Below, in pieces: positions 1-59,222 of a stretch of DNA of 59,222 nucleotides. Positions within the stretch are counted from its first letter, which is position 1. Each line of letters begins with the position of its first letter. This stretch comes from Acidimicrobiia bacterium (GTDB lineage Bacteria > Actinomycetota > Acidimicrobiia > Acidimicrobiales > Poriferisodalaceae). Location of the stretch: contig JAJDTF010000128.1 of the NCBI GenBank assembly GCA_022827265.1, positions 1-59,222 of the forward strand, in the 5' to 3' direction. The position numbers and the translations under genes are program-made. Under the pieces are notes generated by a model that saw nothing but the letters and a program-made list of their open reading frames with translations, was not told the DNA's origin and did no database searches.

Positions 1-159
1 GCCGAACCAGTGAGTCAGGCTGGGCCCCTGTTTCGAGGTGCCCGGGAAGGTCTCGGCAGGGTCCTTGATGGGCAGCACGTCGGCGAACACGGCCGCAAGG
101 GCGAGCACGACGAGGTATGCCACCGCCAGCCAGAAGATGAACCCCAAGCGCTTACGCAC
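1..159 (-). CDS. ABC transporter permease, DppC/OppC-like (N-terminal part, cut by window edge)
   Basis: Only the first 53 codons are inside the window. The translation begins VRKRLGFIFWLAVAYLV and forms one hydrophobic segment at about residues 6-27 followed by a periplasmic-like stretch (DVLPIKDPAETF), the usual beginning of the second permease of dipeptide/oligopeptide ABC systems. The GTG at 159 is preceded by GGGAGG at a normal distance and overlaps the TAA of the upstream permease, so the two are translationally coupled. The partner role (forming the membrane channel with the DppB-like protein) is inferred from position and the N-terminal profile; the diagnostic EAA loop lies outside the window. 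Confidence 0.75.
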   Translation of the reverse strand, partial: MRKRLGFIFWLAVAYLVVLALAAVFADVLPIKDPAETFPGTSKQGPSLTHWFG

Positions 160-1291
160 GAGCACCGACCTCCCGGCCGCGCAGTCGCGGATCCAATGCC
201 ATATACAGGAAGTCGGACATGGTGAGCACCACGATGTAGAGCGTCGAGATCACCAGCACGCCGCCTTGCACGGCGATGAAATCGCGTTGGGTCACGCCCA
301 AGAAGATGTATGCCCCCACACCGGGAATCGTGAAGATGAACTCGACGATCAGCGCGCCGCCGATGAGCAGGCCGACAGTCAGCCCCACCACGGTCAGCAG
401 CGTGAAGCTCGACGGTCGCAGCGCGTGCCGCCACAGGATCCGTCGCGTCGGCAGCCCTTTGCTGCGAGCCAGATCGATGAACGGCAGGCGCAGCGTGGCA
501 ATCATGTCCGACCGGAGCAAGCGCATGAACACGGCCGCTTGGCCCATCGCCAGAGCCAGCGACGGCAGCAGCATGTGCTTGAAATGCAGCACGACGTCCT
601 CGCCGAGCGGCACATAGCGCGCGGCTGGCAGCACGCGGAATCCGATCTCGTTGCCTGCCACGCTGAGCCCGCCGATGGACAAGAAGAGCACGAGCATCAC
701 GGCGAGCACGAAGTTCGGCGTGGCCAGAAACCCCAGCATCACGTTGTTGATCGTGCCGTCGGTCTTGGTTCCCTGCCGGTAGCCGGCCCAGATGCCCAGC
801 GGGATGGCGAAGCCCAGGGCGATCACGACCGAGTAGGCCATGATCTGCAGCGTCGGGGTCATCGAGCGCGAGATGCCATCGGCGACGTCCTCGCGCAGAA
901 CGATCGACGTTCCGAGGTCACCCGTCAGAACGCCGCCCAGCCAGTTGCCGTAGCGGTTGAAGAACGGCTCGTCGAGTCCGAGCTCGGTGCGCACGATCGC
1001 AATCTGGTCCGCCGTGGCCGCAGGGCCCAGAATGTTGATGGCAGGATCGCCGGGCAGGCTCGCCATGAGCGCGAACACTACGAACGACACACCGACCAGA
1101 ACCGGGATCACGCCGGCGATGCGACGCAACGCGTAGCGGCCGTCTGCGATGCCGGCCCCGACGGTGCCGATGAGAACGAACACGCCGAAGGTCCAGCTGA
1201 AGGGGGGCCGCCAGAACCAGGCCCACGCGATCGTGGCCAGCAGCGCCACCGCGACGATGCGGCCGAGCTGATCGCGAACAGCCTGCTTCAT
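152..1291 (-). CDS. ABC transporter permease, DppB/OppB-like
   Basis: Inner-membrane permease of a peptide/oligopeptide-type ABC importer, 379 aa from the chosen start. The protein has several hydrophobic helices; after the first pair comes RRIAGVIPVLVGVSFVVF, the typical DppB N-terminal helix, then the extracellular GDPAINILGP region, and near the C-terminus the conserved ARSKGLPTRRILWRHALRP cytoplasmic (EAA-type) loop that docks on the ATPase. I start at ATG 1291 because GGGGGAGG lies just upstream; an open frame extends to 1402, but that extension only translates repeat element R1. The N-terminus has about 45 residues with two extra helices before the usual DppB start. It lies between a binding-protein gene and the second permease; the ATPase genes must lie beyond the left edge. 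The substrate cannot be read from the sequence. Confidence 0.9.
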   Translation of the reverse strand: MKQAVRDQLGRIVAVALLATIAWAWFWRPPFSWTFGVFVLIGTVGAGIADGRYALRRIAGVIPVLVGVSFVVFALMASLPGDPAINILGPAATADQIAIVRTELGLDEPFFNRYGNWLGGVLTGDLGTSIVLREDVADGISRSMTPTLQIMAYSVVIALGFAIPLGIWAGYRQGTKTDGTINNVMLGFLATPNFVLAVMLVLFLSIGGLSVAGNEIGFRVLPAARYVPLGEDVVLHFKHMLLPSLALAMGQAAVFMRLLRSDMIATLRLPFIDLARSKGLPTRRILWRHALRPSSFTLLTVVGLTVGLLIGGALIVEFIFTIPGVGAYIFLGVTQRDFIAVQGGVLVISTLYIVVLTMSDFLYMALDPRLRGREVGARA

Positions 1292-1329
1292 ACCCGTCGT
1301 GCCTCCCCCAGCTGGTTCGCCCATTGTTG

Positions 1330-1393
1330 CCCGCTCATGTTCGCTCCGCTCACGGGCCGCTCGGGCCACGGCTTCGCCATGCGGCTCAGCCTC
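1330..1393 (-). repeat. Dispersed 64-base element R1, copy 1
   Basis: One of three gap-free copies (others 13099-13162 and 45276-45339); 59 of 64 positions are invariant and differences are confined to two short patches. Read on the minus strand it runs from GAGGCTGAGCC to GAGCGGG and lies about 38 bases ahead of the permease start at 1291. It contains GGCGAAGCC (a possible triloop hairpin) and three GAGCGG motifs. It is open in one frame (EAVARAARERSEHE), which can mislead start calling. Confidence 0.9.
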
Positions 1394-1411
1394 TTGCACC
1401 AACTCATCGCC

Positions 1412-3388
1412 TCAGCCCTGACAATCGCCGTCATCGCACCAGATCTGGGCGACGTGGTGTGCCCCGGCGTTCACGGCGAACGCGCCGACGTCGCTGCCCG
1501 GGATCGGCAGATCGGTGAGGTTGTGCACCCGGGGGTTGGCGATGACGCCCCACAGCGTCCAGTGGGTCCACAGGTTCCAGACGTTGCGCCCGAAGGCCCG
1601 GTTCACCTCCTCGGCCGCCTCACGGCGAGCTGCGGGATCGGGGTTGTGGCGGATGACGTCGTATGCGGCGTCGATGGCAGGATCCTGGAAGCGCCCCAGG
1701 TTGGAGGCCAGCTCGGGCACTGTCGGGTCGATCGGGAGCGCAGTTGACGAATTCCACCAGAGCCACTGCTCGATGGGGTCCACCCCGCCGTGGGCGCGCA
1801 GCCCCATCATCTCGTACAGCCCCGCCAGCGCCAGGCCGAAGTACTGGCCCTGCTCGATGGGCTGAATCGTCGCCGCGATCTCGTCGCCGAAGGCCGCCTG
1901 CCACATCGACACGATGAGCTCGTTCGACTCGACGTTGAACGGGTCGTTGGTGGAGTTGAACCCGAACGTCACCGGGTTCTGGCCGCTGTCGGCCTTGCAC
2001 TGGCCGAACTCGGCTCGGGCGGCATCGATGTCGTACGTCGGGTAGTCCGAGTCGTCCAGATAGCCCATGCTTCCGGGCGGGAACGGCCCATTGGCCGCCC
2101 GCACCAAGCCCTGGAACCGTTCGCTGACGAATCGTTCGCTGTCGAACGCGTGCGCCAGTGCCTTGCGGCAGCTCAGGTGCACCAGCGGGTTGGCCACATT
2201 GAGCCCGTGCGGGTCCATCGGGATCGGCTCGTCACGGCCCCTCAGCTCAGCGAGTACCGGATTCGTTCCCGATGCCACGTTCATGAGGCTGAAGTTGGTC
2301 TCGCCGAAGTCGTTGGCTTGCAGCAGCACGAAGTCGGGGTCGCCTTCGTACTTGGCGATCTCGTCGGCGTTCGAGGTGTGGATGATGTCGAACTGGCCCG
2401 CTCTCAGGCCGTTGGAGCGACCCACGATGTCCACCGACACCACGAACTCGATCTCGTCGAGATAGGGCAGGCTCTCGCCGGTGATGCCCTTGGGGCCGCG
2501 CCAGTAGTCGGGGTTGCGCTCGGCGATGAAGCTGTTCCCGTTGCCGGGCGTGTACTCCACGAACTTGAACGCCCCCAGCCCCACCGGTGCCGACGGATCG
2601 CCGGCGGCGCTGGCGAGGCCTGCCGTGCGCTCCTCGGCGGACAGCGGCGAGAACGGCGACGTGTACATCGGGTTGTTGGGCAGCGTCTCGAGCCATGCCG
2701 GCGAGAACATGAAGCCGCAGCCCTGCTCCCTCGACGCGGGACCCGGCCCCGTCGCGAACGGGATCGACGTCTCGTAGTGGACGTACTGGCCTTCGCCCCA
2801 GACGTTCTCGATGCCCAAGTAGCCGGGCGCGGTCTGCTGGCTGAAGCGGCACAGGTTGATGTTGTAGGCCACGGCCTCGCCGGTCAGCGGCGTGCCGTCG
2901 TGGAACGTGATGCCGTCGCGGATCTTCAGAGTCCACGTCAGGAAATCGTCGCTGGCCGTCTCGGTCTCCACCAGATACGGAACGATGTTGCCGTCGGCAT
3001 CGGTGACGTACATCGACTCAGTGATCGCACGCATGATCATGCGGCAGGAGATCGCGCACAGCGCTGCGTACGGCGCAAACGGGTTGGCCGTGTCGGCCTC
3101 GATGCCGTACACCAGCCGGCCGCCGTAAATGGGGCCTGAGGAGACCTCTCGGGTGTCCTCGCCCGCAGCCTCGCCGGCCTCGCGTGCCTCAACGACCTCC
3201 GCCTGCGACTCCCCCAGCGTCGTCCCGACCTCGCCGGCAGCGTCGCTTGCCGAGTCTTCGGCCGCAGCATCGGCTGGGTCGGATGGGGTGCCCGAGCCCC
3301 CGCCGCCGTCTCCGGCAGAGCAGGCGACGGCAATCAGCGCGAACGCTGCCGCTGCTGCGAGCGAACGCGCTCGCGCCAATTGCCGCAT
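1412..3388 (-). CDS. ABC transporter substrate-binding lipoprotein (family 5), paralog 1
   Basis: Extracellular solute-binding protein of the DppA/OppA type (SBP_bac_5), about 658 aa. The N-terminus is a lipoprotein signal ending in the lipobox LIAVAC at residue 23, then an acidic, Ala/Ser/Gly-rich linker before the folded domain, which contains the family pattern ITFHDGTPLTGEAVAYNIN. It is adjacent to the permeases and immediately downstream of a clear paralog at 3411-5459. The start is uncertain: GGAGG directly abuts ATG 3388, too close to serve it, whereas TTG 3379 lies at normal spacing from the same GGAGG and still gives a good signal peptide. The ligand is unknown; peptides are typical of the family but not provable here. 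Confidence 0.9.
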   Translation of the reverse strand: MRQLARARSLAAAAAFALIAVACSAGDGGGGSGTPSDPADAAAEDSASDAAGEVGTTLGESQAEVVEAREAGEAAGEDTREVSSGPIYGGRLVYGIEADTANPFAPYAALCAISCRMIMRAITESMYVTDADGNIVPYLVETETASDDFLTWTLKIRDGITFHDGTPLTGEAVAYNINLCRFSQQTAPGYLGIENVWGEGQYVHYETSIPFATGPGPASREQGCGFMFSPAWLETLPNNPMYTSPFSPLSAEERTAGLASAAGDPSAPVGLGAFKFVEYTPGNGNSFIAERNPDYWRGPKGITGESLPYLDEIEFVVSVDIVGRSNGLRAGQFDIIHTSNADEIAKYEGDPDFVLLQANDFGETNFSLMNVASGTNPVLAELRGRDEPIPMDPHGLNVANPLVHLSCRKALAHAFDSERFVSERFQGLVRAANGPFPPGSMGYLDDSDYPTYDIDAARAEFGQCKADSGQNPVTFGFNSTNDPFNVESNELIVSMWQAAFGDEIAATIQPIEQGQYFGLALAGLYEMMGLRAHGGVDPIEQWLWWNSSTALPIDPTVPELASNLGRFQDPAIDAAYDVIRHNPDPAARREAAEEVNRAFGRNVWNLWTHWTLWGVIANPRVHNLTDLPIPGSDVGAFAVNAGAHHVAQIWCDDGDCQG

Positions 3389-3410
3389 CCTCCTTCGTTC
3401 TGGCAGCCGC

Positions 3411-5459
3411 TCAGCCCTGGCAGTTCCCGTCTGTGCACCAGATCTGCGTCAGGTGGTGCTTGCCGGAGATCACCGGGAAGGCGGCCTCTGCGTTGTCGGG
3501 AATCGGCAGCTCGGTGATGTTCTGCACCCGCGGGTTGGCGATGATGCCCCACAGCGTCCAGTAGGTCCACAGATTCCAGACGTTCTTGCCGAACGCCCGA
3601 TTGACCGCCTCTGCCGCTTCACGCCGGGCCTCGGGGTCGGGATTGTGACGGATCACCTGGAAGGCAGCGTCGATCTCAGGATCCTGGAAGCGCCCGAAGT
3701 TCAGCGCCAGCTCGGGCACTCCGGGGTTGACCGGGCTCGCCGTTGCCGAGTTCCACCAGTACCACTGCTCAGCCGGGTCCACGCCGCCGTGGTTGCGCCA
3801 GCCCTGCATCTGGAAGACGCCGGCCAAAGCCAAGCCGATGTACTGGCCCTGCTCGACCGGTGCGATCGTCACCGCCAGCTCGTCGCCGAAGGCGTCGTTC
3901 CACATCGACACGATCAGCTCGTTGGACTCCACGTTGAACGCGTCGTTGGTGGTGTTGAACGAGAACGTCACCGGGTTCTGGCCGCTGTCGGCCTTGCACT
4001 GCTCGAACTCCGCCTGTGCAGCCTCGATGTCGTAGGTCGGGAAGCCGGAGTCTTCCAGGTGGCCCACGCTGCCCGGCGGGAACGGACCGTTCGCCACCTG
4101 CACCAAGCCTTGGTGGCGTTCATTGGCAAAGCGCTCGCCGTCGAATGCGTGGGCCATCGCCTTGCGGCAGCTCAGATGCACCAACGGATTGGTCGAATTG
4201 AGCCCCAGCGGGTCCATCTGGATGAGCTGAGAGGCATCGGTGGGGTCACCGCCGCGCACGAAGGTGAGCACCGGGTTCACTCCCGAAGCGACATTGATGA
4301 GGTTGTGGCTGGTCTCGCCGAAGTCGTTGGCCTGCAGCAGCACGAAGTCTTCGTCGCCCTCGTACTTGGAGATCTCATCTGCATTCGCCGTGTGGATGAT
4401 GTCGAACTGGCCGGCCTTCAGACCGTTCGAACGGCCCTGGATGTCCACGGCCACCACGAACTCGATCTCGTCCAGATACGGCAGGTTCTCGCCCGTGATG
4501 CCGTTTTCGCCACGCCAGTAGTCGGGGTTGCGCTCGGCGACGAAGCTGTTGCCGTTGCCCGGCGTGTAGCTCACGTACCTGAAGGCGCCTACTCCGACCG
4601 GCGCCGATGGATCGCCGGTGGCGTTCGCGAGTGCCTGCTCGCGAGCGGCCTCGGGCAGCGGCGATGCCGGCGAGACATACAGCGGGTTGTTGGGCAGCGT
4701 CTGCATCCACGCGGGCGAGAACATCTGGCCGCAGACTTCGGCGCGGCCAGCCGGGCCGATGCCGGTCGCCAGAGGCTGGCCGGGGCTTGCCGTGACGGTG
4801 ACGGTCTGGCCTTCGCCGGTGACGCTGTCGACGCCGAGCCATGCCGGACCGGTGAGCTGGCTGAGTCGGCACAGGTTGATGTTGTACGCCACTGCCTCGC
4901 CGTCCAGAGGCGTGCCGTCATGGAACTTGATGCCGTCGCGGATCGTCAGCGTCCACGTCATGTAGTCGTCGCTGTGCTCCTCGGACTCCACCAGATAGGG
5001 CACGATCTCGCCGTCGCTGTCAGTGATGTACAGCGAGTCAGTGATGGCACGGAAGATCATGCGGCAGCTGATGGCGCACGACGTGGCGTAATGAACGAAC
5101 GGGTTGGCCGAGTCGGCCTCGATGCCGTAGACGAGCTTGCCGCCATGGACCGGTCCGGTCTCAGTTTCGCGGACGTCCTCGCCGGTGGCTTCGCCGGCCT
5201 CGCGGGCCTCGACCACCTCTTCTTCCTGCTCGGACATGGTGGTGGACGGCGCTTCGACAGCAGCCTCGGTGGTGTCCGGATCCGCCGGTGCGGCGCCGTC
5301 GCCGGTGTCGCCGCCGTCATCTCCGCCGCCACAGGCGACTGCAATCAGGGCGAATGCGGCGAGCACCACCCCCAGCCGAATGCCGAACGAGCGCCTGGAC
5401 CCTCGGCGACGCCTGCCCGTGAATTGATCGGCATGGCGCCGCGATTGACCTGTGTGCAT
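3411..5459 (-). CDS. ABC transporter substrate-binding lipoprotein (family 5), paralog 2
   Basis: Second DppA/OppA-type binding protein, about 682 aa, first gene of this minus-strand transporter cluster. An arginine-rich N-region and hydrophobic segment end at the lipobox LIAVAC (Cys43), followed by a Gly/Asp-rich linker. The folded region closely follows paralog 1 (for example IKFHDGTPLDGEAVAYNINL and ERNPDYWRG in both), showing tandem gene duplication. ATG 5459 has a strong GGGGGAGGAG ribosome binding site. Only 22 bases separate it from paralog 1, so the two are probably cotranscribed and feed the same permeases with different ligands or affinities; that division of labour is inference. 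Confidence 0.9.
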   Translation of the reverse strand: MHTGQSRRHADQFTGRRRRGSRRSFGIRLGVVLAAFALIAVACGGGDDGGDTGDGAAPADPDTTEAAVEAPSTTMSEQEEEVVEAREAGEATGEDVRETETGPVHGGKLVYGIEADSANPFVHYATSCAISCRMIFRAITDSLYITDSDGEIVPYLVESEEHSDDYMTWTLTIRDGIKFHDGTPLDGEAVAYNINLCRLSQLTGPAWLGVDSVTGEGQTVTVTASPGQPLATGIGPAGRAEVCGQMFSPAWMQTLPNNPLYVSPASPLPEAAREQALANATGDPSAPVGVGAFRYVSYTPGNGNSFVAERNPDYWRGENGITGENLPYLDEIEFVVAVDIQGRSNGLKAGQFDIIHTANADEISKYEGDEDFVLLQANDFGETSHNLINVASGVNPVLTFVRGGDPTDASQLIQMDPLGLNSTNPLVHLSCRKAMAHAFDGERFANERHQGLVQVANGPFPPGSVGHLEDSGFPTYDIEAAQAEFEQCKADSGQNPVTFSFNTTNDAFNVESNELIVSMWNDAFGDELAVTIAPVEQGQYIGLALAGVFQMQGWRNHGGVDPAEQWYWWNSATASPVNPGVPELALNFGRFQDPEIDAAFQVIRHNPDPEARREAAEAVNRAFGKNVWNLWTYWTLWGIIANPRVQNITELPIPDNAEAAFPVISGKHHLTQIWCTDGNCQG

Positions 5460-5608
5460 CGTGGATTCTCCTCCCCCACTGCGCCACCTCGGCGCTCTGC
5501 GCGAAACCTACTAGCCCCACTACCGGGCTCTGTACCCGGCCCTGTTCTCGGCTCGGGGCTTCGTCTGGCTCGCGACCGTCGAGGTCACTGGGCCGGTACG
5601 GTGCGGCC

Positions 5609-5681
5609 GGGCCGGTAGCTCAGTGGTCAGAGCAGGCGACTCATAATCGCTGGGTCGTGGGTTCGATCCCCACCCGGCCCA
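5609..5681 (+). tRNA. tRNA with CAU anticodon, probably tRNA-Ile2 (lysidine-modified)
   Basis: A 73-base cloverleaf: acceptor arms GGGCCGG/CCGGCCC, D-arm with AGCTCAGTGGTCAGAGC, anticodon stem GGCGA/TCGCT with loop CTCATAA, T-arm with GGTTCGATCC. CCA is not encoded. The anticodon reads CAU, which could be elongator Met, initiator Met or Ile2. The D-loop and the anticodon arm (AGCAGGCGACTCATAATCGC) match the known E. coli Ile2 pattern better than elongator Met, so I favour Ile2 decoding AUA after lysidine modification by TilS. The identity call is from memory of the family pattern. Confidence 0.85.
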
Positions 5682-5752
5682 CTCATTTCCACTGTCCTCG
5701 TGCACCTGCGCCTGCGCGGTCGCCGCTGGTGGTGCGCAGGGGCGCCACATTC

Positions 5753-5781
5753 TTGACATCTATAAATCGGATGTCTAACTT
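5753..5781 (+). promoter_or_regulatory. Probable promoter of the unknown gene/PIN pair (leaderless)
   Basis: A perfect -35 TTGACA at 5753-5758 is followed after 17 bases by TAACTT at 5776-5781 in a locally AT-rich patch. The expected start site falls at or next to ATG 5788, and no Shine-Dalgarno sequence precedes that ATG, so the transcript is predicted to be leaderless. Confidence 0.6.
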
Positions 5782-5787
5782 GCCGAC

Positions 5788-6327
5788 ATGGCAAGTGCAA
5801 CCGGACTGCGGCGAGAACTGTGGGCTGCCGATTTCGCCGCCGACACGTATGCCGTCAAGTATCACGGCGAGTTCGGTCGGCATCCTGAGGCATTCCTGCG
5901 CCTGCTCTCGCTCCTCAACGACCCTGCGAACGAGCAGCGACTCCTCGACGCCGAGATGCACGGATTGCCGGCCCTCTGCGGGGTGGTGCGCTTCATCGAG
6001 GCCGACCCGATCCTTGGGGCGCTGATCTCGCGCGACGCAACCGCCGTGCGCGCACGCCAGACCATCGGAGTCGCCGTCAAGCTCAAGATGGCGAAGCTCG
6101 GATGGCGCGGCACCGGCCGCAAGGGCGTGGTGAAAGGCGCCCGCCATTTCGCGAAAGCCGAGCACTTCGCCCGCAACGAGACAGCACTGGTCGATGCCTC
6201 ATCACGCGCGCTCGCTGCGCTCGATGCCGTTGCGGCCATCGGCAGCGACGACGAGCGCGAAGAGACGGCTCGAATGCTGATGGCAGCGCTCGCCGACAGC
6301 CGGCGAGCCGAAGGACGCCCGTTCTGA
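5788..6327 (+). CDS. Unknown protein coupled to a PIN-domain nuclease; possible antitoxin
   Basis: 179 aa, soluble, predicted mostly helical with many Ala, Arg and Glu. I recognise no domain. It begins MASATGLRRELWAADFAAD and has a basic middle (KMAKLGWRGTGRKGVVKGA) that could bind nucleic acid, and a helical acidic tail. The stop TGA is one base before the ATG of the PIN-domain gene, so both come from one transcript. By analogy with vapBC loci the upstream gene of such a pair is often the antitoxin, but it is about twice the usual antitoxin length and shows no recognisable AbrB, RHH or Phd motif. A neutral reading is a regulatory partner of the nuclease. It sits between two tRNA genes. Confidence 0.7.
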   Translation: MASATGLRRELWAADFAADTYAVKYHGEFGRHPEAFLRLLSLLNDPANEQRLLDAEMHGLPALCGVVRFIEADPILGALISRDATAVRARQTIGVAVKLKMAKLGWRGTGRKGVVKGARHFAKAEHFARNETALVDASSRALAALDAVAAIGSDDEREETARMLMAALADSRRAEGRPF

Positions 6328-6328
6328 C

Positions 6329-6778
6329 ATGGTCATCGTGCTCGACAGCGGTCCGCTCGGGCTGCTCAGCAATCCGACGCCGAAAGGGTCCGGCAGCGAT
6401 GCCTGGGAATGGGTGCGGGCGCATGTCGCTGCCGGCGCCGACCTCGTGCTTCCCGAGATCGCCGACTACGAAGTCCGACGTGAGCTGATCCGTTCAGGAC
6501 GGACCGCCGGCGTCGCCAGACTCGATGAACTCTGCGCCGGCTTGAACTACACGCCTTTGTCAACGCCGGTCATGCGCGACGCCGCGTCATTGTGGGCGGA
6601 AGCACGCAACGGCGGGTATCCGACCGCACACCAAGCGGCCCTCGACGGCGATGTCCTGCTCGCGGCCCAAGCCCGCAGCGTGGCTGCCGCCGACCCTGAC
6701 CGATTGGTCGTCGTCGCCACCACGAACGTCGCCCATCTCGAACGCTTCGTCGAAGCCAAGCTCTGGGCCGACATCTAG
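6329..6778 (+). CDS. PIN-domain ribonuclease (VapC-like)
   Basis: 149 aa, the normal length of a single-domain PIN nuclease. The acidic metal-binding set is visible: Asp6 in MVIVLDSGPLG, Glu43 in PEIADYEVRREL, Asp106/Asp108 in AALDGDVLLAAQA, and the C-terminal VVATTNVAHLERF strand that closes the active site. PIN proteins of this size cleave RNA (often tRNA or rRNA) with Mg2+ or Mn2+ and are commonly toxins of type II toxin-antitoxin modules. The gene begins one base after the stop of the unknown partner gene. Whether it is a toxin and what RNA it cuts are not visible. Confidence 0.85.
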   Translation: MVIVLDSGPLGLLSNPTPKGSGSDAWEWVRAHVAAGADLVLPEIADYEVRRELIRSGRTAGVARLDELCAGLNYTPLSTPVMRDAASLWAEARNGGYPTAHQAALDGDVLLAAQARSVAAADPDRLVVVATTNVAHLERFVEAKLWADI

Positions 6779-6874
6779 CCTCCGGACGCATTCGGGTGCA
6801 CATCGCCGGTCGTCGCTTGCCGAACCACCGGTATCGTTGCTCCGCACGTTCGAGGCGCTGCGCGGCTCGTTCGG

Positions 6875-6947
6875 TCCGGGGTAGCTCAGTTGGCAGAGCA
6901 GCGGACTGTTAATCCGTTTGTCGTGGGTTCGAGCCCCACCCCCGGAG
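6875..6947 (+). tRNA. tRNA-Asn (GUU)
   Basis: A 73-base cloverleaf with acceptor arms TCCGGGG/CCCCGGA, D-arm GTAGCTCAGTTGGCAGAGC, anticodon stem/loop CGGACTGTTAATCCG giving anticodon GTT, and T-arm GGGTTCGAGCCCC. CCA is not encoded. Its 3' end is only five bases from the stop of the convergent dnaG gene. Confidence 0.95.
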
Positions 6948-6952
6948 CCCTT

Positions 6953-9148
6953 TCACTCAACCGCGCCCATATCAGCGCCGGTCGCGGCTGGTAGTGCGCC
7001 CTCCGAGACTTGATCGCTCGCCGAATCAACGCCTGCGGAGGCAGCGGTTGCCGGTTCCGGTCCGCCGAGCGAGCACAGCCAGTCGCGCACGTTCTGGACC
7101 GCAGCGATGCGCTTGTCGAGATCCAGCAGCTCTGGCTCCCGCTGGCGCAGCCACCGCAGGCATTGGTGACGGAACTCCAATTGCGCTTCCGCAGCGAGGT
7201 TCGGATCGAGCTGCGTCCTCGGTACGTCGCCACCGACACTGACACTGCTGATGGTCGCGCGGACGAAGCGCAGAGCCGCCATCGCCACGCGGTCCTTGGC
7301 TTCCTCCGAGCTCACGTGCGCGCCTGCGACATCAGCAGCAAACAGCATCGTGGCCACCGGATCGATATCGGCCTCGGATGGAGCGTTTTCCGTCTGGCCG
7401 CCTTCCGGCGAACTGCCGTGCGACGGGGCGTCTCCGGCGACGGCCGCACGAGCGCGCCAGCTCTCGTCGGCCATCATCAACGCGAATGCCGCGCGCCCCG
7501 CGGGCGTTGCGAACATCTCGGGCACCATCAGGCCAAGCACATCGCTGTGGGGAGAGGCCGCCGCCGCTAGCAGTGCCAAGTCCGCGTCGGCCTGCTTGCG
7601 AGCGTCTGGTGTGCGTCGGCCTGCGCTGCGCCGCCGTGAGCGCTGCGCGAGTGCGGCGCTCGAGTCGCCGCCGGCTCCCGGAGCGCTCCAATCCCCGCCA
7701 TGGAACGGATCATCATCTGCATAGCCAGCGTCGCCGTAATCGTCGCTTGGATAGTCGGGATATCCGCTGTCGGCGTAGTCGTCATCGGGATAGCCGTGTC
7801 CGGCAGCTTCATGACTGCGTGCGGCCTCGCGTCGACGCTCGGCTGCGTCGCGTTCATCCAGACGGAGCCGGGCCGCGTCGACGCGCTCACGGAACTTCCC
7901 GACGTCCATGGGAATCTGACCGGCAACCGGTGCTAGGTCCTTGTCGAGCACGACCTCCGGCGGGTACACGGCGAACACTTCGGCCGCCTCGTCGGCACCG
8001 CGGTCACGCCCGGCCGGGCTATCGAGTTCGGCGCGCTCCAGGATCCGATCGGCGCGGAACGTGTGCAGCGGCTGGGCCTCGTCCAGTGCCCGGCGCAGCG
8101 CGGGCGGGTTGGTCGCTGCAAGGTCGCCCGGATCGGATCCGGGCGGGAGCGCAGCCACGAAGATGTCGAGGCCGAACTCCAACTCCCACTGGTGTACCCG
8201 CTCGGCGGCGGTCTGGCCCGCAGCGTCCGCGTCGAACGCCAGCACGATGCGCTTGGCTGAACGTGAGAGCAGTTCGGCGTGCTGCTTGGTCAACGCTGTA
8301 CCGCAGGTGGCAACGGCTTCGGAGATTCCGGCCGCGTCGCAGCCGATGACGTCGGTATGGCCCTCGCAGACGACGATTCGCTCCGCGGTGCGGGCAGCCT
8401 GCTTGGCCAGATGCAGCCCGTAGAGCACCTTGCTCTTGTCGTAGACCGTGGTACTGGCAGTGTTCTTGTACTTCGGACCCTTCGGCGGCGGCTCACCGGA
8501 CCGAGGCAGAACGCGTCCGGCGAAGCTGACCACCCGGCCGCTCGCGTCGCAGATTGGGAACATGACACGGTCCCGAAAGAAGTCCGATTCCTGTTCCGCC
8601 GACGCCAGCCCGGCCTGCCTGAGCAGATTCACCGGAGCGCCGAGGTGCTGGCACAGCGCATCCCACAGCGGCGGGGCGTAGCCGAGGCGCCACTTCAGCA
8701 CCGTGTCGCGGTCGTAGCCGCGGCGTCGCAGGTACTTCCGCGCGTCGCCCGCATCGGGACTGCTCATGAGGTGCTCGTGGTAGTAGCGAGCCGCCTGCTC
8801 GAGCAGGTCCATCAACTCTTTGCGGTGCCGGTTGGCGCTCTGCGCACCGGGCGCGTCGTAAGTGATCTCGATGTTCGCTGCAGCAGCGAGTTGTTCGACT
8901 GCTTCGACGAAATCAAGGTGCTCGGTCTCGCGCAGAAACGTGATGGCGTCGCCGGAGGCCTTGCAGCCGAAGCAGTGATAGAAGCCGTCGGTGCCGTTGA
9001 CGCTGAACGACGGCGTCTTCTCGGTGTGGAACGGGCACAGCCCCACATGGCGGCTGCCGACACGCTTCAGGCTCACCCGCCTGCCGATGAGCGCGACAAG
9101 GTCGGTCGCCTCGCGTACACGCTGCACGTCGGAGTCCCGAATGCTCAT
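6953..9148 (-). CDS. dnaG: DNA primase DnaG
   Basis: Synthesises RNA primers for replication. 731 aa. The N-terminal CHC2 zinc-binding domain shows Cys38, His41, Cys59 and Cys62 (GLCPFHTEKTPSFSV, YHCFGCKASGDA). The RNA-polymerase core follows, then the Toprim metal site VCEGHTDVIG at about residue 260 and AFDADAAGQ at about 303. A low-complexity acidic linker of repeated Gly-Tyr-Pro-Asp-Asp type units (about residues 449-483) separates the core from the C-terminal helicase-binding domain; such an expanded linker is unusual. In many actinobacteria glyS, a PPDK gene and dnaG cluster as here. Confidence 0.97.
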   Translation of the reverse strand: MSIRDSDVQRVREATDLVALIGRRVSLKRVGSRHVGLCPFHTEKTPSFSVNGTDGFYHCFGCKASGDAITFLRETEHLDFVEAVEQLAAAANIEITYDAPGAQSANRHRKELMDLLEQAARYYHEHLMSSPDAGDARKYLRRRGYDRDTVLKWRLGYAPPLWDALCQHLGAPVNLLRQAGLASAEQESDFFRDRVMFPICDASGRVVSFAGRVLPRSGEPPPKGPKYKNTASTTVYDKSKVLYGLHLAKQAARTAERIVVCEGHTDVIGCDAAGISEAVATCGTALTKQHAELLSRSAKRIVLAFDADAAGQTAAERVHQWELEFGLDIFVAALPPGSDPGDLAATNPPALRRALDEAQPLHTFRADRILERAELDSPAGRDRGADEAAEVFAVYPPEVVLDKDLAPVAGQIPMDVGKFRERVDAARLRLDERDAAERRREAARSHEAAGHGYPDDDYADSGYPDYPSDDYGDAGYADDDPFHGGDWSAPGAGGDSSAALAQRSRRRSAGRRTPDARKQADADLALLAAAASPHSDVLGLMVPEMFATPAGRAAFALMMADESWRARAAVAGDAPSHGSSPEGGQTENAPSEADIDPVATMLFAADVAGAHVSSEEAKDRVAMAALRFVRATISSVSVGGDVPRTQLDPNLAAEAQLEFRHQCLRWLRQREPELLDLDKRIAAVQNVRDWLCSLGGPEPATAASAGVDSASDQVSEGALPAATGADMGAVE

Positions 9149-9222
9149 CTGCTGATGACGCTAGTAACTGCCTGCAACACACCCCGGCGAGGGAGACGCC
9201 CACAGCCAAACCGCATGGCCTG

Positions 9223-9665
9223 TCAGTTCTGTGTGAACGTGCACGTCCGATCGTTGAGCACAAGCTCGAAGAGACTCAAGAAGTCCATGCCGAGCAGGAC
9301 GTCGAAGTTGGGCGGTGCCGCCGGACGAAGTTCTGCATCCATGGATCCCATGCTCGCTCCAATCTCCGGAGCCTGCGCAAAACCCAGGGTGAATCATGGC
9401 CGTTCCCCGGATCGAGTTCGATGCCCAGCCAGAGCCAGAACGCCGGTGTCGACTGGGCAGAGCTTCCAATCCCGCCAACGTCGAGGTACTCAACTGGGTT
9501 GCCCGGAAATTCCACCGCGTTGATGACACGCTCAGACACGGCCGATCTTTGGCTCCCAGTGTCTACGAGTCCTAGGAATCGGCGACCCTGGGCCTCGGGA
9601 GTGGCAGCGACAAGTGTCTCGGTCAGAACCTGCCGGTTCTGAACGGCCACTGTCAGTTCATTCAA
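9223..9665 (-). pseudogene. Retropepsin-like aspartic protease, frameshifted
   Basis: The 5' part translates from TTG 9665 and carries the pepsin/retropepsin motif FLGLVDTGSQ (catalytic Asp35-Thr-Gly-Ser). After about residue 90 the sense continues in another frame: from about 9395 down to the TGA at 9223-9225 the shifted frame reads FTLGFAQAPEIGAS and then NFDVLLGMDFLSLFELVL, which is the conserved C-terminal end of small bacterial retropepsin-like proteins. A single-base indel near 9391-9400 (CCATGATTC on the coding strand) explains the break. The product would be about 145 aa if restored. TTG 9665 overlaps the TGA of the upstream small gene, indicating translational coupling. A sequencing or assembly error at this site is possible. 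Confidence 0.75.
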
Positions 9666-9904
9666 CGCTCCTGGCCCACCATGGGCAGGCTCACGAAGAT
9701 GGGCTGGGCGCCGATCTCTTCGAACGAGAACTCGCCCGACCCGTACTGCGTGATGCCAGCTGAGTAGGCGGACTCCCGGTCTTCGTAGACACCGACGACT
9801 TCACCATCGTGCAAGAGGGCGATCTTGCCGAAGTGGTCGGCCTCCATCTGCTCACGATGGAAGCGCTGGTATGCGTCGTGATTCGACAGCGCTTGGGAAA
9901 GCAT
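9662..9904 (-). CDS. Small protein coupled upstream of a retropepsin-like gene
   Basis: 80 aa, soluble and acidic, starting at ATG 9904 with GGAG about nine bases upstream. It contains HREQMEADHFGKIALLHDGE and VVGVYEDRESAYSAG, and ends IFVSLPMVGQER. I recall similar short proteins (HDGEVVGIY-type) preceding small aspartyl-protease-like genes in other bacteria, always as a pair, but I know no assigned function. The stop overlaps the downstream start by three bases. The partner gene is frameshifted here, so this gene may be on its way to loss. Confidence 0.65.
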   Translation of the reverse strand: MLSQALSNHDAYQRFHREQMEADHFGKIALLHDGEVVGVYEDRESAYSAGITQYGSGEFSFEEIGAQPIFVSLPMVGQER

Positions 9905-9975
9905 ACGCAACTCCGCGTCGGGCACATGCCGACATCCACACCTTGGCACAGCCGTCCCTCGGACACACGACAATT

Positions 9976-11625
9976 TCACGTGGCGAGGAGGGCTTGGGCG
10001 GCTGCTAGGCGGGCTATTGGCACTCGGTAGGGCGAGCATGAGACGTAGTCGAGGCCTGCTTGCACTGCGAATTCGATGCTGGCCGGGTCGCCGCCGTGCT
10101 CGCCGCAGATGCCGGCGCGCAGTCCCCGATTGGCGGCGCGCCCTCGCTCCATCGCACTGCTCACGAGCTCGCCGACGCCGGCACGGTCCAGCGAGGCGAA
10201 CGGGTCGGCATCCAGCAGTCCGTCGGCGACATAGGGAGCGATGACCTGTGCCGCGGTGTCGTCGCGGCTGAAACCGAACACCATCTGGGTGAGGTCGTTG
10301 GTGCCGAAGCTCGCGAACTCCACGCCGCTCGCCAACTCGCCGGCGATGAGGCAGGCACGGGGCGTCTCGATCATGGTGCCGACCGGCGGCAGCTCGCCGG
10401 CGTCGGCGCCTTCCCACGCTGCACGCACGGCACCTACGGCGGCGGACAGCTCGCCGACGGTGGACACGAGGGGCACCATGATCTGCGCACGGGGGTCGCC
10501 GCCTGCTGCACGACGGTCGGCCACGGCGCCGGCGAGCGCCTCCACCTGCGCGGCATAGAGCTCGGGACGCAGCAGGCCAAGCCGCACGCCGCGCACGCCG
10601 AGCATCGGATTGTGCTCATGCCACTGCGCGGCTTCGTCGGGATCTGCGCCGGCAAGGAACTCGTGCATGGGCGCATCCAGCAGCCGAACCGTGACCGGCA
10701 GCCCGTCCATGGCCGCCAGCAGCTCTCGAAAATCTGCTCGCTGGGCCGTCGCGAGATCGTCGATGTGCTCGTCGTGCCCGCGCAGCACGACGTGCTGCAC
10801 GATCTCCAGCCGGTCGGGCTCCAAGAACATGTGCTCGGTACGGCACAGCCCAATGCCCTGCGCGCCGAGCTCGCGGGCCGTCGCCGCATCAGCCGCGGTG
10901 TCCGCATTGGCGAGCACGGCGAACCGCCCTGCTGCGACCCGATCCGCCCAGTCGAGCACCTCAGCAATCTCCGCCGGCAGCGCCGAACCCGGCTCGGTAC
11001 CCGCACCCGCACCGCCGCCAGGTCTCGACCCGGCAACTGCGGACCCAGCGCCTCGCCCGGGACCGCCGACAGCCGATCCGGCAACCTCGCGATTGCCGAG
11101 CGTCACCTCGCCCGTGGACCCATCAATCGAGATCGGCATGCCGTTGGCAATGCGCCGGTCGCCGACCGTGAAGCAATCGGCCTCCACGGTGATCTCGCGA
11201 GCGTCGCACACGGCCGGAATGCCCCAGCCCCGGGCCACCACCGCCGCATGGCTTGCCAGCCCTCCCCGGGCGGTCAGGATCCCCGCCGACAGACCCATCG
11301 CCGCCACGTCGGCAGGGGTTGTCTCGGTCGCAACCAGGATCACCGTGCTGCCCGCCGACGCCAGGTCCAGCGCCGCTTCCGAGCCCACTGCCACAACGCC
11401 CGACGCCGCACCCGGCGACGCCGCCAGACCGGTCGTCAGCACCGCCATCTCGGGAGAACCCGAAGACGACTCGAACGTCGGATGCAAGACCTCGATCAGC
11501 TCAACGACGCTGAGGTCAATAACTGCTCGGCGCTGCCGGTCGCTCAGCTCGGGCGGCGCACTCGAATCGCTCATCGCGGCACCCGGTCGTGCAGGCCCAT
11601 GCGGTCCCCCTGTGCCGTCCGGCAT
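9976..11625 (-). CDS. Pyruvate phosphate dikinase-like protein lacking the ATP-grasp domain
   Basis: Up to 549 aa from ATG 11625 (an internal ATG at 11574 is also possible; neither has a clear ribosome site). The phosphohistidine domain shows TARGGLASHAAVVARGWG, with the His that carries the phosphate in PPDK, and the PEP/pyruvate barrel ends in ICGEHGGDPASIEF and YVSCSPYRVPIARLAAAQA, close to PPDK proper rather than to enzyme I of the PTS. Full-length PPDK is about 870-900 aa; here the N-terminal ATP-grasp domain of about 340 residues is absent. The conserved region begins at VVELIEVLHPTF, just after that domain. A Gly/Ala-rich insert links the His domain to the barrel. The gene lies 36 bases after glyS. 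Without ATP-grasp it should not interconvert ATP and PEP alone. Confidence 0.85.
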   Translation of the reverse strand: MPDGTGGPHGPARPGAAMSDSSAPPELSDRQRRAVIDLSVVELIEVLHPTFESSSGSPEMAVLTTGLAASPGAASGVVAVGSEAALDLASAGSTVILVATETTPADVAAMGLSAGILTARGGLASHAAVVARGWGIPAVCDAREITVEADCFTVGDRRIANGMPISIDGSTGEVTLGNREVAGSAVGGPGRGAGSAVAGSRPGGGAGAGTEPGSALPAEIAEVLDWADRVAAGRFAVLANADTAADAATARELGAQGIGLCRTEHMFLEPDRLEIVQHVVLRGHDEHIDDLATAQRADFRELLAAMDGLPVTVRLLDAPMHEFLAGADPDEAAQWHEHNPMLGVRGVRLGLLRPELYAAQVEALAGAVADRRAAGGDPRAQIMVPLVSTVGELSAAVGAVRAAWEGADAGELPPVGTMIETPRACLIAGELASGVEFASFGTNDLTQMVFGFSRDDTAAQVIAPYVADGLLDADPFASLDRAGVGELVSSAMERGRAANRGLRAGICGEHGGDPASIEFAVQAGLDYVSCSPYRVPIARLAAAQALLAT

Positions 11626-11661
11626 CGTGCCGGCACCGGCCTTCCCGTCGAAGCCGTGCCC

Positions 11662-13020
11662 TCAGAGACCCAGCCGGCTCCCCAGATGGTCTACCAGCGC
11701 GTCGATCGGCACACGGTCCTGGGCCATCGTGTCGCGATCACGCACGGTCACGCAGCGATCGTCAACAGACTCGAAGTCGACCGTCACGCACAGCGGCGTG
11801 CCGATCTCGTCCTGGCGGCGGTAGCGGCGCCCGATGGCCTGAGTCTCGTCGTAGTCGCACATCCAGTGCGGCTGGCACATCGCCAGCACCTCGCCGGCCA
11901 ACGCGGGAAGCGGCTCCTTGCGAGACAGGGGCAGCACCGCCACCTTGTACGGCGCCAGCCGCGGGTGCAGCCCCAGCACCGTCCGCTCTTCGTCGTTGAC
12001 GGTCTCGGTGCGGTACGCAGCCAGCAGGAACGCCATCAGCGCCCGCGTGGCCCCCGCAGCGGGCTCGATCACGTGCGGCACGTAGCGGTCGCCACTGGCC
12101 TGATCGAAGTACTCCAGCTTCTGGCCTGAGTGAGCGGCGTGCTGGCTCAGGTCGTAATCGCCGCGGTTGGCGATGCCCTCGAGCTCGCCCCAGCCCCACG
12201 GGAAGAGGAACTCGACATCGCTGGTGCCGCCGGAGTAGTGGCTGAGCTCGTCGGCGCCATGGTGGCGCAGGCGGAGCTGGCCGACGGGGATTCCCAGGTC
12301 GGCATACCACTGGAGCCGCTCGGCCAGCCAGTACTCGTACCACTGCGGCGCGTCGGCCGGCGGCACGAAGAACTCGAGTTCCATCTGCTCGAACTCGCGG
12401 GTGCGGAACACGAAGTTGCCCGGCGTGATCTCGTTGCGGAACGACTTGCCCACCTGGGCGATGCCGAACGGCGGCCGCTTGCGGCTGGTCTCCAGAATGT
12501 TCTTGAAGTTCACGAACATGCCCTGGGCGGTTTCTGGCCGCAGGTACACCTCGGCGCCCGCGCCCTCCACCGGCCCGGCTTGGGTGCGGAACATGAGGTT
12601 GAACGCCCGCGCCTCGGTAAAGGTGCCGCGCCGGCCGCAGTTCGGGCACACGTCGGGGTCGTCGAGCTGGTCCTGGCGGTGGCGGGTCTTGCAATAGGTG
12701 CAGTCCACCAACGGGTCGGTGAAGTTCTTCAGATGCCCCGAGGCCTCCCATATCTGGGGCGGGCCCAAGATGGACGCGTCGAGACCCACTACATCGCTGC
12801 GCATCTGCACCATGGAGCGCCACCAAGCGTCCTTGACGTTCCGCAGGAGCTGCGCCCCGATCGGCCCGTAGTCGTACGCACTGCGGAAACCGCCATAGAT
12901 CTCGGCAGAGCCGAAGACGATGCCCCGGCGCTTGCAGAGATTGACGATCTTGTCGAACAGCGCGGGATCGGGACCCGGCTCTTCGGATTCAGCGTCAGCG
13001 GTACTCGTCACGGGCGGCAA
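11662..13020 (-). CDS. glyS: Glycyl-tRNA synthetase, dimeric alpha2 type
   Basis: Charges tRNA-Gly with glycine. 452 aa, the normal length of the bacterial alpha2 class II enzyme. Class II motifs are visible: YGGFRSAYDYGPIGAQLLRN near the N-terminus, motif 2 region KSFRNEITPGNFVFRTREFE, and motif 3 region PAAGATRALMAFL. A zinc-binding insert shows CTYCKTRH and CPNCGRRGTF. The C-terminal anticodon-binding domain begins at LAPYKVAVLPLSRKE. Repeat R1 copy 2 lies about 80 bases upstream of the start in the leader orientation. Confidence 0.97.
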   Translation of the reverse strand: MPPVTSTADAESEEPGPDPALFDKIVNLCKRRGIVFGSAEIYGGFRSAYDYGPIGAQLLRNVKDAWWRSMVQMRSDVVGLDASILGPPQIWEASGHLKNFTDPLVDCTYCKTRHRQDQLDDPDVCPNCGRRGTFTEARAFNLMFRTQAGPVEGAGAEVYLRPETAQGMFVNFKNILETSRKRPPFGIAQVGKSFRNEITPGNFVFRTREFEQMELEFFVPPADAPQWYEYWLAERLQWYADLGIPVGQLRLRHHGADELSHYSGGTSDVEFLFPWGWGELEGIANRGDYDLSQHAAHSGQKLEYFDQASGDRYVPHVIEPAAGATRALMAFLLAAYRTETVNDEERTVLGLHPRLAPYKVAVLPLSRKEPLPALAGEVLAMCQPHWMCDYDETQAIGRRYRRQDEIGTPLCVTVDFESVDDRCVTVRDRDTMAQDRVPIDALVDHLGSRLGL

Positions 13021-13098
13021 GGGTACTGAGGGCCTGCTGGGGCGCCGGAGCAGATTTCGGAGTGGGGAGCTTCACTGGCCGCGCGTCGCTCATAGTTG

Positions 13099-13162
13099 CC
13101 CGCTCTGGTTCGCTCCGCTCACGGGCCGCTCGGGCCACGGCTTCGCCCGCCGGCTCAGCCTC
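13099..13162 (-). repeat. Dispersed 64-base element R1, copy 2
   Basis: Same length as the other copies with no gaps; it differs from copy 1 only at two adjacent positions near the glyS-proximal end and three near the distal end. On the minus strand it precedes glyS. A few extra matching bases on the glyS side (GTTG) are shared with copy 1 but not with copy 3. Confidence 0.9.
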
Positions 13163-13176
13163 CTAGGCTCGCTGCT

Positions 13177-13611
13177 ATGCGGTTGCGCGACACCACCGTG
13201 GTCTTCCTGTGCGCATTCCTCGGGTTGACGGTGCTGTTCCTGCCGCTGCCGGTCTTTGGCGGCCCGTACGAGGACATTCAAGAGGGCCAGGTCGACTGGA
13301 CCTGCTCGATGCCGCTGCTGAGTCTGGCCCCGCCCGACGTCGACCTTGACGAGGTGCGCAACGCAGTCGACGACGCAATTGCCGAGATGCGTGCCACCGG
13401 GCAGGCGTACGTGCCGCCCGAGAGCCGGCATCCGCTGTGCGGCGGCTTGGCCCGCACGCAAGTCGTGCTGGCGCTGCTCGCCTTCGCCGGGGCATTCTGG
13501 CGAGGGCGCAGGTGGTGGCGCTCGACCGCAGACGTGCGGGCAGAGAAGCGCTTCAAGCGGCTCCACGAGAGCGTCGAGAACCCCAACAGCCGCAGCCGCA
13601 TCTTCCGCTAG
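13177..13611 (+). CDS. Small membrane protein of unknown function
   Basis: 144 aa from ATG 13177. Two hydrophobic segments: TTVVFLCAFLGLTVLFLPL near the N-terminus and TQVVLALLAFAGAFW near residue 105, enclosing an extracytoplasmic loop with two cysteines (DWTCSMPLL, RHPLCGGL) that could form a disulfide. The tail is basic (FWRGRRWWRSTADVRAEKRF). I recognise no family. The start was chosen because the preceding in-frame codons from 13096 only translate repeat R1. It is divergent from glyS and convergent with recO. Confidence 0.65.
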   Translation: MRLRDTTVVFLCAFLGLTVLFLPLPVFGGPYEDIQEGQVDWTCSMPLLSLAPPDVDLDEVRNAVDDAIAEMRATGQAYVPPESRHPLCGGLARTQVVLALLAFAGAFWRGRRWWRSTADVRAEKRFKRLHESVENPNSRSRIFR

Positions 13612-13708
13612 CCGAGCAGGTCGGCGCTTCGGAGGCGCCGGCGGTGCCGTTCGGGACCGGCGCTGACCGGTTGCTCAGCCGAGCAGATCGGCGCTTCGGA
13701 GGCGCCGG
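13611..13708. repeat. Two direct copies of a 31-base segment with a hairpin, at the recO 3' end
   Basis: Bases 13611-13641 and 13678-13708 match at 30 of 31 positions. Each contains GGCGCTTCGGAGGCGCC, a five-base-pair hairpin. The right copy encodes the last residues of RecO (RRLRSADLLG); the left copy lies between the two convergent genes. It may act as a bidirectional terminator. Confidence 0.75.
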
Positions 13709-14391
13709 TCCATGTGGTACTCCCACATGCGGGTGACGGCCGCTGCGGCCTCATGCGTGTCGGAGCACGGCTCGACGTCGAGCACGGCATTCACCCGCCC
13801 GTCGATGATCGAGCGCAGCATCTCGAGTGCCCCGCCCGACAGGGAACGGCCGCGGCGGTGCGTGGCGCAGGTCACACCGCCGCTGGCGGGGTCGAATGCC
13901 ACGATCGGCGCGTCGTCGCAGCCGGAACCCGCCACGCACCCGTCGAGCATCGGCGCAGTTCCCTCGTGTGCCAGCAGTCGCAGCAGGAACGCGGGCAGCA
14001 GCATCTCGGAGTGGGCCCGGTCGAGGCGACCAAGCGCCCCGATGAGCATCTGGTACGGCACCGGGTCGTCGCCCCGGTCGTGCACCGACTGATCCACTGC
14101 CTCAGCGAGCGTCATGGCCGTGCCCAGCCGGTCGAGATCCGAGCGCAGCGCCGGCCACCGGTCGAGCGTCACGGCGCCCGTCACGATGTCGAGCTCGCCG
14201 CGTCCCCGGTAGAGCTGCAGATCGACATGCCGCAGCGGCTCGACGTGACCGGCCAGCTTGCTGCGAGTCCGCCTCGCACCCTTTGCCACCGCGCGCACCT
14301 TGCCGTGCCCGGAGGTGACGACCGTGATGATCCGGTCGGCCTCGCCGAGCTTGGTGGTGCGCAGCACCACTCCCCGATCCCGGTACTGCAT
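13675..14391 (-). CDS. recO: DNA repair protein RecO
   Basis: Recombination mediator that helps load RecA on SSB-coated DNA. 238 aa, the usual length. The N-terminal OB-fold begins RDRGVVLRTTKLGEADRI and continues GKVRAVAKGARRTRSKLAGH, the typical RecO signature. A helical middle follows, then cysteines in DGCVAGSGCDD and GGVTCATHRRG in the zinc-finger position. The final ten residues are encoded by one copy of a duplicated 31-base segment. uppS lies upstream on the same strand about 100 bases away, a common actinobacterial order. Confidence 0.95.
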   Translation of the reverse strand: MQYRDRGVVLRTTKLGEADRIITVVTSGHGKVRAVAKGARRTRSKLAGHVEPLRHVDLQLYRGRGELDIVTGAVTLDRWPALRSDLDRLGTAMTLAEAVDQSVHDRGDDPVPYQMLIGALGRLDRAHSEMLLPAFLLRLLAHEGTAPMLDGCVAGSGCDDAPIVAFDPASGGVTCATHRRGRSLSGGALEMLRSIIDGRVNAVLDVEPCSDTHEAAAAVTRMWEYHMDRRLRSADLLG

Positions 14392-14492
14392 CTGCGGGGG
14401 CTTCCCCTTCGCTCTGTCGGATTCGCTGTCCCAGATTCGTTCGAGCCGGCGGGCGCTGCGTTGATGTCTGCGCGGCGTGGTGGCGTGCGGCT

Positions 14493-15203
14493 TCAGCGGT
14501 TCAGGCCGCCGAAGCGCCGGTCACGGGCCTGGTAGATGGAGATGGCGTCAAACAGGTCCCTCCGACGGAAGTCGGGCCAGAGCGTGTCGGTGAACACCAG
14601 CTCGCTGTAGGCCACCTGCCACAGCAGGAAGTTCGACAGTCGATTCTCGCCTGAGGTCCGGATCATGAGGTCGACCTCGGGCATCTCGGCGTCGTAGAGA
14701 TGCTTGGCCAGCGCTGCCTCGTCGACCTCGTCTGCGGGGACACCCGAGCGCACCAGACCGGCGGCAGCGTCGACGATCTCGGCCCTGCCGCCGTAGTTGA
14801 ACGCCACCGTGAACGTGAGGCCGGTGTTGGCCGCGGTCAGTTCGACGGCCTCGTCGATGCGGGCCCGAACCCGGCGCGGAACGCGAGAATCGGGCCGACC
14901 CACAAAACGGATCCGCACGTTCTGCTCGTGCAGCTCGTGACTGCGCCGCACGAGCAGCGACTCGTTGAAGCCCATCAGGAACCGCACCTCGGACGGCGGG
15001 CGACGCCAGTTCTCCGTGCTGAACGCGTACACGGTGAGCCACTGCAGGCCGATCTCGGCCGCGCCCTCGACGGTGTCGATCAGGGCCTCCTCGCCGGCTG
15101 CGTGACCTTCGGTCCGCGGCAGCCCGCGCGCCTGGGCCCAGCGTCCGTTGCCGTCCATCACACACGCCACGTGAGTCGGCAGACACGTCGGATCGATGCC
15201 CAT
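14493..15203 (-). CDS. uppS: Isoprenyl (undecaprenyl/decaprenyl) diphosphate synthase
   Basis: Cis-prenyltransferase making the C50-C55 lipid carrier for cell-wall synthesis. 236 aa. The catalytic P-loop VACVMDGNGRWAQARG (Asp17) and its partners VYAFSTENWRRP, VAFNYGGRAEIVDA and DLMIRTSGENRLSNF, LWQVAYSELVF are all present. I start at ATG 15203; an in-frame GTG four codons earlier is possible. The same frame stays open far upstream to 16886, antisense to the helicase gene, and that part is not coding. Confidence 0.96.
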   Translation of the reverse strand: MGIDPTCLPTHVACVMDGNGRWAQARGLPRTEGHAAGEEALIDTVEGAAEIGLQWLTVYAFSTENWRRPPSEVRFLMGFNESLLVRRSHELHEQNVRIRFVGRPDSRVPRRVRARIDEAVELTAANTGLTFTVAFNYGGRAEIVDAAAGLVRSGVPADEVDEAALAKHLYDAEMPEVDLMIRTSGENRLSNFLLWQVAYSELVFTDTLWPDFRRRDLFDAISIYQARDRRFGGLNR

Positions 15204-15335
15204 ACCGGGGTTCACATTGCGCAGGGTAGAACCCTCGTCAACGCATGGGGATGCGCCCCCCATGACAACGATGGCGCTGTCGTACCGTTGCGGGTCGCAG
15301 CGAACCTCCCCAGCAGCAGACCGACGTGAGGGCCG

Positions 15336-17339
15336 ATGTCCGACGAACCCTGGGATCTTGCCCCGCCAACCGATGAGCTCGATGTCGCTGCTGCACTCGA
15401 CGACTCGATCGCAGCGCTCGGCCACGACGGCGAGCGGCGCGACGGCCAGGCCGAGATGGCGGCTGCTGTCGCCGAGGCGATCGCCGGCGGCGGCACGCTG
15501 CTGTGCCAGGCAGGCACCGGCGTGGGCAAGTCGCTCGCCTACCTCGTCCCGGCCGCGCTTGCTGCCGCTGCGGGCAAACGAGTCGTGATCGCCACCGCGA
15601 CGTTGGCGCTGCAGGACCAGCTCGTCGGCAAGGACCTGCCGCTGGTGGCCGCCGGGATGGCCGAGCGGCTCGGACGCCCCGTCCGGTGGGAAGTGCTCAA
15701 GGGGCGCAACAACTACCTCTGCCGTCATCGCTTCGGCGAGCACGCACAGCAGCAGATGGACCTGGCCGGAGGGCCGGCCACGCCGGCAGAACTGGCGCGG
15801 CAGCGGCAGCTCGCCGAGATCCAGCAGTGGGTGCCCCGCACGCGTACCGGCGACCGTTCGGAGCTGGCGGTCGCGCCCGACGCGCGTGTGTGGTCGTCGG
15901 TGTCGGTGACCAGCACCGAGTGCATCGGCGCCGAGCGCTGCCCCGAGGGCCACCGCTGCTTCGCTGAGGAAGCCCGGGCCCGCTCCGCGAGGGCCGGAAT
16001 CGTGGTGACCAACCAGCACCTCTACTGCATCGACCTGTTCGGCGACGGCTACCTGTTCGGGCCGCACGACGCCGTCGTGTTCGACGAGGCCCATCAGCTC
16101 GAGCCGGTTGTCACCCAGGTGGCCGGACTGGAGATCACGCCCGCTGGTTTCACGCGGCTGGCCACCGAAGCGCGTGCGGTGGGCGCAGGAGGTGCTGCGG
16201 CAGATGCCGTGGCAGAGGTGGCCGAACGACTCGCCAACGAGCTTGTGCCGCTGCGCGACACCCGCCTCGGCGCGATCACCGGCGACCTGGAGAGCCTGCT
16301 GGAACTCATCGACGGCCGAGTCACCCAGCTCGCCGCCGAACTGCGACCATCTCGCAGCGCAGGACCGAGCGCGCTCGATGCGGACAGCCCGACGGCACAC
16401 GACGCGGCCGGCGGAAACGGCGACGGCAGGGATGAGTTGGAGCGCCTGCGCGTGGGCCGGCTGGCAGCGGAGTCGCTCACGGCGCTGCGTGCCGCTCTCG
16501 ACCCGCCGCAGGGAACGGTGATCCTGGTGGAAGGCCGAGGCCGGCTGCGCTTGGCGCCGCTCGACGTGGGAGACCTGCTCGCCAGCCGGCTGTGGGGCCG
16601 CCAAGCGTGCGTGCTCACCAGTGCGACGCTCGGCCCGCACTTCGTCGGCCGACTCGGCGTGCCCACTGCCGACCACACCTATCTCGCAGTGGACAGCCCG
16701 TTCGACTACCCGGCCAACGCGTTGCTGTACTGCGCTCGCCACCTGCCCGCCCCCACCAGCGATGCGTACCGGGCAGCAGCCATCGACGAGCTGGCAGAAC
16801 TCGTCGCCGCAGTCGGCGGGCGCACGCTGGCGCTGTTCACCAGCTGGCGCGCACTCAATGACACCGCTGATGCGCTCGCTGAACATCTCAGCGGCATCCG
16901 GGTGCTGCGCCAGGGAGGCGAGCTGTCGAACGGCGCTCTGCTCGACGCGCTCGGTGACGATCCCGCCACGGTGGTGTGCGGCACGATGAGCTTCTGGCAG
17001 GGCGTGGACGTGGCCGGGCCGGCCCTGTCGCTGCTGGCGATTGACCGTCTCCCGTTCACCCGGCCCAACGAGCCGCTCGCGGCAGCCCGGCGCGAAGCGG
17101 CCGGCAGCGATGCATTCATGACTGTCGATGTGCCGAACGCTGCGGACATGCTGGCCCAGGGAGTGGGCCGGCTGATCCGCACCACCGCCGATCGCGGGGT
17201 CGTGGCGGTACTCGACTCGCGGCTCGCCACTGCCGGCTACCGGTCACGCCTGCTCGATCCGCTGCCGCCCATGCGCCGCAGCGTCGATCAGGCCGAAGCG
17301 ATCGAGTTCCTCGGCTCCATCCGCAACCAGCACGCCTGA
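15336..17339 (+). CDS. dinG: DinG/XPD-type ATP-dependent DNA helicase
   Basis: Superfamily 2 5'-3' helicase, 667 aa. Walker A AGTGVGKS at residues 59-66, DEAH box VVFDEAHQ at 250-253, later motifs VLTSATLG, GTMSFWQGVDVAG and QGVGRLIRT. Four cysteines at 129, 196, 202 and 208 (NNYLCRH, TECIGAERCPEGHRC) are in the iron-sulfur cluster position of the DinG/XPD family. GAGGG lies just ahead of ATG 15336. The gene is divergent from uppS. No LexA-type box was seen upstream, so SOS control is not supported here. The role in resolving R-loops or G-quadruplexes is known for the family only. Confidence 0.93.
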   Translation: MSDEPWDLAPPTDELDVAAALDDSIAALGHDGERRDGQAEMAAAVAEAIAGGGTLLCQAGTGVGKSLAYLVPAALAAAAGKRVVIATATLALQDQLVGKDLPLVAAGMAERLGRPVRWEVLKGRNNYLCRHRFGEHAQQQMDLAGGPATPAELARQRQLAEIQQWVPRTRTGDRSELAVAPDARVWSSVSVTSTECIGAERCPEGHRCFAEEARARSARAGIVVTNQHLYCIDLFGDGYLFGPHDAVVFDEAHQLEPVVTQVAGLEITPAGFTRLATEARAVGAGGAAADAVAEVAERLANELVPLRDTRLGAITGDLESLLELIDGRVTQLAAELRPSRSAGPSALDADSPTAHDAAGGNGDGRDELERLRVGRLAAESLTALRAALDPPQGTVILVEGRGRLRLAPLDVGDLLASRLWGRQACVLTSATLGPHFVGRLGVPTADHTYLAVDSPFDYPANALLYCARHLPAPTSDAYRAAAIDELAELVAAVGGRTLALFTSWRALNDTADALAEHLSGIRVLRQGGELSNGALLDALGDDPATVVCGTMSFWQGVDVAGPALSLLAIDRLPFTRPNEPLAAARREAAGSDAFMTVDVPNAADMLAQGVGRLIRTTADRGVVAVLDSRLATAGYRSRLLDPLPPMRRSVDQAEAIEFLGSIRNQHA

Positions 17340-17433
17340 GCCCGCTGCGGAGGGCGGCAGTGCCCTCTGCTCCCGCGATCCAGCAGGTCGCAACGTCGCA
17401 GAGTTCCCTGCGGCCCTCCTCGGCTATGACATT
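17340..17433. repeat. Structured element R2, copy 1, between convergent dinG and era
   Basis: Homologous to 47190-47282. The outer stem pairs GGAGGGCGGCAG (17349-17360) with CTGCGGCCCTCC (17408-17419), one G-G mismatch; an inner stem pairs CTCTGC with GCAGAG; the loop core around CGCGATCCAGCAGGT is nearly identical in both copies. Likely a bidirectional terminator or REP-like element. Confidence 0.8.
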
Positions 17434-17442
17434 TGTGCGTCG

Positions 17443-18324
17443 TCAATCGGGGGGCTCGGAGGGGGCCTCGGGGGCGAGCATGCGGGCGACGGCGTCGGGC
17501 GTGCGCTGCCAGTCTGGCTCGACGCGAACTCGCAACTCCAGGTACACGCCGTCGAGGCCGAGTTCACGGCGTGCTGCGGTGCCGACGTCTCGCAGCATCC
17601 GCCCGCCCTTGCCGATCACGATGCCCTTCTGCGAGGGCCGCTCCACGGCGATGTCGCAGCGGATGCGGTCGGGCTCCCATTCGGTGACGCGGACCGCGAT
17701 GCTGTAGGGCAGCTCGTCGCCCAACCGCGCCAGCAACTGCTCGCGCACTGCCTCGGAAATGCGCCACGCGTCGGGCAGATCGGTGATGCTCTCGGGGGGA
17801 AAGTACGCAGGACCTTCGCCCAGGCCGTCCGCGAGGTGGTCGATCAGGGCATCGGTGCCCTCGCCGGTCACTCCCGACACGGGGAAGTACGCGTCGGCGT
17901 CGAAGTCCGCAGCGGCGGCGAGCTGGTCCAGCACTTGGGCCCTCGACGCCCGGTCGCATTTCGTGACTGCGACCACGGTGGAAATACCCGACGGCAGCGA
18001 CTCCCAGATGAGCCGGTCGCCGCGGCCGAGCGGCGCTGCGGCATCGAGCACCATGCAGATCACGTCCAGCGGCTCCAGCTCGGTGACGGCGGTGCGGGCA
18101 GTCTCGTTGAGCTGCTCCCCCAGCGAGGTGACCGGCTTGGCGATGCCGGGCGTGTCCACGAAGACGATCTGCGCGTCGGGAAGGTGTCGCACGCCCATGA
18201 CACGCAGCCGAGTGGTCTGGGGCTTGGCGGAGGTGATGCTGATCTTGCTGCCCACCAGGCAGTTCAGGAGTGTCGATTTGCCTGCATTCGGCCGCCCGAC
18301 GAAGGTGACGAAGCCCGAGCGCAT
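17443..18324 (-). CDS. era: GTPase Era
   Basis: Ribosome-associated GTPase needed for 16S rRNA maturation and 30S assembly. 293 aa from ATG 18324. G1 GRPNAGKS at 10-17, G3 DTPG at 57-60, and the C-terminal KH domain with VERPSQKGIVIGKGGRMLR. The G4 motif reads TKCD (121-124) instead of the usual NKxD. The start directly precedes GFVTFVGRPNAGKS; longer frames upstream overlap the CNNM gene in another frame. It is 14 bases after the CNNM stop, in the order phoH-ybeY-CNNM-era common in Gram-positive bacteria. Confidence 0.97.
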   Translation of the reverse strand: MRSGFVTFVGRPNAGKSTLLNCLVGSKISITSAKPQTTRLRVMGVRHLPDAQIVFVDTPGIAKPVTSLGEQLNETARTAVTELEPLDVICMVLDAAAPLGRGDRLIWESLPSGISTVVAVTKCDRASRAQVLDQLAAAADFDADAYFPVSGVTGEGTDALIDHLADGLGEGPAYFPPESITDLPDAWRISEAVREQLLARLGDELPYSIAVRVTEWEPDRIRCDIAVERPSQKGIVIGKGGRMLRDVGTAARRELGLDGVYLELRVRVEPDWQRTPDAVARMLAPEAPSEPPD

Positions 18325-18338
18325 CGCAGGAGGGGCGG

Positions 18339-19658
18339 CTAACCGGTGCCGCGGCGGGCGCCGACGAGGTTGATGCGCCGGCCCTCGACTTCGAGTGCAG
18401 ACAGGCACCAACCGTCGAGTTCGGTGGTCTCGCCCGTCTCGGGCACGTGACCCATGCGGTCGAGCACCAGCCCGCCGACTGTGTCCCAGTCACCGTCAGG
18501 CAGTCGAAGCTCCAGCACTTCGGCCAGCCGCGACGCCGGCAGGCGGCCGGAGAACATGAACGCTCCGTCACCCACTTCCTGGACGAGCGCCTCGTCGGCG
18601 TCGTACTCGTCGGCAATCTCGCCGACGAGCTCCTCGATGATGTCCTCGAGCGTGACCAGTCCGGCGACGCCGCCGTACTCGTCCACGGCGACGGCCAGGT
18701 GAGACTTGGACTCCTGCATCTCACGCATGAGGTCACTGACCCGCTTCGTCTCGGGCACAAAGGTGGCCGGCCGCAGCACCTGTGCGCACGTGACCACACC
18801 GTCCGAGCCCGGCCGCTCCGTTGGGGGGCCATGCAGGTAGGCCGCAACGAGATCCTTCGCCAGAACGATTCCCCGGAGGTCGTCGACGCCGGCGGCGGTC
18901 ACCGGCAAGCGTGTGAAGCCCGAAGCGATGATTTTCTCCAGCGCATCAGCGACGCTGTCATCGAGGCTCACGGTGACCATGTCGGGGCGAGGCACCATCA
19001 CCTCACGCACGATGGTGTCGCCGAGCTCCATGATCTGGCCGATCAACTCGGCCTCGCTGTCCTCGATCAGGCTGGCCTGCGCGGCGGCCGATGCCAGCGC
19101 CACCAACTCGTCCTCGGTGACCTCGCCGCTGTCGCCGTGTGCAGCAGCAGGTCCCACTGCTCGTGCGGGGAATGCCAGCAGCCGGGCAACCCAAGCGAGC
19201 GGTCCGGTACGGCTCAGCACGCGAGCGATCGGCGCGAGCACTCGAGCCATGCGGTCGTTGGCCTCGACCCCCCAGCGCCGGGGCATTGCCTCGGTCACGC
19301 CGAACAGCACGATGGCCGTCACGGCCATGGCGGCCACGATGCCCGCCGCACCCACACGGCTCGCGGCAATCCACGTGACGCCGCCCACCAGCGTCACCTG
19401 AGCCAGCACGCGCAGCAGCGAGACGGGGCCCAGCACAACCTCGCGGTCTGCCACGAGCTGTTCCAGCGACGCCTTCGGCGGGGCGTCCGGGTGCCCGTTG
19501 TCGCGGTCGCCGTTGTGACGCTCGCCATTTCCATTGGACTCGTCGAGGCCTGACGCGCGGGCTCGGCCCAAGCGCACGAACGTCGCCTCGACCAGTCGCA
19601 GGAACATGGCCAGCGCGAGCAGGATCGCCGCCGCGACCGCACCCAGCACCCAGTTCAT
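18339..19658 (-). CDS. CNNM/CorC-type membrane protein with CBS domains (hemolysin family)
   Basis: 439 aa. N-terminal helices MNWVLGAVAAAILLALAMFL and two further membrane segments form a DUF21/CNNM-like transmembrane part; then comes GQIMELGDTIVREVMVPRPD, the conserved lead into a CBS pair (IIASGFTRLPVTAAG, ESKSHLAVAVDEYGGVAGL, TLEDIIEELVGEI), and a C-terminal CorC/HlyC domain (FSGRLPASRLAEVLEL). Family members act in Mg2+ or Co2+ efflux or sensing; none is shown to be a hemolysin. ATG 19658 overlaps the ybeY stop as ATGA. A polar Asn/Asp-rich stretch follows the first helix. Confidence 0.92.
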   Translation of the reverse strand: MNWVLGAVAAAILLALAMFLRLVEATFVRLGRARASGLDESNGNGERHNGDRDNGHPDAPPKASLEQLVADREVVLGPVSLLRVLAQVTLVGGVTWIAASRVGAAGIVAAMAVTAIVLFGVTEAMPRRWGVEANDRMARVLAPIARVLSRTGPLAWVARLLAFPARAVGPAAAHGDSGEVTEDELVALASAAAQASLIEDSEAELIGQIMELGDTIVREVMVPRPDMVTVSLDDSVADALEKIIASGFTRLPVTAAGVDDLRGIVLAKDLVAAYLHGPPTERPGSDGVVTCAQVLRPATFVPETKRVSDLMREMQESKSHLAVAVDEYGGVAGLVTLEDIIEELVGEIADEYDADEALVQEVGDGAFMFSGRLPASRLAEVLELRLPDGDWDTVGGLVLDRMGHVPETGETTELDGWCLSALEVEGRRINLVGARRGTG

Positions 19659-20203
19659 GACCGGCTCCACAAGCTGCGCAGGTGCTCCGTCTCGCGGGCG
19701 CGCATGGCAGCGGCTTCGGCGGGCTCCGCGTGATCCATGCCCAGCAGGTGCAGCACACCGTGCACGACGAGCACATCGATTTCTGCGGTGACGCTGCCGT
19801 CGTGTCCCGGGTGAGACCCCTTGCCTGCCGCCGCGTTGCCCGCAGCCACGGCAGGGCACACGACGATGTCGCCGGCCAAGGCCGGGCCAGCCGGATCGGA
19901 GCCGGTCCCCGAGTCGCCCGGCACGAGGTCAAGCGGGAATGCGAGCACGTCGGTCGGCCCGGTGTAACCCATGTGGGCTCTATTCAGTTCTGCCATCTCG
20001 TCGCTGCCGACGAACGTCACCGCCGTTTCGGTGCCCGGCGGCGCACCTTCGGCCTCCAGCACCTGCCGCACCAAGACGCGATAGCGCCGGGGATCGATCT
20101 GCACGTCGCTCTGACGATCTGCAATCAGCACGCCGTCGGTGCCGGTGCAGCCACCAGCCGCTCGTTCACTCGCTGCCGTTGCGTTTCGCGTCACGCCGGT
20201 CAT
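19655..20203 (-). CDS. ybeY: Endoribonuclease YbeY
   Basis: Single-strand-specific zinc endoribonuclease for 16S rRNA 3'-end maturation and ribosome quality control. 182 aa from ATG 20203. The metal site VHGVLHLLGMDH fits HGxLHLxGxDH exactly, and FVGSDEMAELNRAHMG plus TDVLAFPL are the conserved substrate-groove motifs. The start overlaps the end of phoH by 38 bases; a later start near VLIADRQSDVQ cannot be excluded, since the first 25 residues are low-complexity. Confidence 0.95.
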   Translation of the reverse strand: MTGVTRNATAASERAAGGCTGTDGVLIADRQSDVQIDPRRYRVLVRQVLEAEGAPPGTETAVTFVGSDEMAELNRAHMGYTGPTDVLAFPLDLVPGDSGTGSDPAGPALAGDIVVCPAVAAGNAAAGKGSHPGHDGSVTAEIDVLVVHGVLHLLGMDHAEPAEAAAMRARETEHLRSLWSRS

Positions 20204-21128
20204 ATGCCGCCACGATGTCGCCGACGATGCGATGTCGGGTGATGTCCCGCCTGCCGAGGCGAGCGAACGCCAGCCCACCGATGCCGTCCAGCGCCTGTTC
20301 CACATCGATCAGCCCGCTCTTGCCGCCGGGCACGTCGATCTGCGTGCGGTCGCCGGTCACCACCACCTTGGAACCGAAGCCGATACGGGTCAGAAACATC
20401 TTCATCTGCTCGGGCGTGGTGTTCTGCGCCTCATCCAGGATGATGAAGCTGTCGTTGAGCGTGCGCCCGCGCATGAACGCCAGCGGCGCCACGTCGATCG
20501 TCTTGCGCTCGAGCAGCTTGCCGGCTGTCTCCACGTCGAGCATGTCGTAGAGCGAGTCATACAGCGGGGCCAGATACGGGTCGATCTTGGCCATCAGATC
20601 CCCGGGCAGGAAGCCGAGCCGCTCGCCCGCCTCCACCGCCGGCCGGGTGAGCACAATGCGCCGGACGGATTTTGACATCAGGGCATCGATGGCCAGTGCC
20701 ACTGCCAGCCAGGTCTTGCCGGTGCCGGCCGGCCCGACGGCGAACGTCACGATGTTCGAGCGGATCATCTCCACGTAGCGCTTCTGGCCGGCGCTCTTGG
20801 CCCGCACCACCCTGCCGTTGGGGGCGCGCACGATCGGGGCCGACAGCACATCGCTCGGGCTCTCGTCGGCCTCGACCATGTCGATGACACGGTCGAGCAT
20901 CTCGGGCTCGATGCGCTGGCCGGCCTCGAGCACCTGCACCATCTCCTCGAAGACCTGCCCGACGAGCGCTGCGCTGGGGCCCGCCACGGTGATCTCGTTG
21001 CCGCGCACGTGAATGTCGGCATCGGCAAAGTGGTCTGCCACCAGCCGCAGGTGCTCGTCGCGCTGCCCTAGCACCCCGACCATGAGGTGATTGCCCGGCA
21101 CGTGTATCCGGACCTGTGTGTCGGTCAC
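20166..21128 (-). CDS. phoH: PhoH-like ATPase
   Basis: 320 aa. Walker A VGPAGTGKTW (132-139), Walker B SFIILDEAQN (DEAQN 232-236), and TGDRTQIDVP are characteristic of the PhoH family, RNA-helicase-like P-loop ATPases. An N-terminal domain of about 100 residues precedes the ATPase core, as in the longer PhoH-like proteins next to ybeY. The family is thought to act with YbeY in RNA processing; conserved adjacency is the main support. GTG or ATG choice is clear (ATG 21128). Confidence 0.95.
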   Translation of the reverse strand: MTDTQVRIHVPGNHLMVGVLGQRDEHLRLVADHFADADIHVRGNEITVAGPSAALVGQVFEEMVQVLEAGQRIEPEMLDRVIDMVEADESPSDVLSAPIVRAPNGRVVRAKSAGQKRYVEMIRSNIVTFAVGPAGTGKTWLAVALAIDALMSKSVRRIVLTRPAVEAGERLGFLPGDLMAKIDPYLAPLYDSLYDMLDVETAGKLLERKTIDVAPLAFMRGRTLNDSFIILDEAQNTTPEQMKMFLTRIGFGSKVVVTGDRTQIDVPGGKSGLIDVEQALDGIGGLAFARLGRRDITRHRIVGDIVAAYDRRDAKRNGSE

Positions 21129-21273
21129 TGGGCTCCGGCGCAGTAAGCCGTCAGCGCAGCGCTCATGAGTCGGCGGCGCGCGGACGGCAACCAGACTTGC
21201 CGACGGTTGGTTCGGTCACGATGGTCGCAAGGCTAGTCGCCTCCCGCGATCTGCCATTGTCCAATTTCTCGCG

Positions 21274-21555
21274 TCACGAACGCAGGCCGGCGTAGATCTC
21301 TTTGCATGCCGGACACACCGGGTAGCGCTCGCCGTCTCGCGTCGGCACCCACTTCTTGCCGCACAGCGCTACGACCGCTTCGCCGCTGACGGCCGAGCGG
21401 GTCAGCGCCGTCTTGCTGACGTAGTGAGAGAAGCGGTCGTGATCACCCTCGGTCGTGCGGGTGTCGGGGCGCTCGATGACGTCGGGACTGCCCGCGGCAG
21501 AACCGCTGGCGATTGGACTGCGGCTAGCGCAGTCGCTGAGGGTCTGGGCGGTCAT
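21274..21555 (-). CDS. DUF3039 family protein
   Basis: 93 aa from ATG 21555, preceded by a strong GGAGGGG. The C-terminal half DRFSHYVSKTALTRSAVSG...ALCGKKWVPTRDGERYPVCPACKEIY is the DUF3039 signature of actinobacteria, with three cysteines (ALCGK, PVCPAC) in a zinc-ribbon-like arrangement. The N-terminal 35 residues are low-complexity. Function is unknown in the family. It is divergent from the MFS-ferrochelatase gene with 125 bases between the starts. Confidence 0.85.
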   Translation of the reverse strand: MTAQTLSDCASRSPIASGSAAGSPDVIERPDTRTTEGDHDRFSHYVSKTALTRSAVSGEAVVALCGKKWVPTRDGERYPVCPACKEIYAGLRS

Positions 21556-21680
21556 CTCGCTGGTCCCCTCCGAAACGGCATCGGCTCCTGCCGGTGCAAC
21601 GGTACGGCAGTAATGTGCCCGTTCGCGCCGGAACCGCAGCAGCGGTGCACGCGTGTGTCGAAGGGCAGCCCACACCCAGC

Positions 21681-24140
21681 ATGGCCAACACGTCTTCCAC
21701 GGCTGTCGCAGGCAGTCGACTCGACTCGGCAGCGGGCTGGCTGGTCGTCGCCTCAGCGGTGCTTGCCACATTCGCGACCTTCGGTGTGGTGTACAGCTTC
21801 GGCGTCGTACTCGAAGCCATTCAGACCGAGTTCGGCATCGGCACCGGTCTCACGGCCCTACTGTTCGCGATCTCGACGTTCATCTACTTCGTGCTCGGCG
21901 TCCTCACGGGACGCCTCGGCGACCGCTACGGGCCGCGGCGCGTGCTGCTCGTGGGGGCTGCGAGCACCGGTGCGGGACTCTGGCTCACCAGCATCGTCGA
22001 CAATCTCTGGCTGGCCGTAGGCACCTACGGCTTCGGCGTCGGCATCGGCGTGGCCTGTGCCTATGTGCCGATGGTCTCCGCAGTCGGTGGTTGGTTCGTG
22101 AAGCATCGAACTGCCGCACTCGGCGTCGCCGTGGCGGGCATCGGCTTGGGCCAACTCGTGGGCGCACCCGTCGTGAAGGATCTCGTCGCCGAGTACGGCT
22201 GGCGCGAGGCCTACGAACTGCTCGCCGTGGTCGCAACCGCGCTGCTGGCAATCGCCGCCCTCGGCGCCAAGCGGCCGCCCGACACTGCACCTCTGGATGA
22301 GCTGCCGTCGATGCGGCGGCTGATGCACAACCGCCGCTTCAGCTTGCTCTACATGTCGATGTTCCTGCTGAGCGCCAGCCTCTTCATCCCCATCGTGTAC
22401 ATCGACAAGTACGTATCCGACCGCGGCGGCACGCAAGGGGCCTGGCTGATCTCGCTCATCGGCCTGGCGTCCGTGCTCGGGCGCCTCGGCCTCGGCGCGC
22501 TCGGCAGCGTGCTCCCCCTCATGCGCCTGTACCAGATCTCGTACACAGTGATGGGGTTGAGCTACCTGATCTGGCTGTTCGCCGGCGACAACTCGGCTGC
22601 TCTAGTGGTCTTCGTCCTGGTGATGGGCAGCAGCTACGGGGGCTTCATCGCGCTGTCGCCTGCCATCGCCGCACAACTCTTCGGGTTGACCGGCCTCGGC
22701 GGCGTGCTGGGCGCGCTGTACACCGCTGCAGGGCTCGGCGGGCTCGCCGGCCCACCGCTCATCGGCCTGTTGATCGACAGCTACGGCTTCGGAGTGGCCA
22801 TCATCGCTGCCATGGCGACAGCGCTGGGGTCGGTGCCGCTGCTGATCGCCTCCGGGCGCGCGCACGCCGTCCCACTCGCCACCGTCGGCGCAGGCGCTAC
22901 CGTCACCCGCACCACGACGCCGGCACAGCGCGAACAGGTTGAAGCAGCGCCAGCGGCCCGGCCGAGCGATGTGCCGCCCGCCGCTCGTGTGAGCGATGTC
23001 GCTGCCGCGAGGCCTCTGGAGGGTGCGGCGCCCGGCGTTCGAGCGAGGGATGCCGCCCCTGCCGCTGGAGTCGAGCAGCGCAGGCCGGTGACGGTGCACT
23101 CTTTCCGGGCCGCACCGGCCCAAGCGGCCCTCGGACCCGCGTCGGTCGACTCGGTGCTGCTGCTGTCGTTCGGGGGGCCCGAAGGACCAGACGACGTGAT
23201 GCCGTTCTTGCAGAACGTCACCAAGGGGCGTGATGTGCCGGCCGAGCGGCTGGCCCTGGTTGCCCAGCAATACCTGCGTCATGGCGGCGTGAGCCCGATC
23301 AACGAACAGAACCGCTCCTTGCTGGCGGCCCTGTCGGGTGAGCTGGCTCGCCGGGGCACGCCATTGGCGTGCTACTGGGGCAATCGCAACTGGCACCCAT
23401 ACCTGCGTGACGCCGTCAGCCAGATGGCCGATGAAGGCCGCCGCCACGCCGCCGTGATCGTGACCTCCGCCTTCAGTTCGTATTCGGGCTGTCGCCAGTA
23501 CCACCAAGACCTTGCACGAGCGGTCGACGAGGTGCCCCATGCGCCGCGCATGTCCCGCGTGCGCGTCTACGGCAATCACCCTGGCTTCGCCGGCGCCATG
23601 GCCGAGTGCATCCGCGAGGCACTCCGCGGCGCTCGCCTGCGCAGCGATGTGCGCACCCTGTTCAGCGCGCACAGCCTGCCGAGCCGGATGGCCGCATCGT
23701 GCGACTACGAGGCACAGCTTCGCGATGCCGCCGAGACCGTCGCCGGCATGGCCGGCCTGACCGGCGAGATCGAGGTGGTCTACCAGTCACGAAGCGGCCC
23801 GCCGCATGTGCCGTGGCTGGAACCCGACATCAACGACCGGCTCGCCCAACTCGGCTCGGCGGGCTGCCGTACCGCCCTCGTCGTGCCGCTCGGCTTCGTC
23901 TCCGACCACATGGAAGTGCTCGTCGATCTCGACACCACAGCACGCGCCACGGCCGCTCGCGCCGGCATCACCATGGTGCGAGCCCGGTCGGTCGGTACGC
24001 ATCGGTTGTTCGTCGAGGCGTTGGTAGATCTCGTGGAAGAGACTGCAGGCCTGCGAGCCGACCGGCCTGCAGTCGGACATCTCGGACCCCACCCAGACAA
24101 TTGCGCTCCGGGATGCTGCCCGATCGGGCGGACTGCCTGA
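21681..24140 (+). CDS. MFS transporter fused to coproporphyrin III ferrochelatase
   Basis: One uninterrupted frame of 819 aa from ATG 21681. Residues about 15-392 are a 12-helix major facilitator (LTGRLGDRYGPRRVLLVGA is the loop 2-3 signature; closest in feel to the MCT/OFA group). Residues about 393-487 are an Ala/Pro/Arg-rich linker without methionine. Residues about 488-819 are a complete ferrochelatase: VLLLSFGGPEGPDDVMPFL, catalytic His in FSAHSLPSRM (about 662), FVSDHMEVLVDLD with the conserved Glu (about 743), an internal Cys (YSGCRQYHQD) and a terminal CAPGCCP cluster, matching the [2Fe-2S] ligands of actinobacterial CpfC/HemH. This class inserts Fe2+ into coproporphyrin III. No ribosome site or convincing internal start precedes the enzyme part. 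A substrate for the transporter half (porphyrin, heme or unrelated) is unknown. Confidence 0.9.
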   Translation: MANTSSTAVAGSRLDSAAGWLVVASAVLATFATFGVVYSFGVVLEAIQTEFGIGTGLTALLFAISTFIYFVLGVLTGRLGDRYGPRRVLLVGAASTGAGLWLTSIVDNLWLAVGTYGFGVGIGVACAYVPMVSAVGGWFVKHRTAALGVAVAGIGLGQLVGAPVVKDLVAEYGWREAYELLAVVATALLAIAALGAKRPPDTAPLDELPSMRRLMHNRRFSLLYMSMFLLSASLFIPIVYIDKYVSDRGGTQGAWLISLIGLASVLGRLGLGALGSVLPLMRLYQISYTVMGLSYLIWLFAGDNSAALVVFVLVMGSSYGGFIALSPAIAAQLFGLTGLGGVLGALYTAAGLGGLAGPPLIGLLIDSYGFGVAIIAAMATALGSVPLLIASGRAHAVPLATVGAGATVTRTTTPAQREQVEAAPAARPSDVPPAARVSDVAAARPLEGAAPGVRARDAAPAAGVEQRRPVTVHSFRAAPAQAALGPASVDSVLLLSFGGPEGPDDVMPFLQNVTKGRDVPAERLALVAQQYLRHGGVSPINEQNRSLLAALSGELARRGTPLACYWGNRNWHPYLRDAVSQMADEGRRHAAVIVTSAFSSYSGCRQYHQDLARAVDEVPHAPRMSRVRVYGNHPGFAGAMAECIREALRGARLRSDVRTLFSAHSLPSRMAASCDYEAQLRDAAETVAGMAGLTGEIEVVYQSRSGPPHVPWLEPDINDRLAQLGSAGCRTALVVPLGFVSDHMEVLVDLDTTARATAARAGITMVRARSVGTHRLFVEALVDLVEETAGLRADRPAVGHLGPHPDNCAPGCCPIGRTA

Positions 24141-24162
24141 CTGCCGAGGGGCAGCTCGGCGT

Positions 24163-26997
24163 TCAGCCGCAGCCGCTGGTTGCGCCGCAGGAGCGGCAGG
24201 CAAAGCATGAGCCGGCGCGCACCATCCGGTCGCCGCAGGTCATGCACAGCGGTGCATCGGCATACCCGCGAGCCTCAGAACGGTGCGACGGCGGGTCTGG
24301 TGCCGGCTCGGCGCCGATAGCGCTCTCGACCGTTGCGCTCTCGAGCCCCGGCAGCGGCGGATCGGTGCGCTCGTCGACGCTGAGCACGCCCAGCTCGGTG
24401 CGCTCTTCGAACGACAGATACTCGAGCGCCAGGCGGCGGAAGATGTAGTCGACGATGCTCGTGGCGATGCGCAGCTCGGGGTCGTCGGTGAGCCCTGCCG
24501 GCTCGAACCGCATGTTGGTGAAGGCCTCCACGTAGGAACGCAGCGGCACCCCGTACTGCAAGCCGTGGCTGACCGAGATGGCGAAAGCATCCATGATCCC
24601 GGCCAGCGTGGAGCCTTGCTTCGCCACCGTGAGGAAGATCTCGCCGGGCCGGCCGTCGTCGTACTCGCCGACGGTCATGTAGCCGTGGCAGTCGGTGACC
24701 CGGAAGGAGAACGTGCGCGACTGGCGGCTGCGCGGCAGCCGGTTGCGCGGCGGCACCGCCGCTCCCCCCAGCGCTGCGGCAGCGGATGCTGCGGCTCCCT
24801 GGGCCGATGCGCCAATGGCCGGTGCCGCAGCGGAGGAGGTCGCCGGTCCAACCGACAGGGGCTGGCTCACCTTGCAGTTGTCGCGATAGATCGCCACCGC
24901 TTTGAGCCCGAGCCGCCACGATTCGACGATGAGGTCCTCGATGTCACCGGCAGATGCCGACTCGGGCAGGTTGACGGTCTTGGAGATCGCACCCGAGACG
25001 AAGGGCTGGCAGGCGGCCATCATCGCAACGTGGCCCTGCGGCGAGATGGCACCGTCGCCGATCGAGCAGGCGAACACCGCCCGGTGAGCGTCTGCCAAGT
25101 GAGGCGCGTCGGCGATGTGGCCCGTAGCAAGGATGTGCGCCTCGATGTCGGCGATCTCCGACAGCGAGTAGCCGAGCCTGTTGAGGGCGACGGGCACCGT
25201 CGAATTCACGATCCGCAGATCGCCGCCGCCGACCAGCTTCTTGTGCTTCACCAAGCCCAGATCGGGTTCGATCCCGGTGGTGTCGCAGTCCATCATGAAC
25301 GAGATCGTTCCGGTGGGCGCGATCACCGTGGCCTGGGAATTGCGAACGCCATGAGACTCGCAGCCCGCGATGGCATGGCGCCAGCGAGCGCGCGCGGCGG
25401 CGCGCAGGTCCTCAGCCAGCCCCGCCATGCCCGCGCCGGCGTCCGCCGGGTCGGTACACGGCTCGATGCCGTCCAGCGAGTCGTGGTGCCGGCCCAGAAC
25501 GCCGCACATCGCATCGGCGTTCGCGTCGAAGCCGTCGAAGGCGCCGAGCCGCTCGGCCAGGTCGGCGGACGTGGCGTACGCCTCCCCGCACATGAGCGCC
25601 GTGAGCGATGCCGCGAGCGCTCTCGCCTGCGGAGAGTCGTAGGGAACGCCCGCTGCCATCAGCAGCGCCCCCAGATTCGTGAAGCCCAGCCCGAGCTGGC
25701 GGAAGCGCCGGGAGGTATCGCCGATCAACGCCGTCGGGTAGTCGGCGTGGCTCACCAGCACGTCTTGGGCGATGAACGTGATGCGTACCGCTTGACGGAA
25801 GCCTTCGATATCGAAATCGCTGCCGGCTTGGTCCCCAAAGAAGGGCAGCAGGTTGACGCTCGCCAGGTTGCAGGCCGAGTTGTCGAGGTGGACGTACTCG
25901 CTGCATGGGTTGCTGGCGCTGATCGGGCCGTGGGCGGGCGCGGTGTGCCAGCTGTTGATCGTGGTGGAGAACTGCACGCCAGGGTCGGCGCATTCCCAGG
26001 CCGCCTGGGCAATCTGGCCGAGGAGATCCCGCGCACGCATGACGGCGCTGACCTCGCCGGTCGTACGAGCCCGAAGCTGCCAAGTGCCGTCGGCCGCGAC
26101 CGCCTCCATGAACTCGTCGGGCAGCCGGACCGAGTTGTTCGCATTCTGGTACTGCACCGAGAACGAATCGGCTCCGTCGACATCCATGTCGAAACCGGCG
26201 GCTGCCAAGGCGCGTGCCTTGCGCTCTTCGCGTGCCTTGCACCACACGAAGGCCTCGACATCGGGATGATCGGCGTCGAGCAGCACCATCTTGGCGGCGC
26301 GCCGGGTCTTGCCGCCGCTGCGGATCGTGCCCGCCGACGCATCGGCGCCACGCATGAAGCTGACCGGGCCGCTCGCCGTGCCGCCACCCGACAGCGGCTC
26401 GCACGATGCCCGCAGCGCTGACAGGTTCACCCCGGCGCCCGAACCGCCCTTGAAGATCCGGCCCTCGGTGACGTACCAGTCAAGGATCGATTCCATCTCG
26501 TCGTCGACGGCAAGAATGAAGCAGGCCGACGCCTGCTGGGGCACGCCCTTCACCCCGATGTTGAACCAGACCGGGCTGTTGAACGCCACCCGCTGGTGAA
26601 CCAGCAGCCACGCCAGCTCTGCCTCGAATATCGCTTCCTCGTCGGGCGACGCGAAGTAGCCGTCGCCGGCCGCCCAGCGGGTGATGGTGCCCGCGACGCG
26701 GTCGATGACCTGGCGCAGCGACTGCTCCCGCTCCGGCGTGCCGAGGGTGCCCCGGAAGTACTTCTGGGCAACGATGTTGACCGCCGTGGGGCTCCAGTCG
26801 GCGGGGAATTCGACATCGGGCTGGGAGAACGCGACCGATCCGTCGACCGCGTTCGTGATGGACGCATCGAAGCGCTCCCACCGCACGGTGTCGTAGGGAT
26901 GGGTGCCGTCAGCGGTGAAGTGCCGGCGCAGACGCAGCGGCGCGCCGGAAGACCGGCTCGCGGCATTGTCGCCCCGCACTCGCTGCGCCTCTGTCAT
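24163..26997 (-). CDS. nrdJ: Class II (adenosylcobalamin-dependent) ribonucleoside-diphosphate reductase
   Basis: Makes deoxynucleotides using a B12-generated thiyl radical, without oxygen dependence. 944 aa from ATG 26997. Active-site motifs: FKGGSGAGVNLSALR, ASNPCSEYVHLDNSACNLAS, and ATVIAPTGTISFMMDCDTTG. After the barrel a low-complexity Ala-rich stretch (about residues 720-750) leads to a C-terminal vitamin-B12-RNR domain and a zinc ribbon LCMTCGDRMV...CRSCG. No ATP-cone is apparent at the N-terminus. No cobalamin riboswitch or NrdR box was recognised upstream; three DnaA-box-like 9-mers are there instead. It is convergent with the MFS-ferrochelatase gene, 22 bases apart. Confidence 0.96.
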   Translation of the reverse strand: MTEAQRVRGDNAASRSSGAPLRLRRHFTADGTHPYDTVRWERFDASITNAVDGSVAFSQPDVEFPADWSPTAVNIVAQKYFRGTLGTPEREQSLRQVIDRVAGTITRWAAGDGYFASPDEEAIFEAELAWLLVHQRVAFNSPVWFNIGVKGVPQQASACFILAVDDEMESILDWYVTEGRIFKGGSGAGVNLSALRASCEPLSGGGTASGPVSFMRGADASAGTIRSGGKTRRAAKMVLLDADHPDVEAFVWCKAREERKARALAAAGFDMDVDGADSFSVQYQNANNSVRLPDEFMEAVAADGTWQLRARTTGEVSAVMRARDLLGQIAQAAWECADPGVQFSTTINSWHTAPAHGPISASNPCSEYVHLDNSACNLASVNLLPFFGDQAGSDFDIEGFRQAVRITFIAQDVLVSHADYPTALIGDTSRRFRQLGLGFTNLGALLMAAGVPYDSPQARALAASLTALMCGEAYATSADLAERLGAFDGFDANADAMCGVLGRHHDSLDGIEPCTDPADAGAGMAGLAEDLRAAARARWRHAIAGCESHGVRNSQATVIAPTGTISFMMDCDTTGIEPDLGLVKHKKLVGGGDLRIVNSTVPVALNRLGYSLSEIADIEAHILATGHIADAPHLADAHRAVFACSIGDGAISPQGHVAMMAACQPFVSGAISKTVNLPESASAGDIEDLIVESWRLGLKAVAIYRDNCKVSQPLSVGPATSSAAAPAIGASAQGAAASAAAALGGAAVPPRNRLPRSRQSRTFSFRVTDCHGYMTVGEYDDGRPGEIFLTVAKQGSTLAGIMDAFAISVSHGLQYGVPLRSYVEAFTNMRFEPAGLTDDPELRIATSIVDYIFRRLALEYLSFEERTELGVLSVDERTDPPLPGLESATVESAIGAEPAPDPPSHRSEARGYADAPLCMTCGDRMVRAGSCFACRSCGATSGCG

Positions 26998-27111
26998 CGC
27001 CACCTGCTGCCGACCTCCTGTACCAGTGTCGCAAACAGCCGTCGGCACCCTGAGCCGCGCCTGCCGAGCCCTGCCGCCGCCGGCGACAGGCGCACGCTAC
27101 GAGCGCTCCCC

Positions 27112-27186
27112 TGTGGATCGAAAGTGGGCAACGAGCGGGCCTTCATGGGGACTTTCCTGTGCATAACCGCCGGATGCTGTGGACAA
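27112..27186. promoter_or_regulatory. Cluster of DnaA-box-like 9-mers between nrdJ and the reductase gene
   Basis: TGTGGACAA at 27178-27186 is the exact complement of TTGTCCACA, the preferred actinobacterial DnaA box. TGTGCATAA at 27158-27166 has one mismatch to TGTGGATAA and is exactly 20 bases away in the same orientation; TGTGGATCG at 27112-27120 matches seven of nine. Binding is inferred. Confidence 0.5.
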
Positions 27187-27209
27187 CCGCCCACGGCAAC
27201 GCCGGCTGG

Positions 27210-27962
27210 ATGCAACGGTGGCAGACTCGCCGCGTGCACCGGCTGTACCCGCTGCCCCCCGGGCCCATCGACGCCGCGCATGCCGCCAGCCGGCGGCGCA
27301 CGCCGCACGCCGATCGCCCCTGGGTGATGCTCAACATGGTTGCGAGCATCGACGGGGCCGCTGCGATCGACGGCGTGTCGGGAGGACTCTCGAGCGAGCC
27401 CGACAAGGCGATGTTCGGCGCGCTGCGCGCTCAGGCCGACACGATCCTGGTCGGCGCGCGCACGGCGAACACCGAGCGGTACCGCCCGGCGCGGCGATCT
27501 GGAGCCCGCATTGCCGTGGTCAGCGGATCGCTCAGCGTCGACCCAGACTTGCCGCTGTTCAGCCCGGCGCCGGATCCGCCCTCAGCACCGTTGCCGCTGG
27601 TGGTGACCACTGTCGGCGCGGACTGCGACGCCGCAGCACGGTTGGCAGATTGCGCGGAGCTCGTGCGCGCCGGCACCGAATCAGTGGATCTGCTTGCGTC
27701 TTTGAGGCATCTGGGTTCGCTCGGGACGCGCGTTGTGCTCTGCGAGGGAGGGCCGGCGCTCAACGCCAGCCTGCTGGCGGCCGACCTTGTGGACGAGGTG
27801 AACCTGACGCACGCTCCGCTGGCTGTGGGGACCGACGCTCCACGCATCGCCTCTGCGCCCGGCGGCGGTCCGCCGGCTACTGCACCCCAGGCGTTCGCGC
27901 TGGAGCAAGTGATCGCCCACGACGACGTGCTCTTCGTGCGCTGGGTGCGCTCGAGACACTGA
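27210..27962 (+). CDS. RibD C-terminal-domain reductase (pyrimidine/dihydrofolate reductase-like)
   Basis: 250 aa from ATG 27210; GTG 27234 (VHRLYPLPPG) is an equally good start and earlier in-frame starts are possible. The core WVMLNMVASIDGAAAIDG, then ILVGARTANTERY and VVLCEGGPALNASLLAADLV, is the RibD_C NADPH-dependent reductase pattern. In riboflavin synthesis this domain reduces the ribosyl-aminopyrimidine side chain; free-standing actinobacterial versions exist whose substrates are mostly untested. No deaminase domain is fused and no other rib genes are nearby. It reads toward lexA. Confidence 0.8.
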   Translation: MQRWQTRRVHRLYPLPPGPIDAAHAASRRRTPHADRPWVMLNMVASIDGAAAIDGVSGGLSSEPDKAMFGALRAQADTILVGARTANTERYRPARRSGARIAVVSGSLSVDPDLPLFSPAPDPPSAPLPLVVTTVGADCDAAARLADCAELVRAGTESVDLLASLRHLGSLGTRVVLCEGGPALNASLLAADLVDEVNLTHAPLAVGTDAPRIASAPGGGPPATAPQAFALEQVIAHDDVLFVRWVRSRH

Positions 27963-27967
27963 AGCTT

Positions 27968-28001
27968 CGAACAAATGCGCGCCGTTTGGAACATTTGTTG
28001 C
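27968..28001 (+). promoter_or_regulatory. Candidate LexA (SOS) operator upstream of lexA
   Basis: GGAACATTTGTTGC at 27988-28001 fits the Gram-positive/actinobacterial SOS box CGAACRNRYGTTYG at most positions (GAAC-4-GTT). A second half-site, CGAACAAATG, lies at 27968-27977. The location about 105 bases before the lexA ATG suits autoregulation. Confidence 0.6.
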
Positions 28002-28104
28002 TAGTGTGCTGGCCGGAACGAGAGTTCCTTCCCGTCGACGGGATCGCCAGAGCAGGCCGGGCGACAGACGCCGGGCATGCAGAGCTCGACCTGAGAGGTT
28101 CACC

Positions 28105-28761
28105 ATGAAAGCAGTCAGCGCCGCCGACCAGCGGATCGCACACCTCAACGAGCGCCAGCGCGCCATGCTCGAGTTCATTGACGTGATGCAGCGCGAGCGC
28201 GGTTATCCCCCGTCCGTGCGCGAGATCGGCGACGAAGTCAATCTCAACTCGCCCGCGACCGTGCACCGCCACCTGCGAACGCTCGAGGCCGATGGATGGA
28301 TCCGGCGCGACCCGTCGCGGCCCAGAGCGCTCATCATCAACTGCGACTGGCAGACGGGCGTGAAAGGCGAGCGGCGACCGGCCCGTCACGTGGCGCTCAT
28401 CGGGGAGGTCGCTGCAGGCACCGACGTACTCGCTCAGCAGAACGTCGAGGAGCTGCTGCCGCTGCCAGCCGACTTCACCGGCAGCGGCGAGCTCTTCATG
28501 CTGCGAGTGCGGGGCGACTCGATGATCGATGTCGGCATCTGGGATCGCGACTACGTGGTGGCGCGCCACCAGCCCGAAGCGGAAGCTGGCGACATCGTCG
28601 TCGCCGGCATCGATGGCGGAGAAGGCACCGTCAAGCGCTTCCGGCGCGAAGGCGACAACGTCGTCCTCGAACCGGCAAATCAAGACCACAGTCCGATCGT
28701 CCGCCCCGCCGACGAGGTCACCATCTACGGCAAAGTTGTGACGGTGATCCGTCGCCTGTAG
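28105..28761 (+). CDS. lexA: SOS repressor LexA
   Basis: Represses the DNA-damage regulon and cleaves itself when RecA filaments form. 218 aa from ATG 28105, preceded by GAGAGG. The winged HTH spans about residues 8-75 (GYPPSVREIGDEVNLNSPAT, HRHLRTLEADGWI). The cleavage site is Ala104-Gly105 in EVAAGTDV; the catalytic serine is Ser139 in VRGDSMID and the lysine is Lys177 in GTVKRFRR. A candidate operator lies upstream. The stop codon is inside the first unit of a direct repeat. Confidence 0.97.
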   Translation: MKAVSAADQRIAHLNERQRAMLEFIDVMQRERGYPPSVREIGDEVNLNSPATVHRHLRTLEADGWIRRDPSRPRALIINCDWQTGVKGERRPARHVALIGEVAAGTDVLAQQNVEELLPLPADFTGSGELFMLRVRGDSMIDVGIWDRDYVVARHQPEAEAGDIVVAGIDGGEGTVKRFRREGDNVVLEPANQDHSPIVRPADEVTIYGKVVTVIRRL

Positions 28762-28831
28762 CGGCGGACCATCAGATACAGCGCCGGCTGTAGCGGCGGA
28801 CCATCAAACACAGCGCCTATAGGCGCTGTGT
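28756..28831. repeat. Two 30-base direct repeats ending in a perfect 24-base palindrome
   Basis: Units 28756-28785 and 28788-28817 start CTGTAGCGGCGGACCATCA and end ACAGCGCC, differing at two positions. The second runs into a perfect palindrome at 28808-28831 with arms ACACAGCGCC around TATA. It lies between lexA and nudC; it could be a terminator for lexA or a protein binding site. Confidence 0.85.
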
Positions 28832-28845
28832 GGTCAACTTGACGG

Positions 28846-29667
28846 GTGTTCACGGTTCTGACCCAGCCGCCTGACGACCTCGACGATACGTCGAGGGTGT
28901 GGATCCCGGTCCGCTCAGGCATGGTGTTCACCGAGCCGGGCAGCGGCCTGTGCGCGAGCCCCGCGGCGCCCGTCGGGGACGGTTCGCCCCCCGCCTCATT
29001 CCTCGGCGTGCTCGATGGCCTCGGCGTCTGGGCTGTCGACATGGACCCCGCGGAGGGGCTGCCGCTGGAGGAGGGCGATCTGGAGCCCGTGCCGCTGCGC
29101 AAGCTCTATGGCCGCATTCCCGACGAGCACTGGCAGATCGCCGGCCGCGCCGCACAGATCGTGGAGTTCGAGCGAACCCATCGCTATTGCGGACGCTGCG
29201 GGAGCCTGACGAACACCAATGCATCAGACCGGGCAAGAGTCTGCGGCGACTGCGGTCACATGGCGTTTCCGAGGCTCAGCCCCGCCATGATCGTTCTCGT
29301 CGAACGCGGCCCCGAGGTGCTGCTCGCATGGGGCCGGCAGTTCCCCGGCCGCTTCTACAGCGCGCTCGCCGGTTTTGTCGAACCCGGTGAGAGCCTTGAG
29401 GGCGCCGTGGCCCGTGAGGTCTACGAGGAAGTCCAGGTCACGGTCAGCAACGTCCGCTATTTCGGAAGCCAGCCATGGCCCTTCCCGCACTCGCTGATGT
29501 GCGGCTTTACCTGCGAGTGGCAAGACGGCGAAATCGAGATCGACCCCGAAGAGATCGTCGAAGCCGGTTGGTACACCGCAGACAGCCTGCCCCCGTGCCC
29601 GCGCGGCGGGATGTCGATCGCCGGCTGGCTCATCGACGACTGGCTGAAGCGAACCGCAGCCGGCTGA
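28846..29667 (+). CDS. nudC: NAD(H)/NADH pyrophosphatase NudC
   Basis: Nudix hydrolase that splits NADH to NMNH and AMP and, in tested homologs, removes NAD caps from RNA. 273 aa from GTG 28846. The zinc ribbon uses Cys115, Cys118, Cys133 and Cys136 (YCGRCGS, VCGDCGHM). The Nudix box GFVEPGESLEGAVAREVYEE begins at residue 176, and SQPWPFPHS (208-216) is the NudC-specific signature. Its stop directly abuts the convergent cysS stop. Confidence 0.95.
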   Translation: MFTVLTQPPDDLDDTSRVWIPVRSGMVFTEPGSGLCASPAAPVGDGSPPASFLGVLDGLGVWAVDMDPAEGLPLEEGDLEPVPLRKLYGRIPDEHWQIAGRAAQIVEFERTHRYCGRCGSLTNTNASDRARVCGDCGHMAFPRLSPAMIVLVERGPEVLLAWGRQFPGRFYSALAGFVEPGESLEGAVAREVYEEVQVTVSNVRYFGSQPWPFPHSLMCGFTCEWQDGEIEIDPEEIVEAGWYTADSLPPCPRGGMSIAGWLIDDWLKRTAAG

Positions 29668-31104
29668 TCAGGCGCGGTGCCAGGTGGCGCCCTCGGGGCC
29701 GTCGGCGACGACGATGCCCGCGGCCGCCAGATCGTCGCGGATGCGGTCGGCGGTGTCGAAGTCGCGAGCCGATCGCGCCGCGGCCCGCTGTGCCAGCAAT
29801 GCGTCCACGTCGGCGTCGGAGAGCCCGTCGTCGAGTTGAGTCGCACCTTCGTCGTCGCCGCAGGTGATGCCCAGCACGCCCAGCAGGTGCAGCGCTGTTG
29901 CTGCGCAGCGTTCGGCGTCGGCATCGCCCTCATCAAAAGCCGCATTTGCGCGGCGCACAAGCCGGAAGATCACGTCGAGCGCTGAGGGCGTGGAGAAATC
30001 GTCGTCCATGGCCGCTGCGAACGCCGTCACGGCTTCGACATCCACGTCGGGAACAGACCCGCGTTCGATGTCAGGCCGCCGCACTGCAGCGTCGATGCCG
30101 TCCGGGAAGCCCGCAGCGGAGACCCGGCGGGCGAACGCATCGAGCCGGCCGACAGCGCTGCGGGTCGCTTCGAGCGAGTCGGACCCCATCTCCATGGTCC
30201 GCCGGTAGTGGGTCTGCAGCACCAGCAGGCGCACAGCGCGGGCGCCCGCAGCGTCGATCGCGTCGGCGAGCTGGGTGTAGTTGCCCAGCGACTTGGCCAT
30301 CTTCTGGCTGCCGACGTTCACCATGGCGCTGTGCACCCAGTAGCGGGCAAACGCCTCGCCCATGGCGGTCACCTGGGCGCACTCGTTCTGGTGGTGGGGA
30401 AAGACCAGGTCGTCTCCCCCGCCGTGGATGTCGAAGCCGGGTCCGAGCGCGCTGAGCGACATCGCCACGCACTCGGTGTGCCAGCCGGGCCGGCCCTCCC
30501 CCCACGGCGTTTCCCAGCGCGGCTCCCCCGGCTGAGCGGCCTTCCAGAGCGCGAAATCCAGCGGTGAACGCTTGTCGGGGTCGACGTCGACTCGCGCGCC
30601 AGCATCCGCGTTGAGCTGTTCGGTGGTGCGGCCTGCCAACTTGCCGTATCCGGGGGCAGCATCGACAGCGAAGTACACGCCCTTGCCCTGCACGTCGTAC
30701 GCGGCACCGAGCGAGCGCAGCTCAGCGATCACGTCGATCATCTGCGAGATGAAGTGGGTGGCATGGGGCCGCGAATGGGGACGCAGCACGCCGAGCCGAT
30801 CCATCTGCTCGTCGTATGCCGCCGTGAACTCAGCAGCGACATCTGCCTCGGAGCGCTGCTCGCGCTGCGCGCGCTCCACGATCTTGTCATCGATGTCGGT
30901 GACATTCGATGCGACCGTCACCTCATAGCCCGACCACTCCAGGTAGCGCCGGATGACGTCGTAGGTCAGCGCCGTGCGGCCGTGGCCGAGGTGGGGCACG
31001 TCATAGACCGTCGGACCGCAGACATACATCGACACTGCGCCCGGCGTTCGCGGGACGAAGGCGGTCTTGCGCCGTGTCATCGTGTCGAAGATCTGCAAGC
31101 TCAC
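29668..31104 (-). CDS. cysS: Cysteinyl-tRNA synthetase
   Basis: 478 aa from GTG 31104, the normal length for CysRS. HIGH motif is HLGH (38-41) and KMSKS is KMAKSLGN; zinc ligands are Cys29 (YVCGPT), the Cys in GWHTECVAM and the two His of FPHHQNECAQ. The C-terminal helical extension (DFDTADRIRDDLAAAGI) is that of CysRS, which separates it from the shorter MshC ligase of mycothiol synthesis. It ends base-to-base with nudC. Confidence 0.96.
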   Translation of the reverse strand: MSLQIFDTMTRRKTAFVPRTPGAVSMYVCGPTVYDVPHLGHGRTALTYDVIRRYLEWSGYEVTVASNVTDIDDKIVERAQREQRSEADVAAEFTAAYDEQMDRLGVLRPHSRPHATHFISQMIDVIAELRSLGAAYDVQGKGVYFAVDAAPGYGKLAGRTTEQLNADAGARVDVDPDKRSPLDFALWKAAQPGEPRWETPWGEGRPGWHTECVAMSLSALGPGFDIHGGGDDLVFPHHQNECAQVTAMGEAFARYWVHSAMVNVGSQKMAKSLGNYTQLADAIDAAGARAVRLLVLQTHYRRTMEMGSDSLEATRSAVGRLDAFARRVSAAGFPDGIDAAVRRPDIERGSVPDVDVEAVTAFAAAMDDDFSTPSALDVIFRLVRRANAAFDEGDADAERCAATALHLLGVLGITCGDDEGATQLDDGLSDADVDALLAQRAAARSARDFDTADRIRDDLAAAGIVVADGPEGATWHRA

Positions 31105-31172
31105 TGATGCCGGAGTCCCGATCGGGCTGCAAGGGTACCGATGCGGTCAGAGGCGAACCCTGGTTTTTCTCT

Positions 31173-31964
31173 TCAGCCGACGGCCGTGGTCACGCTCCAG
31201 ACCGCGAGGTTGTGGAGTGCGTGCAGCACCAGACTCGCCCACCAGCCGTACCGCACCCGCGCAATGGTGAACATGAGGCCCAGCCAGATCTGCGGACTCA
31301 CCACCAGCGGTGCCACGATCACCGTGGCGAAGGTCCAGCTCACGTCGTAGTTGGCGAGATGCACGACGCCGAACGCGGCGATCGAGTACCACACCGGCCA
31401 GTGCGGGTGCGCCTCCCACCAGCGAACAACGCTGTCACGCCAAGCTGGAGGGACCGGCCCGATCTCGTCACCGGCATCTGGCCGCCCCACCCCGGCGACG
31501 AGCGACTGGATCCACAGGGCAGCCGACAGCAGCACGACGAGGGCGAAGACGGCCGCGACAACGATGACGGGACCGTCACCTGCCGCGAAGTACAGCAACC
31601 CGAGTGCCCCTGTGACGGCGAGCACACCCAAGCGCAGGCGAGCTGCCAGCGGGAGCCGGAACAGGAGCTCCTCGATCACCGGAGCCACGAGCACCACGAG
31701 CTCCAACTGTTCGACGAGTGGCCGCTGAAGCAGTTCGGTAATGGGAGTGTCGTCGTAGCCGGTTCTCACCGCGAGCCGGGACACCACCAGCAAGGCCAGC
31801 GAGCCGCCGAGCCCGATGACGAACAGCAGGGCGAGGCCCCCGGGCCAGTGCCTCCGATTCGTGGCGGCGCGCCAGTCCGGATGGGCACCGAAGCGCGGGC
31901 TGATCGTGCTCCACACGCCCCCTGGCGCGCCGGCGTCAGCGGGTGGAGTGCCCTCGTTGCTCAA
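31173..31964 (-). CDS. CPBP (CAAX/Abi) family intramembrane protease-like protein
   Basis: 263 aa from TTG 31964. About seven hydrophobic segments. The family motifs are in order: EELLFR (98-103), FGVVHLANY and HALHNLAVW, supplying the two glutamates and two histidines of the CPBP glutamic-type protease site. There is no methionine codon before residue 240, so a TTG or GTG start is required; TTG 31964 lies 11 bases after the stop of the upstream HTH gene. Bacterial members are implicated in membrane protein processing or bacteriocin immunity; the substrate here is unknown. Confidence 0.85.
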   Translation of the reverse strand: MSNEGTPPADAGAPGGVWSTISPRFGAHPDWRAATNRRHWPGGLALLFVIGLGGSLALLVVSRLAVRTGYDDTPITELLQRPLVEQLELVVLVAPVIEELLFRLPLAARLRLGVLAVTGALGLLYFAAGDGPVIVVAAVFALVVLLSAALWIQSLVAGVGRPDAGDEIGPVPPAWRDSVVRWWEAHPHWPVWYSIAAFGVVHLANYDVSWTFATVIVAPLVVSPQIWLGLMFTIARVRYGWWASLVLHALHNLAVWSVTTAVG

Positions 31965-31975
31965 GCGCCGTCGAC

Positions 31976-32290
31976 CTACCCGGCGTCTTCGTCGTCTTCG
32001 TCGGGATCGTCTGGGCGGGGTTCGGGATAGAGGTGCTCGAGGCTTCCCGGCTCGACCTTGCATTCCTCGATGAACGTGTCCACATCGCTCAATCGCAACC
32101 GGATGACACGTCCGAACCGGTACGCCGGCAAGTCTCCCCGGTCAATGAAGCGGTACAGCGTGCGGGTGGTGATGCCCATGCGGTCTGCGGCCTTCAGCGT
32201 GGACAGCCAGACGATCTCTTCGTAGGGAACCTGGTGCTGTTCTTCGCCTGCTGCACCGTTGTCGCCTGATTCGGTCGGCTCGTCAGCCAT
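31976..32290 (-). CDS. Small HTH regulator of the excisionase/BldC (MerR-like) type
   Basis: 104 aa from ATG 32290 (GAGGTG upstream). The DNA-binding part is WLSTLKAADRMGITTRTLYR followed by FIDRGDLPAYRFGRVIRLRL, the winged HTH of the helix_17/BldC group. The tail is very acidic (PDDPDEDDEDAG). Such proteins bind short direct repeats as oligomers. It is divergently transcribed from the tad pilus operon across an AT-rich 207-base region, making that operon a natural candidate target. It is probably cotranscribed with the CPBP gene. Confidence 0.85.
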   Translation of the reverse strand: MADEPTESGDNGAAGEEQHQVPYEEIVWLSTLKAADRMGITTRTLYRFIDRGDLPAYRFGRVIRLRLSDVDTFIEECKVEPGSLEHLYPEPRPDDPDEDDEDAG

Positions 32291-32497
32291 CTCGCACCTC
32301 GCAGTCGGTCGGCTGTTGGCGCTCGGGGGACGCGATCGGTCCCTCCAGGCCAACGCTAGTGCGCGATCCGGCGACCAACGTGCATTTCAACATCCACCAT
32401 TGATATTACGCGCTATATCGCCATATCTATGCGACCTGCTGAGTCAGTTTGCTGAAGTTTTGATAATTATTTGGTGACTTCACGCCAGCGTGCTTAA
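32291..32497. promoter_or_regulatory. AT-rich divergent control region between the HTH regulator and the tad operon
   Basis: Bases about 32385-32475 are far more AT-rich than the surroundings. ATAT tracts occur at 32403, 32414 and 32423, roughly one helical turn apart, within a partly palindromic patch around ACGCGCT. TGATAATTAT at 32461-32470 resembles an extended -10 placed about 30 bases before GTG 32498. No gene is seen. Confidence 0.5.
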
Positions 32498-33235
32498 GTG
32501 TCCAGCGTGCCCGCAGATCCGCTGCCGCCAACCGATCATCGGGCTCTGCCGCCTGCACCTGCGACAAGCCGCCCCGGCGGTGGCGGCCGGTCATCACTTC
32601 GCCCGCGCGTCATCGCGGGTGGGGTCTTGTGCGGTGCTGCAGCGCTGGGACTGTGGTGGGCGTTCGAGCAGTCAGCGGCTGCGCCCGACACCAGCTACGT
32701 CGTCGCGCGGACGCGACTCGCTCCGGGCAGGGTGATCGAGTCGGCAGATGTTGCCTTGGTCTCCATCCGCCTGCCAGCCGAGATCGACGCGACCGTCTTC
32801 GGTGAGAGCGATGGCAATGACGTGGTGGGAAGTGTGGTGCTCGAAGCCATTCACCCCGGGGAACTGCTGACACGGGGTGACGTCGGCTCGCGCCGATCGA
32901 CTGCCGGTCGAGACTCAGGCTATGCCGTTGCTGTCGAGCTGGATCGTCCCGGGGCCCTCAACGGGCTGATCGCGGTCGGCGAACGAGTCGACATCATCGT
33001 CACCGGACGCGTTCTCGCCGATAGTGCCGGTCCGGACACGCCCGGTCTGGTGGTGGCCGACGCGCTCGTGCTCGACGTCGACGACGGTGCTGGCACGGGG
33101 CAGCCGTCTGGCACAGTCACCGTCACCCTGCAGGTGCGCGACCGCTCCGCCGCCGTCTCGGTTGCCGGAGCCGCCGATGCAGGTGCCATCACGTTGATCC
33201 GGCCCTGGGGGACTTCTCCACAGGGGTCGGCATGA
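32498..33235 (+). CDS. Flp pilus assembly protein CpaB/RcpC (SAF domain)
   Basis: 245 aa from GTG 32498. A Pro-rich cytoplasmic start leads to one hydrophobic anchor (RVIAGGVLCGAAALGLWWAF), then a SAF domain (YVVARTRLAPGRVIESADVA, ILLEAIHPGE-type segment VVLEAIHPGELLTRGDV) and an RcpC-like region (GERVDIIVTGRVL). CpaB-type proteins support tad pilus assembly. It is first in the operon and its TGA overlaps the next start as ATGA. Confidence 0.85.
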   Translation: MSSVPADPLPPTDHRALPPAPATSRPGGGGRSSLRPRVIAGGVLCGAAALGLWWAFEQSAAAPDTSYVVARTRLAPGRVIESADVALVSIRLPAEIDATVFGESDGNDVVGSVVLEAIHPGELLTRGDVGSRRSTAGRDSGYAVAVELDRPGALNGLIAVGERVDIIVTGRVLADSAGPDTPGLVVADALVLDVDDGAGTGQPSGTVTVTLQVRDRSAAVSVAGAADAGAITLIRPWGTSPQGSA

Positions 33236-34494
33236 CCGATCCCGCAACCCTCGCCGAGATCGAACGGTCGGTTTCCGAACGCGCCCGTCACAGCGGCCTG
33301 GACCCGCGTGCGCCAGGCGCGGGTCGGGCGGTCACCGGACTCGCCCACGAGGAGATCCGTCGCTGGAATCTCGGCTTCAAAAGCGGCGTTCACAGCCATG
33401 CAATCGACGACGCCGACGCCTGTGCCGAGCGGGTCGTGCGCAACCTGCTCGGTTACGGACCGCTCGAAGCGCCGCTGGCCGATGCCGATGTCTGGGAGAT
33501 CATGGTCAATGCGCCCGATGAGATCTTCGTCAAGCGCCACCACGGTCCGAGCGGTCAGCACGACGAGTCGTTTCACGATGATGAGCACGTCCGACGCACG
33601 CTGACAAGAATCATCGACGACGCGACGGCATCCCACCGCAAGCTGGATCCCAGCGAGGGACTGCAGGACGCGCAACTTGACAATGGCGCCCGCCTGCACA
33701 TCGTCCATCCCGACATTGGCCGCGGCGGTCACCTCATCTTCAACATCCGCAAGTTCACTGGCATCGCATTCTCGAGCCTGAGCGAGCTGACTTCGGCTGG
33801 CACACTGACCAGCGAGATCGCGGAGTTCCTGCGCAGTGCTGTACGTGCGCGGCTGTCGATCCTGTTCGCGGGTGCACCCGGCAGCGGCAAGACCACGCTG
33901 CTGGGCTGCTGTGCCGCTGAACTCGATCCGCACCTGCGAGTGGTCACCGCCGAGGAGGTGTTCGAACTCGACGTCCCGTTGCCCAACGTCGCTGGGATGC
34001 AGACCCGACCGGGCAGGACTGAGCGAGCTCCCGTGGACCTGCGGCGCCTTGTGGCCGGGTTCCTGAGGATGGCGCCGGATGTGGCCATCGTGGGCGAGGT
34101 GCGAGACCGCGAGGCGGTCCCGTTGCTGCTGACGCTCTCCAGCGGGGTCACCGGCTACGCGACCATCCACGCGGGATCCGCACGCCAGGCGCTCGGCCGC
34201 CTGCGGCTCATGTGCCAGCTCACACCTGACGTGGGCGAGATGCCCGTTGGAGCGATCACCCAGCTCGTGGCCGAATCAGTCGACCTCGTGGTGCACCTGC
34301 GGCGCGGTCACGCCGGTGTGGAAGTCACTGAAGTCATGGCGGTGGAAGAACCCGAAGGCGACAGCAGCATCTCGTTCGACACGACGCTGCTCTATGCGCC
34401 GGCACGCCGCGGGCATCCCCCGGAGAGAACCTCGCACGTCTCCCGGCGGGTGACGTCACATCTGGCCGCTGCGGGAACGGAGATGCCCGCGTGA
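33232..34494 (+). CDS. cpaF: Tad pilus assembly ATPase CpaF/TadA
   Basis: 420 aa type II/IV secretion ATPase that powers Flp pilus polymerisation. The N-terminal domain contains GYGPLEAPLADADVWEIMVN; Walker A is GAPGSGKT at 214-221, the Asp box-like VVTAEEVFELDV follows, Walker B region is RMAPDVAIVGEVRDREA, and the His box is GVTGYATIHAGSARQAL. It overlaps the cpaB-like stop by ATGA and the tadB-like start by GTGA, indicating tight translational coupling. Confidence 0.95.
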   Translation: MTDPATLAEIERSVSERARHSGLDPRAPGAGRAVTGLAHEEIRRWNLGFKSGVHSHAIDDADACAERVVRNLLGYGPLEAPLADADVWEIMVNAPDEIFVKRHHGPSGQHDESFHDDEHVRRTLTRIIDDATASHRKLDPSEGLQDAQLDNGARLHIVHPDIGRGGHLIFNIRKFTGIAFSSLSELTSAGTLTSEIAEFLRSAVRARLSILFAGAPGSGKTTLLGCCAAELDPHLRVVTAEEVFELDVPLPNVAGMQTRPGRTERAPVDLRRLVAGFLRMAPDVAIVGEVRDREAVPLLLTLSSGVTGYATIHAGSARQALGRLRLMCQLTPDVGEMPVGAITQLVAESVDLVVHLRRGHAGVEVTEVMAVEEPEGDSSISFDTTLLYAPARRGHPPERTSHVSRRVTSHLAAAGTEMPA

Positions 34495-35348
34495 CCACTC
34501 TGGCATTCATCGCCGCCGGCGCTGCGGGTGTGTGGCTGTTGTCGGCCCCTGGCGGCGGCCCGACCCCCAGCGCTGCGTGGCGACGCGCATCGGTGCGCCA
34601 GGCGGCATCGACGGCTCACCCGCCGTCAGCGCCCCTGCTCCACGGCGCGCTGGCAGGCACCGCAGCGGGATTCGTGGGCTGGATCGGCGCATGGACGCTC
34701 TTCGGCGGCGTCGTGGCACCGACCCTCGCAGCAGCGCTCAGCGCGGCGATCCCCCCATGCGCTGCAACACAACGGCGCCGACGCCGCGCGGCGGACGCCT
34801 GGCAGGCGTGGCCTCGATTGCTCGCGGAGATCCGGGTCTTGGTGGCTCATCGAGGCCAGTCGATTCCGGTCGCACTGTTTGCGGCGGGAGTGCACGCCCC
34901 GGCTGGCATGGGCCCGGCATTCTCCGAAGCGGCGCGCACATGGTCGTTGAGCACCGACTTCGAAGCCTCGCTGCGCGTGCTCAAGACTGCGCTCGCGGAC
35001 CCGACCGCAGACGCCGTCTGCGAGACGCTGCTCGCCGCAGACCAGATCGGCGGCGTGCAGATCGATGCTCGACTGCGTGCGCTGGCCGACGCCGCCCAAG
35101 CTGAGGCTGCCGCTCGCTCCGACGCCCGGGCCAAGCAGGCTGGTGCCCGGTTCGCACGCAGCTTCGTCGCATCGGTGCCCGCATTCATGGCCATGATCGG
35201 CCTGAGCATCGGTCGCGGGCGGCAGGCCTACGAGTCGGGCGACGGTCAACTGCTCGTGGCCTTCAGCTTGCTCGCCGTGGCCGGCTGCTGGCTGTGGGCT
35301 GGCCGGATCATGGCGATCCCGGTGCGAAAGCGAGTGTTCCTCCAATGA
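34491..35348 (+). CDS. Tad pilus membrane protein TadB-like (type II secretion F domain)
   Basis: 285 aa from GTG 34491. Two N-terminal membrane segments, a basic loop (TQRRRRRAADAWQAWPRLLA), the T2SSF domain (EIRVLVAHRGQSIPVALFAA, then helices to about residue 220), and two C-terminal membrane segments (SFVASVPAFMAMIGLSI, LLVAFSLLAVAGCWLWAG). The inner-membrane platform of the pilus machine. The stop overlaps the tadC start as ATGA. Confidence 0.88.
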   Translation: MTTLAFIAAGAAGVWLLSAPGGGPTPSAAWRRASVRQAASTAHPPSAPLLHGALAGTAAGFVGWIGAWTLFGGVVAPTLAAALSAAIPPCAATQRRRRRAADAWQAWPRLLAEIRVLVAHRGQSIPVALFAAGVHAPAGMGPAFSEAARTWSLSTDFEASLRVLKTALADPTADAVCETLLAADQIGGVQIDARLRALADAAQAEAAARSDARAKQAGARFARSFVASVPAFMAMIGLSIGRGRQAYESGDGQLLVAFSLLAVAGCWLWAGRIMAIPVRKRVFLQ

Positions 35349-36070
35349 TCACGGCGGCGTCATTCGTGCCACGCATCGCCACGCTGGCGAATGCCGATGT
35401 CGAACTCGCCGCACGGCTGCGCGAAGCCGGCGTAGCCCGGTCCCCGTTCGAGTTCCGGATACGGCAGCTCGGCGGTGCCGCCGCGAGCCTCACCATCTCG
35501 GGCACAGCGCTCGGTGCCATCGGCGTCAGACCGCTGCTCGCGCTGGCCGGGACGCTTGGGATGGCTGCCGCTGCCTACGGCATGTCCGAGTACCGCCTCG
35601 GGAGATCGACGGCGTTGCGGCGAACGCAGATCAGTGAGGAGCTGCCGATCGTTGCCGAGCAGATCGGCATGCTGCTCGCGAGCGGAATGTCGCTGACCAG
35701 CGCGCTCAATGCCGTTGCCCGGCGCGGGCACGGCATCTGCGCTGAGGGACTGGAACGCGTCGGTGCCCGCGTCGCCAGCGGCACTGCAGTCGAGCTGGCA
35801 CTGGCCGAGTGGGCTGACGATGCCGGTTCGGCGGAGATCCGCAGATTCGTCGGCGTGCTCACCTTGCACGAGGACACGACCGACGTCGCTGCGCTGGTGT
35901 CAGACGAGGCCCGTTCGGCGCGCATGGAGGCGCACCGACGCCTCATCGCCCACATCGAGCGTCGAAGCGAGCAGGTGTGGATTCCCGTCACCGTCGCGGC
36001 ACTGGTGCCCGGGTGCGTCCTGCTCGCGATCCCGTTCAGCGACGCACTCAGCGGGTATGCGGCGCTGTGA
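35345..36070 (+). CDS. Tad pilus membrane protein TadC-like (type II secretion F domain)
   Basis: 241 aa from ATG 35345. Membrane segments at about 55-85, then the T2SSF core (LPIVAEQIGMLLASGMSLTS, ALNAVARRGHGI, GVLTLHEDTTDVAALVSDEA) and a C-terminal segment (VWIPVTVAALVPGCVLLAIPF). The pairing of two F-domain proteins after CpaF is typical of tad loci. Confidence 0.88.
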   Translation: MITAASFVPRIATLANADVELAARLREAGVARSPFEFRIRQLGGAAASLTISGTALGAIGVRPLLALAGTLGMAAAAYGMSEYRLGRSTALRRTQISEELPIVAEQIGMLLASGMSLTSALNAVARRGHGICAEGLERVGARVASGTAVELALAEWADDAGSAEIRRFVGVLTLHEDTTDVAALVSDEARSARMEAHRRLIAHIERRSEQVWIPVTVAALVPGCVLLAIPFSDALSGYAAL

Positions 36071-36093
36071 GTCAGCAATGAAAGGACCATCCG

Positions 36094-36357
36094 ATGTACG
36101 ACAGCTTCATCTACGCCACCCCGATAGCGGCTGCGCTCAGCGCGGCCTGTGCCGCCGCGCTTGCCGCTGCGGGGACGGCCCGGAGGCGCGCACGGCAGGG
36201 CGCACGACGCAACGAACGAGGCGAGGGAGTGATCTCGGCGGCGATCGCCGTGCTGATCATCGCCTCGCTTGGCGCCCTCATGTGGGTCGGCTTCAAGACG
36301 CTCTGGGAGAACGCCGAGGAAACGACGAATTCTGAGATCGCGAAGATCGGCAAGTGA
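36094..36357 (+). CDS. Flp pilin-like small protein (DUF4244-like)
   Basis: 87 aa. A first hydrophobic stretch (IAAALSAACAAALAAAG), a basic linker, then RRNERGEGVISAAIAVLIIASLGALMWVG-type pilin core: a Gly-Glu-Gly processing-like site followed by a long hydrophobic helix and a short polar tail ending AKIGK. The site and length suit the major pilin processed by a TadV-type peptidase. ATG 36094 follows AATGAAAGGACC. It overlaps the TadE-like start as GTGA. Confidence 0.78.
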   Translation: MYDSFIYATPIAAALSAACAAALAAAGTARRRARQGARRNERGEGVISAAIAVLIIASLGALMWVGFKTLWENAEETTNSEIAKIGK

Positions 36358-36770
36358 CCCGTCTGCACGCGAAGCCGTGCCGCGACGAGCGCGGTGCCGG
36401 CCTCGTTGCCCTGCCGTGGGCTGTCCTGGCGTTCCTGACCTTCCTCACGCTGGCGGTCCAGGCTGCCGTGTACTTCTACAGCACCTCGGTTCTCACAGCG
36501 GTCGGCCACGATGCGACGCGCCGCGCAGCGCTCGGCGGTGGCAGCCCCGCGGCACTCGTCGATGCTGAGCGATGGCTGCGCTCGGCCATCGGTCCTGCAG
36601 TGGATATCGAGCTGCTCCGCTGGAGCACCAGCGGCGAGACCGTTGCGCTGGAGCTGGCAGCGAGACCGCCGACGGTGCTCATCGATGCCTCTGCGCTGAT
36701 CGGCCTGCAGACTGTCGAGCGCCGGTTCGAGGTGCGGCGCGAGCTGGCTCGATTCGCCGGCTCGCCATGA
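36354..36770 (+). CDS. TadE-like pseudopilin 1
   Basis: 138 aa from GTG 36354. The start DERGAGLVALPWAVLAFLTF shows the Gly-containing prepilin-type site and a single hydrophobic helix, followed by a soluble domain without cysteines. TadE-family proteins are minor pilins. Overlaps the next gene as ATGA. Confidence 0.8.
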   Translation: MTRLHAKPCRDERGAGLVALPWAVLAFLTFLTLAVQAAVYFYSTSVLTAVGHDATRRAALGGGSPAALVDAERWLRSAIGPAVDIELLRWSTSGETVALELAARPPTVLIDASALIGLQTVERRFEVRRELARFAGSP

Positions 36771-37231
36771 GGCGCATCGCCGCCAGACGCGTCCGGCATG
36801 ACGCCTCGGGCGTCGTCGGGGCCGAAGTGCTGCCCTTCGTCATACTCGTCTTCGTCGGGGGCACGCTGGTGCTCGCCCAGGCCTGGGCAGCACTGGACGC
36901 CAAGATCGCTGCTGTCGCCGGCGCGCGGGAGGCAGCGCGGACATTCGTCGAGCATCGCGGGCCTCGCTTCGGCGATGCCGTCCACGCGGCGACCGACGCC
37001 GGCGGGCAGGCAATGTCCGGCTATCGGCTGAGCGGCGAGGCGTCGGTCCGGCCGGTCGGCCCCACCCGGCTGCGCCGCTGCGAGCGGGTGACGTTCGAGG
37101 CCACGCGGGAGGTCCCCCGCCTCGGGCTGCTCGGCAGCAGATGGTCGCCGGTGGCCGTCAGCGCTCGCGCCAGCGAGATTGTCGATCCGTTCCGGCACGG
37201 CCTCGACGGGCGGGCGCCCTGTGGGCAATGA
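36767..37231 (+). CDS. TadE-like pseudopilin 2
   Basis: 154 aa from ATG 36767. The N-terminus HDASGVVGAEVLPFVILVFV carries the prepilin-like Gly/Glu site followed by a hydrophobic helix; AGAREAARTFVEHRG is typical of TadE proteins just after the helix. One cysteine (RRCERVTFEA). It is the second of three similar single-helix proteins at the operon end and overlaps the next gene. Confidence 0.8.
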   Translation: MRRIAARRVRHDASGVVGAEVLPFVILVFVGGTLVLAQAWAALDAKIAAVAGAREAARTFVEHRGPRFGDAVHAATDAGGQAMSGYRLSGEASVRPVGPTRLRRCERVTFEATREVPRLGLLGSRWSPVAVSARASEIVDPFRHGLDGRAPCGQ

Positions 37232-37664
37232 GCGCGGTTCGGCACTGCTGCTCGTGCCTGCCGGTGTGCTGATCGTGGCACTGCTGGCGAGCATCGCCGT
37301 CGACAGCACGGCCGCCTTCCTGGCGCAGCGCGAGGCACAAGCAGCAGCTACCTCGTTGGCCAACGACCTCGTCTCGCTCGCCCTCGACGAATCCTCCCTT
37401 CGTCATCACGGGTCCTACCGCCTCTCCGCCTCCCGGCTCCGGCGGTTGGAGCCGTGGAGCTTGCGGACGGCGCAGGAGCGGCTGTCGGCGGTGTTCGAGC
37501 CCGGATCGGTCTCGGTGGCCATCCGCGCCACGGGCCCCGCAGCAGTGCGCGTGTCAGTGGAAGGATCGGCACGTCGAGTCATCGGCTTGATCGGGAATGT
37601 CAACGGGCAAGCGAGCCGGCCTGTCACCGCAGAGGCGATCGGGCGTGTCCGGCTCTCCGGTTAG
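37221..37664 (+). CDS. TadG/Rv3660c-type putative pilus protein
   Basis: 147 aa from GTG 37221 (TTG 37179 is an alternative). NERGSALLLVPAGVLIVALL gives a prepilin-like site and one hydrophobic helix, then REAQAAATSLANDLVSLALD and a soluble beta-rich C-terminus. The short helicase-like locus-tag analogy to Tad-associated TadG is loose: it lacks a von Willebrand domain. It ends five bases before the convergent hemW stop, closing the operon. No prepilin peptidase (TadV/CpaA) or TadZ is in the cluster. Confidence 0.7.
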   Translation: MGNERGSALLLVPAGVLIVALLASIAVDSTAAFLAQREAQAAATSLANDLVSLALDESSLRHHGSYRLSASRLRRLEPWSLRTAQERLSAVFEPGSVSVAIRATGPAAVRVSVEGSARRVIGLIGNVNGQASRPVTAEAIGRVRLSG

Positions 37665-37669
37665 GTCCG

Positions 37670-38761
37670 CTATGCCTCGGAAGGAAGGCCGAGCCGCACG
37701 GCCACCTCATTGGCCAGGAGACGCCCACGAGCAGTCAGCTTGAGGCGGCCCCCGGCGGCAGGTTCCAGCAAGTGCTCCACGTCGTCAGGCACTGCGTCGG
37801 CAGGAACACCGACTGACGTGCGCAACGCAAGCTGCAAGGCCTCCGTGCGGCGCTCGTCGGGACCCAACTCCTCGCTGCCTGACATGGGCGAGGTGCCGGA
37901 CGCGATCGCCGCAATGAACCGCTCGGGCGTGCGGACGCTCCAGTAGCGCCGGCCGTCGCGATGGCTGTGCGCGGCACAGCCGATGCCCGCGTAGGAACCC
38001 TGCTGCCAGTACAGCAGGTTGTGCCGGCATTGCGCGTCGGGCCGAGCCCAGTTGGATATCTCGTAGATCTCATAGCCCGCCTGGGCAAGCAGCTCGCCGG
38101 CGAGCAGGTACTTGTCGGCCATCTCGTCGTCATCGGGATGTCGCGACGGGTCATCGCCCAGCGGCGTTCCAGGCTCTGGTGTCAGGCCGTACACGCTCAG
38201 GTGGTCGGGGGCGAGATCGATGGCCTCGACCAGCGTGTACTTCCAGTCGGTCAACGATTCAGCCAGCGAGCCGTAGATCAGGTCGAGATTGAGCTGGCCA
38301 ATGCCGGCTCGGCGGACTGCGTCAACGCCCGCAGCCACCATCGGCGGGTCATGGCGACGGCCCAGCGCGTCGAGCACATCGGGAACTGCCGACTGCACGC
38401 CCAGGCTGATGCGGTTCACGCCCAAGGCCCGGTATGTCTGCATCTGTTCGGGCGTCACCAAGTCGGGGTTGCACTCCACCGTGATCTCAGCGCCTTGCGC
38501 CAGCGGCAGCTCCGCCAGCACATCGCCGAGCAACGAGGGCGGTACCAAGTTCGGCGTTCCGCCGCCGAAGAACACCGAGGTCACCGGCGGCATGCCGGCC
38601 GCCAGCTCCCGAGCCTGCCGGCGGCAGCTCGCCATGTAGTCGCCGATCAGATGGCTGCGATCGGCCCAGGTCGCAAACGCGCAGTAGTCGCATCTGTGCG
38701 TGCAGAACGGGATATGGCAATAGACGCCGAATGCGGTCGATGCGCTGTCGGACTCAGTCAC
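37670..38761 (-). CDS. hemW: Heme chaperone HemW (radical SAM, formerly HemN-like)
   Basis: 363 aa from GTG 38761. The radical-SAM cysteines are Cys20, Cys24 and Cys27 (HIPFCTHRCDYCAFA), with FFGGGTPN at 64-71 binding SAM. The C-terminal region has HNLLYWQQGSYAGIGCAAHS, seen in HemW. It lacks the extra N-terminal segment of coproporphyrinogen dehydrogenase HemN, so the heme-transfer role is favoured over oxidative decarboxylation. Position downstream of dnaJ and hrcA is a common Gram-positive arrangement. Confidence 0.92.
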   Translation of the reverse strand: MTESDSASTAFGVYCHIPFCTHRCDYCAFATWADRSHLIGDYMASCRRQARELAAGMPPVTSVFFGGGTPNLVPPSLLGDVLAELPLAQGAEITVECNPDLVTPEQMQTYRALGVNRISLGVQSAVPDVLDALGRRHDPPMVAAGVDAVRRAGIGQLNLDLIYGSLAESLTDWKYTLVEAIDLAPDHLSVYGLTPEPGTPLGDDPSRHPDDDEMADKYLLAGELLAQAGYEIYEISNWARPDAQCRHNLLYWQQGSYAGIGCAAHSHRDGRRYWSVRTPERFIAAIASGTSPMSGSEELGPDERRTEALQLALRTSVGVPADAVPDDVEHLLEPAAGGRLKLTARGRLLANEVAVRLGLPSEA

Positions 38762-38767
38762 AGCCAG

Positions 38768-39058
38768 TCACAACACGGAATCGGGCGGGTACCGCTGCGA
38801 TGCCCCGTGTGCTTGGCCGCTGTCCCGATCGTCCTCAGGAAGCAGCTCAGCGGGCGCCACGCCGTAGAGCTGTGCCAAGCGCAGCAGCCGGCTCACGGCA
38901 ACCCCTCGCTCGCCGCGCTCATAGGCCCCAAGCCCCGACGTACGGAACTCGCCGCCGGAGGCCTCCTCCACCTGTGCCAGCGTCATGCGCCGCCGCTTGC
39001 GCACGGCCCGCAGCCGTTCCCCCACCAGCGCATCAACCTGCCGGCGGTCGACGGGCAT
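38768..39058 (-). CDS. XRE-family regulator resembling the BldD N-terminal domain
   Basis: 96 aa from ATG 39058, one base after the dnaJ stop, so coupled to it. The HTH region reads RLRAVRKRRRMTLAQVEEAS then GLGAYERGERGVAVSRLLRL and AQLYGVAPAELLP, very like the DNA-binding domain of Streptomyces BldD (which has GSYERGDRAVTVQRLAEL). BldD proper is about 165 aa and has a C-terminal c-di-GMP-binding domain; here only about 20 polar residues follow the HTH. It may regulate as a dimer through the HTH alone; targets are unknown. Confidence 0.85.
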   Translation of the reverse strand: MPVDRRQVDALVGERLRAVRKRRRMTLAQVEEASGGEFRTSGLGAYERGERGVAVSRLLRLAQLYGVAPAELLPEDDRDSGQAHGASQRYPPDSVL

Positions 39059-39059
39059 C

Positions 39060-40175
39060 TCAGCTCTTGCCGCGACGTGTGCGCCGTTGCCGGGCTTCAG
39101 TGCTGCCATCCACGAGCTCGCCGCGCTCGGCGGCCACCTCTGCAAGCTTGGCCGCCTCGGACTTCGAGAGCTTCTTCGGGATGTCCACCCGCACCACCAC
39201 ATGCAGGTCGCCGCGCCCGCGCCCATTGGCGCGTGGCACGCCGAGCCCACCCAACCGGATCGTGTCGTTCGGCTGGGTGCCCGCCTTCACCGCCAGATCT
39301 CGCGGCCCGTCCAGCGTCTCGAACGTCACCGTCGCTCCCAGGGCAGCTTGCAGCATCGTCACCGGCAGCTCGGCCACCAGGCTGTCGCCCTGCCGCACGA
39401 ACGCGTCGGATTCGGCGACTCGCAGGTGCACGTACAGATCGCCAGCCGGACCGCCGCGAGGACCCACGGATCCGCGGCCGCTCAAGCGAAGCGTGGCACC
39501 CGAGTCGACTCCGGGCGGCACCCGCACGACGAGCGAGACACGCTCGGCCCGGCGGCCCTCGCCCCGGCAGGACCTGCACGGGTCGGCAATCTCCTCGCCC
39601 ATCCCGCGACACCGGGCACACGGCGCAGCAGTGACCATCTGGCCCAGCAGGCTCTGGCGTACCTGGCGCACCTGCCCCGCGCCTTCGCAGACACCGCACA
39701 CCGTCGGCGACGTGCCTTCCGCGGCGCCCGAACCGCCGCAGTCGTCACACGACACCAAGGTCCGCACGTCGATCGGCCGGTCGACGCCGAAGACGGCTTC
39801 GGCGAAGTCCAGATCCACCACCGTCTCGTGATCGTCGCCACGCGGCGGGCCTGACGCTCGGCGGGATCCGCCCCCGCCGAAGGGGTTCCCCCCGAAGAAT
39901 GACTCGAAGATGTCGCTGAGGTCGAAGTCGAATGCCGGGCCGCCCGTGCCGCCACGCAGGCCCTCATGCCCGAAGCGGTCATACCGGGCCCGCGCCTGCG
40001 GATCGGAGAGCACGGCATACGCCTCGCTGATCTCCTTGAAGCGGGCCTCGGCACTCGCGTCGCCCGGGTTCGCATCAGGATGGTGTTCTCGGGCCTTTTG
40101 CCGGTACGCGCGCTTGAGTTCGCCCTCGCTGACATCGCGGCCTACGTCGAGCAGCTCGTAGTAGTCGGCAGGCAT
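39060..40175 (-). CDS. dnaJ: Molecular chaperone DnaJ
   Basis: Hsp40 cochaperone stimulating DnaK. 371 aa. J domain with HPD at 32-34, Gly/Phe-rich region FFGGNPFGGGG, and four zinc repeats CDDCGGSG, CGVCEGAG, CARCRGMG and CRSCRGEG. The C-terminal substrate-binding domains follow. Coupled with hrcA upstream (11 bases) as in the actinobacterial hrcA-dnaJ2 arrangement, so it is likely the DnaJ2-type copy rather than the one with dnaK-grpE. Confidence 0.96.
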   Translation of the reverse strand: MPADYYELLDVGRDVSEGELKRAYRQKAREHHPDANPGDASAEARFKEISEAYAVLSDPQARARYDRFGHEGLRGGTGGPAFDFDLSDIFESFFGGNPFGGGGSRRASGPPRGDDHETVVDLDFAEAVFGVDRPIDVRTLVSCDDCGGSGAAEGTSPTVCGVCEGAGQVRQVRQSLLGQMVTAAPCARCRGMGEEIADPCRSCRGEGRRAERVSLVVRVPPGVDSGATLRLSGRGSVGPRGGPAGDLYVHLRVAESDAFVRQGDSLVAELPVTMLQAALGATVTFETLDGPRDLAVKAGTQPNDTIRLGGLGVPRANGRGRGDLHVVVRVDIPKKLSKSEAAKLAEVAAERGELVDGSTEARQRRTRRGKS

Positions 40176-40186
40176 CCGGGACAGGT

Positions 40187-41251
40187 CTACTGCGGGATCG
40201 CGGGCGAGATGCCCGCCGATGCATGCGCGCCGTCGCCGTCGCCGTCGCCGAGCGAGGCCGACAGCCGCCGGCTCACCGTATGCACCGCTGCCAGCGCCTT
40301 CGAGTAATCCATCCGGGTCGGGCCCAGCAATCCCACGCTGCCGACCGTGCGGCCGTCAACCTCGTAGGGCGCCACCACCACCGAGCAGTCGGCCAGCGGC
40401 TTCATGCCGGTCTCAGACCCGATCGCCACGCTGAGGCCGCGGTCGACGAGGCTGCGCAGCAGCGTCACCACCATCAACTGCTCCTCCAGCACCGACAGCA
40501 CCGAACGAAGCGACGACACGGCTTCGAACTGCTCGGTGATCTTGGACGTTCCGCCCACATAGAGCTCACCGGGGTGCGATGGGTCGTCGGCCAGCGCCGC
40601 CAGCGCCGCTGCCACCAGCGCATCGGTTGCAGCATCGCCGGTCTCGGGCACTGGTGGCGGCTGCGACCGGGTGCGCCCCACAAGCGCTTCGGCCAGGATC
40701 GCGGAAGCTGCCCCCGCGGCCGGCCCCTGGGCGGCGTCGGCCAGTTCACGGTTGTTGTACACGTCAAGGTAGGTGCGCTCCACAGTGCCCGACGACATCA
40801 CCAGCACCACCAGCAACCGGCCGCCTCCGAGATCCACCAGCTGAGCCGACCGGATGCTGTCTCGATCATGCCGGGGGGCGACCACCATCGCCGCGTACTC
40901 GGTCAGGTCCGACAGCAGCCGGCTGGTGTCGGCGAGCAGCTCCTCGATCTGTCCCTGGGCATGCGCGAAGAAGGCCCTCACCTGCCGGACCTCCGTGTTG
41001 TCCAGCGAGCCCGGTCCGAGACCGTCCACGAAGTACCGGTAACCCGCCTCGGTCGGCACCCGACCGGCGCTGGTGTGCGGCTGCATCAGGAAGCCGCCTG
41101 CCTCGAGCGCTGCGAGATCATTGCGGACGGTCGCTGGCGAGACATCGAGCCGGGTCATCTCGAGCACTGCGGCCGATCCGACCGGCTGCGCGCTGTCGAT
41201 GAAGTTCTCGACTACCGCCTGCAGCACCGTGGCTCTGCGCTCGTCCATCAC
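40187..41251 (-). CDS. hrcA: Heat-inducible transcription repressor HrcA
   Basis: 354 aa. N-terminal winged HTH (RRATVLQAVVENFIDSAQPV, LDVSPATVRNDLAALEAGGF), then the HrcA-specific HTSAGRVPTEAGYRYFVD, and a GAF-like dimerisation/insert domain to LLGPTRMDYSKALAAVHTVS. HrcA represses groE/dnaK-type operons at CIRCE elements with GroEL as cofactor. I found no CIRCE inverted repeat in the region upstream of hrcA. Confidence 0.96.
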   Translation of the reverse strand: MMDERRATVLQAVVENFIDSAQPVGSAAVLEMTRLDVSPATVRNDLAALEAGGFLMQPHTSAGRVPTEAGYRYFVDGLGPGSLDNTEVRQVRAFFAHAQGQIEELLADTSRLLSDLTEYAAMVVAPRHDRDSIRSAQLVDLGGGRLLVVLVMSSGTVERTYLDVYNNRELADAAQGPAAGAASAILAEALVGRTRSQPPPVPETGDAATDALVAAALAALADDPSHPGELYVGGTSKITEQFEAVSSLRSVLSVLEEQLMVVTLLRSLVDRGLSVAIGSETGMKPLADCSVVVAPYEVDGRTVGSVGLLGPTRMDYSKALAAVHTVSRRLSASLGDGDGDGAHASAGISPAIPQ

Positions 41252-41324
41252 TCCTCCGCCACCAATCCTCCGCGGACCCTGGCAGCTTGCCTCGCGATGC
41301 TACCGACGCCTTCTGAAACCGACC

Positions 41325-41655
41325 GCTGCACCAGCGGAGGAGGCGGCGCGGTCGCGGCCCGCTGAGAAGCTGACTGCGGGGCGCATGAGCTTGTGTGTGG
41401 TCGACGAGGCTCACCATTCCACTTCGAGCACCTACCGCAAGCTGCTGGCGTGCGGCTGGCGGTACAGGCTCGGGCTGACCGGGACGCCGTGGCGCATGAG
41501 CGACTACGAAGGCTTCTCCGATGTCTGGGACACGCTGATTTGCGGCCCGGACTACTGCGAGCTTCGCAGTCTCGGCTACCTGGCCGACTTCCGAGTCGTC
41601 GAGCCGACAGTGAGGCTGCCTGATGATCTGCCTGACGACGACATGGGCGAGGACG
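41325..41655 (+). pseudogene. Fragment of a superfamily 2 DEAD/DEAH helicase
   Basis: About 110 codons in one frame that resemble the middle of a helicase: motif II in CVVDEAHHSTSSTYRKLL, motif III in YRLGLTGTPWRMSDYEGF, then CELRSLGYLADFRVVEPTV. There is no Walker A region before it (the frame begins in the hrcA upstream region) and no C-terminal helicase half. At about 41652 the sense switches to an unrelated protein in another frame, so this is a remnant left by deletion or recombination. Confidence 0.75.
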
Positions 41656-42850
41656 TGCCCTGCGGGCCAGCACTCCAACGGCGGCGCAGGCAAGAACTGC
41701 CACAGCCACAGCTTCACGCCGCCGCACTGCGGAACAGGCACATGGTCGCCCGGACACGGCCACACACCCGTTCCGCTGAAACCGTGCCCGCCGCCGCCCA
41801 AATGCGCTGACGGCTACTCGGGCACCCCGCCGAACTGTGTGAAGGATGCGCCGAAGGAGTGCGCTACGGGCAACCATCGCCACGGCAGCGGCGGCTGCGG
41901 CCCTGACCATGAGCCGCCGTGCGGGGTAGGCACATGGGACCCCGGCCACGGCCACGCGCTCGTTGACCGGCCGGCGTGCACCTACGCCGACGCGAGCCAC
42001 GCAACGGGGCCGATCACCTACTGCGGGACCCAATCGCACACGCACAAGACGCGCCACTTTCACTACGGCGGCGACGGCTGCCACGCCGTCGCGGACGCAC
42101 ACCCCACCGATCCGCCCCGCTACACGGGAGCTAACGCGTGCGCCAACTGGAAAGCCGACGTGAACAAGGCGATACAGAGCGCCAGCAGCACCTACCCGCT
42201 GCCGCCGACGGGTACGGACTGCGGCACTCTCGGAACGCATCTGAGGAACGTCGTCGGTGCCGTCGAGGGAGGCATCGACGCCCTCATCGACGCGGTCAAG
42301 GAGGGGCGGGAGATGAAGGCTGAGAGCTACGAGAAGCTGGGCGACACCGCGATTCAGGCCAATATCGAGGCACAACAGCTGTGGAACAAACTGCCGAGCG
42401 ACGCCCGAACCGTCGGCGGCGTGCTCGTATGCGCCCCGGCGGGCTATCTAGGTGCTGTTGGGGGGCGGTGCGGTAGGCACCGTTGTGGGCGGCGGCCCAG
42501 GCGTCGGCACCGTTGTGGGCGGCGTTGCTGGCGGCACCATCGTAGAGGTGGGGTGTGCCATCGCAGTAGATAGGTGGGCCAATGCCGACTTTGAGAGCCT
42601 GCTATCAGAGAACAGGCAGAAGAGCACCGACGACGACAGCGGCACCGACGACGAGGATGCGGACCCTGAGCCGGAGGCCGATCCGAAGCCGACCGCTGCG
42701 GAGATCAAACAGAAGTACGACGAGATCAACGAGGCGTACCGCCGTTACCGGAACGGGGAGATCACCGCAGCGGAGATGCAACAGGCGGTCCAGCGCTTCA
42801 CGCGCTGGCGCTGCGAGGAAATGGGCCACACGAACTGGTGCAACCGATGA
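41653..42850 (+). pseudogene. Cys/His-rich repeat protein, N-terminally truncated and frameshifted
   Basis: The first part has repeats such as CPAGQHSNGGAGKNCHSHS, HCGTGTWSPGHGHTPV, CATGNHRHGSGGCGPDH and CGVGTWDPGHGHALV, possibly metal-binding, then a helical region (NKAIQSASSTYPLP, GIDALIDAVKEGREMKAESY). At a run of six G at 42460-42465 the sense moves by one base into a frame with a glycine-zipper-like hydrophobic stretch (VGTVVGGGPGVGTVVGG), an acidic linker and a C-terminal helix (MQQAVQRFTRWRCEEMG). No signal peptide or start precedes CPAGQ, because the 5' end is joined to the helicase fragment. I do not know the function; similar Cys/His repeats occur in actinobacterial secreted proteins as I recall them. 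Confidence 0.65.
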
Positions 42851-43197
42851 ACGCCCCGAACTACCCTGACACCATGACTGCCGAGGCGCACACCGACACG
42901 GCAGACCCCGTCGGCATGACTTACTGGCAGGCGACATGGTGGCTATACCTCCCGATACTCCCGACCGCCATGCTTGCCGTGCTGGTCATGTCCTACGCAC
43001 CGTCCGGCGCGGCTGGGCTGGCCGTGTTCGCTGTCACTGTCGCTGGTTACGGAGTCACGAACTGGCTGGCTTTCGTGTGGCGGAAGCGGAGGCATCCCGA
43101 ACGCTACGCAGCCTGCATGGCCGCGTTCGGAGCGGCTTGGGAACGCCGACGTAGCAGCCGTCTGCGGCCTCCCCCAGGCCCTTTTCCCCCAAGCTGA
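42847..43197 (+). CDS. Small membrane protein of unknown function
   Basis: 116 aa from ATG 42847, which overlaps the upstream pseudogene stop as ATGA. Two hydrophobic segments (WWLYLPILPTAMLAVLVMSY and AAGLAVFAVTVAGYGVTNWL) are followed by a basic tail (WRKRRHPERYAACMAAFG). No family recognised. The coupling suggests it once served with the Cys/His-rich protein, perhaps as a membrane partner. It may be the only intact gene of the decayed patch. Confidence 0.55.
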   Translation: MNAPNYPDTMTAEAHTDTADPVGMTYWQATWWLYLPILPTAMLAVLVMSYAPSGAAGLAVFAVTVAGYGVTNWLAFVWRKRRHPERYAACMAAFGAAWERRRSSRLRPPPGPFPPS

Positions 43198-43958
43198 GGC
43201 GTGTCGGGCTGAGTGTCTGACGGGCTGCCAGTGCGCTCAGGTGCTCTCTAGCGCCTGCCCTGACGGCGGGTAAACATCGTTCGCGGGACCCTTCAGGGTC
43301 GGCTTCGGGTCGGCTCTGAGGGGTCTTGCGCGTGCTTGGGTTCGTGGCTGCTGGCGGGTTGAGCGCCTTGCACACTGCCGTCTGTGGCATCGGGTGTGGC
43401 TCACATCGTCGCTGAGAACGAAGCTGCGGAGCGTGCGGACAGCGGCTGTGGTGGCAATGCGGCACCGACACGGCCGGAGAGCGTGGCCGCGGGCGTGACC
43501 GGTTCTGGCATCACTACACCGACACCATCAGCACACTGCGCACCGACACAGTGCGGCACTGCGCCGACTGCCGAGAAGTCGCACACTTGGCGGAGACCGT
43601 CGGCTCGGGGCAACTGTGCCTGCCGGGGATCAGGCGAGCCAGAGTCAGTCGGCCGGATTCCCGTGAATCGGTTGGCGCGGCCCCGAAGGGCGCACGGCTG
43701 GTAGGTAGGGCGCGACGCTAGTCTGCGGAGTGTCGCCGCAGGCTCATATGCGCAGTTACATACTTTTGGGGCGAATATGCTGCTGACCTCCGGTTATCAG
43801 CAAACTGCCGGATCGCGTGAGCAGAGGATCCTGCCCCCTCCGCAGCGGGCGCACCTTCCCGCGCAGCGTCTCGGCCCAAGTAGCGTCGAGCTAGTGGGGG
43901 CAGGCACAGTGAGCGCGGCGCCCGGCGGGCGGGCCGCCACTGCGGGAGCAGGGCGCTG
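43198..43958. other. 761-base stretch without a convincing gene
   Basis: Reading frames here lack good starts and typical codon bias. A five-base-pair hairpin GACCC-TTCA-GGGTC lies at 43287-43300. From about 43416 to 43704 one frame reads SCGACGQRLWWQCGTD and later RHCADCREVAHLAETVG, suggesting a decayed Cys-pair (zinc-type) protein without a start codon. The part nearest holA (about 43740-43800) is relatively AT-rich and may hold its promoter. Confidence 0.5.
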
Positions 43959-44930
43959 ATGCCCGGAGGAGCGGTGCGGCTGGTCAGCGGTGCCGACGAG
44001 ATCCTCACGGCCGAGGCGGTGCGAGCCGCCGTCGCCGAGCTGGTGGGCGAAGCCGACCGCGCAGAGGTGCTCGATGAGTTCGCCGGCGATGAGTACACGC
44101 TGAACGATGTCGTCATCTCGGCATCGACGCTGCCGATGCTGGCAACCCACCGGGTCGTCGTGGCCCGTGGGCTCAGCCGTTTCGGCGCGGCCAATCTCGC
44201 CCCGCTGATCGCGTGGCTGGACGATCCCTGCCCCACCACCGACCTGGTGCTCGAGTGGGACTCCGGTCGTGTGCCGCGCCCGCTGGCCGAGGCCGTGGAG
44301 GCCAGCGGGGGCCACCGGGTCGCATCAGACGTGCCCGGCGGGGCGCGCAACCGCCGGACATGGCTGGAGGAGCGTCTCGCAGAGGCACCGGTCCAGCTCG
44401 ATGCCCGAGCCCGCGCGAGCGTCGCCGACCACCTCGGCGCCGAACTCAGCCGTCTCGGATCGCTGCTCGACACGCTGGCGGCGGTCTTCGGCGAAGGCGC
44501 CCGTCTGGACGCCGACGACGTGCTGCCCTACCTAGGGGCCGAGGGCGACGTCCCGCCGTGGGAGCTGACCGACGCGATCGACCGGGGGAACGTGAGTACG
44601 ACCCTCGCAGTGCTGCAGCGCATGTGGGGTGCGGGCCGGCACCCCCTCGCAGTCACGGCCACCGTCGCCAACCACATCACCCGGATGGCCCGCCTGGACG
44701 GCGCCGACGCCACGAACGAGAAGGACGCCGCTGCCGTGCTGGGCCTGCGCGGATCCACGTTTCCGGCCCGCAAGGCACTCGATGGCTGCCGGCGGCGCGG
44801 CAGCGAGGGCATTGCCCGAGCTGTCGAGTTGCTCGCAGCGGCCGACATGGACATGCGCGGACGGTCCGGACTCGACGCTCGCTGCGTTGCCGAGATCCTC
44901 TGTGCGCGGCTCGCCGCCGGCACCCGCTGA
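43959..44930 (+). CDS. holA: DNA polymerase III subunit delta
   Basis: Clamp-loader subunit that opens the sliding clamp. 323 aa, the family length. The N-terminal pseudo-ATPase domain starts VRLVSGADEILTAEAVRAAV; ALDDSTLPMLATHRVVVARG-type strand (ISASTLPMLATHRVVVARG), RNRRTWLEERLAEA and LGAELSRLGSLLDTLAAVFG are characteristic of HolA, as is VTATVANHITRMARL in the collar domain. The neighbourhood comEA-comEC, lepA, rpsT, holA is the usual one for this gene. Confidence 0.93.
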   Translation: MPGGAVRLVSGADEILTAEAVRAAVAELVGEADRAEVLDEFAGDEYTLNDVVISASTLPMLATHRVVVARGLSRFGAANLAPLIAWLDDPCPTTDLVLEWDSGRVPRPLAEAVEASGGHRVASDVPGGARNRRTWLEERLAEAPVQLDARARASVADHLGAELSRLGSLLDTLAAVFGEGARLDADDVLPYLGAEGDVPPWELTDAIDRGNVSTTLAVLQRMWGAGRHPLAVTATVANHITRMARLDGADATNEKDAAAVLGLRGSTFPARKALDGCRRRGSEGIARAVELLAAADMDMRGRSGLDARCVAEILCARLAAGTR

Positions 44931-44938
44931 GGGCGGCG

Positions 44939-45202
44939 CTAGACGCCGTTGCGGGATGCTGTGCGAGTGATGAGGCGCGACTTGCGCCGGCCCGCCTCGT
45001 TCCGGTGGATGACACCTTTCGCGGCGGCCTTGTCGAGTCGCTTCTGAGCGAGACGGATGAGCTCGCCGGTGGGCTCGCCCGCCTCCGCGGCTGCGATCAC
45101 CGCCTTCTCACGCGTCCGCAGTTCTGAGCGCACGGCACGATTGCGCACCCGCCGCGCCTCGTTCTGACGATTGCGCTTGATCTGGCTCTTGATGTTGGCC
45201 AC
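44939..45202 (-). CDS. rpsT: 30S ribosomal protein S20
   Basis: 87 aa from GTG 45202, beginning VANIKSQIKRNRQNEARRVR, the standard S20 start (ANIKSQ after Met removal). The protein is helical and very basic, ending SRLITRTASRNGV. GGAGAG lies upstream. Longer in-frame codons up to 45382 translate repeat R1 and the lepA leader and are not coding. S20 binds 16S rRNA early in assembly. Convergent with holA, eight bases apart. Confidence 0.97.
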   Translation of the reverse strand: MANIKSQIKRNRQNEARRVRNRAVRSELRTREKAVIAAAEAGEPTGELIRLAQKRLDKAAAKGVIHRNEAGRRKSRLITRTASRNGV

Positions 45203-45275
45203 GAAGGCATGCTCTCCGTCTCGAAACCGGCCCCGCAGGGTACCGTGCGGCCTGCGATGCGCCACGTGCCCCCAA

Positions 45276-45339
45276 GAGGCTGAGCCGAACGGCGAAGCCG
45301 TGGCCCGAGCGGCCCGTGAGCGGAGCGAACATGAGCGGG
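45276..45339 (+). repeat. Dispersed 64-base element R1, copy 3
   Basis: Third copy, again 64 bases without gaps, oriented toward lepA and ending only nine bases before its GTG. It shares with copy 1 the CATGAGCGGG end (copy 2 has a different pair there). It lies in the divergent rpsT/lepA intergenic region. Confidence 0.9.
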
Positions 45340-45348
45340 AAGTAACAG

Positions 45349-47184
<1,836 letters not shown>

Positions 47185-47189
47185 GCCGC

Positions 47190-47282
47190 GCCCGCTGCGG
47201 AGGCGGCAGAACTCTCTGCTCACGCGATCCAGCAGGTTGCAACGTCGCAGAATCTCCTGCCGCCTCCTCCGCTACGGCATCT
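47190..47282. repeat. Structured element R2, copy 2, between convergent lepA and comEC
   Basis: Outer stem: GCGGAGGCGGCAG (47197-47209) pairs with CTGCCGCCTCC-TCC-GC (47257-47272), 13 pairs with a three-base bulge. Inner stem TCTGC/GCAGA. It includes the comEC stop codon. The copy at 17340-17433 has one more pair in the outer stem. Confidence 0.8.
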
Positions 47283-49221
47283 GTGGGTTCACCGTCTCAG
47301 CTCCTGAGACGTGCAGGCGTTCTGCAGATGGCTCAATGGTGACCCCGGCGACGACGACGGCTTCGGTCACTGTCTCGTGGGCGACCCGGCCGCCGAGGCC
47401 CACCGGCGCGAGAACCTGGCCGACATCGTGTCGGGCGTGCAGGGCACGTACCGCCTCGCGGCCAGCGCGGCTCGCCGAGCGGGCCACGAGCACATCGATG
47501 CGGTCGATTCCCGCAGCGTGGAGCTGGCCCAGCGCACGTGCAGGATCCGGACGGTCCACCACCACGACAAGCGGGTCGGTGCGCTGCACGACAAGATGCG
47601 GCCCCGCCGGAGGCACAGGCCGGTGGGTGCTGGCCGCCGCCCACACGCCGACGCCGGCCGCGACGACCGCCAGGCTGCGCAGGGCGCCGGCCAGGTTCCC
47701 GAACAGGCGCGGTGCGGCCACAAAGAGCCCAGCGCAGCATCCGGCTGCCGCAGCCGCGGCAGTCAATTCAGCAGCCTCGATCTGCGGCCATCCCAGCGAC
47801 GCGCCCCAACGCGCCACCCCCGCTACCCACCCCATCATCAGCCTGGTCGGCAGATGCAGTACCGATGCAACCGCATCGCCGGCGAGGCCGCCCGTGAGAC
47901 CGCCGACGAGGCCCCAGACCATCGCCGGGCCTGCGACCGGACCAGCCAGGACGTTGGCAGGAATGCTCACGAGCGGCAGCGAGCCGAAGACGGCGAGCTG
48001 AACCGGCAGCACTCCCGCCTGGGCGCACAGCGTGGCGGCGAGCGCCAGGCGCAGCCATTGCGGCCCCCACAGCAGGCGTGAGATGCGGCGAGCCCCGACC
48101 ACGATGGCAGCGGTCGCGGCGACCGACAGCTGGAAGCCGACCGATCGGACGAGCAACGGATCGACAAGCAGCAGCACGATGACCGCCAGTGCCAGCAGCC
48201 GCGTCGCCGATGCCCGTCTGCCGACTGCATGCGCGCCGACGGCGAGAGTGGCGAGTACGCACGCCCGCAGCACCGAGGGCTCGCCACGGGTCAGCACGGC
48301 GAACTGGATGAGGAGGGCTGCCACGGCGATCAGCCGGGCCCGGGGTCGAAGCCCGGCCAGCAAGGGTGCGAACAGCAGCAGCACGAACGCCACGTTCGAA
48401 CCCGACACGGCGAGCAGGTGGGTGAGCGATGTCGCCCGGAAGTCGTGCACGACTTCGGGCAGCTGATCCCGGTCGTCGCCGTACACGAAGCCGGCGAGCA
48501 GCGCTGCATCGCGCGGCGACAGCGATTCCCCCGATGCCTCCACGAGCCCGCGCAGCGAGTTCGCAATGCGGAACGGCGCGCTGCCGCCGCCGAGACGGTG
48601 TGCTGTACGGATCTCCGCGGCCCCTGCGAGATGCCGGGGCCACAGGAAGGGGCGGTCGGCGGGCTCGGCCGGTTCTGCGGTCACATTCAGGAGCCAACGC
48701 TCCCCCATCGCCGCATCTTCCAGCCGCCACGCGGGCGGGCCCCGTGCCCAGCCCTCCCACCGGTGCTCGGCGCCGCCGATCGTCGCACTGAACAGCACGA
48801 CCAAAGCGCCCGAGCGCCAGCGGGGATCGCCGACCAGGCGCACCTCGCCCTCGAATTCCCCGCCCGTCACGGAGCTGAGCTGGGCGAGCTGCACTCCCAT
48901 GGCAACCGCCGCGAGCACCAGCAGGCCGACCGGGATGAGCACTCGCGCACGGCTCGCTATGCCCGCGGCGCCGAGTCCGATGCCCAGTGCAACGCCCCAC
49001 CACCACGAGCCCCGCCACAGCGACACCGGGGGTGCCCACAGCGCGCCGGCCGCGGTGGTGATGGCACCCGCCACCAACCACCGGTCCGCAACAGCGCTGA
49101 GACCTCCGAACCGGCGAGGCGCCGCCCGTTGCGGGGTAGCCGGGCCGAGTGCGCCCGCCTGGATCGATGCAATCGACGGCCGGAGCGCCGCGGCCCGCTC
49201 GGGCGATTCAAACGGTTGCAT
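47272..49221 (-). CDS. comEC: ComEC/Rec2-type DNA uptake channel protein
   Basis: 649 aa from ATG 49221, which overlaps the comEA end by 14 bases. N-terminal membrane helices, an OB-like extracellular domain (GEFEGEVRLVGDPRWRSGAL), then the Competence domain with ALLAGFVYGDDRDQLPEVVH, THLLAVSGSNVAFVLLLFAP, TRGEPSVLRACVLA and many helices. The C-terminal beta-lactamase-like domain is degenerate: where ComEC proteins normally have HxHxDH, this one reads VLVARSASRAGREAV. It would translocate single-stranded DNA in transformation by family analogy. Confidence 0.9.
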   Translation of the reverse strand: MQPFESPERAAALRPSIASIQAGALGPATPQRAAPRRFGGLSAVADRWLVAGAITTAAGALWAPPVSLWRGSWWWGVALGIGLGAAGIASRARVLIPVGLLVLAAVAMGVQLAQLSSVTGGEFEGEVRLVGDPRWRSGALVVLFSATIGGAEHRWEGWARGPPAWRLEDAAMGERWLLNVTAEPAEPADRPFLWPRHLAGAAEIRTAHRLGGGSAPFRIANSLRGLVEASGESLSPRDAALLAGFVYGDDRDQLPEVVHDFRATSLTHLLAVSGSNVAFVLLLFAPLLAGLRPRARLIAVAALLIQFAVLTRGEPSVLRACVLATLAVGAHAVGRRASATRLLALAVIVLLLVDPLLVRSVGFQLSVAATAAIVVGARRISRLLWGPQWLRLALAATLCAQAGVLPVQLAVFGSLPLVSIPANVLAGPVAGPAMVWGLVGGLTGGLAGDAVASVLHLPTRLMMGWVAGVARWGASLGWPQIEAAELTAAAAAAGCCAGLFVAAPRLFGNLAGALRSLAVVAAGVGVWAAASTHRPVPPAGPHLVVQRTDPLVVVVDRPDPARALGQLHAAGIDRIDVLVARSASRAGREAVRALHARHDVGQVLAPVGLGGRVAHETVTEAVVVAGVTIEPSAERLHVSGAETVNPQMP

Positions 49222-49867
49222 GGGGCCGTAACCGGGACAGCTTGGAGGGTCCGATCCCGGGCACCTGCTCGAGTGCATCCAGCGTCGCGAACGGGCCGTG
49301 CTCGGCCCTGTAGGCGATGATTGCCGCCGCCAGTGACGGGCCGATGCCCGGCAGCTCGTCGAGCTGCGCTGCCGTGGCGGCATTGACATCGATGGGCCCG
49401 GCCGGATCCGAGCCTGGCGTCCCGACTGCGGGCAGCTCGCCCTCGACCGGCACATAGATCTGCTGCTCGTCGTGCAGCCGCTCTGCCAAGTTGACCGCTG
49501 CTTCATCGGCGTCGGCATCCAGCCCGCCGGCCGCATCGACGAGGTCGCCGACCCGGGAGCCAGCAGGAACCTCGTAGAGCCCCGGCTGCCGCACCGCACC
49601 GGCAAGGTGCACCTTCAGCAGCGATGGTTGCGTGGTCGCCACCGGGAGGGGTGCCTCGGCCGCTGCGAGCGGCAGCTCGATGGGCTCGGGCGAGCCGTGG
49701 CGGACGCCGGCCAGGAATCCTGCTGCAACCAACGCGCCGACGGCACCCAGCAGCACCAGGACCGGCACCACGCCGACCCGCCGTGCGAATCCCGCTGCCT
49801 CTGTCGCGACCGAACGCCAGTCGGTAGAGCGCCCGTGTGCTGACGGCCCTGGGCCCGGCGCCCGCAT
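49208..49867 (-). CDS. comEA: Competence protein ComEA (DNA receptor)
   Basis: 219 aa. An N-terminal anchor (RVGVVPVLVLLGAVGALVAAG), a SLBB domain (KVHLAGAVRQPGLYEVPAGS, VNLAERLHDEQQIYVP) and a C-terminal pair of helix-hairpin-helix motifs (INDVNAATAAQLDELPGIGP-like segment IDVNAATAAQLDELPGIGPS and LEQVPGIGPSKLSRL) that bind double-stranded DNA. Directly upstream of and overlapping comEC, as in most Gram-positive competence operons. Confidence 0.95.
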   Translation of the reverse strand: MRAPGPGPSAHGRSTDWRSVATEAAGFARRVGVVPVLVLLGAVGALVAAGFLAGVRHGSPEPIELPLAAAEAPLPVATTQPSLLKVHLAGAVRQPGLYEVPAGSRVGDLVDAAGGLDADADEAAVNLAERLHDEQQIYVPVEGELPAVGTPGSDPAGPIDVNAATAAQLDELPGIGPSLAAAIIAYRAEHGPFATLDALEQVPGIGPSKLSRLRPHATV

Positions 49868-49990
49868 GCAGGCGACCCTAGTGAGCGCCTTTGTTTAAGT
49901 TTCGATGAATTTCCATACACCGACACCTGCGAACACTGTGGTGCGCGGCAATGATGGCCCCGGCAAACTCCTTGAGCCGGAGGAACGACG

Positions 49991-51073
49991 GTGACATCTT
50001 CAGCCCACCCCGCCACCGACAAGCCCAACGGTGCCAGCAGTGGCCCTTCCGGTGGTCCGGTTGCCGGCATTGACATCCAGCCGGTCACGGCGTGGATGGC
50101 CGACCGGGTCGAGCTCAGCCCGCCGCTGCAGTTCGAGATCATCGCCGGCGGGCACTCGAACCTCACCTACCGCGTCAGCGACGCCATGGGCTGCCGGTGG
50201 GTGCTGCGCCGTCCGCCGCTGGCGCACTTGCTGGCCGGGGCGCGCGACATGGTTCGCGAGCACCGCATCCTGGCTGCGCTGGAGCCGACGCCGGTCCCGA
50301 CACCGCCGGTGGTGGGCCTCTGCACTGATGCCGACGTCAATGGCGCCGACTTCTACGTGACCGAGTTCGTGGACGGCACCGTGCTGCGCTCGCTGGCCGA
50401 TGCCGATCTGCTCACGCCTGAGGCCCGGGGCGCGCTGAGCCGACAACTGGTCGAAGTGCAGACCGCCATCCACGACACCGATCTCGAGGCAACCGGTCTG
50501 GACACCCTCGGCCGCCCGAACGACTACGTCGCCCGGCAGCTTCATGTGTGGCGTCGCCAGTTCAATGCGATGACCTCGCGGGATCTGCCGATCATCGAGA
50601 GCGTCCACGAGCTGCTCGTGGCGTCCATTCCGCCCCAGACCGAGGCCACGCTGGTGCACGGCGACTACCGCTTGGACAACTGCCTGTCGCGGGTCGACGG
50701 CGGATTGGCGGCCGTGCTCGACTGGGAGATCTCGACGCTGGGCGACCCGCTCGCCGACTTCGGGTTCTCGCTGGGCTACTGGGTGGAGCCCGGCGACGGC
50801 TTCAATCCCCTGGGCCACGACGCCACCGCAGCCGAGGGCTTCTGGACTCGCGAGGAGCTGGCGAACGCCTACGGCGAGCTGACCGGCCGTGACGTCAGCG
50901 CCATGAGATGGTTCTTCGCGTTCGCGAGCTGGCGGTTGGCGTGCATTCTCGAGGGTGTACATGCCCGTTATGTGGGCGGCGCCATTCCGGAGATTCCCCC
51001 GGAGGTTCACGAGTTCCCCCGCAGCATCGTGGCGCTTGCCGAACGCGCAGAAGCGGTGCTGGCCGATCTGTGA
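49991..51073 (+). CDS. Aminoglycoside phosphotransferase (APH)-fold kinase, ACAD10/11-like
   Basis: 360 aa from GTG 49991 with AGGA nine bases upstream. Kinase motifs: IIAGGHSNLTYRV (nucleotide loop), catalytic VHGDYRLDNCL and the metal site LDWEISTLGDPLADFGF. This is the APH-like group often called putative acyl-CoA dehydrogenase-associated kinases, which phosphorylate hydroxyacyl substrates in tested members, not antibiotics. The gene leads the accessory catabolic cluster; substrate unknown. Confidence 0.85.
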   Translation: MTSSAHPATDKPNGASSGPSGGPVAGIDIQPVTAWMADRVELSPPLQFEIIAGGHSNLTYRVSDAMGCRWVLRRPPLAHLLAGARDMVREHRILAALEPTPVPTPPVVGLCTDADVNGADFYVTEFVDGTVLRSLADADLLTPEARGALSRQLVEVQTAIHDTDLEATGLDTLGRPNDYVARQLHVWRRQFNAMTSRDLPIIESVHELLVASIPPQTEATLVHGDYRLDNCLSRVDGGLAAVLDWEISTLGDPLADFGFSLGYWVEPGDGFNPLGHDATAAEGFWTREELANAYGELTGRDVSAMRWFFAFASWRLACILEGVHARYVGGAIPEIPPEVHEFPRSIVALAERAEAVLADL

Positions 51074-51150
51074 CCTGTCCGCGATGAGGTGACGTCTGGG
51101 GACGCAGCGTCCCTCGGGCACGGCGACCGCACGGCGGTATGGTCCCCGCC

Positions 51151-52164
51151 GTGAAGGTGGACGGCGGCATCAGCACCGACGGCGGCTTCGACAACCTGAT
51201 GGAGTCGAGCCGCGAGCAGGAGGCGCTGGGCTACGACGGCCTGTGGGCGCCCGAGACCATCCACGACCCGTTCACGATGCTCCCGCTGATGGCGCACGCC
51301 ACGTCGTCGGTGGACCTCGGCACGAACATCGCGGTGGGCTTTGCCCGCAACCCGATGTCGCTCGCCTACAGCGCCAACGACATCCAGACGTTGTCGGAGG
51401 GCAGGTTCATCCTGGGTCTGGGCAGCCAGCTGCGCCCGCAGATCACACGGCGTTTCTCGATGGAGTGGTCCAAGCCGGCAGCTCGCATGCGCGAGATGAT
51501 CATGGCGATCAAGGCCATCTGGGACTGCTGGAACAACGGCGAGAAACTGAACTTCCGCGGCGACTTCTACGAGCACACCTTGATGACGCCGTTCTTCGAT
51601 CCCGGGCCCAATCCCTACGGCACGCCGCGACTGGCGCTGGCCGGCGTGGGCCCGCTCATGACCGCAGTGGCAGGCGAGACCTGCGACATCTTCCTCTGCC
51701 ACGGCTTCACCACCGAGAAATACCTGCGTGAAGCGACTGTCCCGGCAATCGAGCGGGGTGCTGCCCGAGCGGGCCGCGATCCCAGCGAGATCACCATCTC
51801 GGGAGAGTTGTTCATCGTGACCGGCAACACCGAAGAGGACATGGAGAAGGCGCGTCAGGCCACCAAGCAGCAAGTGGCCTTCTTCGGCCGCACGCCCGCG
51901 TACCGGACCGTGCTCGAATGCCACGGCTGGGGCGACATGCAGACCGAGCTGCATGCGATGTCCGAGGAGGGCCGTTGGGTCGAGATGGCGAACCTGGTCG
52001 ATGACGACATCCTCGATGCGTTCGCCGTGGTGGCCGAACCCGAACAGATCGCCACCGAACTGAAGCGCCGCTACGCCGACGTGGTCGACCGGGTCAGCTT
52101 CTACGCCCCCTACCAAGGCGACCGCCAGCGCTGGCAGGCCGTCTTCAACGACCTGAAGAGCTAG
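51151..52164 (+). CDS. LLM-class F420-dependent oxidoreductase, copy 1
   Basis: 337 aa from GTG 51151. Luciferase-like TIM barrel: KVDGGIS start typical of this subgroup, HATSSVDLGTNIAVGFARNP, LSEGRFILGLGSQ, MREMIMAIKAIWDCWNNGE and RLALAGVGPLMTAVAGETCD. These enzymes usually use F420, which suits an actinobacterium; FMN cannot be excluded. I chose the GTG giving the family-standard MKVDGG start; an ATG at 51139 is possible. The product is near-identical along most of its length to the gene that follows. Confidence 0.85.
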   Translation: MKVDGGISTDGGFDNLMESSREQEALGYDGLWAPETIHDPFTMLPLMAHATSSVDLGTNIAVGFARNPMSLAYSANDIQTLSEGRFILGLGSQLRPQITRRFSMEWSKPAARMREMIMAIKAIWDCWNNGEKLNFRGDFYEHTLMTPFFDPGPNPYGTPRLALAGVGPLMTAVAGETCDIFLCHGFTTEKYLREATVPAIERGAARAGRDPSEITISGELFIVTGNTEEDMEKARQATKQQVAFFGRTPAYRTVLECHGWGDMQTELHAMSEEGRWVEMANLVDDDILDAFAVVAEPEQIATELKRRYADVVDRVSFYAPYQGDRQRWQAVFNDLKS

Positions 52165-52213
52165 CGCCAGCTCACGCGGGCCGGTGCATCTGCGGGCCGC
52201 TATGGTCCCCGCC

Positions 52214-53227
52214 ATGAAGGTAGACGGCGGCCTCGGAGTCACAAGCGGATTCGACAACCTCATGGAGTCGAGCCGAGAACAGGAAGCGTTGGGTTACGAC
52301 GGCTTGTGGGTGCCAGAAACCAGCCACGATCCGTTCACGATGCTCCCGCTCATCGCACATGCGACCGAGACGGTGGACCTCGGCACGAACATCGCGGTGG
52401 GCTTTGCTCGCAACCCGATGACACTGGCCTACAGCGCCAACGACATCCAGACCCTGTCGGAAGGGCGGTTCATCCTGGGGTTGGGCAGCCAGATCCGTCC
52501 GCACATCACCCGGCGATTCTCGATGGAGTGGTCCAAGCCGGCGGCCCGCATGCGCGAGATGATCATGGCGATCAAGGCCATCTGGGACTGCTGGAACAAC
52601 GGCGAGAAGCTGAACTTCCGGGGTGACTTCTACGAACACACCTTGATGACGCCGTTCTTCGATCCCGGGCCGAATCCCTACGGCACGCCGCGGCTTGCGC
52701 TGGCGGGCGTCGGCCCGCTGATGACGGCTGTGGCGGGTGAGACCTGCGACATCTTCCTCTGCCACGGCTTCACCACCGAGAAGTACCTGCGTGAGGAGAC
52801 GATCCCGGCACTCGAGCGGGGTGCTGCCAGAGCCGGGCGTGACCCCAGCGAGATTACGATCTCGGGGCCGTCATTCATCGTCACCGGCAACACCGAAGAG
52901 GACATGGAGAAGGCGCGCCAGGCCACCAAGCAGCAAGTGGCGTTCTACGGCTCCACGCCTGCCTACCGGCCGGTCTTGGACTGCCATGGCTGGGGCGACA
53001 TGCAGACCGAGCTGAACGCCATGTCCAAGGAGGGCCGTTGGGTCGAGATGGCCAACCTGGTCGATGACGACATCCTCGATGCGTTCGCCGTAGTGGCCGA
53101 GCCCGAGCAGGTGGCCACCGAGCTGAAGCGCCGCTTCGACGACGTCGTCGACCGAGTCAGCTTCTACGCCCCCTACAAGGGCGACCGCTCCCGCTGGGAG
53201 ACGATCTTCAACGACCTGAAGAGCTAG
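52214..53227 (+). CDS. LLM-class F420-dependent oxidoreductase, copy 2
   Basis: 337 aa, exactly the length of copy 1, from ATG 52214. The same barrel motifs and the same tail (DRVSFYAPYKGDRSRWETIF versus PYQGDRQRWQAVF in copy 1). Differences are scattered (for example SGPSFIVTG versus SGELFIVTG), so the duplication is not brand-new. Even the upstream 13 bases (TATGGTCCCCGCC) match those before copy 1, meaning the duplicated unit included the start region. Confidence 0.85.
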   Translation: MKVDGGLGVTSGFDNLMESSREQEALGYDGLWVPETSHDPFTMLPLIAHATETVDLGTNIAVGFARNPMTLAYSANDIQTLSEGRFILGLGSQIRPHITRRFSMEWSKPAARMREMIMAIKAIWDCWNNGEKLNFRGDFYEHTLMTPFFDPGPNPYGTPRLALAGVGPLMTAVAGETCDIFLCHGFTTEKYLREETIPALERGAARAGRDPSEITISGPSFIVTGNTEEDMEKARQATKQQVAFYGSTPAYRPVLDCHGWGDMQTELNAMSKEGRWVEMANLVDDDILDAFAVVAEPEQVATELKRRFDDVVDRVSFYAPYKGDRSRWETIFNDLKS

Positions 53228-53260
53228 CACCCACTGCCTCACCAAAGGGTCGTTTCCGTG

Positions 53261-54136
53261 ATGGCACCCAGCTACCAACTGCACCACCTGTGCATCTACG
53301 AACGCCAGCCACGCGATGCCATGTGGAACTGGCTGCGCTGGTATCACGCCATACCCGCGTATTACTGGGAGGGTTACGCCGACATGCACCACACCGGCGA
53401 GGGAGGAGTCGATTACACCTTCCTGGCCTGCGGCAGCCCGTTCCAGATGCAACTCGAAGCGCCGCCGTACCAATTCGAGTATGAGCGGCGGTGGTTTGCC
53501 GAACACGGCTCAGGCATCAACCACATCTGCTGGATCGTTCCCAATGCCCTCGAGACCGTCGATCACCTGCAATCCGCCGGCGCCACCGTGGCCATGCCCT
53601 ATGAGGAGTTCGGCGGCACCTACAACGGCTTCGTGGCCATCGATACCGAGGGCCGCTGGGTCGAGATCATGGAATACGTTGGTGGCTTCAAGACTCCCGA
53701 CGTCGAGTTCCGTCCCGTCGGGCACGTCGGGTTGCAGACGCTCGGCGTCGTGCAACTGTGCCGAAACCTCGATGCACAGGTCGACTGGTATTGCGACGTG
53801 CTGGGCCAGCGCATCGTGCACGATGCGCGCAGTGACAACGACGGCGTCGTGTATCTGGCCGACCACACCTATGCGAGCCGGCCGTGCATAAGCGTGCTGG
53901 CGACTCCCGCACTGGGCGCGGAGCACGTGCTCATGGACCGCCATGGGCCAGTGATCTCGTCGGTGCTGTATCAGGCTGCCGACGTCGCGCAGGCCTACGC
54001 CGATGCCGTCGCCGCGGGCTTCGAAGAGATATCAGCACCAGCGCACGACGACCGCATCGGCAGTGTCACGGGTTACTTGCGCGAGCCGTCGGGGAACATC
54101 GTCCAGATCCGCGAGCGGTTCGAACTCGCTGCGTGA
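53261..54136 (+). CDS. Two-domain VOC (glyoxalase/dioxygenase superfamily) protein
   Basis: 291 aa from ATG 53261 (GTG 53258 alternative). The first VOC module runs from YQLHHLCIYE through INHICWIVPNALETVDHL to GRWVEIMEYVGGF, with His, His and Glu in metal-ligand positions; the second from VGHVGLQTLGVVQLCRN to GNIVQIRERFEL. The N-terminal aromatic-rich stretch (WNWLRWYHAIPAYYWEGY) is unusual. Reaction not predictable. It overlaps the next VOC gene as GTGA. Confidence 0.8.
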   Translation: MAPSYQLHHLCIYERQPRDAMWNWLRWYHAIPAYYWEGYADMHHTGEGGVDYTFLACGSPFQMQLEAPPYQFEYERRWFAEHGSGINHICWIVPNALETVDHLQSAGATVAMPYEEFGGTYNGFVAIDTEGRWVEIMEYVGGFKTPDVEFRPVGHVGLQTLGVVQLCRNLDAQVDWYCDVLGQRIVHDARSDNDGVVYLADHTYASRPCISVLATPALGAEHVLMDRHGPVISSVLYQAADVAQAYADAVAAGFEEISAPAHDDRIGSVTGYLREPSGNIVQIRERFELAA

Positions 54137-54603
54137 CGGTTCGCGGCATCCATCACGCCGGGCTCGTCGTCGACGATCTCGATGCGGCCGTGGAGTTCTA
54201 CTGCGCCCTGTGTGACATGGAGATCGTCGAGCGCGACCACTGGCAGGCGCCTGCGCCGCTGGAAGACCAAGCGGTGGGGCTGAGTGGTTCGTCGGCCGAC
54301 GGCGTGATGCTGCGCAGTTCAGGCTCATACCTTGAGCTGTGGCGATACACAGCACCAGCGCAGACCGGTCAGACCCCAGGGCAGTTGGATGCTCACGAAC
54401 TCGGATTGCGCCACCTCGCCATTGAAGTCACCGAGGTAACCGAAGCGCTCGACCGGGTGGTCGAGCTCGGAGGTAGACGGATGGGCGATCCCGTTCGCCT
54501 CGGTGCGGGCGGCGCCGAGGTCGTCTACTGCCGGGATCCCTTCGGCACGATCCTGGAACTGCTGTCGACTGGCACCGCACTCGCATCGATCGAGGACCTG
54601 TGA
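54133..54603 (+). CDS. Single-domain VOC protein
   Basis: 156 aa from GTG 54133. VRGIHHAGLVVDDLDAAVEF opens the module; LGLRHLAIEVTEVTEALDRV and VYCRDPFGTILELLSTG complete it, with His and Glu ligands (His in HHAGLVV, His in LRHLAIE, Glu in ILELLS). Similar to lactoylglutathione lyase/methylmalonyl-CoA epimerase-like proteins; the actual reaction is unknown. Coupled to the two-domain VOC gene. Confidence 0.85.
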   Translation: MTVRGIHHAGLVVDDLDAAVEFYCALCDMEIVERDHWQAPAPLEDQAVGLSGSSADGVMLRSSGSYLELWRYTAPAQTGQTPGQLDAHELGLRHLAIEVTEVTEALDRVVELGGRRMGDPVRLGAGGAEVVYCRDPFGTILELLSTGTALASIEDL

Positions 54604-54664
54604 GTCACCGCCCAATTCAGGATCTCGCCGCCCGGCGCCGGGACTGGCAATCCGAGGCCAACAA

Positions 54665-55870
54665 GTGAAGCGAAACGCCCCGTCGTTACTGCCATTCCAG
54701 ATCGTGATGGGTGTCACGACCGGGGCAATCGGAGCCATTGTGGCTGTCCTCGGCGAGTTGCGAGATGAACTCGGGTTTCGCGACACCAGCATCGGGATCA
54801 TCGTCGCGGCTGGATTCCTGGCATCGTTCCTCGCGCAGATCGTCCTCGCCCCATATGCAGATCGCGGGCACGGGCGTCGGATGGCAGTGGCGGGCATCGC
54901 ATTGAGCTCCGTTTCGCTCATCGTCATGGCGCTGGTCGATGCGGCGGGACTATGGGTGGCCTCGCGAGCGGCGCTGGGGTTTGCCGGTGGGCTGCTGCTG
55001 CCTGGACTGCGGCGCGCCGCGACCGTGCTCGATCCTCAGCGAGCCGGTGAGAACCTGGGACGGCTCATTGTCGGTGAGATCATCGGCTTTGTCATCGGGC
55101 CGATCTTTGCTGCGCTGCTCGCCGAAGCCGGTGGCATCCGCCTGCCATTCGTGGTGTTCGGTGTCGGCATGGCGGCTTTCTTGCCGTTCGTCGCACGCCT
55201 GCCCGCTGATCAGGGTCGTCAGATGCGCCGGGCTCGGCAATCGGCCGACTTGTTCGGATACCGCCGCCTGCAAGGGGCTCTGGTCCTGATCTTCGGCTAC
55301 TTCTTCCTCATCGGTGCGTTCGAAGCCGTCCTGCCGCTCATGGTGGTCGACCGGGGTGGCGGCGCTCTGGAGACCGGCATCGCATTCACGATCTTTGCCA
55401 TTCCCATCGCGTTCGTCAGCACCCGTGCCGGACGTACGGCGGATCGATTGGGCGCCGCGCGTGTCGCGACGATCGGTATGGGCATCTCAGCGCTGGTGTC
55501 GATCAGTTACGGACTCATTCCAGGCATCTGGCCACTCGTGGCGGTGATGACATTGGCCGGGATTGCGGACGGCTTCGGCTTCACTGCCGGCCAGGTTGCC
55601 GTGTCGCGCGCCGTTCCCGAGGAACGTCAAGCAGGGGCCCTCGGCCTGATGGGTGCAGCAGAAGTGCTCGGCGCAGGAATTGCAGCGATTCCCGCCGCCG
55701 CCATGCACGAAGCATGGGGAGCGGGCCCGACATGGATGGCCGCAGGTGCGGCAAGCTTGGTGTTACTGCTTGTCGGGCACCTGCGACTCCGCGGGACTGA
55801 GCCCGTGAGCCCACCGCATCGGCCTGTGGGCTGGACACCCACCGAGCTGAACCTCACGCCACCAGAGTGA
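54665..55870 (+). CDS. MFS transporter
   Basis: 401 aa from GTG 54665, 12 predicted helices. Loop 2-3 signature region is APYADRGHGRRMAVAGIAL; QIVMGVTTGAIGAIVAVLGE is helix 1; VSRAVPEERQAGALGLMGAA is a late conserved segment. Drug- or metabolite-efflux-like by general profile. It is the fifth gene of the APH-LLM-LLM-VOC-VOC-MFS run and may move the pathway substrate or product. Confidence 0.88.
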   Translation: MKRNAPSLLPFQIVMGVTTGAIGAIVAVLGELRDELGFRDTSIGIIVAAGFLASFLAQIVLAPYADRGHGRRMAVAGIALSSVSLIVMALVDAAGLWVASRAALGFAGGLLLPGLRRAATVLDPQRAGENLGRLIVGEIIGFVIGPIFAALLAEAGGIRLPFVVFGVGMAAFLPFVARLPADQGRQMRRARQSADLFGYRRLQGALVLIFGYFFLIGAFEAVLPLMVVDRGGGALETGIAFTIFAIPIAFVSTRAGRTADRLGAARVATIGMGISALVSISYGLIPGIWPLVAVMTLAGIADGFGFTAGQVAVSRAVPEERQAGALGLMGAAEVLGAGIAAIPAAAMHEAWGAGPTWMAAGAASLVLLLVGHLRLRGTEPVSPPHRPVGWTPTELNLTPPE

Positions 55871-55928
55871 CGTCAGCGCCTCAACCGCTCCGCCGCATCT
55901 CATCGACGGCCCCATGAGCCGAACTGGA

Positions 55929-56762
55929 TCAGTCGAACAGGCGCATCGGGTCACTCATGTCGTGGTAGCCGAGGTAGCCGCCGCCGACCGACGACGCGTC
56001 GTAGAGGGCGTAGCCGAGCAGCTCTTGGGCGCGGCGCGGCAGGCCGCGAGCGATCTCGGGGGGCACGTTGGTGTAGCTGTTCTCCACCGGGCGGAGCCAC
56101 CCGGCACAGAACCCGGTCGACAGCGCTCGGCGTCGACGGTCCGTCGTGAGGTTGGCCCCGCCCGCATGCAACAGGTCGCCTCGGAAGAACAACGCTGAGC
56201 CGGCCCGCATCGCTGCACAAGTGATCTCGTCGCTCGACGGCAGTCGACCCGGCTCCCAGCGGTGACTGCCCGGCACAACGAGCGTGCCCCCGATCTCGGG
56301 CGTGATATCGACGAGTGCCGCGATGCTGTTGACGATCATCGGCGCGCCAGGACGGGCGAAGTTCCAGGCATCATCGTCGCGATGCAACGGCTGCGCTGAT
56401 TCGCCGGGGCCGATGTCGATGACTTCGCCGTTGTTCAGGATCACGACAGGGCTGATCGGCCCAATGACCTGCTCCGCATAGCCGACGAGCCGCTCGTCGG
56501 TCATGATCCGCACGAACGTCGGTGCCTTGGTGACCAGCCCTTGCAGACGCTTGGTTCGCAAGCCAAGGAAGTCATCGGATGCCGCTGTTCCTGAATCGGT
56601 GCCGGCGTGGGCCGCTAGCCACGGCTCAAGCTCCGTATTGAACCGCTCCAGTGTCCAAGCAGGCAGCCAATCCTCAACGATCACGCCGCCATCCCGGTCG
56701 CTGACCTCGCAGATGTCCTCCAACGAGCAATCGCCTGGCAGTCGCGTCAGTTCAGCACCCAT
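55929..56762 (-). CDS. Phytanoyl-CoA dioxygenase (PhyH) family protein
   Basis: 277 aa. Fe(II)/2-oxoglutarate oxygenase fold: iron ligands His127 and Asp129 in SAQPLHRDDDAW and His199 in RGDLLHAGGANLT, with Arg near TTDRRRRAL for 2-oxoglutarate. GGTLVVPGSHRWEPGRLP is the conserved PhyH core. Bacterial members hydroxylate diverse small molecules; the substrate is not evident. Convergent with the MFS gene and divergent from the Ldh_2 gene. Confidence 0.9.
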   Translation of the reverse strand: MGAELTRLPGDCSLEDICEVSDRDGGVIVEDWLPAWTLERFNTELEPWLAAHAGTDSGTAASDDFLGLRTKRLQGLVTKAPTFVRIMTDERLVGYAEQVIGPISPVVILNNGEVIDIGPGESAQPLHRDDDAWNFARPGAPMIVNSIAALVDITPEIGGTLVVPGSHRWEPGRLPSSDEITCAAMRAGSALFFRGDLLHAGGANLTTDRRRRALSTGFCAGWLRPVENSYTNVPPEIARGLPRRAQELLGYALYDASSVGGGYLGYHDMSDPMRLFD

Positions 56763-56923
56763 GGAGGCTCGCAGCGTCGAGGTTGGTCACCATGGAAACG
56801 TCACGTCCGCCGTCGAATAGCGCCGGAGGCACTGTCCTCCAGTCGGCGAGTTCCGCCGACGCAGCCAGCGCCAACGCATGACAACGTAGATGATTCGTTG
56901 ATCGCGGTCGCCAAGGAGCTGCC

Positions 56924-58063
56924 ATGAACGACAACGCCGCCCAAGAGATACGTCGCCGCGAGGACCCGGACTTTCTCGAACACTGCTACCGCAGGGTGCT
57001 GCGGGAACTCGGATTCGCCGACGAGCACGCCGAAATCGTGGCGCGATGCGTTTCCGACGGGGACCGCAACGGAAAGCTCACCCAAGGCATGGGCGTCTTC
57101 GAGATACCGGTGCTCCTGGCGCGCACCGGGACGATGGATGTCGCCGCGAGACCTGAGATCGTCGATGAAGGACCCACCTGGGTCGTGATCGACGGCAACC
57201 GCTCGTCGGGCCAGTGGGCGCTGACGATGGCGATGGAGGCCGCCATCGCCAAGGCTCGCGAGCACGCCATCGCCATCGGCTTTGCCCGTGACTTCAACGA
57301 CGCCGGCGCCTTCGGCACCTATGTTCGCATGGCTGCCCGCCACGGCATGATGGCAATGGCCACCAACAACAGCCTGCCGCTGGTCTCGCCGTGGGGCGGG
57401 ATGCAGAACGTGCTGTCTGGGGCGCCGTTCGCTGCTGCCACGCCTGGCGGCGAGCAACCGCCGATCGTCACTGACATCCAGGCCATCGAGGTCCATGACG
57501 GCGACCTGAGCGAGGCGTACTTCGAGGGCCGAAGGCTCGGCGGTGACTACCTGGCCGACCCAGACACCGGCGAGCTCACCGACGATCCGGCGCCGTACTT
57601 CGAACGGATGGAGGAGTACGGCCGAATCTCTGATTGTCGGGCTCCAACGGTGTTCAGTTCGCCGCGGATGTATGCCTTCAACCTGTTCACCGAGATGCTC
57701 GCCGGCATCATCAATCCTGGCGCTCGCATGAGTCCCGAGATCGCCGGCCCGCCCTCGTACTGGCTGGAGCCTCGAGAGGAAGCACTCACCGGTGGCGCTT
57801 GCGTGATCGTGATCGACCCGTCGCATTGGATGGGCAACGACGCCGCCAGCCGTCGCTCCGACGTGCTGTTCAACCACGTCAAGAGCGCCAAGCGGCGTCC
57901 GGGTGTCGACGAGATCTACCTGCCCGGCGAGCGCGGCTGGCGCAACATCGAGGCCCAGGCGCGAGTCGAGATCATGCCGGCCCACTGGGAGTCATTTGTG
58001 CGCATCGTCGACAGCGTCGGGCTGGACATAGAGGCGCTACGGGCCGAGCACGGCGCGGACTAA
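56924..58063 (+). CDS. Ldh_2 (malate/L-lactate dehydrogenase type 2) family oxidoreductase, divergent
   Basis: 379 aa with a good AAGGAG before ATG 56924. Family architecture is recognisable (RMAARHGMMAMATNNSLPLV, LSGAPFAAATPGG, and a C-terminal EIYLPGERG as in AllD/ComC-type enzymes). The two histidines conserved in the family are missing: the SHG of the N-terminal motif is TQG (residue 54 Gln) and the active-site NSxHFG is RDFNDAGAFG (Asp126 where His is expected). It may have changed chemistry or be non-catalytic. A roughly 30-residue insert (YLADPDTGELTDDPAPYFER) is also unusual. Confidence 0.8.
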   Translation: MNDNAAQEIRRREDPDFLEHCYRRVLRELGFADEHAEIVARCVSDGDRNGKLTQGMGVFEIPVLLARTGTMDVAARPEIVDEGPTWVVIDGNRSSGQWALTMAMEAAIAKAREHAIAIGFARDFNDAGAFGTYVRMAARHGMMAMATNNSLPLVSPWGGMQNVLSGAPFAAATPGGEQPPIVTDIQAIEVHDGDLSEAYFEGRRLGGDYLADPDTGELTDDPAPYFERMEEYGRISDCRAPTVFSSPRMYAFNLFTEMLAGIINPGARMSPEIAGPPSYWLEPREEALTGGACVIVIDPSHWMGNDAASRRSDVLFNHVKSAKRRPGVDEIYLPGERGWRNIEAQARVEIMPAHWESFVRIVDSVGLDIEALRAEHGAD

Positions 58064-58117
58064 GGCCTCAATCTGTCGCGCCTGGAGCGAGCGCGATGCG
58101 CTGCCCGGTGCCCAGTC

Positions 58118-59068
58118 TCAGTCGCGGTACTCCACGCCGGGCAACACGCACATCATCTCGTAGACCAGGTTGGCCGCCGTAAGCGACGTCAGTCCGGTGC
58201 TGTCATAGATCGGCGCCACCTCGACGAGGTCGAAGCCGACGATGTCGAGCCCCCTGCAACCGCGAATGATTTCGAGCGCCTGAGGAACTGTCAGGCCTGC
58301 CACTTCGGGCGTGCCGGTGCCCGGCGCGAAGGCGGGGTCGAGCCCGTCGATGTCGAAGCTGATGTACACCGGTCCACCACCAACCTGATCTCGCACTTCG
58401 TTCATGAGCGGCACGAGGCTGCGATTCCAGCAGTCCTCCACCTGGACCACCCGGAAGCCCTGCGAGCGGGACCAGTCAAAATCATCGGCGGCGTAACCCG
58501 TGCCGCGCATGCCGATCTGCACCACCCGCTTGCAATCGAGCAGGCCTTCCTCGACGGCGCGCCGGAAGGGCGTGCCGTGTGCTATCGATTCGCCGAACAT
58601 GTGCTCATTGATGTCGGTGTGGGCGTCAATGTGGACGAGTCCGACCGGGCCGTGCTTTGCGGCCATCGCGCGCAGGATCGGCAGCACAATGGTGTGGTCG
58701 CCCCCCAATGTCGCCGTGATCACACCGTGACTGAGCAACGAGCGATAGTGCGCAGTGATCCGGTCGACCGCATCGGCGAGGTTGTACGGGTTGGTTGCCA
58801 CGTCGCCGGTGTCATCGATGCGGAGGCTGTCGAACGGCGCGGCCCGCGTGGCCATGTTGTACGGGCGCAAGAGCACCGACTCGTCGCGGATGCCTCTCGG
58901 CCCGAATCTCGCGCCTGGCCGGTTCGACGTGCCGATGTCGAAGGGAACACCCACCACGGCAACATCCAGCTCAGCGGGATCGTGAGCTGCGGGCAGCCTC
59001 ATGAATGTTGCGATGCCCGCGAATCGAGGCATCTCGTTGCCGCCCAACGGTTGCGGGTTGTCTGCCAT
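58118..59068 (-). CDS. Agmatinase/ureohydrolase family protein
   Basis: 316 aa binuclear-manganese ureohydrolase. Metal ligands: His125 in GGDHTI, Asp148, His150 and Asp152 in IDAHTDI, Asp239 and Asp241 in SFDIDGLDPAFAPG. NRPGARFGPRGIRDESVLLR is the family entry motif. AGAGGGG precedes ATG 59068. The sequence fits SpeB-like enzymes, but guanidinobutyrase and related amidinohydrolases share these motifs, so the substrate (agmatine or other guanidino compound) is open. Confidence 0.9.
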   Translation of the reverse strand: MADNPQPLGGNEMPRFAGIATFMRLPAAHDPAELDVAVVGVPFDIGTSNRPGARFGPRGIRDESVLLRPYNMATRAAPFDSLRIDDTGDVATNPYNLADAVDRITAHYRSLLSHGVITATLGGDHTIVLPILRAMAAKHGPVGLVHIDAHTDINEHMFGESIAHGTPFRRAVEEGLLDCKRVVQIGMRGTGYAADDFDWSRSQGFRVVQVEDCWNRSLVPLMNEVRDQVGGGPVYISFDIDGLDPAFAPGTGTPEVAGLTVPQALEIIRGCRGLDIVGFDLVEVAPIYDSTGLTSLTAANLVYEMMCVLPGVEYRD

Positions 59069-59222
59069 CTGTACCCCTCTAAGCCCGGATTCACCGGTTT
59101 GTTTGGGGTGTGGGGGTTGTCGCGTCCACCGGAAAGGCCTCCTGACGTGGCATTTTGCCGTTGATTGCTGTTCGGCGTGATGCCAGGCCGGGAGGCACTT
59201 TCTGTGAGGACGATAACGCAGG

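Follow-up and report, generated by a model that had tools for sequence, protein, structure and literature searches.

In-frame fusion of an MCT-type transporter to a ferrochelatase across a genus of Acidimicrobiia, a probable membrane-tethered enzyme

The locus at positions 21681-24140 (forward strand) of a 59,222-nucleotide stretch of Acidimicrobiia DNA, referred to here as the window, raises the question of whether a membrane transporter and a ferrochelatase are really made as one protein and, if they are, what their joining does. The frame runs for 819 codons without an internal stop and takes in an MFS transporter, a linker and a ferrochelatase. Translation and Pfam searches confirmed the claim of the preliminary description that a single frame encodes the transporter followed by a complete ferrochelatase. 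Its parts are as follows.

21681-22880, forward strand: MFS transporter half, residues 1-400, with 12 membrane helices and an SLC16/SfMCT fold (Pfam MFS_1, PDB sequence matches, AlphaFold2, Foldseek)
22881-23138, forward strand: Ala/Pro/Arg linker, residues 401-486, predicted to be disordered, its first part variable and its last part conserved (PVTVxxFRAAPAxxxLGPAxI) (comparison of 12 copies; AlphaFold2 pLDDT below 50 at residues 401-474)
23130-23132, forward strand: CTC codon where the unfused sister hemH genes have their start ATG (by-eye alignment of MGxGRFDS in the sisters with LGPASVDS)
23139-24140, forward strand: ferrochelatase half, residues 487-819 and stop, of the coproporphyrin type by context (Pfam, TIGR00109, fold of 1ak1 and LmCpfC, ChdC elsewhere in the genome)

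On the opposite strand, the longest DUF3039 frame (21274-21771, reverse strand) overlaps the 5′ end of the fusion by 91 bases. Similarity of this frame to its sister copies starts only near residue 98-108 of 165, and the real start of the DUF3039 gene probably lies inside it.

We modelled the full protein with AlphaFold2 on an 84-row alignment, which 84 of 148 prepared sequences entered; L161 (a stop inside) and L172, L179 and L182 (too short or with a stop) had been excluded beforehand. The model has a mean pLDDT of 86 and a pTM of 0.58, with two confident domains joined by a disordered linker. Helices extend across residues 17-393 and count as 12 membrane helices, one of them kinked, with one short extra; this agrees with the number in the preliminary description, and a hydropathy scan alone recovers 11 of the 12. 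The transporter half scored 122 bits against Pfam MFS_1 (PF07690; cut-off 33.4), with the best stretch at residues 27-301. A PDB sequence search with this half returned SfMCT (6g9x, E 1.3e-22) and also MCT8, and Foldseek matched it to SfMCT, MCT8 and MCT1 (TMt 0.82-0.92). The solved structures closest to it are those of transporters for carboxylates and thyroid hormones. The NCBIfam equivalog for SfMCT-type L-lactate transporters (NF049980) was not reached, at 156 versus 320 bits, and the substrate of SfMCT can therefore not be transferred to this half. The half presumably moves a small organic anion. Because it has 12 helices and basic inner loops, its C-terminus, and with it the ferrochelatase, would lie on the cytoplasmic side. 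Near six unfused transporter relatives located away from hemH, two of the same family and four of other families in the order, 40 ORFs were listed and 10 of them scanned, and none of the 10 belongs to the heme pathway.

The ferrochelatase half matched Pfam Ferrochelatase (PF00762) at residues 491-788 with 267 bits (cut-off 27) and passed TIGR00109 (138.5 versus 124.6), and narrowly missed the NCBIfam ferrochelatase equivalog NF000689 (395 versus 408 bits). In the model the ferrochelatase fold begins at residue 491, mostly at pLDDT above 90, and there is no helix beyond residue 788 of the kind found in a CAB tail. The Foldseek matches listed include coproporphyrin ferrochelatases of Bacillus subtilis and Listeria at TMt 0.86-0.89, with 1ak1 and LmCpfC at 0.88-0.89; the sequence search agreed, aligning this half with the B. 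subtilis enzyme. The conserved Glu of the DHxEV motif has a catalytic role in ferrochelatases. It is kept here (DHMEV) in all 11 complete copies from the genus, as is the catalytic His (AHS[LVI]P; human H263), in line with a complete enzyme as first described, and the twelfth copy (L135) ends at a contig edge ahead of both residues. The available text of PMC8529089 gives the catalytic role of this His, together with the motif CX(1,11)CX(1,11)C for [2Fe-2S] ferrochelatases. The cysteines of the C-terminal tail form CX3CC, and that motif occurs in none of the 11 complete copies, which makes the earlier wording of 'all four Fe-S-type cysteines' too strong. The ferrochelatase half is presumably an active enzyme.

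The heme pathway around the fusion can be read from the same genomes. Each of the 11 genomes yielded a single complete PF00762 gene, and G005 additionally a copy cut off by a contig end; in the source genome (G000, 93% complete) the fusion is the sole PF00762 match. These genomes are 84-98% complete, and a second ferrochelatase could be absent from one or another assembly. ChdC (PF06778) is present in 11 of 11 genomes, and in the source genome it is a separate gene (G000:C40); a Pfam scan of the fusion protein found no PF06778 domain within it. CgoX (TIGR00562) scored above its cut-off in 10 of the 11. Because ChdC occurs throughout, the genus by context appears to run the coproporphyrin route, with the fusion as its coproporphyrin ferrochelatase.

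The preliminary description had proposed searching related genomes for the same domain pair, and this search extended the finding to the whole genus. Both halves lie in one open frame in all 11 genomes, ten of them besides the source genome, and the linker is in frame throughout. The comparison covers 12 fused copies, one per genome and the second, contig-cut copy in G005. The junction is common to the 11 genomes, with alike flanking genes and a linker that varies in sequence and length. We conclude from this recurrence that the fusion is genuine and common to the genus, not an assembly error. Divergence across the genus is greater in the transporter half (59-92% identity to the window) than in the ferrochelatase half (78-92%). 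The two copies in G005 are L134 (G005:C71) and L135 (G005:C67, where the contig ends inside the gene); their transporter halves are 74% identical and their overlapping ferrochelatase parts 91%, and they perhaps represent two strains.

How the fusion may have arisen is suggested by related genera. Unlike in the fusion, the MFS gene and hemH of five sister genera of the same family are separate genes, on the same strand, in 9 of 9 loci tested (L141-L149), with PhoH, DUF3039 and class II RNR as flanks, as at the fusion, wherever the fetched stretch extends. Five further loci (L165-L169), compared by position only, have the same order with a spacing of about 1 kb, and gene order and strand are identical in all 14. 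The arrangement is not family-wide: in G012, G018 and G020 the best matches to the two halves lie on different contigs. Between the sister MFS gene and hemH, which has its own start, lie one or two genes on the opposite strand; the MFS gene and hemH therefore do not form one operon. In seven of the nine loci these are genes for a cupin-like protein (156 aa in L145; 'cupin' is our reading of it) and an acidic protein (104 aa in L145; both at L145:9115-9930), and in L141 and L148 there is a single intervening gene, a longer relative of that for the acidic protein. Queries with the cupin-like and acidic proteins of L145 found matches in 0 of the 11 genomes of the fusion genus. Of 8 control genomes from outside the genus, the source genome of the queries (G023) included, one query matched 6 and the other 7. 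The distant matches to the acidic protein are weak (E 1e-10 to 1e-8), such that a diverged copy could be missed; those in G012 and G018 are also near hemH. Open frames of 967-1058 aa had been listed for G011, G022 and G030, and we rejected these as fusions when direct translation revealed stops between the genes.

Trees of the two halves group the fused copies together. All 12 fused rows form one clade in the transporter tree (support 99/97), in which L161, with its internal stop, was retained, and 11 fused rows form one clade in the ferrochelatase tree (100/99). A separate group holds the 14 unfused sister genes, supported at 99/97 for the transporter and at only 86/73 for the ferrochelatase. 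On this gene order and phylogeny, the simplest history would be a single origin through gene loss, followed by decay of the old start.

The linker itself bears on whether the halves are still read together. Its length ranges from 44 to 103 residues in the 12 copies, with 11 different lengths, always in frame, and its 851 codons contain 0 stops in frame, whereas the two alternative forward frames contain 15 and 10. In the variable part, replacement changes are about 2.5 times as frequent as silent ones, pointing to little constraint on sequence; the last 20 residues ahead of the ferrochelatase have a coding pattern, with differences mostly at third positions. According to the preliminary description, no stop, ribosome site or methionine codon separates the halves. 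The window linker has no stop and no ATG, and to that extent the statement stands; it does contain in-frame GTG codons, at 58, 52, 19 and 17 codons ahead of the VDS that opens the ferrochelatase core. The GTGs at -19 and -17 have a Shine-Dalgarno match of 3 bases at most. GTG is present at -17 in 11 of the 12 copies and at -19 in the twelfth. However, GTG is found in at least 11 copies at 7 of 35 conserved Val sites, and the -17 codon is no better kept than these; we therefore rejected it as a specially conserved start. The site of the old hemH start reads ATG in two of the fused copies, CTC in five (including the window), CTG in two, and TTG, CTT and AGC in one each. The surviving ATGs are in L130 and L131, five codons ahead of [VI]DS, with AGGA upstream in L130, and L135 has at the old-start codon TTG, likewise a usable start. 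Judging by these codons, a free ferrochelatase could still be made in L130, L131 and L135.

The two halves also differ in their closest relatives. The transporter half of the window shares 92% of its amino acids with L132 and 71% with L137, and its ferrochelatase half 92% with L137 and L139 and 82% with L132. Among the neighbouring genes, CNNM, RNR and NUDIX match their counterparts in L133 and L137-L140 at about 90-96% identity and their counterparts in L132 at 81-84%. In a scan by 40-codon windows, the change-over in this mosaic copy falls between about 22800 and 22910. These identities indicate that the two halves have recombined independently within the genus, which fits a loose tether.

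Searches beyond the genus covered the class, the phylum and plasmids. The class survey, a sample rather than an exhaustive set, comprised 296 genomes, 168 of them with a ferrochelatase. Among the matches listed, 20 places besides the window have an open frame of at least 480 aa, and none of these has several hydrophobic stretches upstream (the upstream part of L172 has one); we took these long frames to be shadow frames. Across the phylum, 49 of 246 genomes sampled had a match at E 1e-40, of which, among the best four candidates per genome, only the window's own was full-length, and the 12 places inspected held 0 fusions. Twenty plasmid records matched, none covering 80% of the query. Among open-licence papers, we found no description of an MFS-ferrochelatase fusion or of a transporter-chelatase, and the heme-pathway fusions given in the available part of PMC4921024 include none with a transporter. 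What is new is the domain partner, an MFS transporter, of ferrochelatase, an already known enzyme.

We consider it likely that the locus encodes a genuine two-domain protein, a membrane-tethered coproporphyrin ferrochelatase created by gene loss. The ancestor of the genus would have lost the opposite-strand genes that lay between hemH and an MCT-type MFS gene, along with the stop codon of the transporter, merging the two frames into one. Since then, a polytopic membrane protein would have carried the coproporphyrin ferrochelatase as its C-terminal domain on the cytoplasmic side, held by a flexible and length-tolerant tether. Its chemistry would be the usual one, inserting Fe2+ into coproporphyrin III to yield coproheme for ChdC, at the inner membrane face, and the transporter half would keep its separate role, the transport of a small organic anion. 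Because no stop separates the halves, a ribosome that completes the transporter cannot avoid continuing into the ferrochelatase. The full-length product presumably accumulates. The outcome would be tethering and not substrate channelling, and the tethering probably matters for function. Retention of the fusion may be only a ratchet, unfusing being hard once start and stop are gone. The earlier term 'membrane-tethered ferrochelatase' is supported by the conservation of the in-frame fusion across the genus.

Other readings of the locus have to be set against this one. A faulty assembly, or an artefactual frameshift in a MAG, might be suspected, given that the assemblies are fragmented (20 to 310 contigs; the named ones are MAGs) and that the two copies in G005 differ, one of them breaking off at a contig end, but a junction repeated in 11 genomes with differing linkers and shared flanks refutes this, and we give it practically no weight. 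The preliminary description had named an assembly error or frameshift at 22860-23140, or two separate genes in related genomes with a conserved GTG or TTG start ahead of the ferrochelatase, as grounds for abandoning the fusion; ten further genomes have the same frame, and the GTG at -17 is not special. A different possibility is that the halves are translated together and then parted by cleavage of the linker, or that the ferrochelatase is made mainly from an internal GTG in the linker, leaving two ordinary proteins in either case. The long disordered Ala/Pro/Arg linker would allow for this, as would the GTGs at -17 or -19, the two old-start ATGs and the one TTG. Yet the -17 GTG is kept no better than other Val codons and is poorly matched to a Shine-Dalgarno sequence (3 bases or fewer), the old ATG is gone in 10 of 12 copies, and internal starts leave the absence of stops and frameshifts between the halves unexplained. 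Internal initiation is possible, judging from the start codons most of all in L130 and L131, and we regard separation as an unlikely account of the locus.

The preliminary description went further than tethering, proposing that the transporter couples porphyrin, iron-ligand or heme movement to metal insertion. The transporter half would then be an importer or exporter of a tetrapyrrole, heme, an iron ligand or a precursor that delivers its cargo to the tethered ferrochelatase or receives it from there, as in LplT-Aas. In favour of such coupling, 11 of 11 species have retained the fusion. Coproporphyrin III carries four carboxylate groups, and the Foldseek matches give the transporter half a carboxylate-transporter fold; the connection between the two is our own. 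LplT-Aas, in which lysophospholipid flipping is coupled to acylation and of which some bacteria have apparent, uncharacterised single-ORF versions, provides an example of an MFS transporter coupled to an enzyme (available text of PMC11416262). However, the cargo of the nearest solved transporters is lactate-like acids and thyroid hormones rather than porphyrins; the MFS gene and hemH are not an operon in sister genera; the ORFs scanned near the six unfused relatives include no heme-pathway family; and the nearest relative of the window's transporter half differs from that of the ferrochelatase half and the flanks. The pTM of the model also does not suggest a rigid interface. Carboxylate-type relatives, the lack of an operon and of heme neighbours in these comparisons, and independent recombination leave the coupling claim unsupported, and we think it improbable. 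A transporter-chelatase whose MCT-type half has a tetrapyrrole, a heme precursor or an iron-carrying organic acid as its cargo, consumed or provided by the tethered ferrochelatase at the membrane, with the heme of the genus depending on it, seems to us a long shot. If it were true, transport and metal insertion would be coupled as one machine, with genus-wide heme dependence on it, and this would be the first transporter-chelatase known to us.

In bacteria, ferrochelatase is for the most part known as a soluble or peripheral enzyme. A membrane-tethered ferrochelatase would mean that one genus has built the enzyme into a transporter of 12 helices; the unfused state can still be seen in the sister genera. 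This makes the locus a natural experiment on whether membrane tethering of iron insertion alters heme supply or porphyrin toxicity, and it supplies an MCT-type candidate carrier for direct tests of a link to tetrapyrroles.

By sequence and fold, the best solved relatives of the transporter half are SfMCT (6g9x, 6zgr) and human MCT1 and MCT8, which are not known to carry an enzyme domain. The fusion resembles LplT-Aas in combining a transporter with a cytoplasmic-face enzyme, there apparently also in a single ORF, but LplT and Aas share a substrate and a complex as separate proteins, whereas no shared substrate is known here (PMC11416262, available text). Two ferrochelatases described in the available text of PMC8529089 and PMC3563542 are also comparable. 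Like the ferrochelatase-ChdC fusion of Cutibacterium acnes, the fusion joins an actinobacterial ferrochelatase to a second protein in one chain; in C. acnes that protein catalyses the following pathway step (PMC8529089), whereas here it is an N-terminal 12-helix transporter, and ChdC is a separate gene. Like the type II CAB ferrochelatase of cyanobacteria and plastids, it has a linker leading to a hydrophobic segment, in that enzyme a predicted membrane helix; unlike it, with its one C-terminal helix, the fusion carries a whole N-terminal transporter, in a different lineage (PMC3563542). Taken together, the C. acnes ChdC fusion and the CAB-tailed type II enzyme show that ferrochelatase tolerates both fusion and a hydrophobic tail (PMC8529089, PMC3563542).
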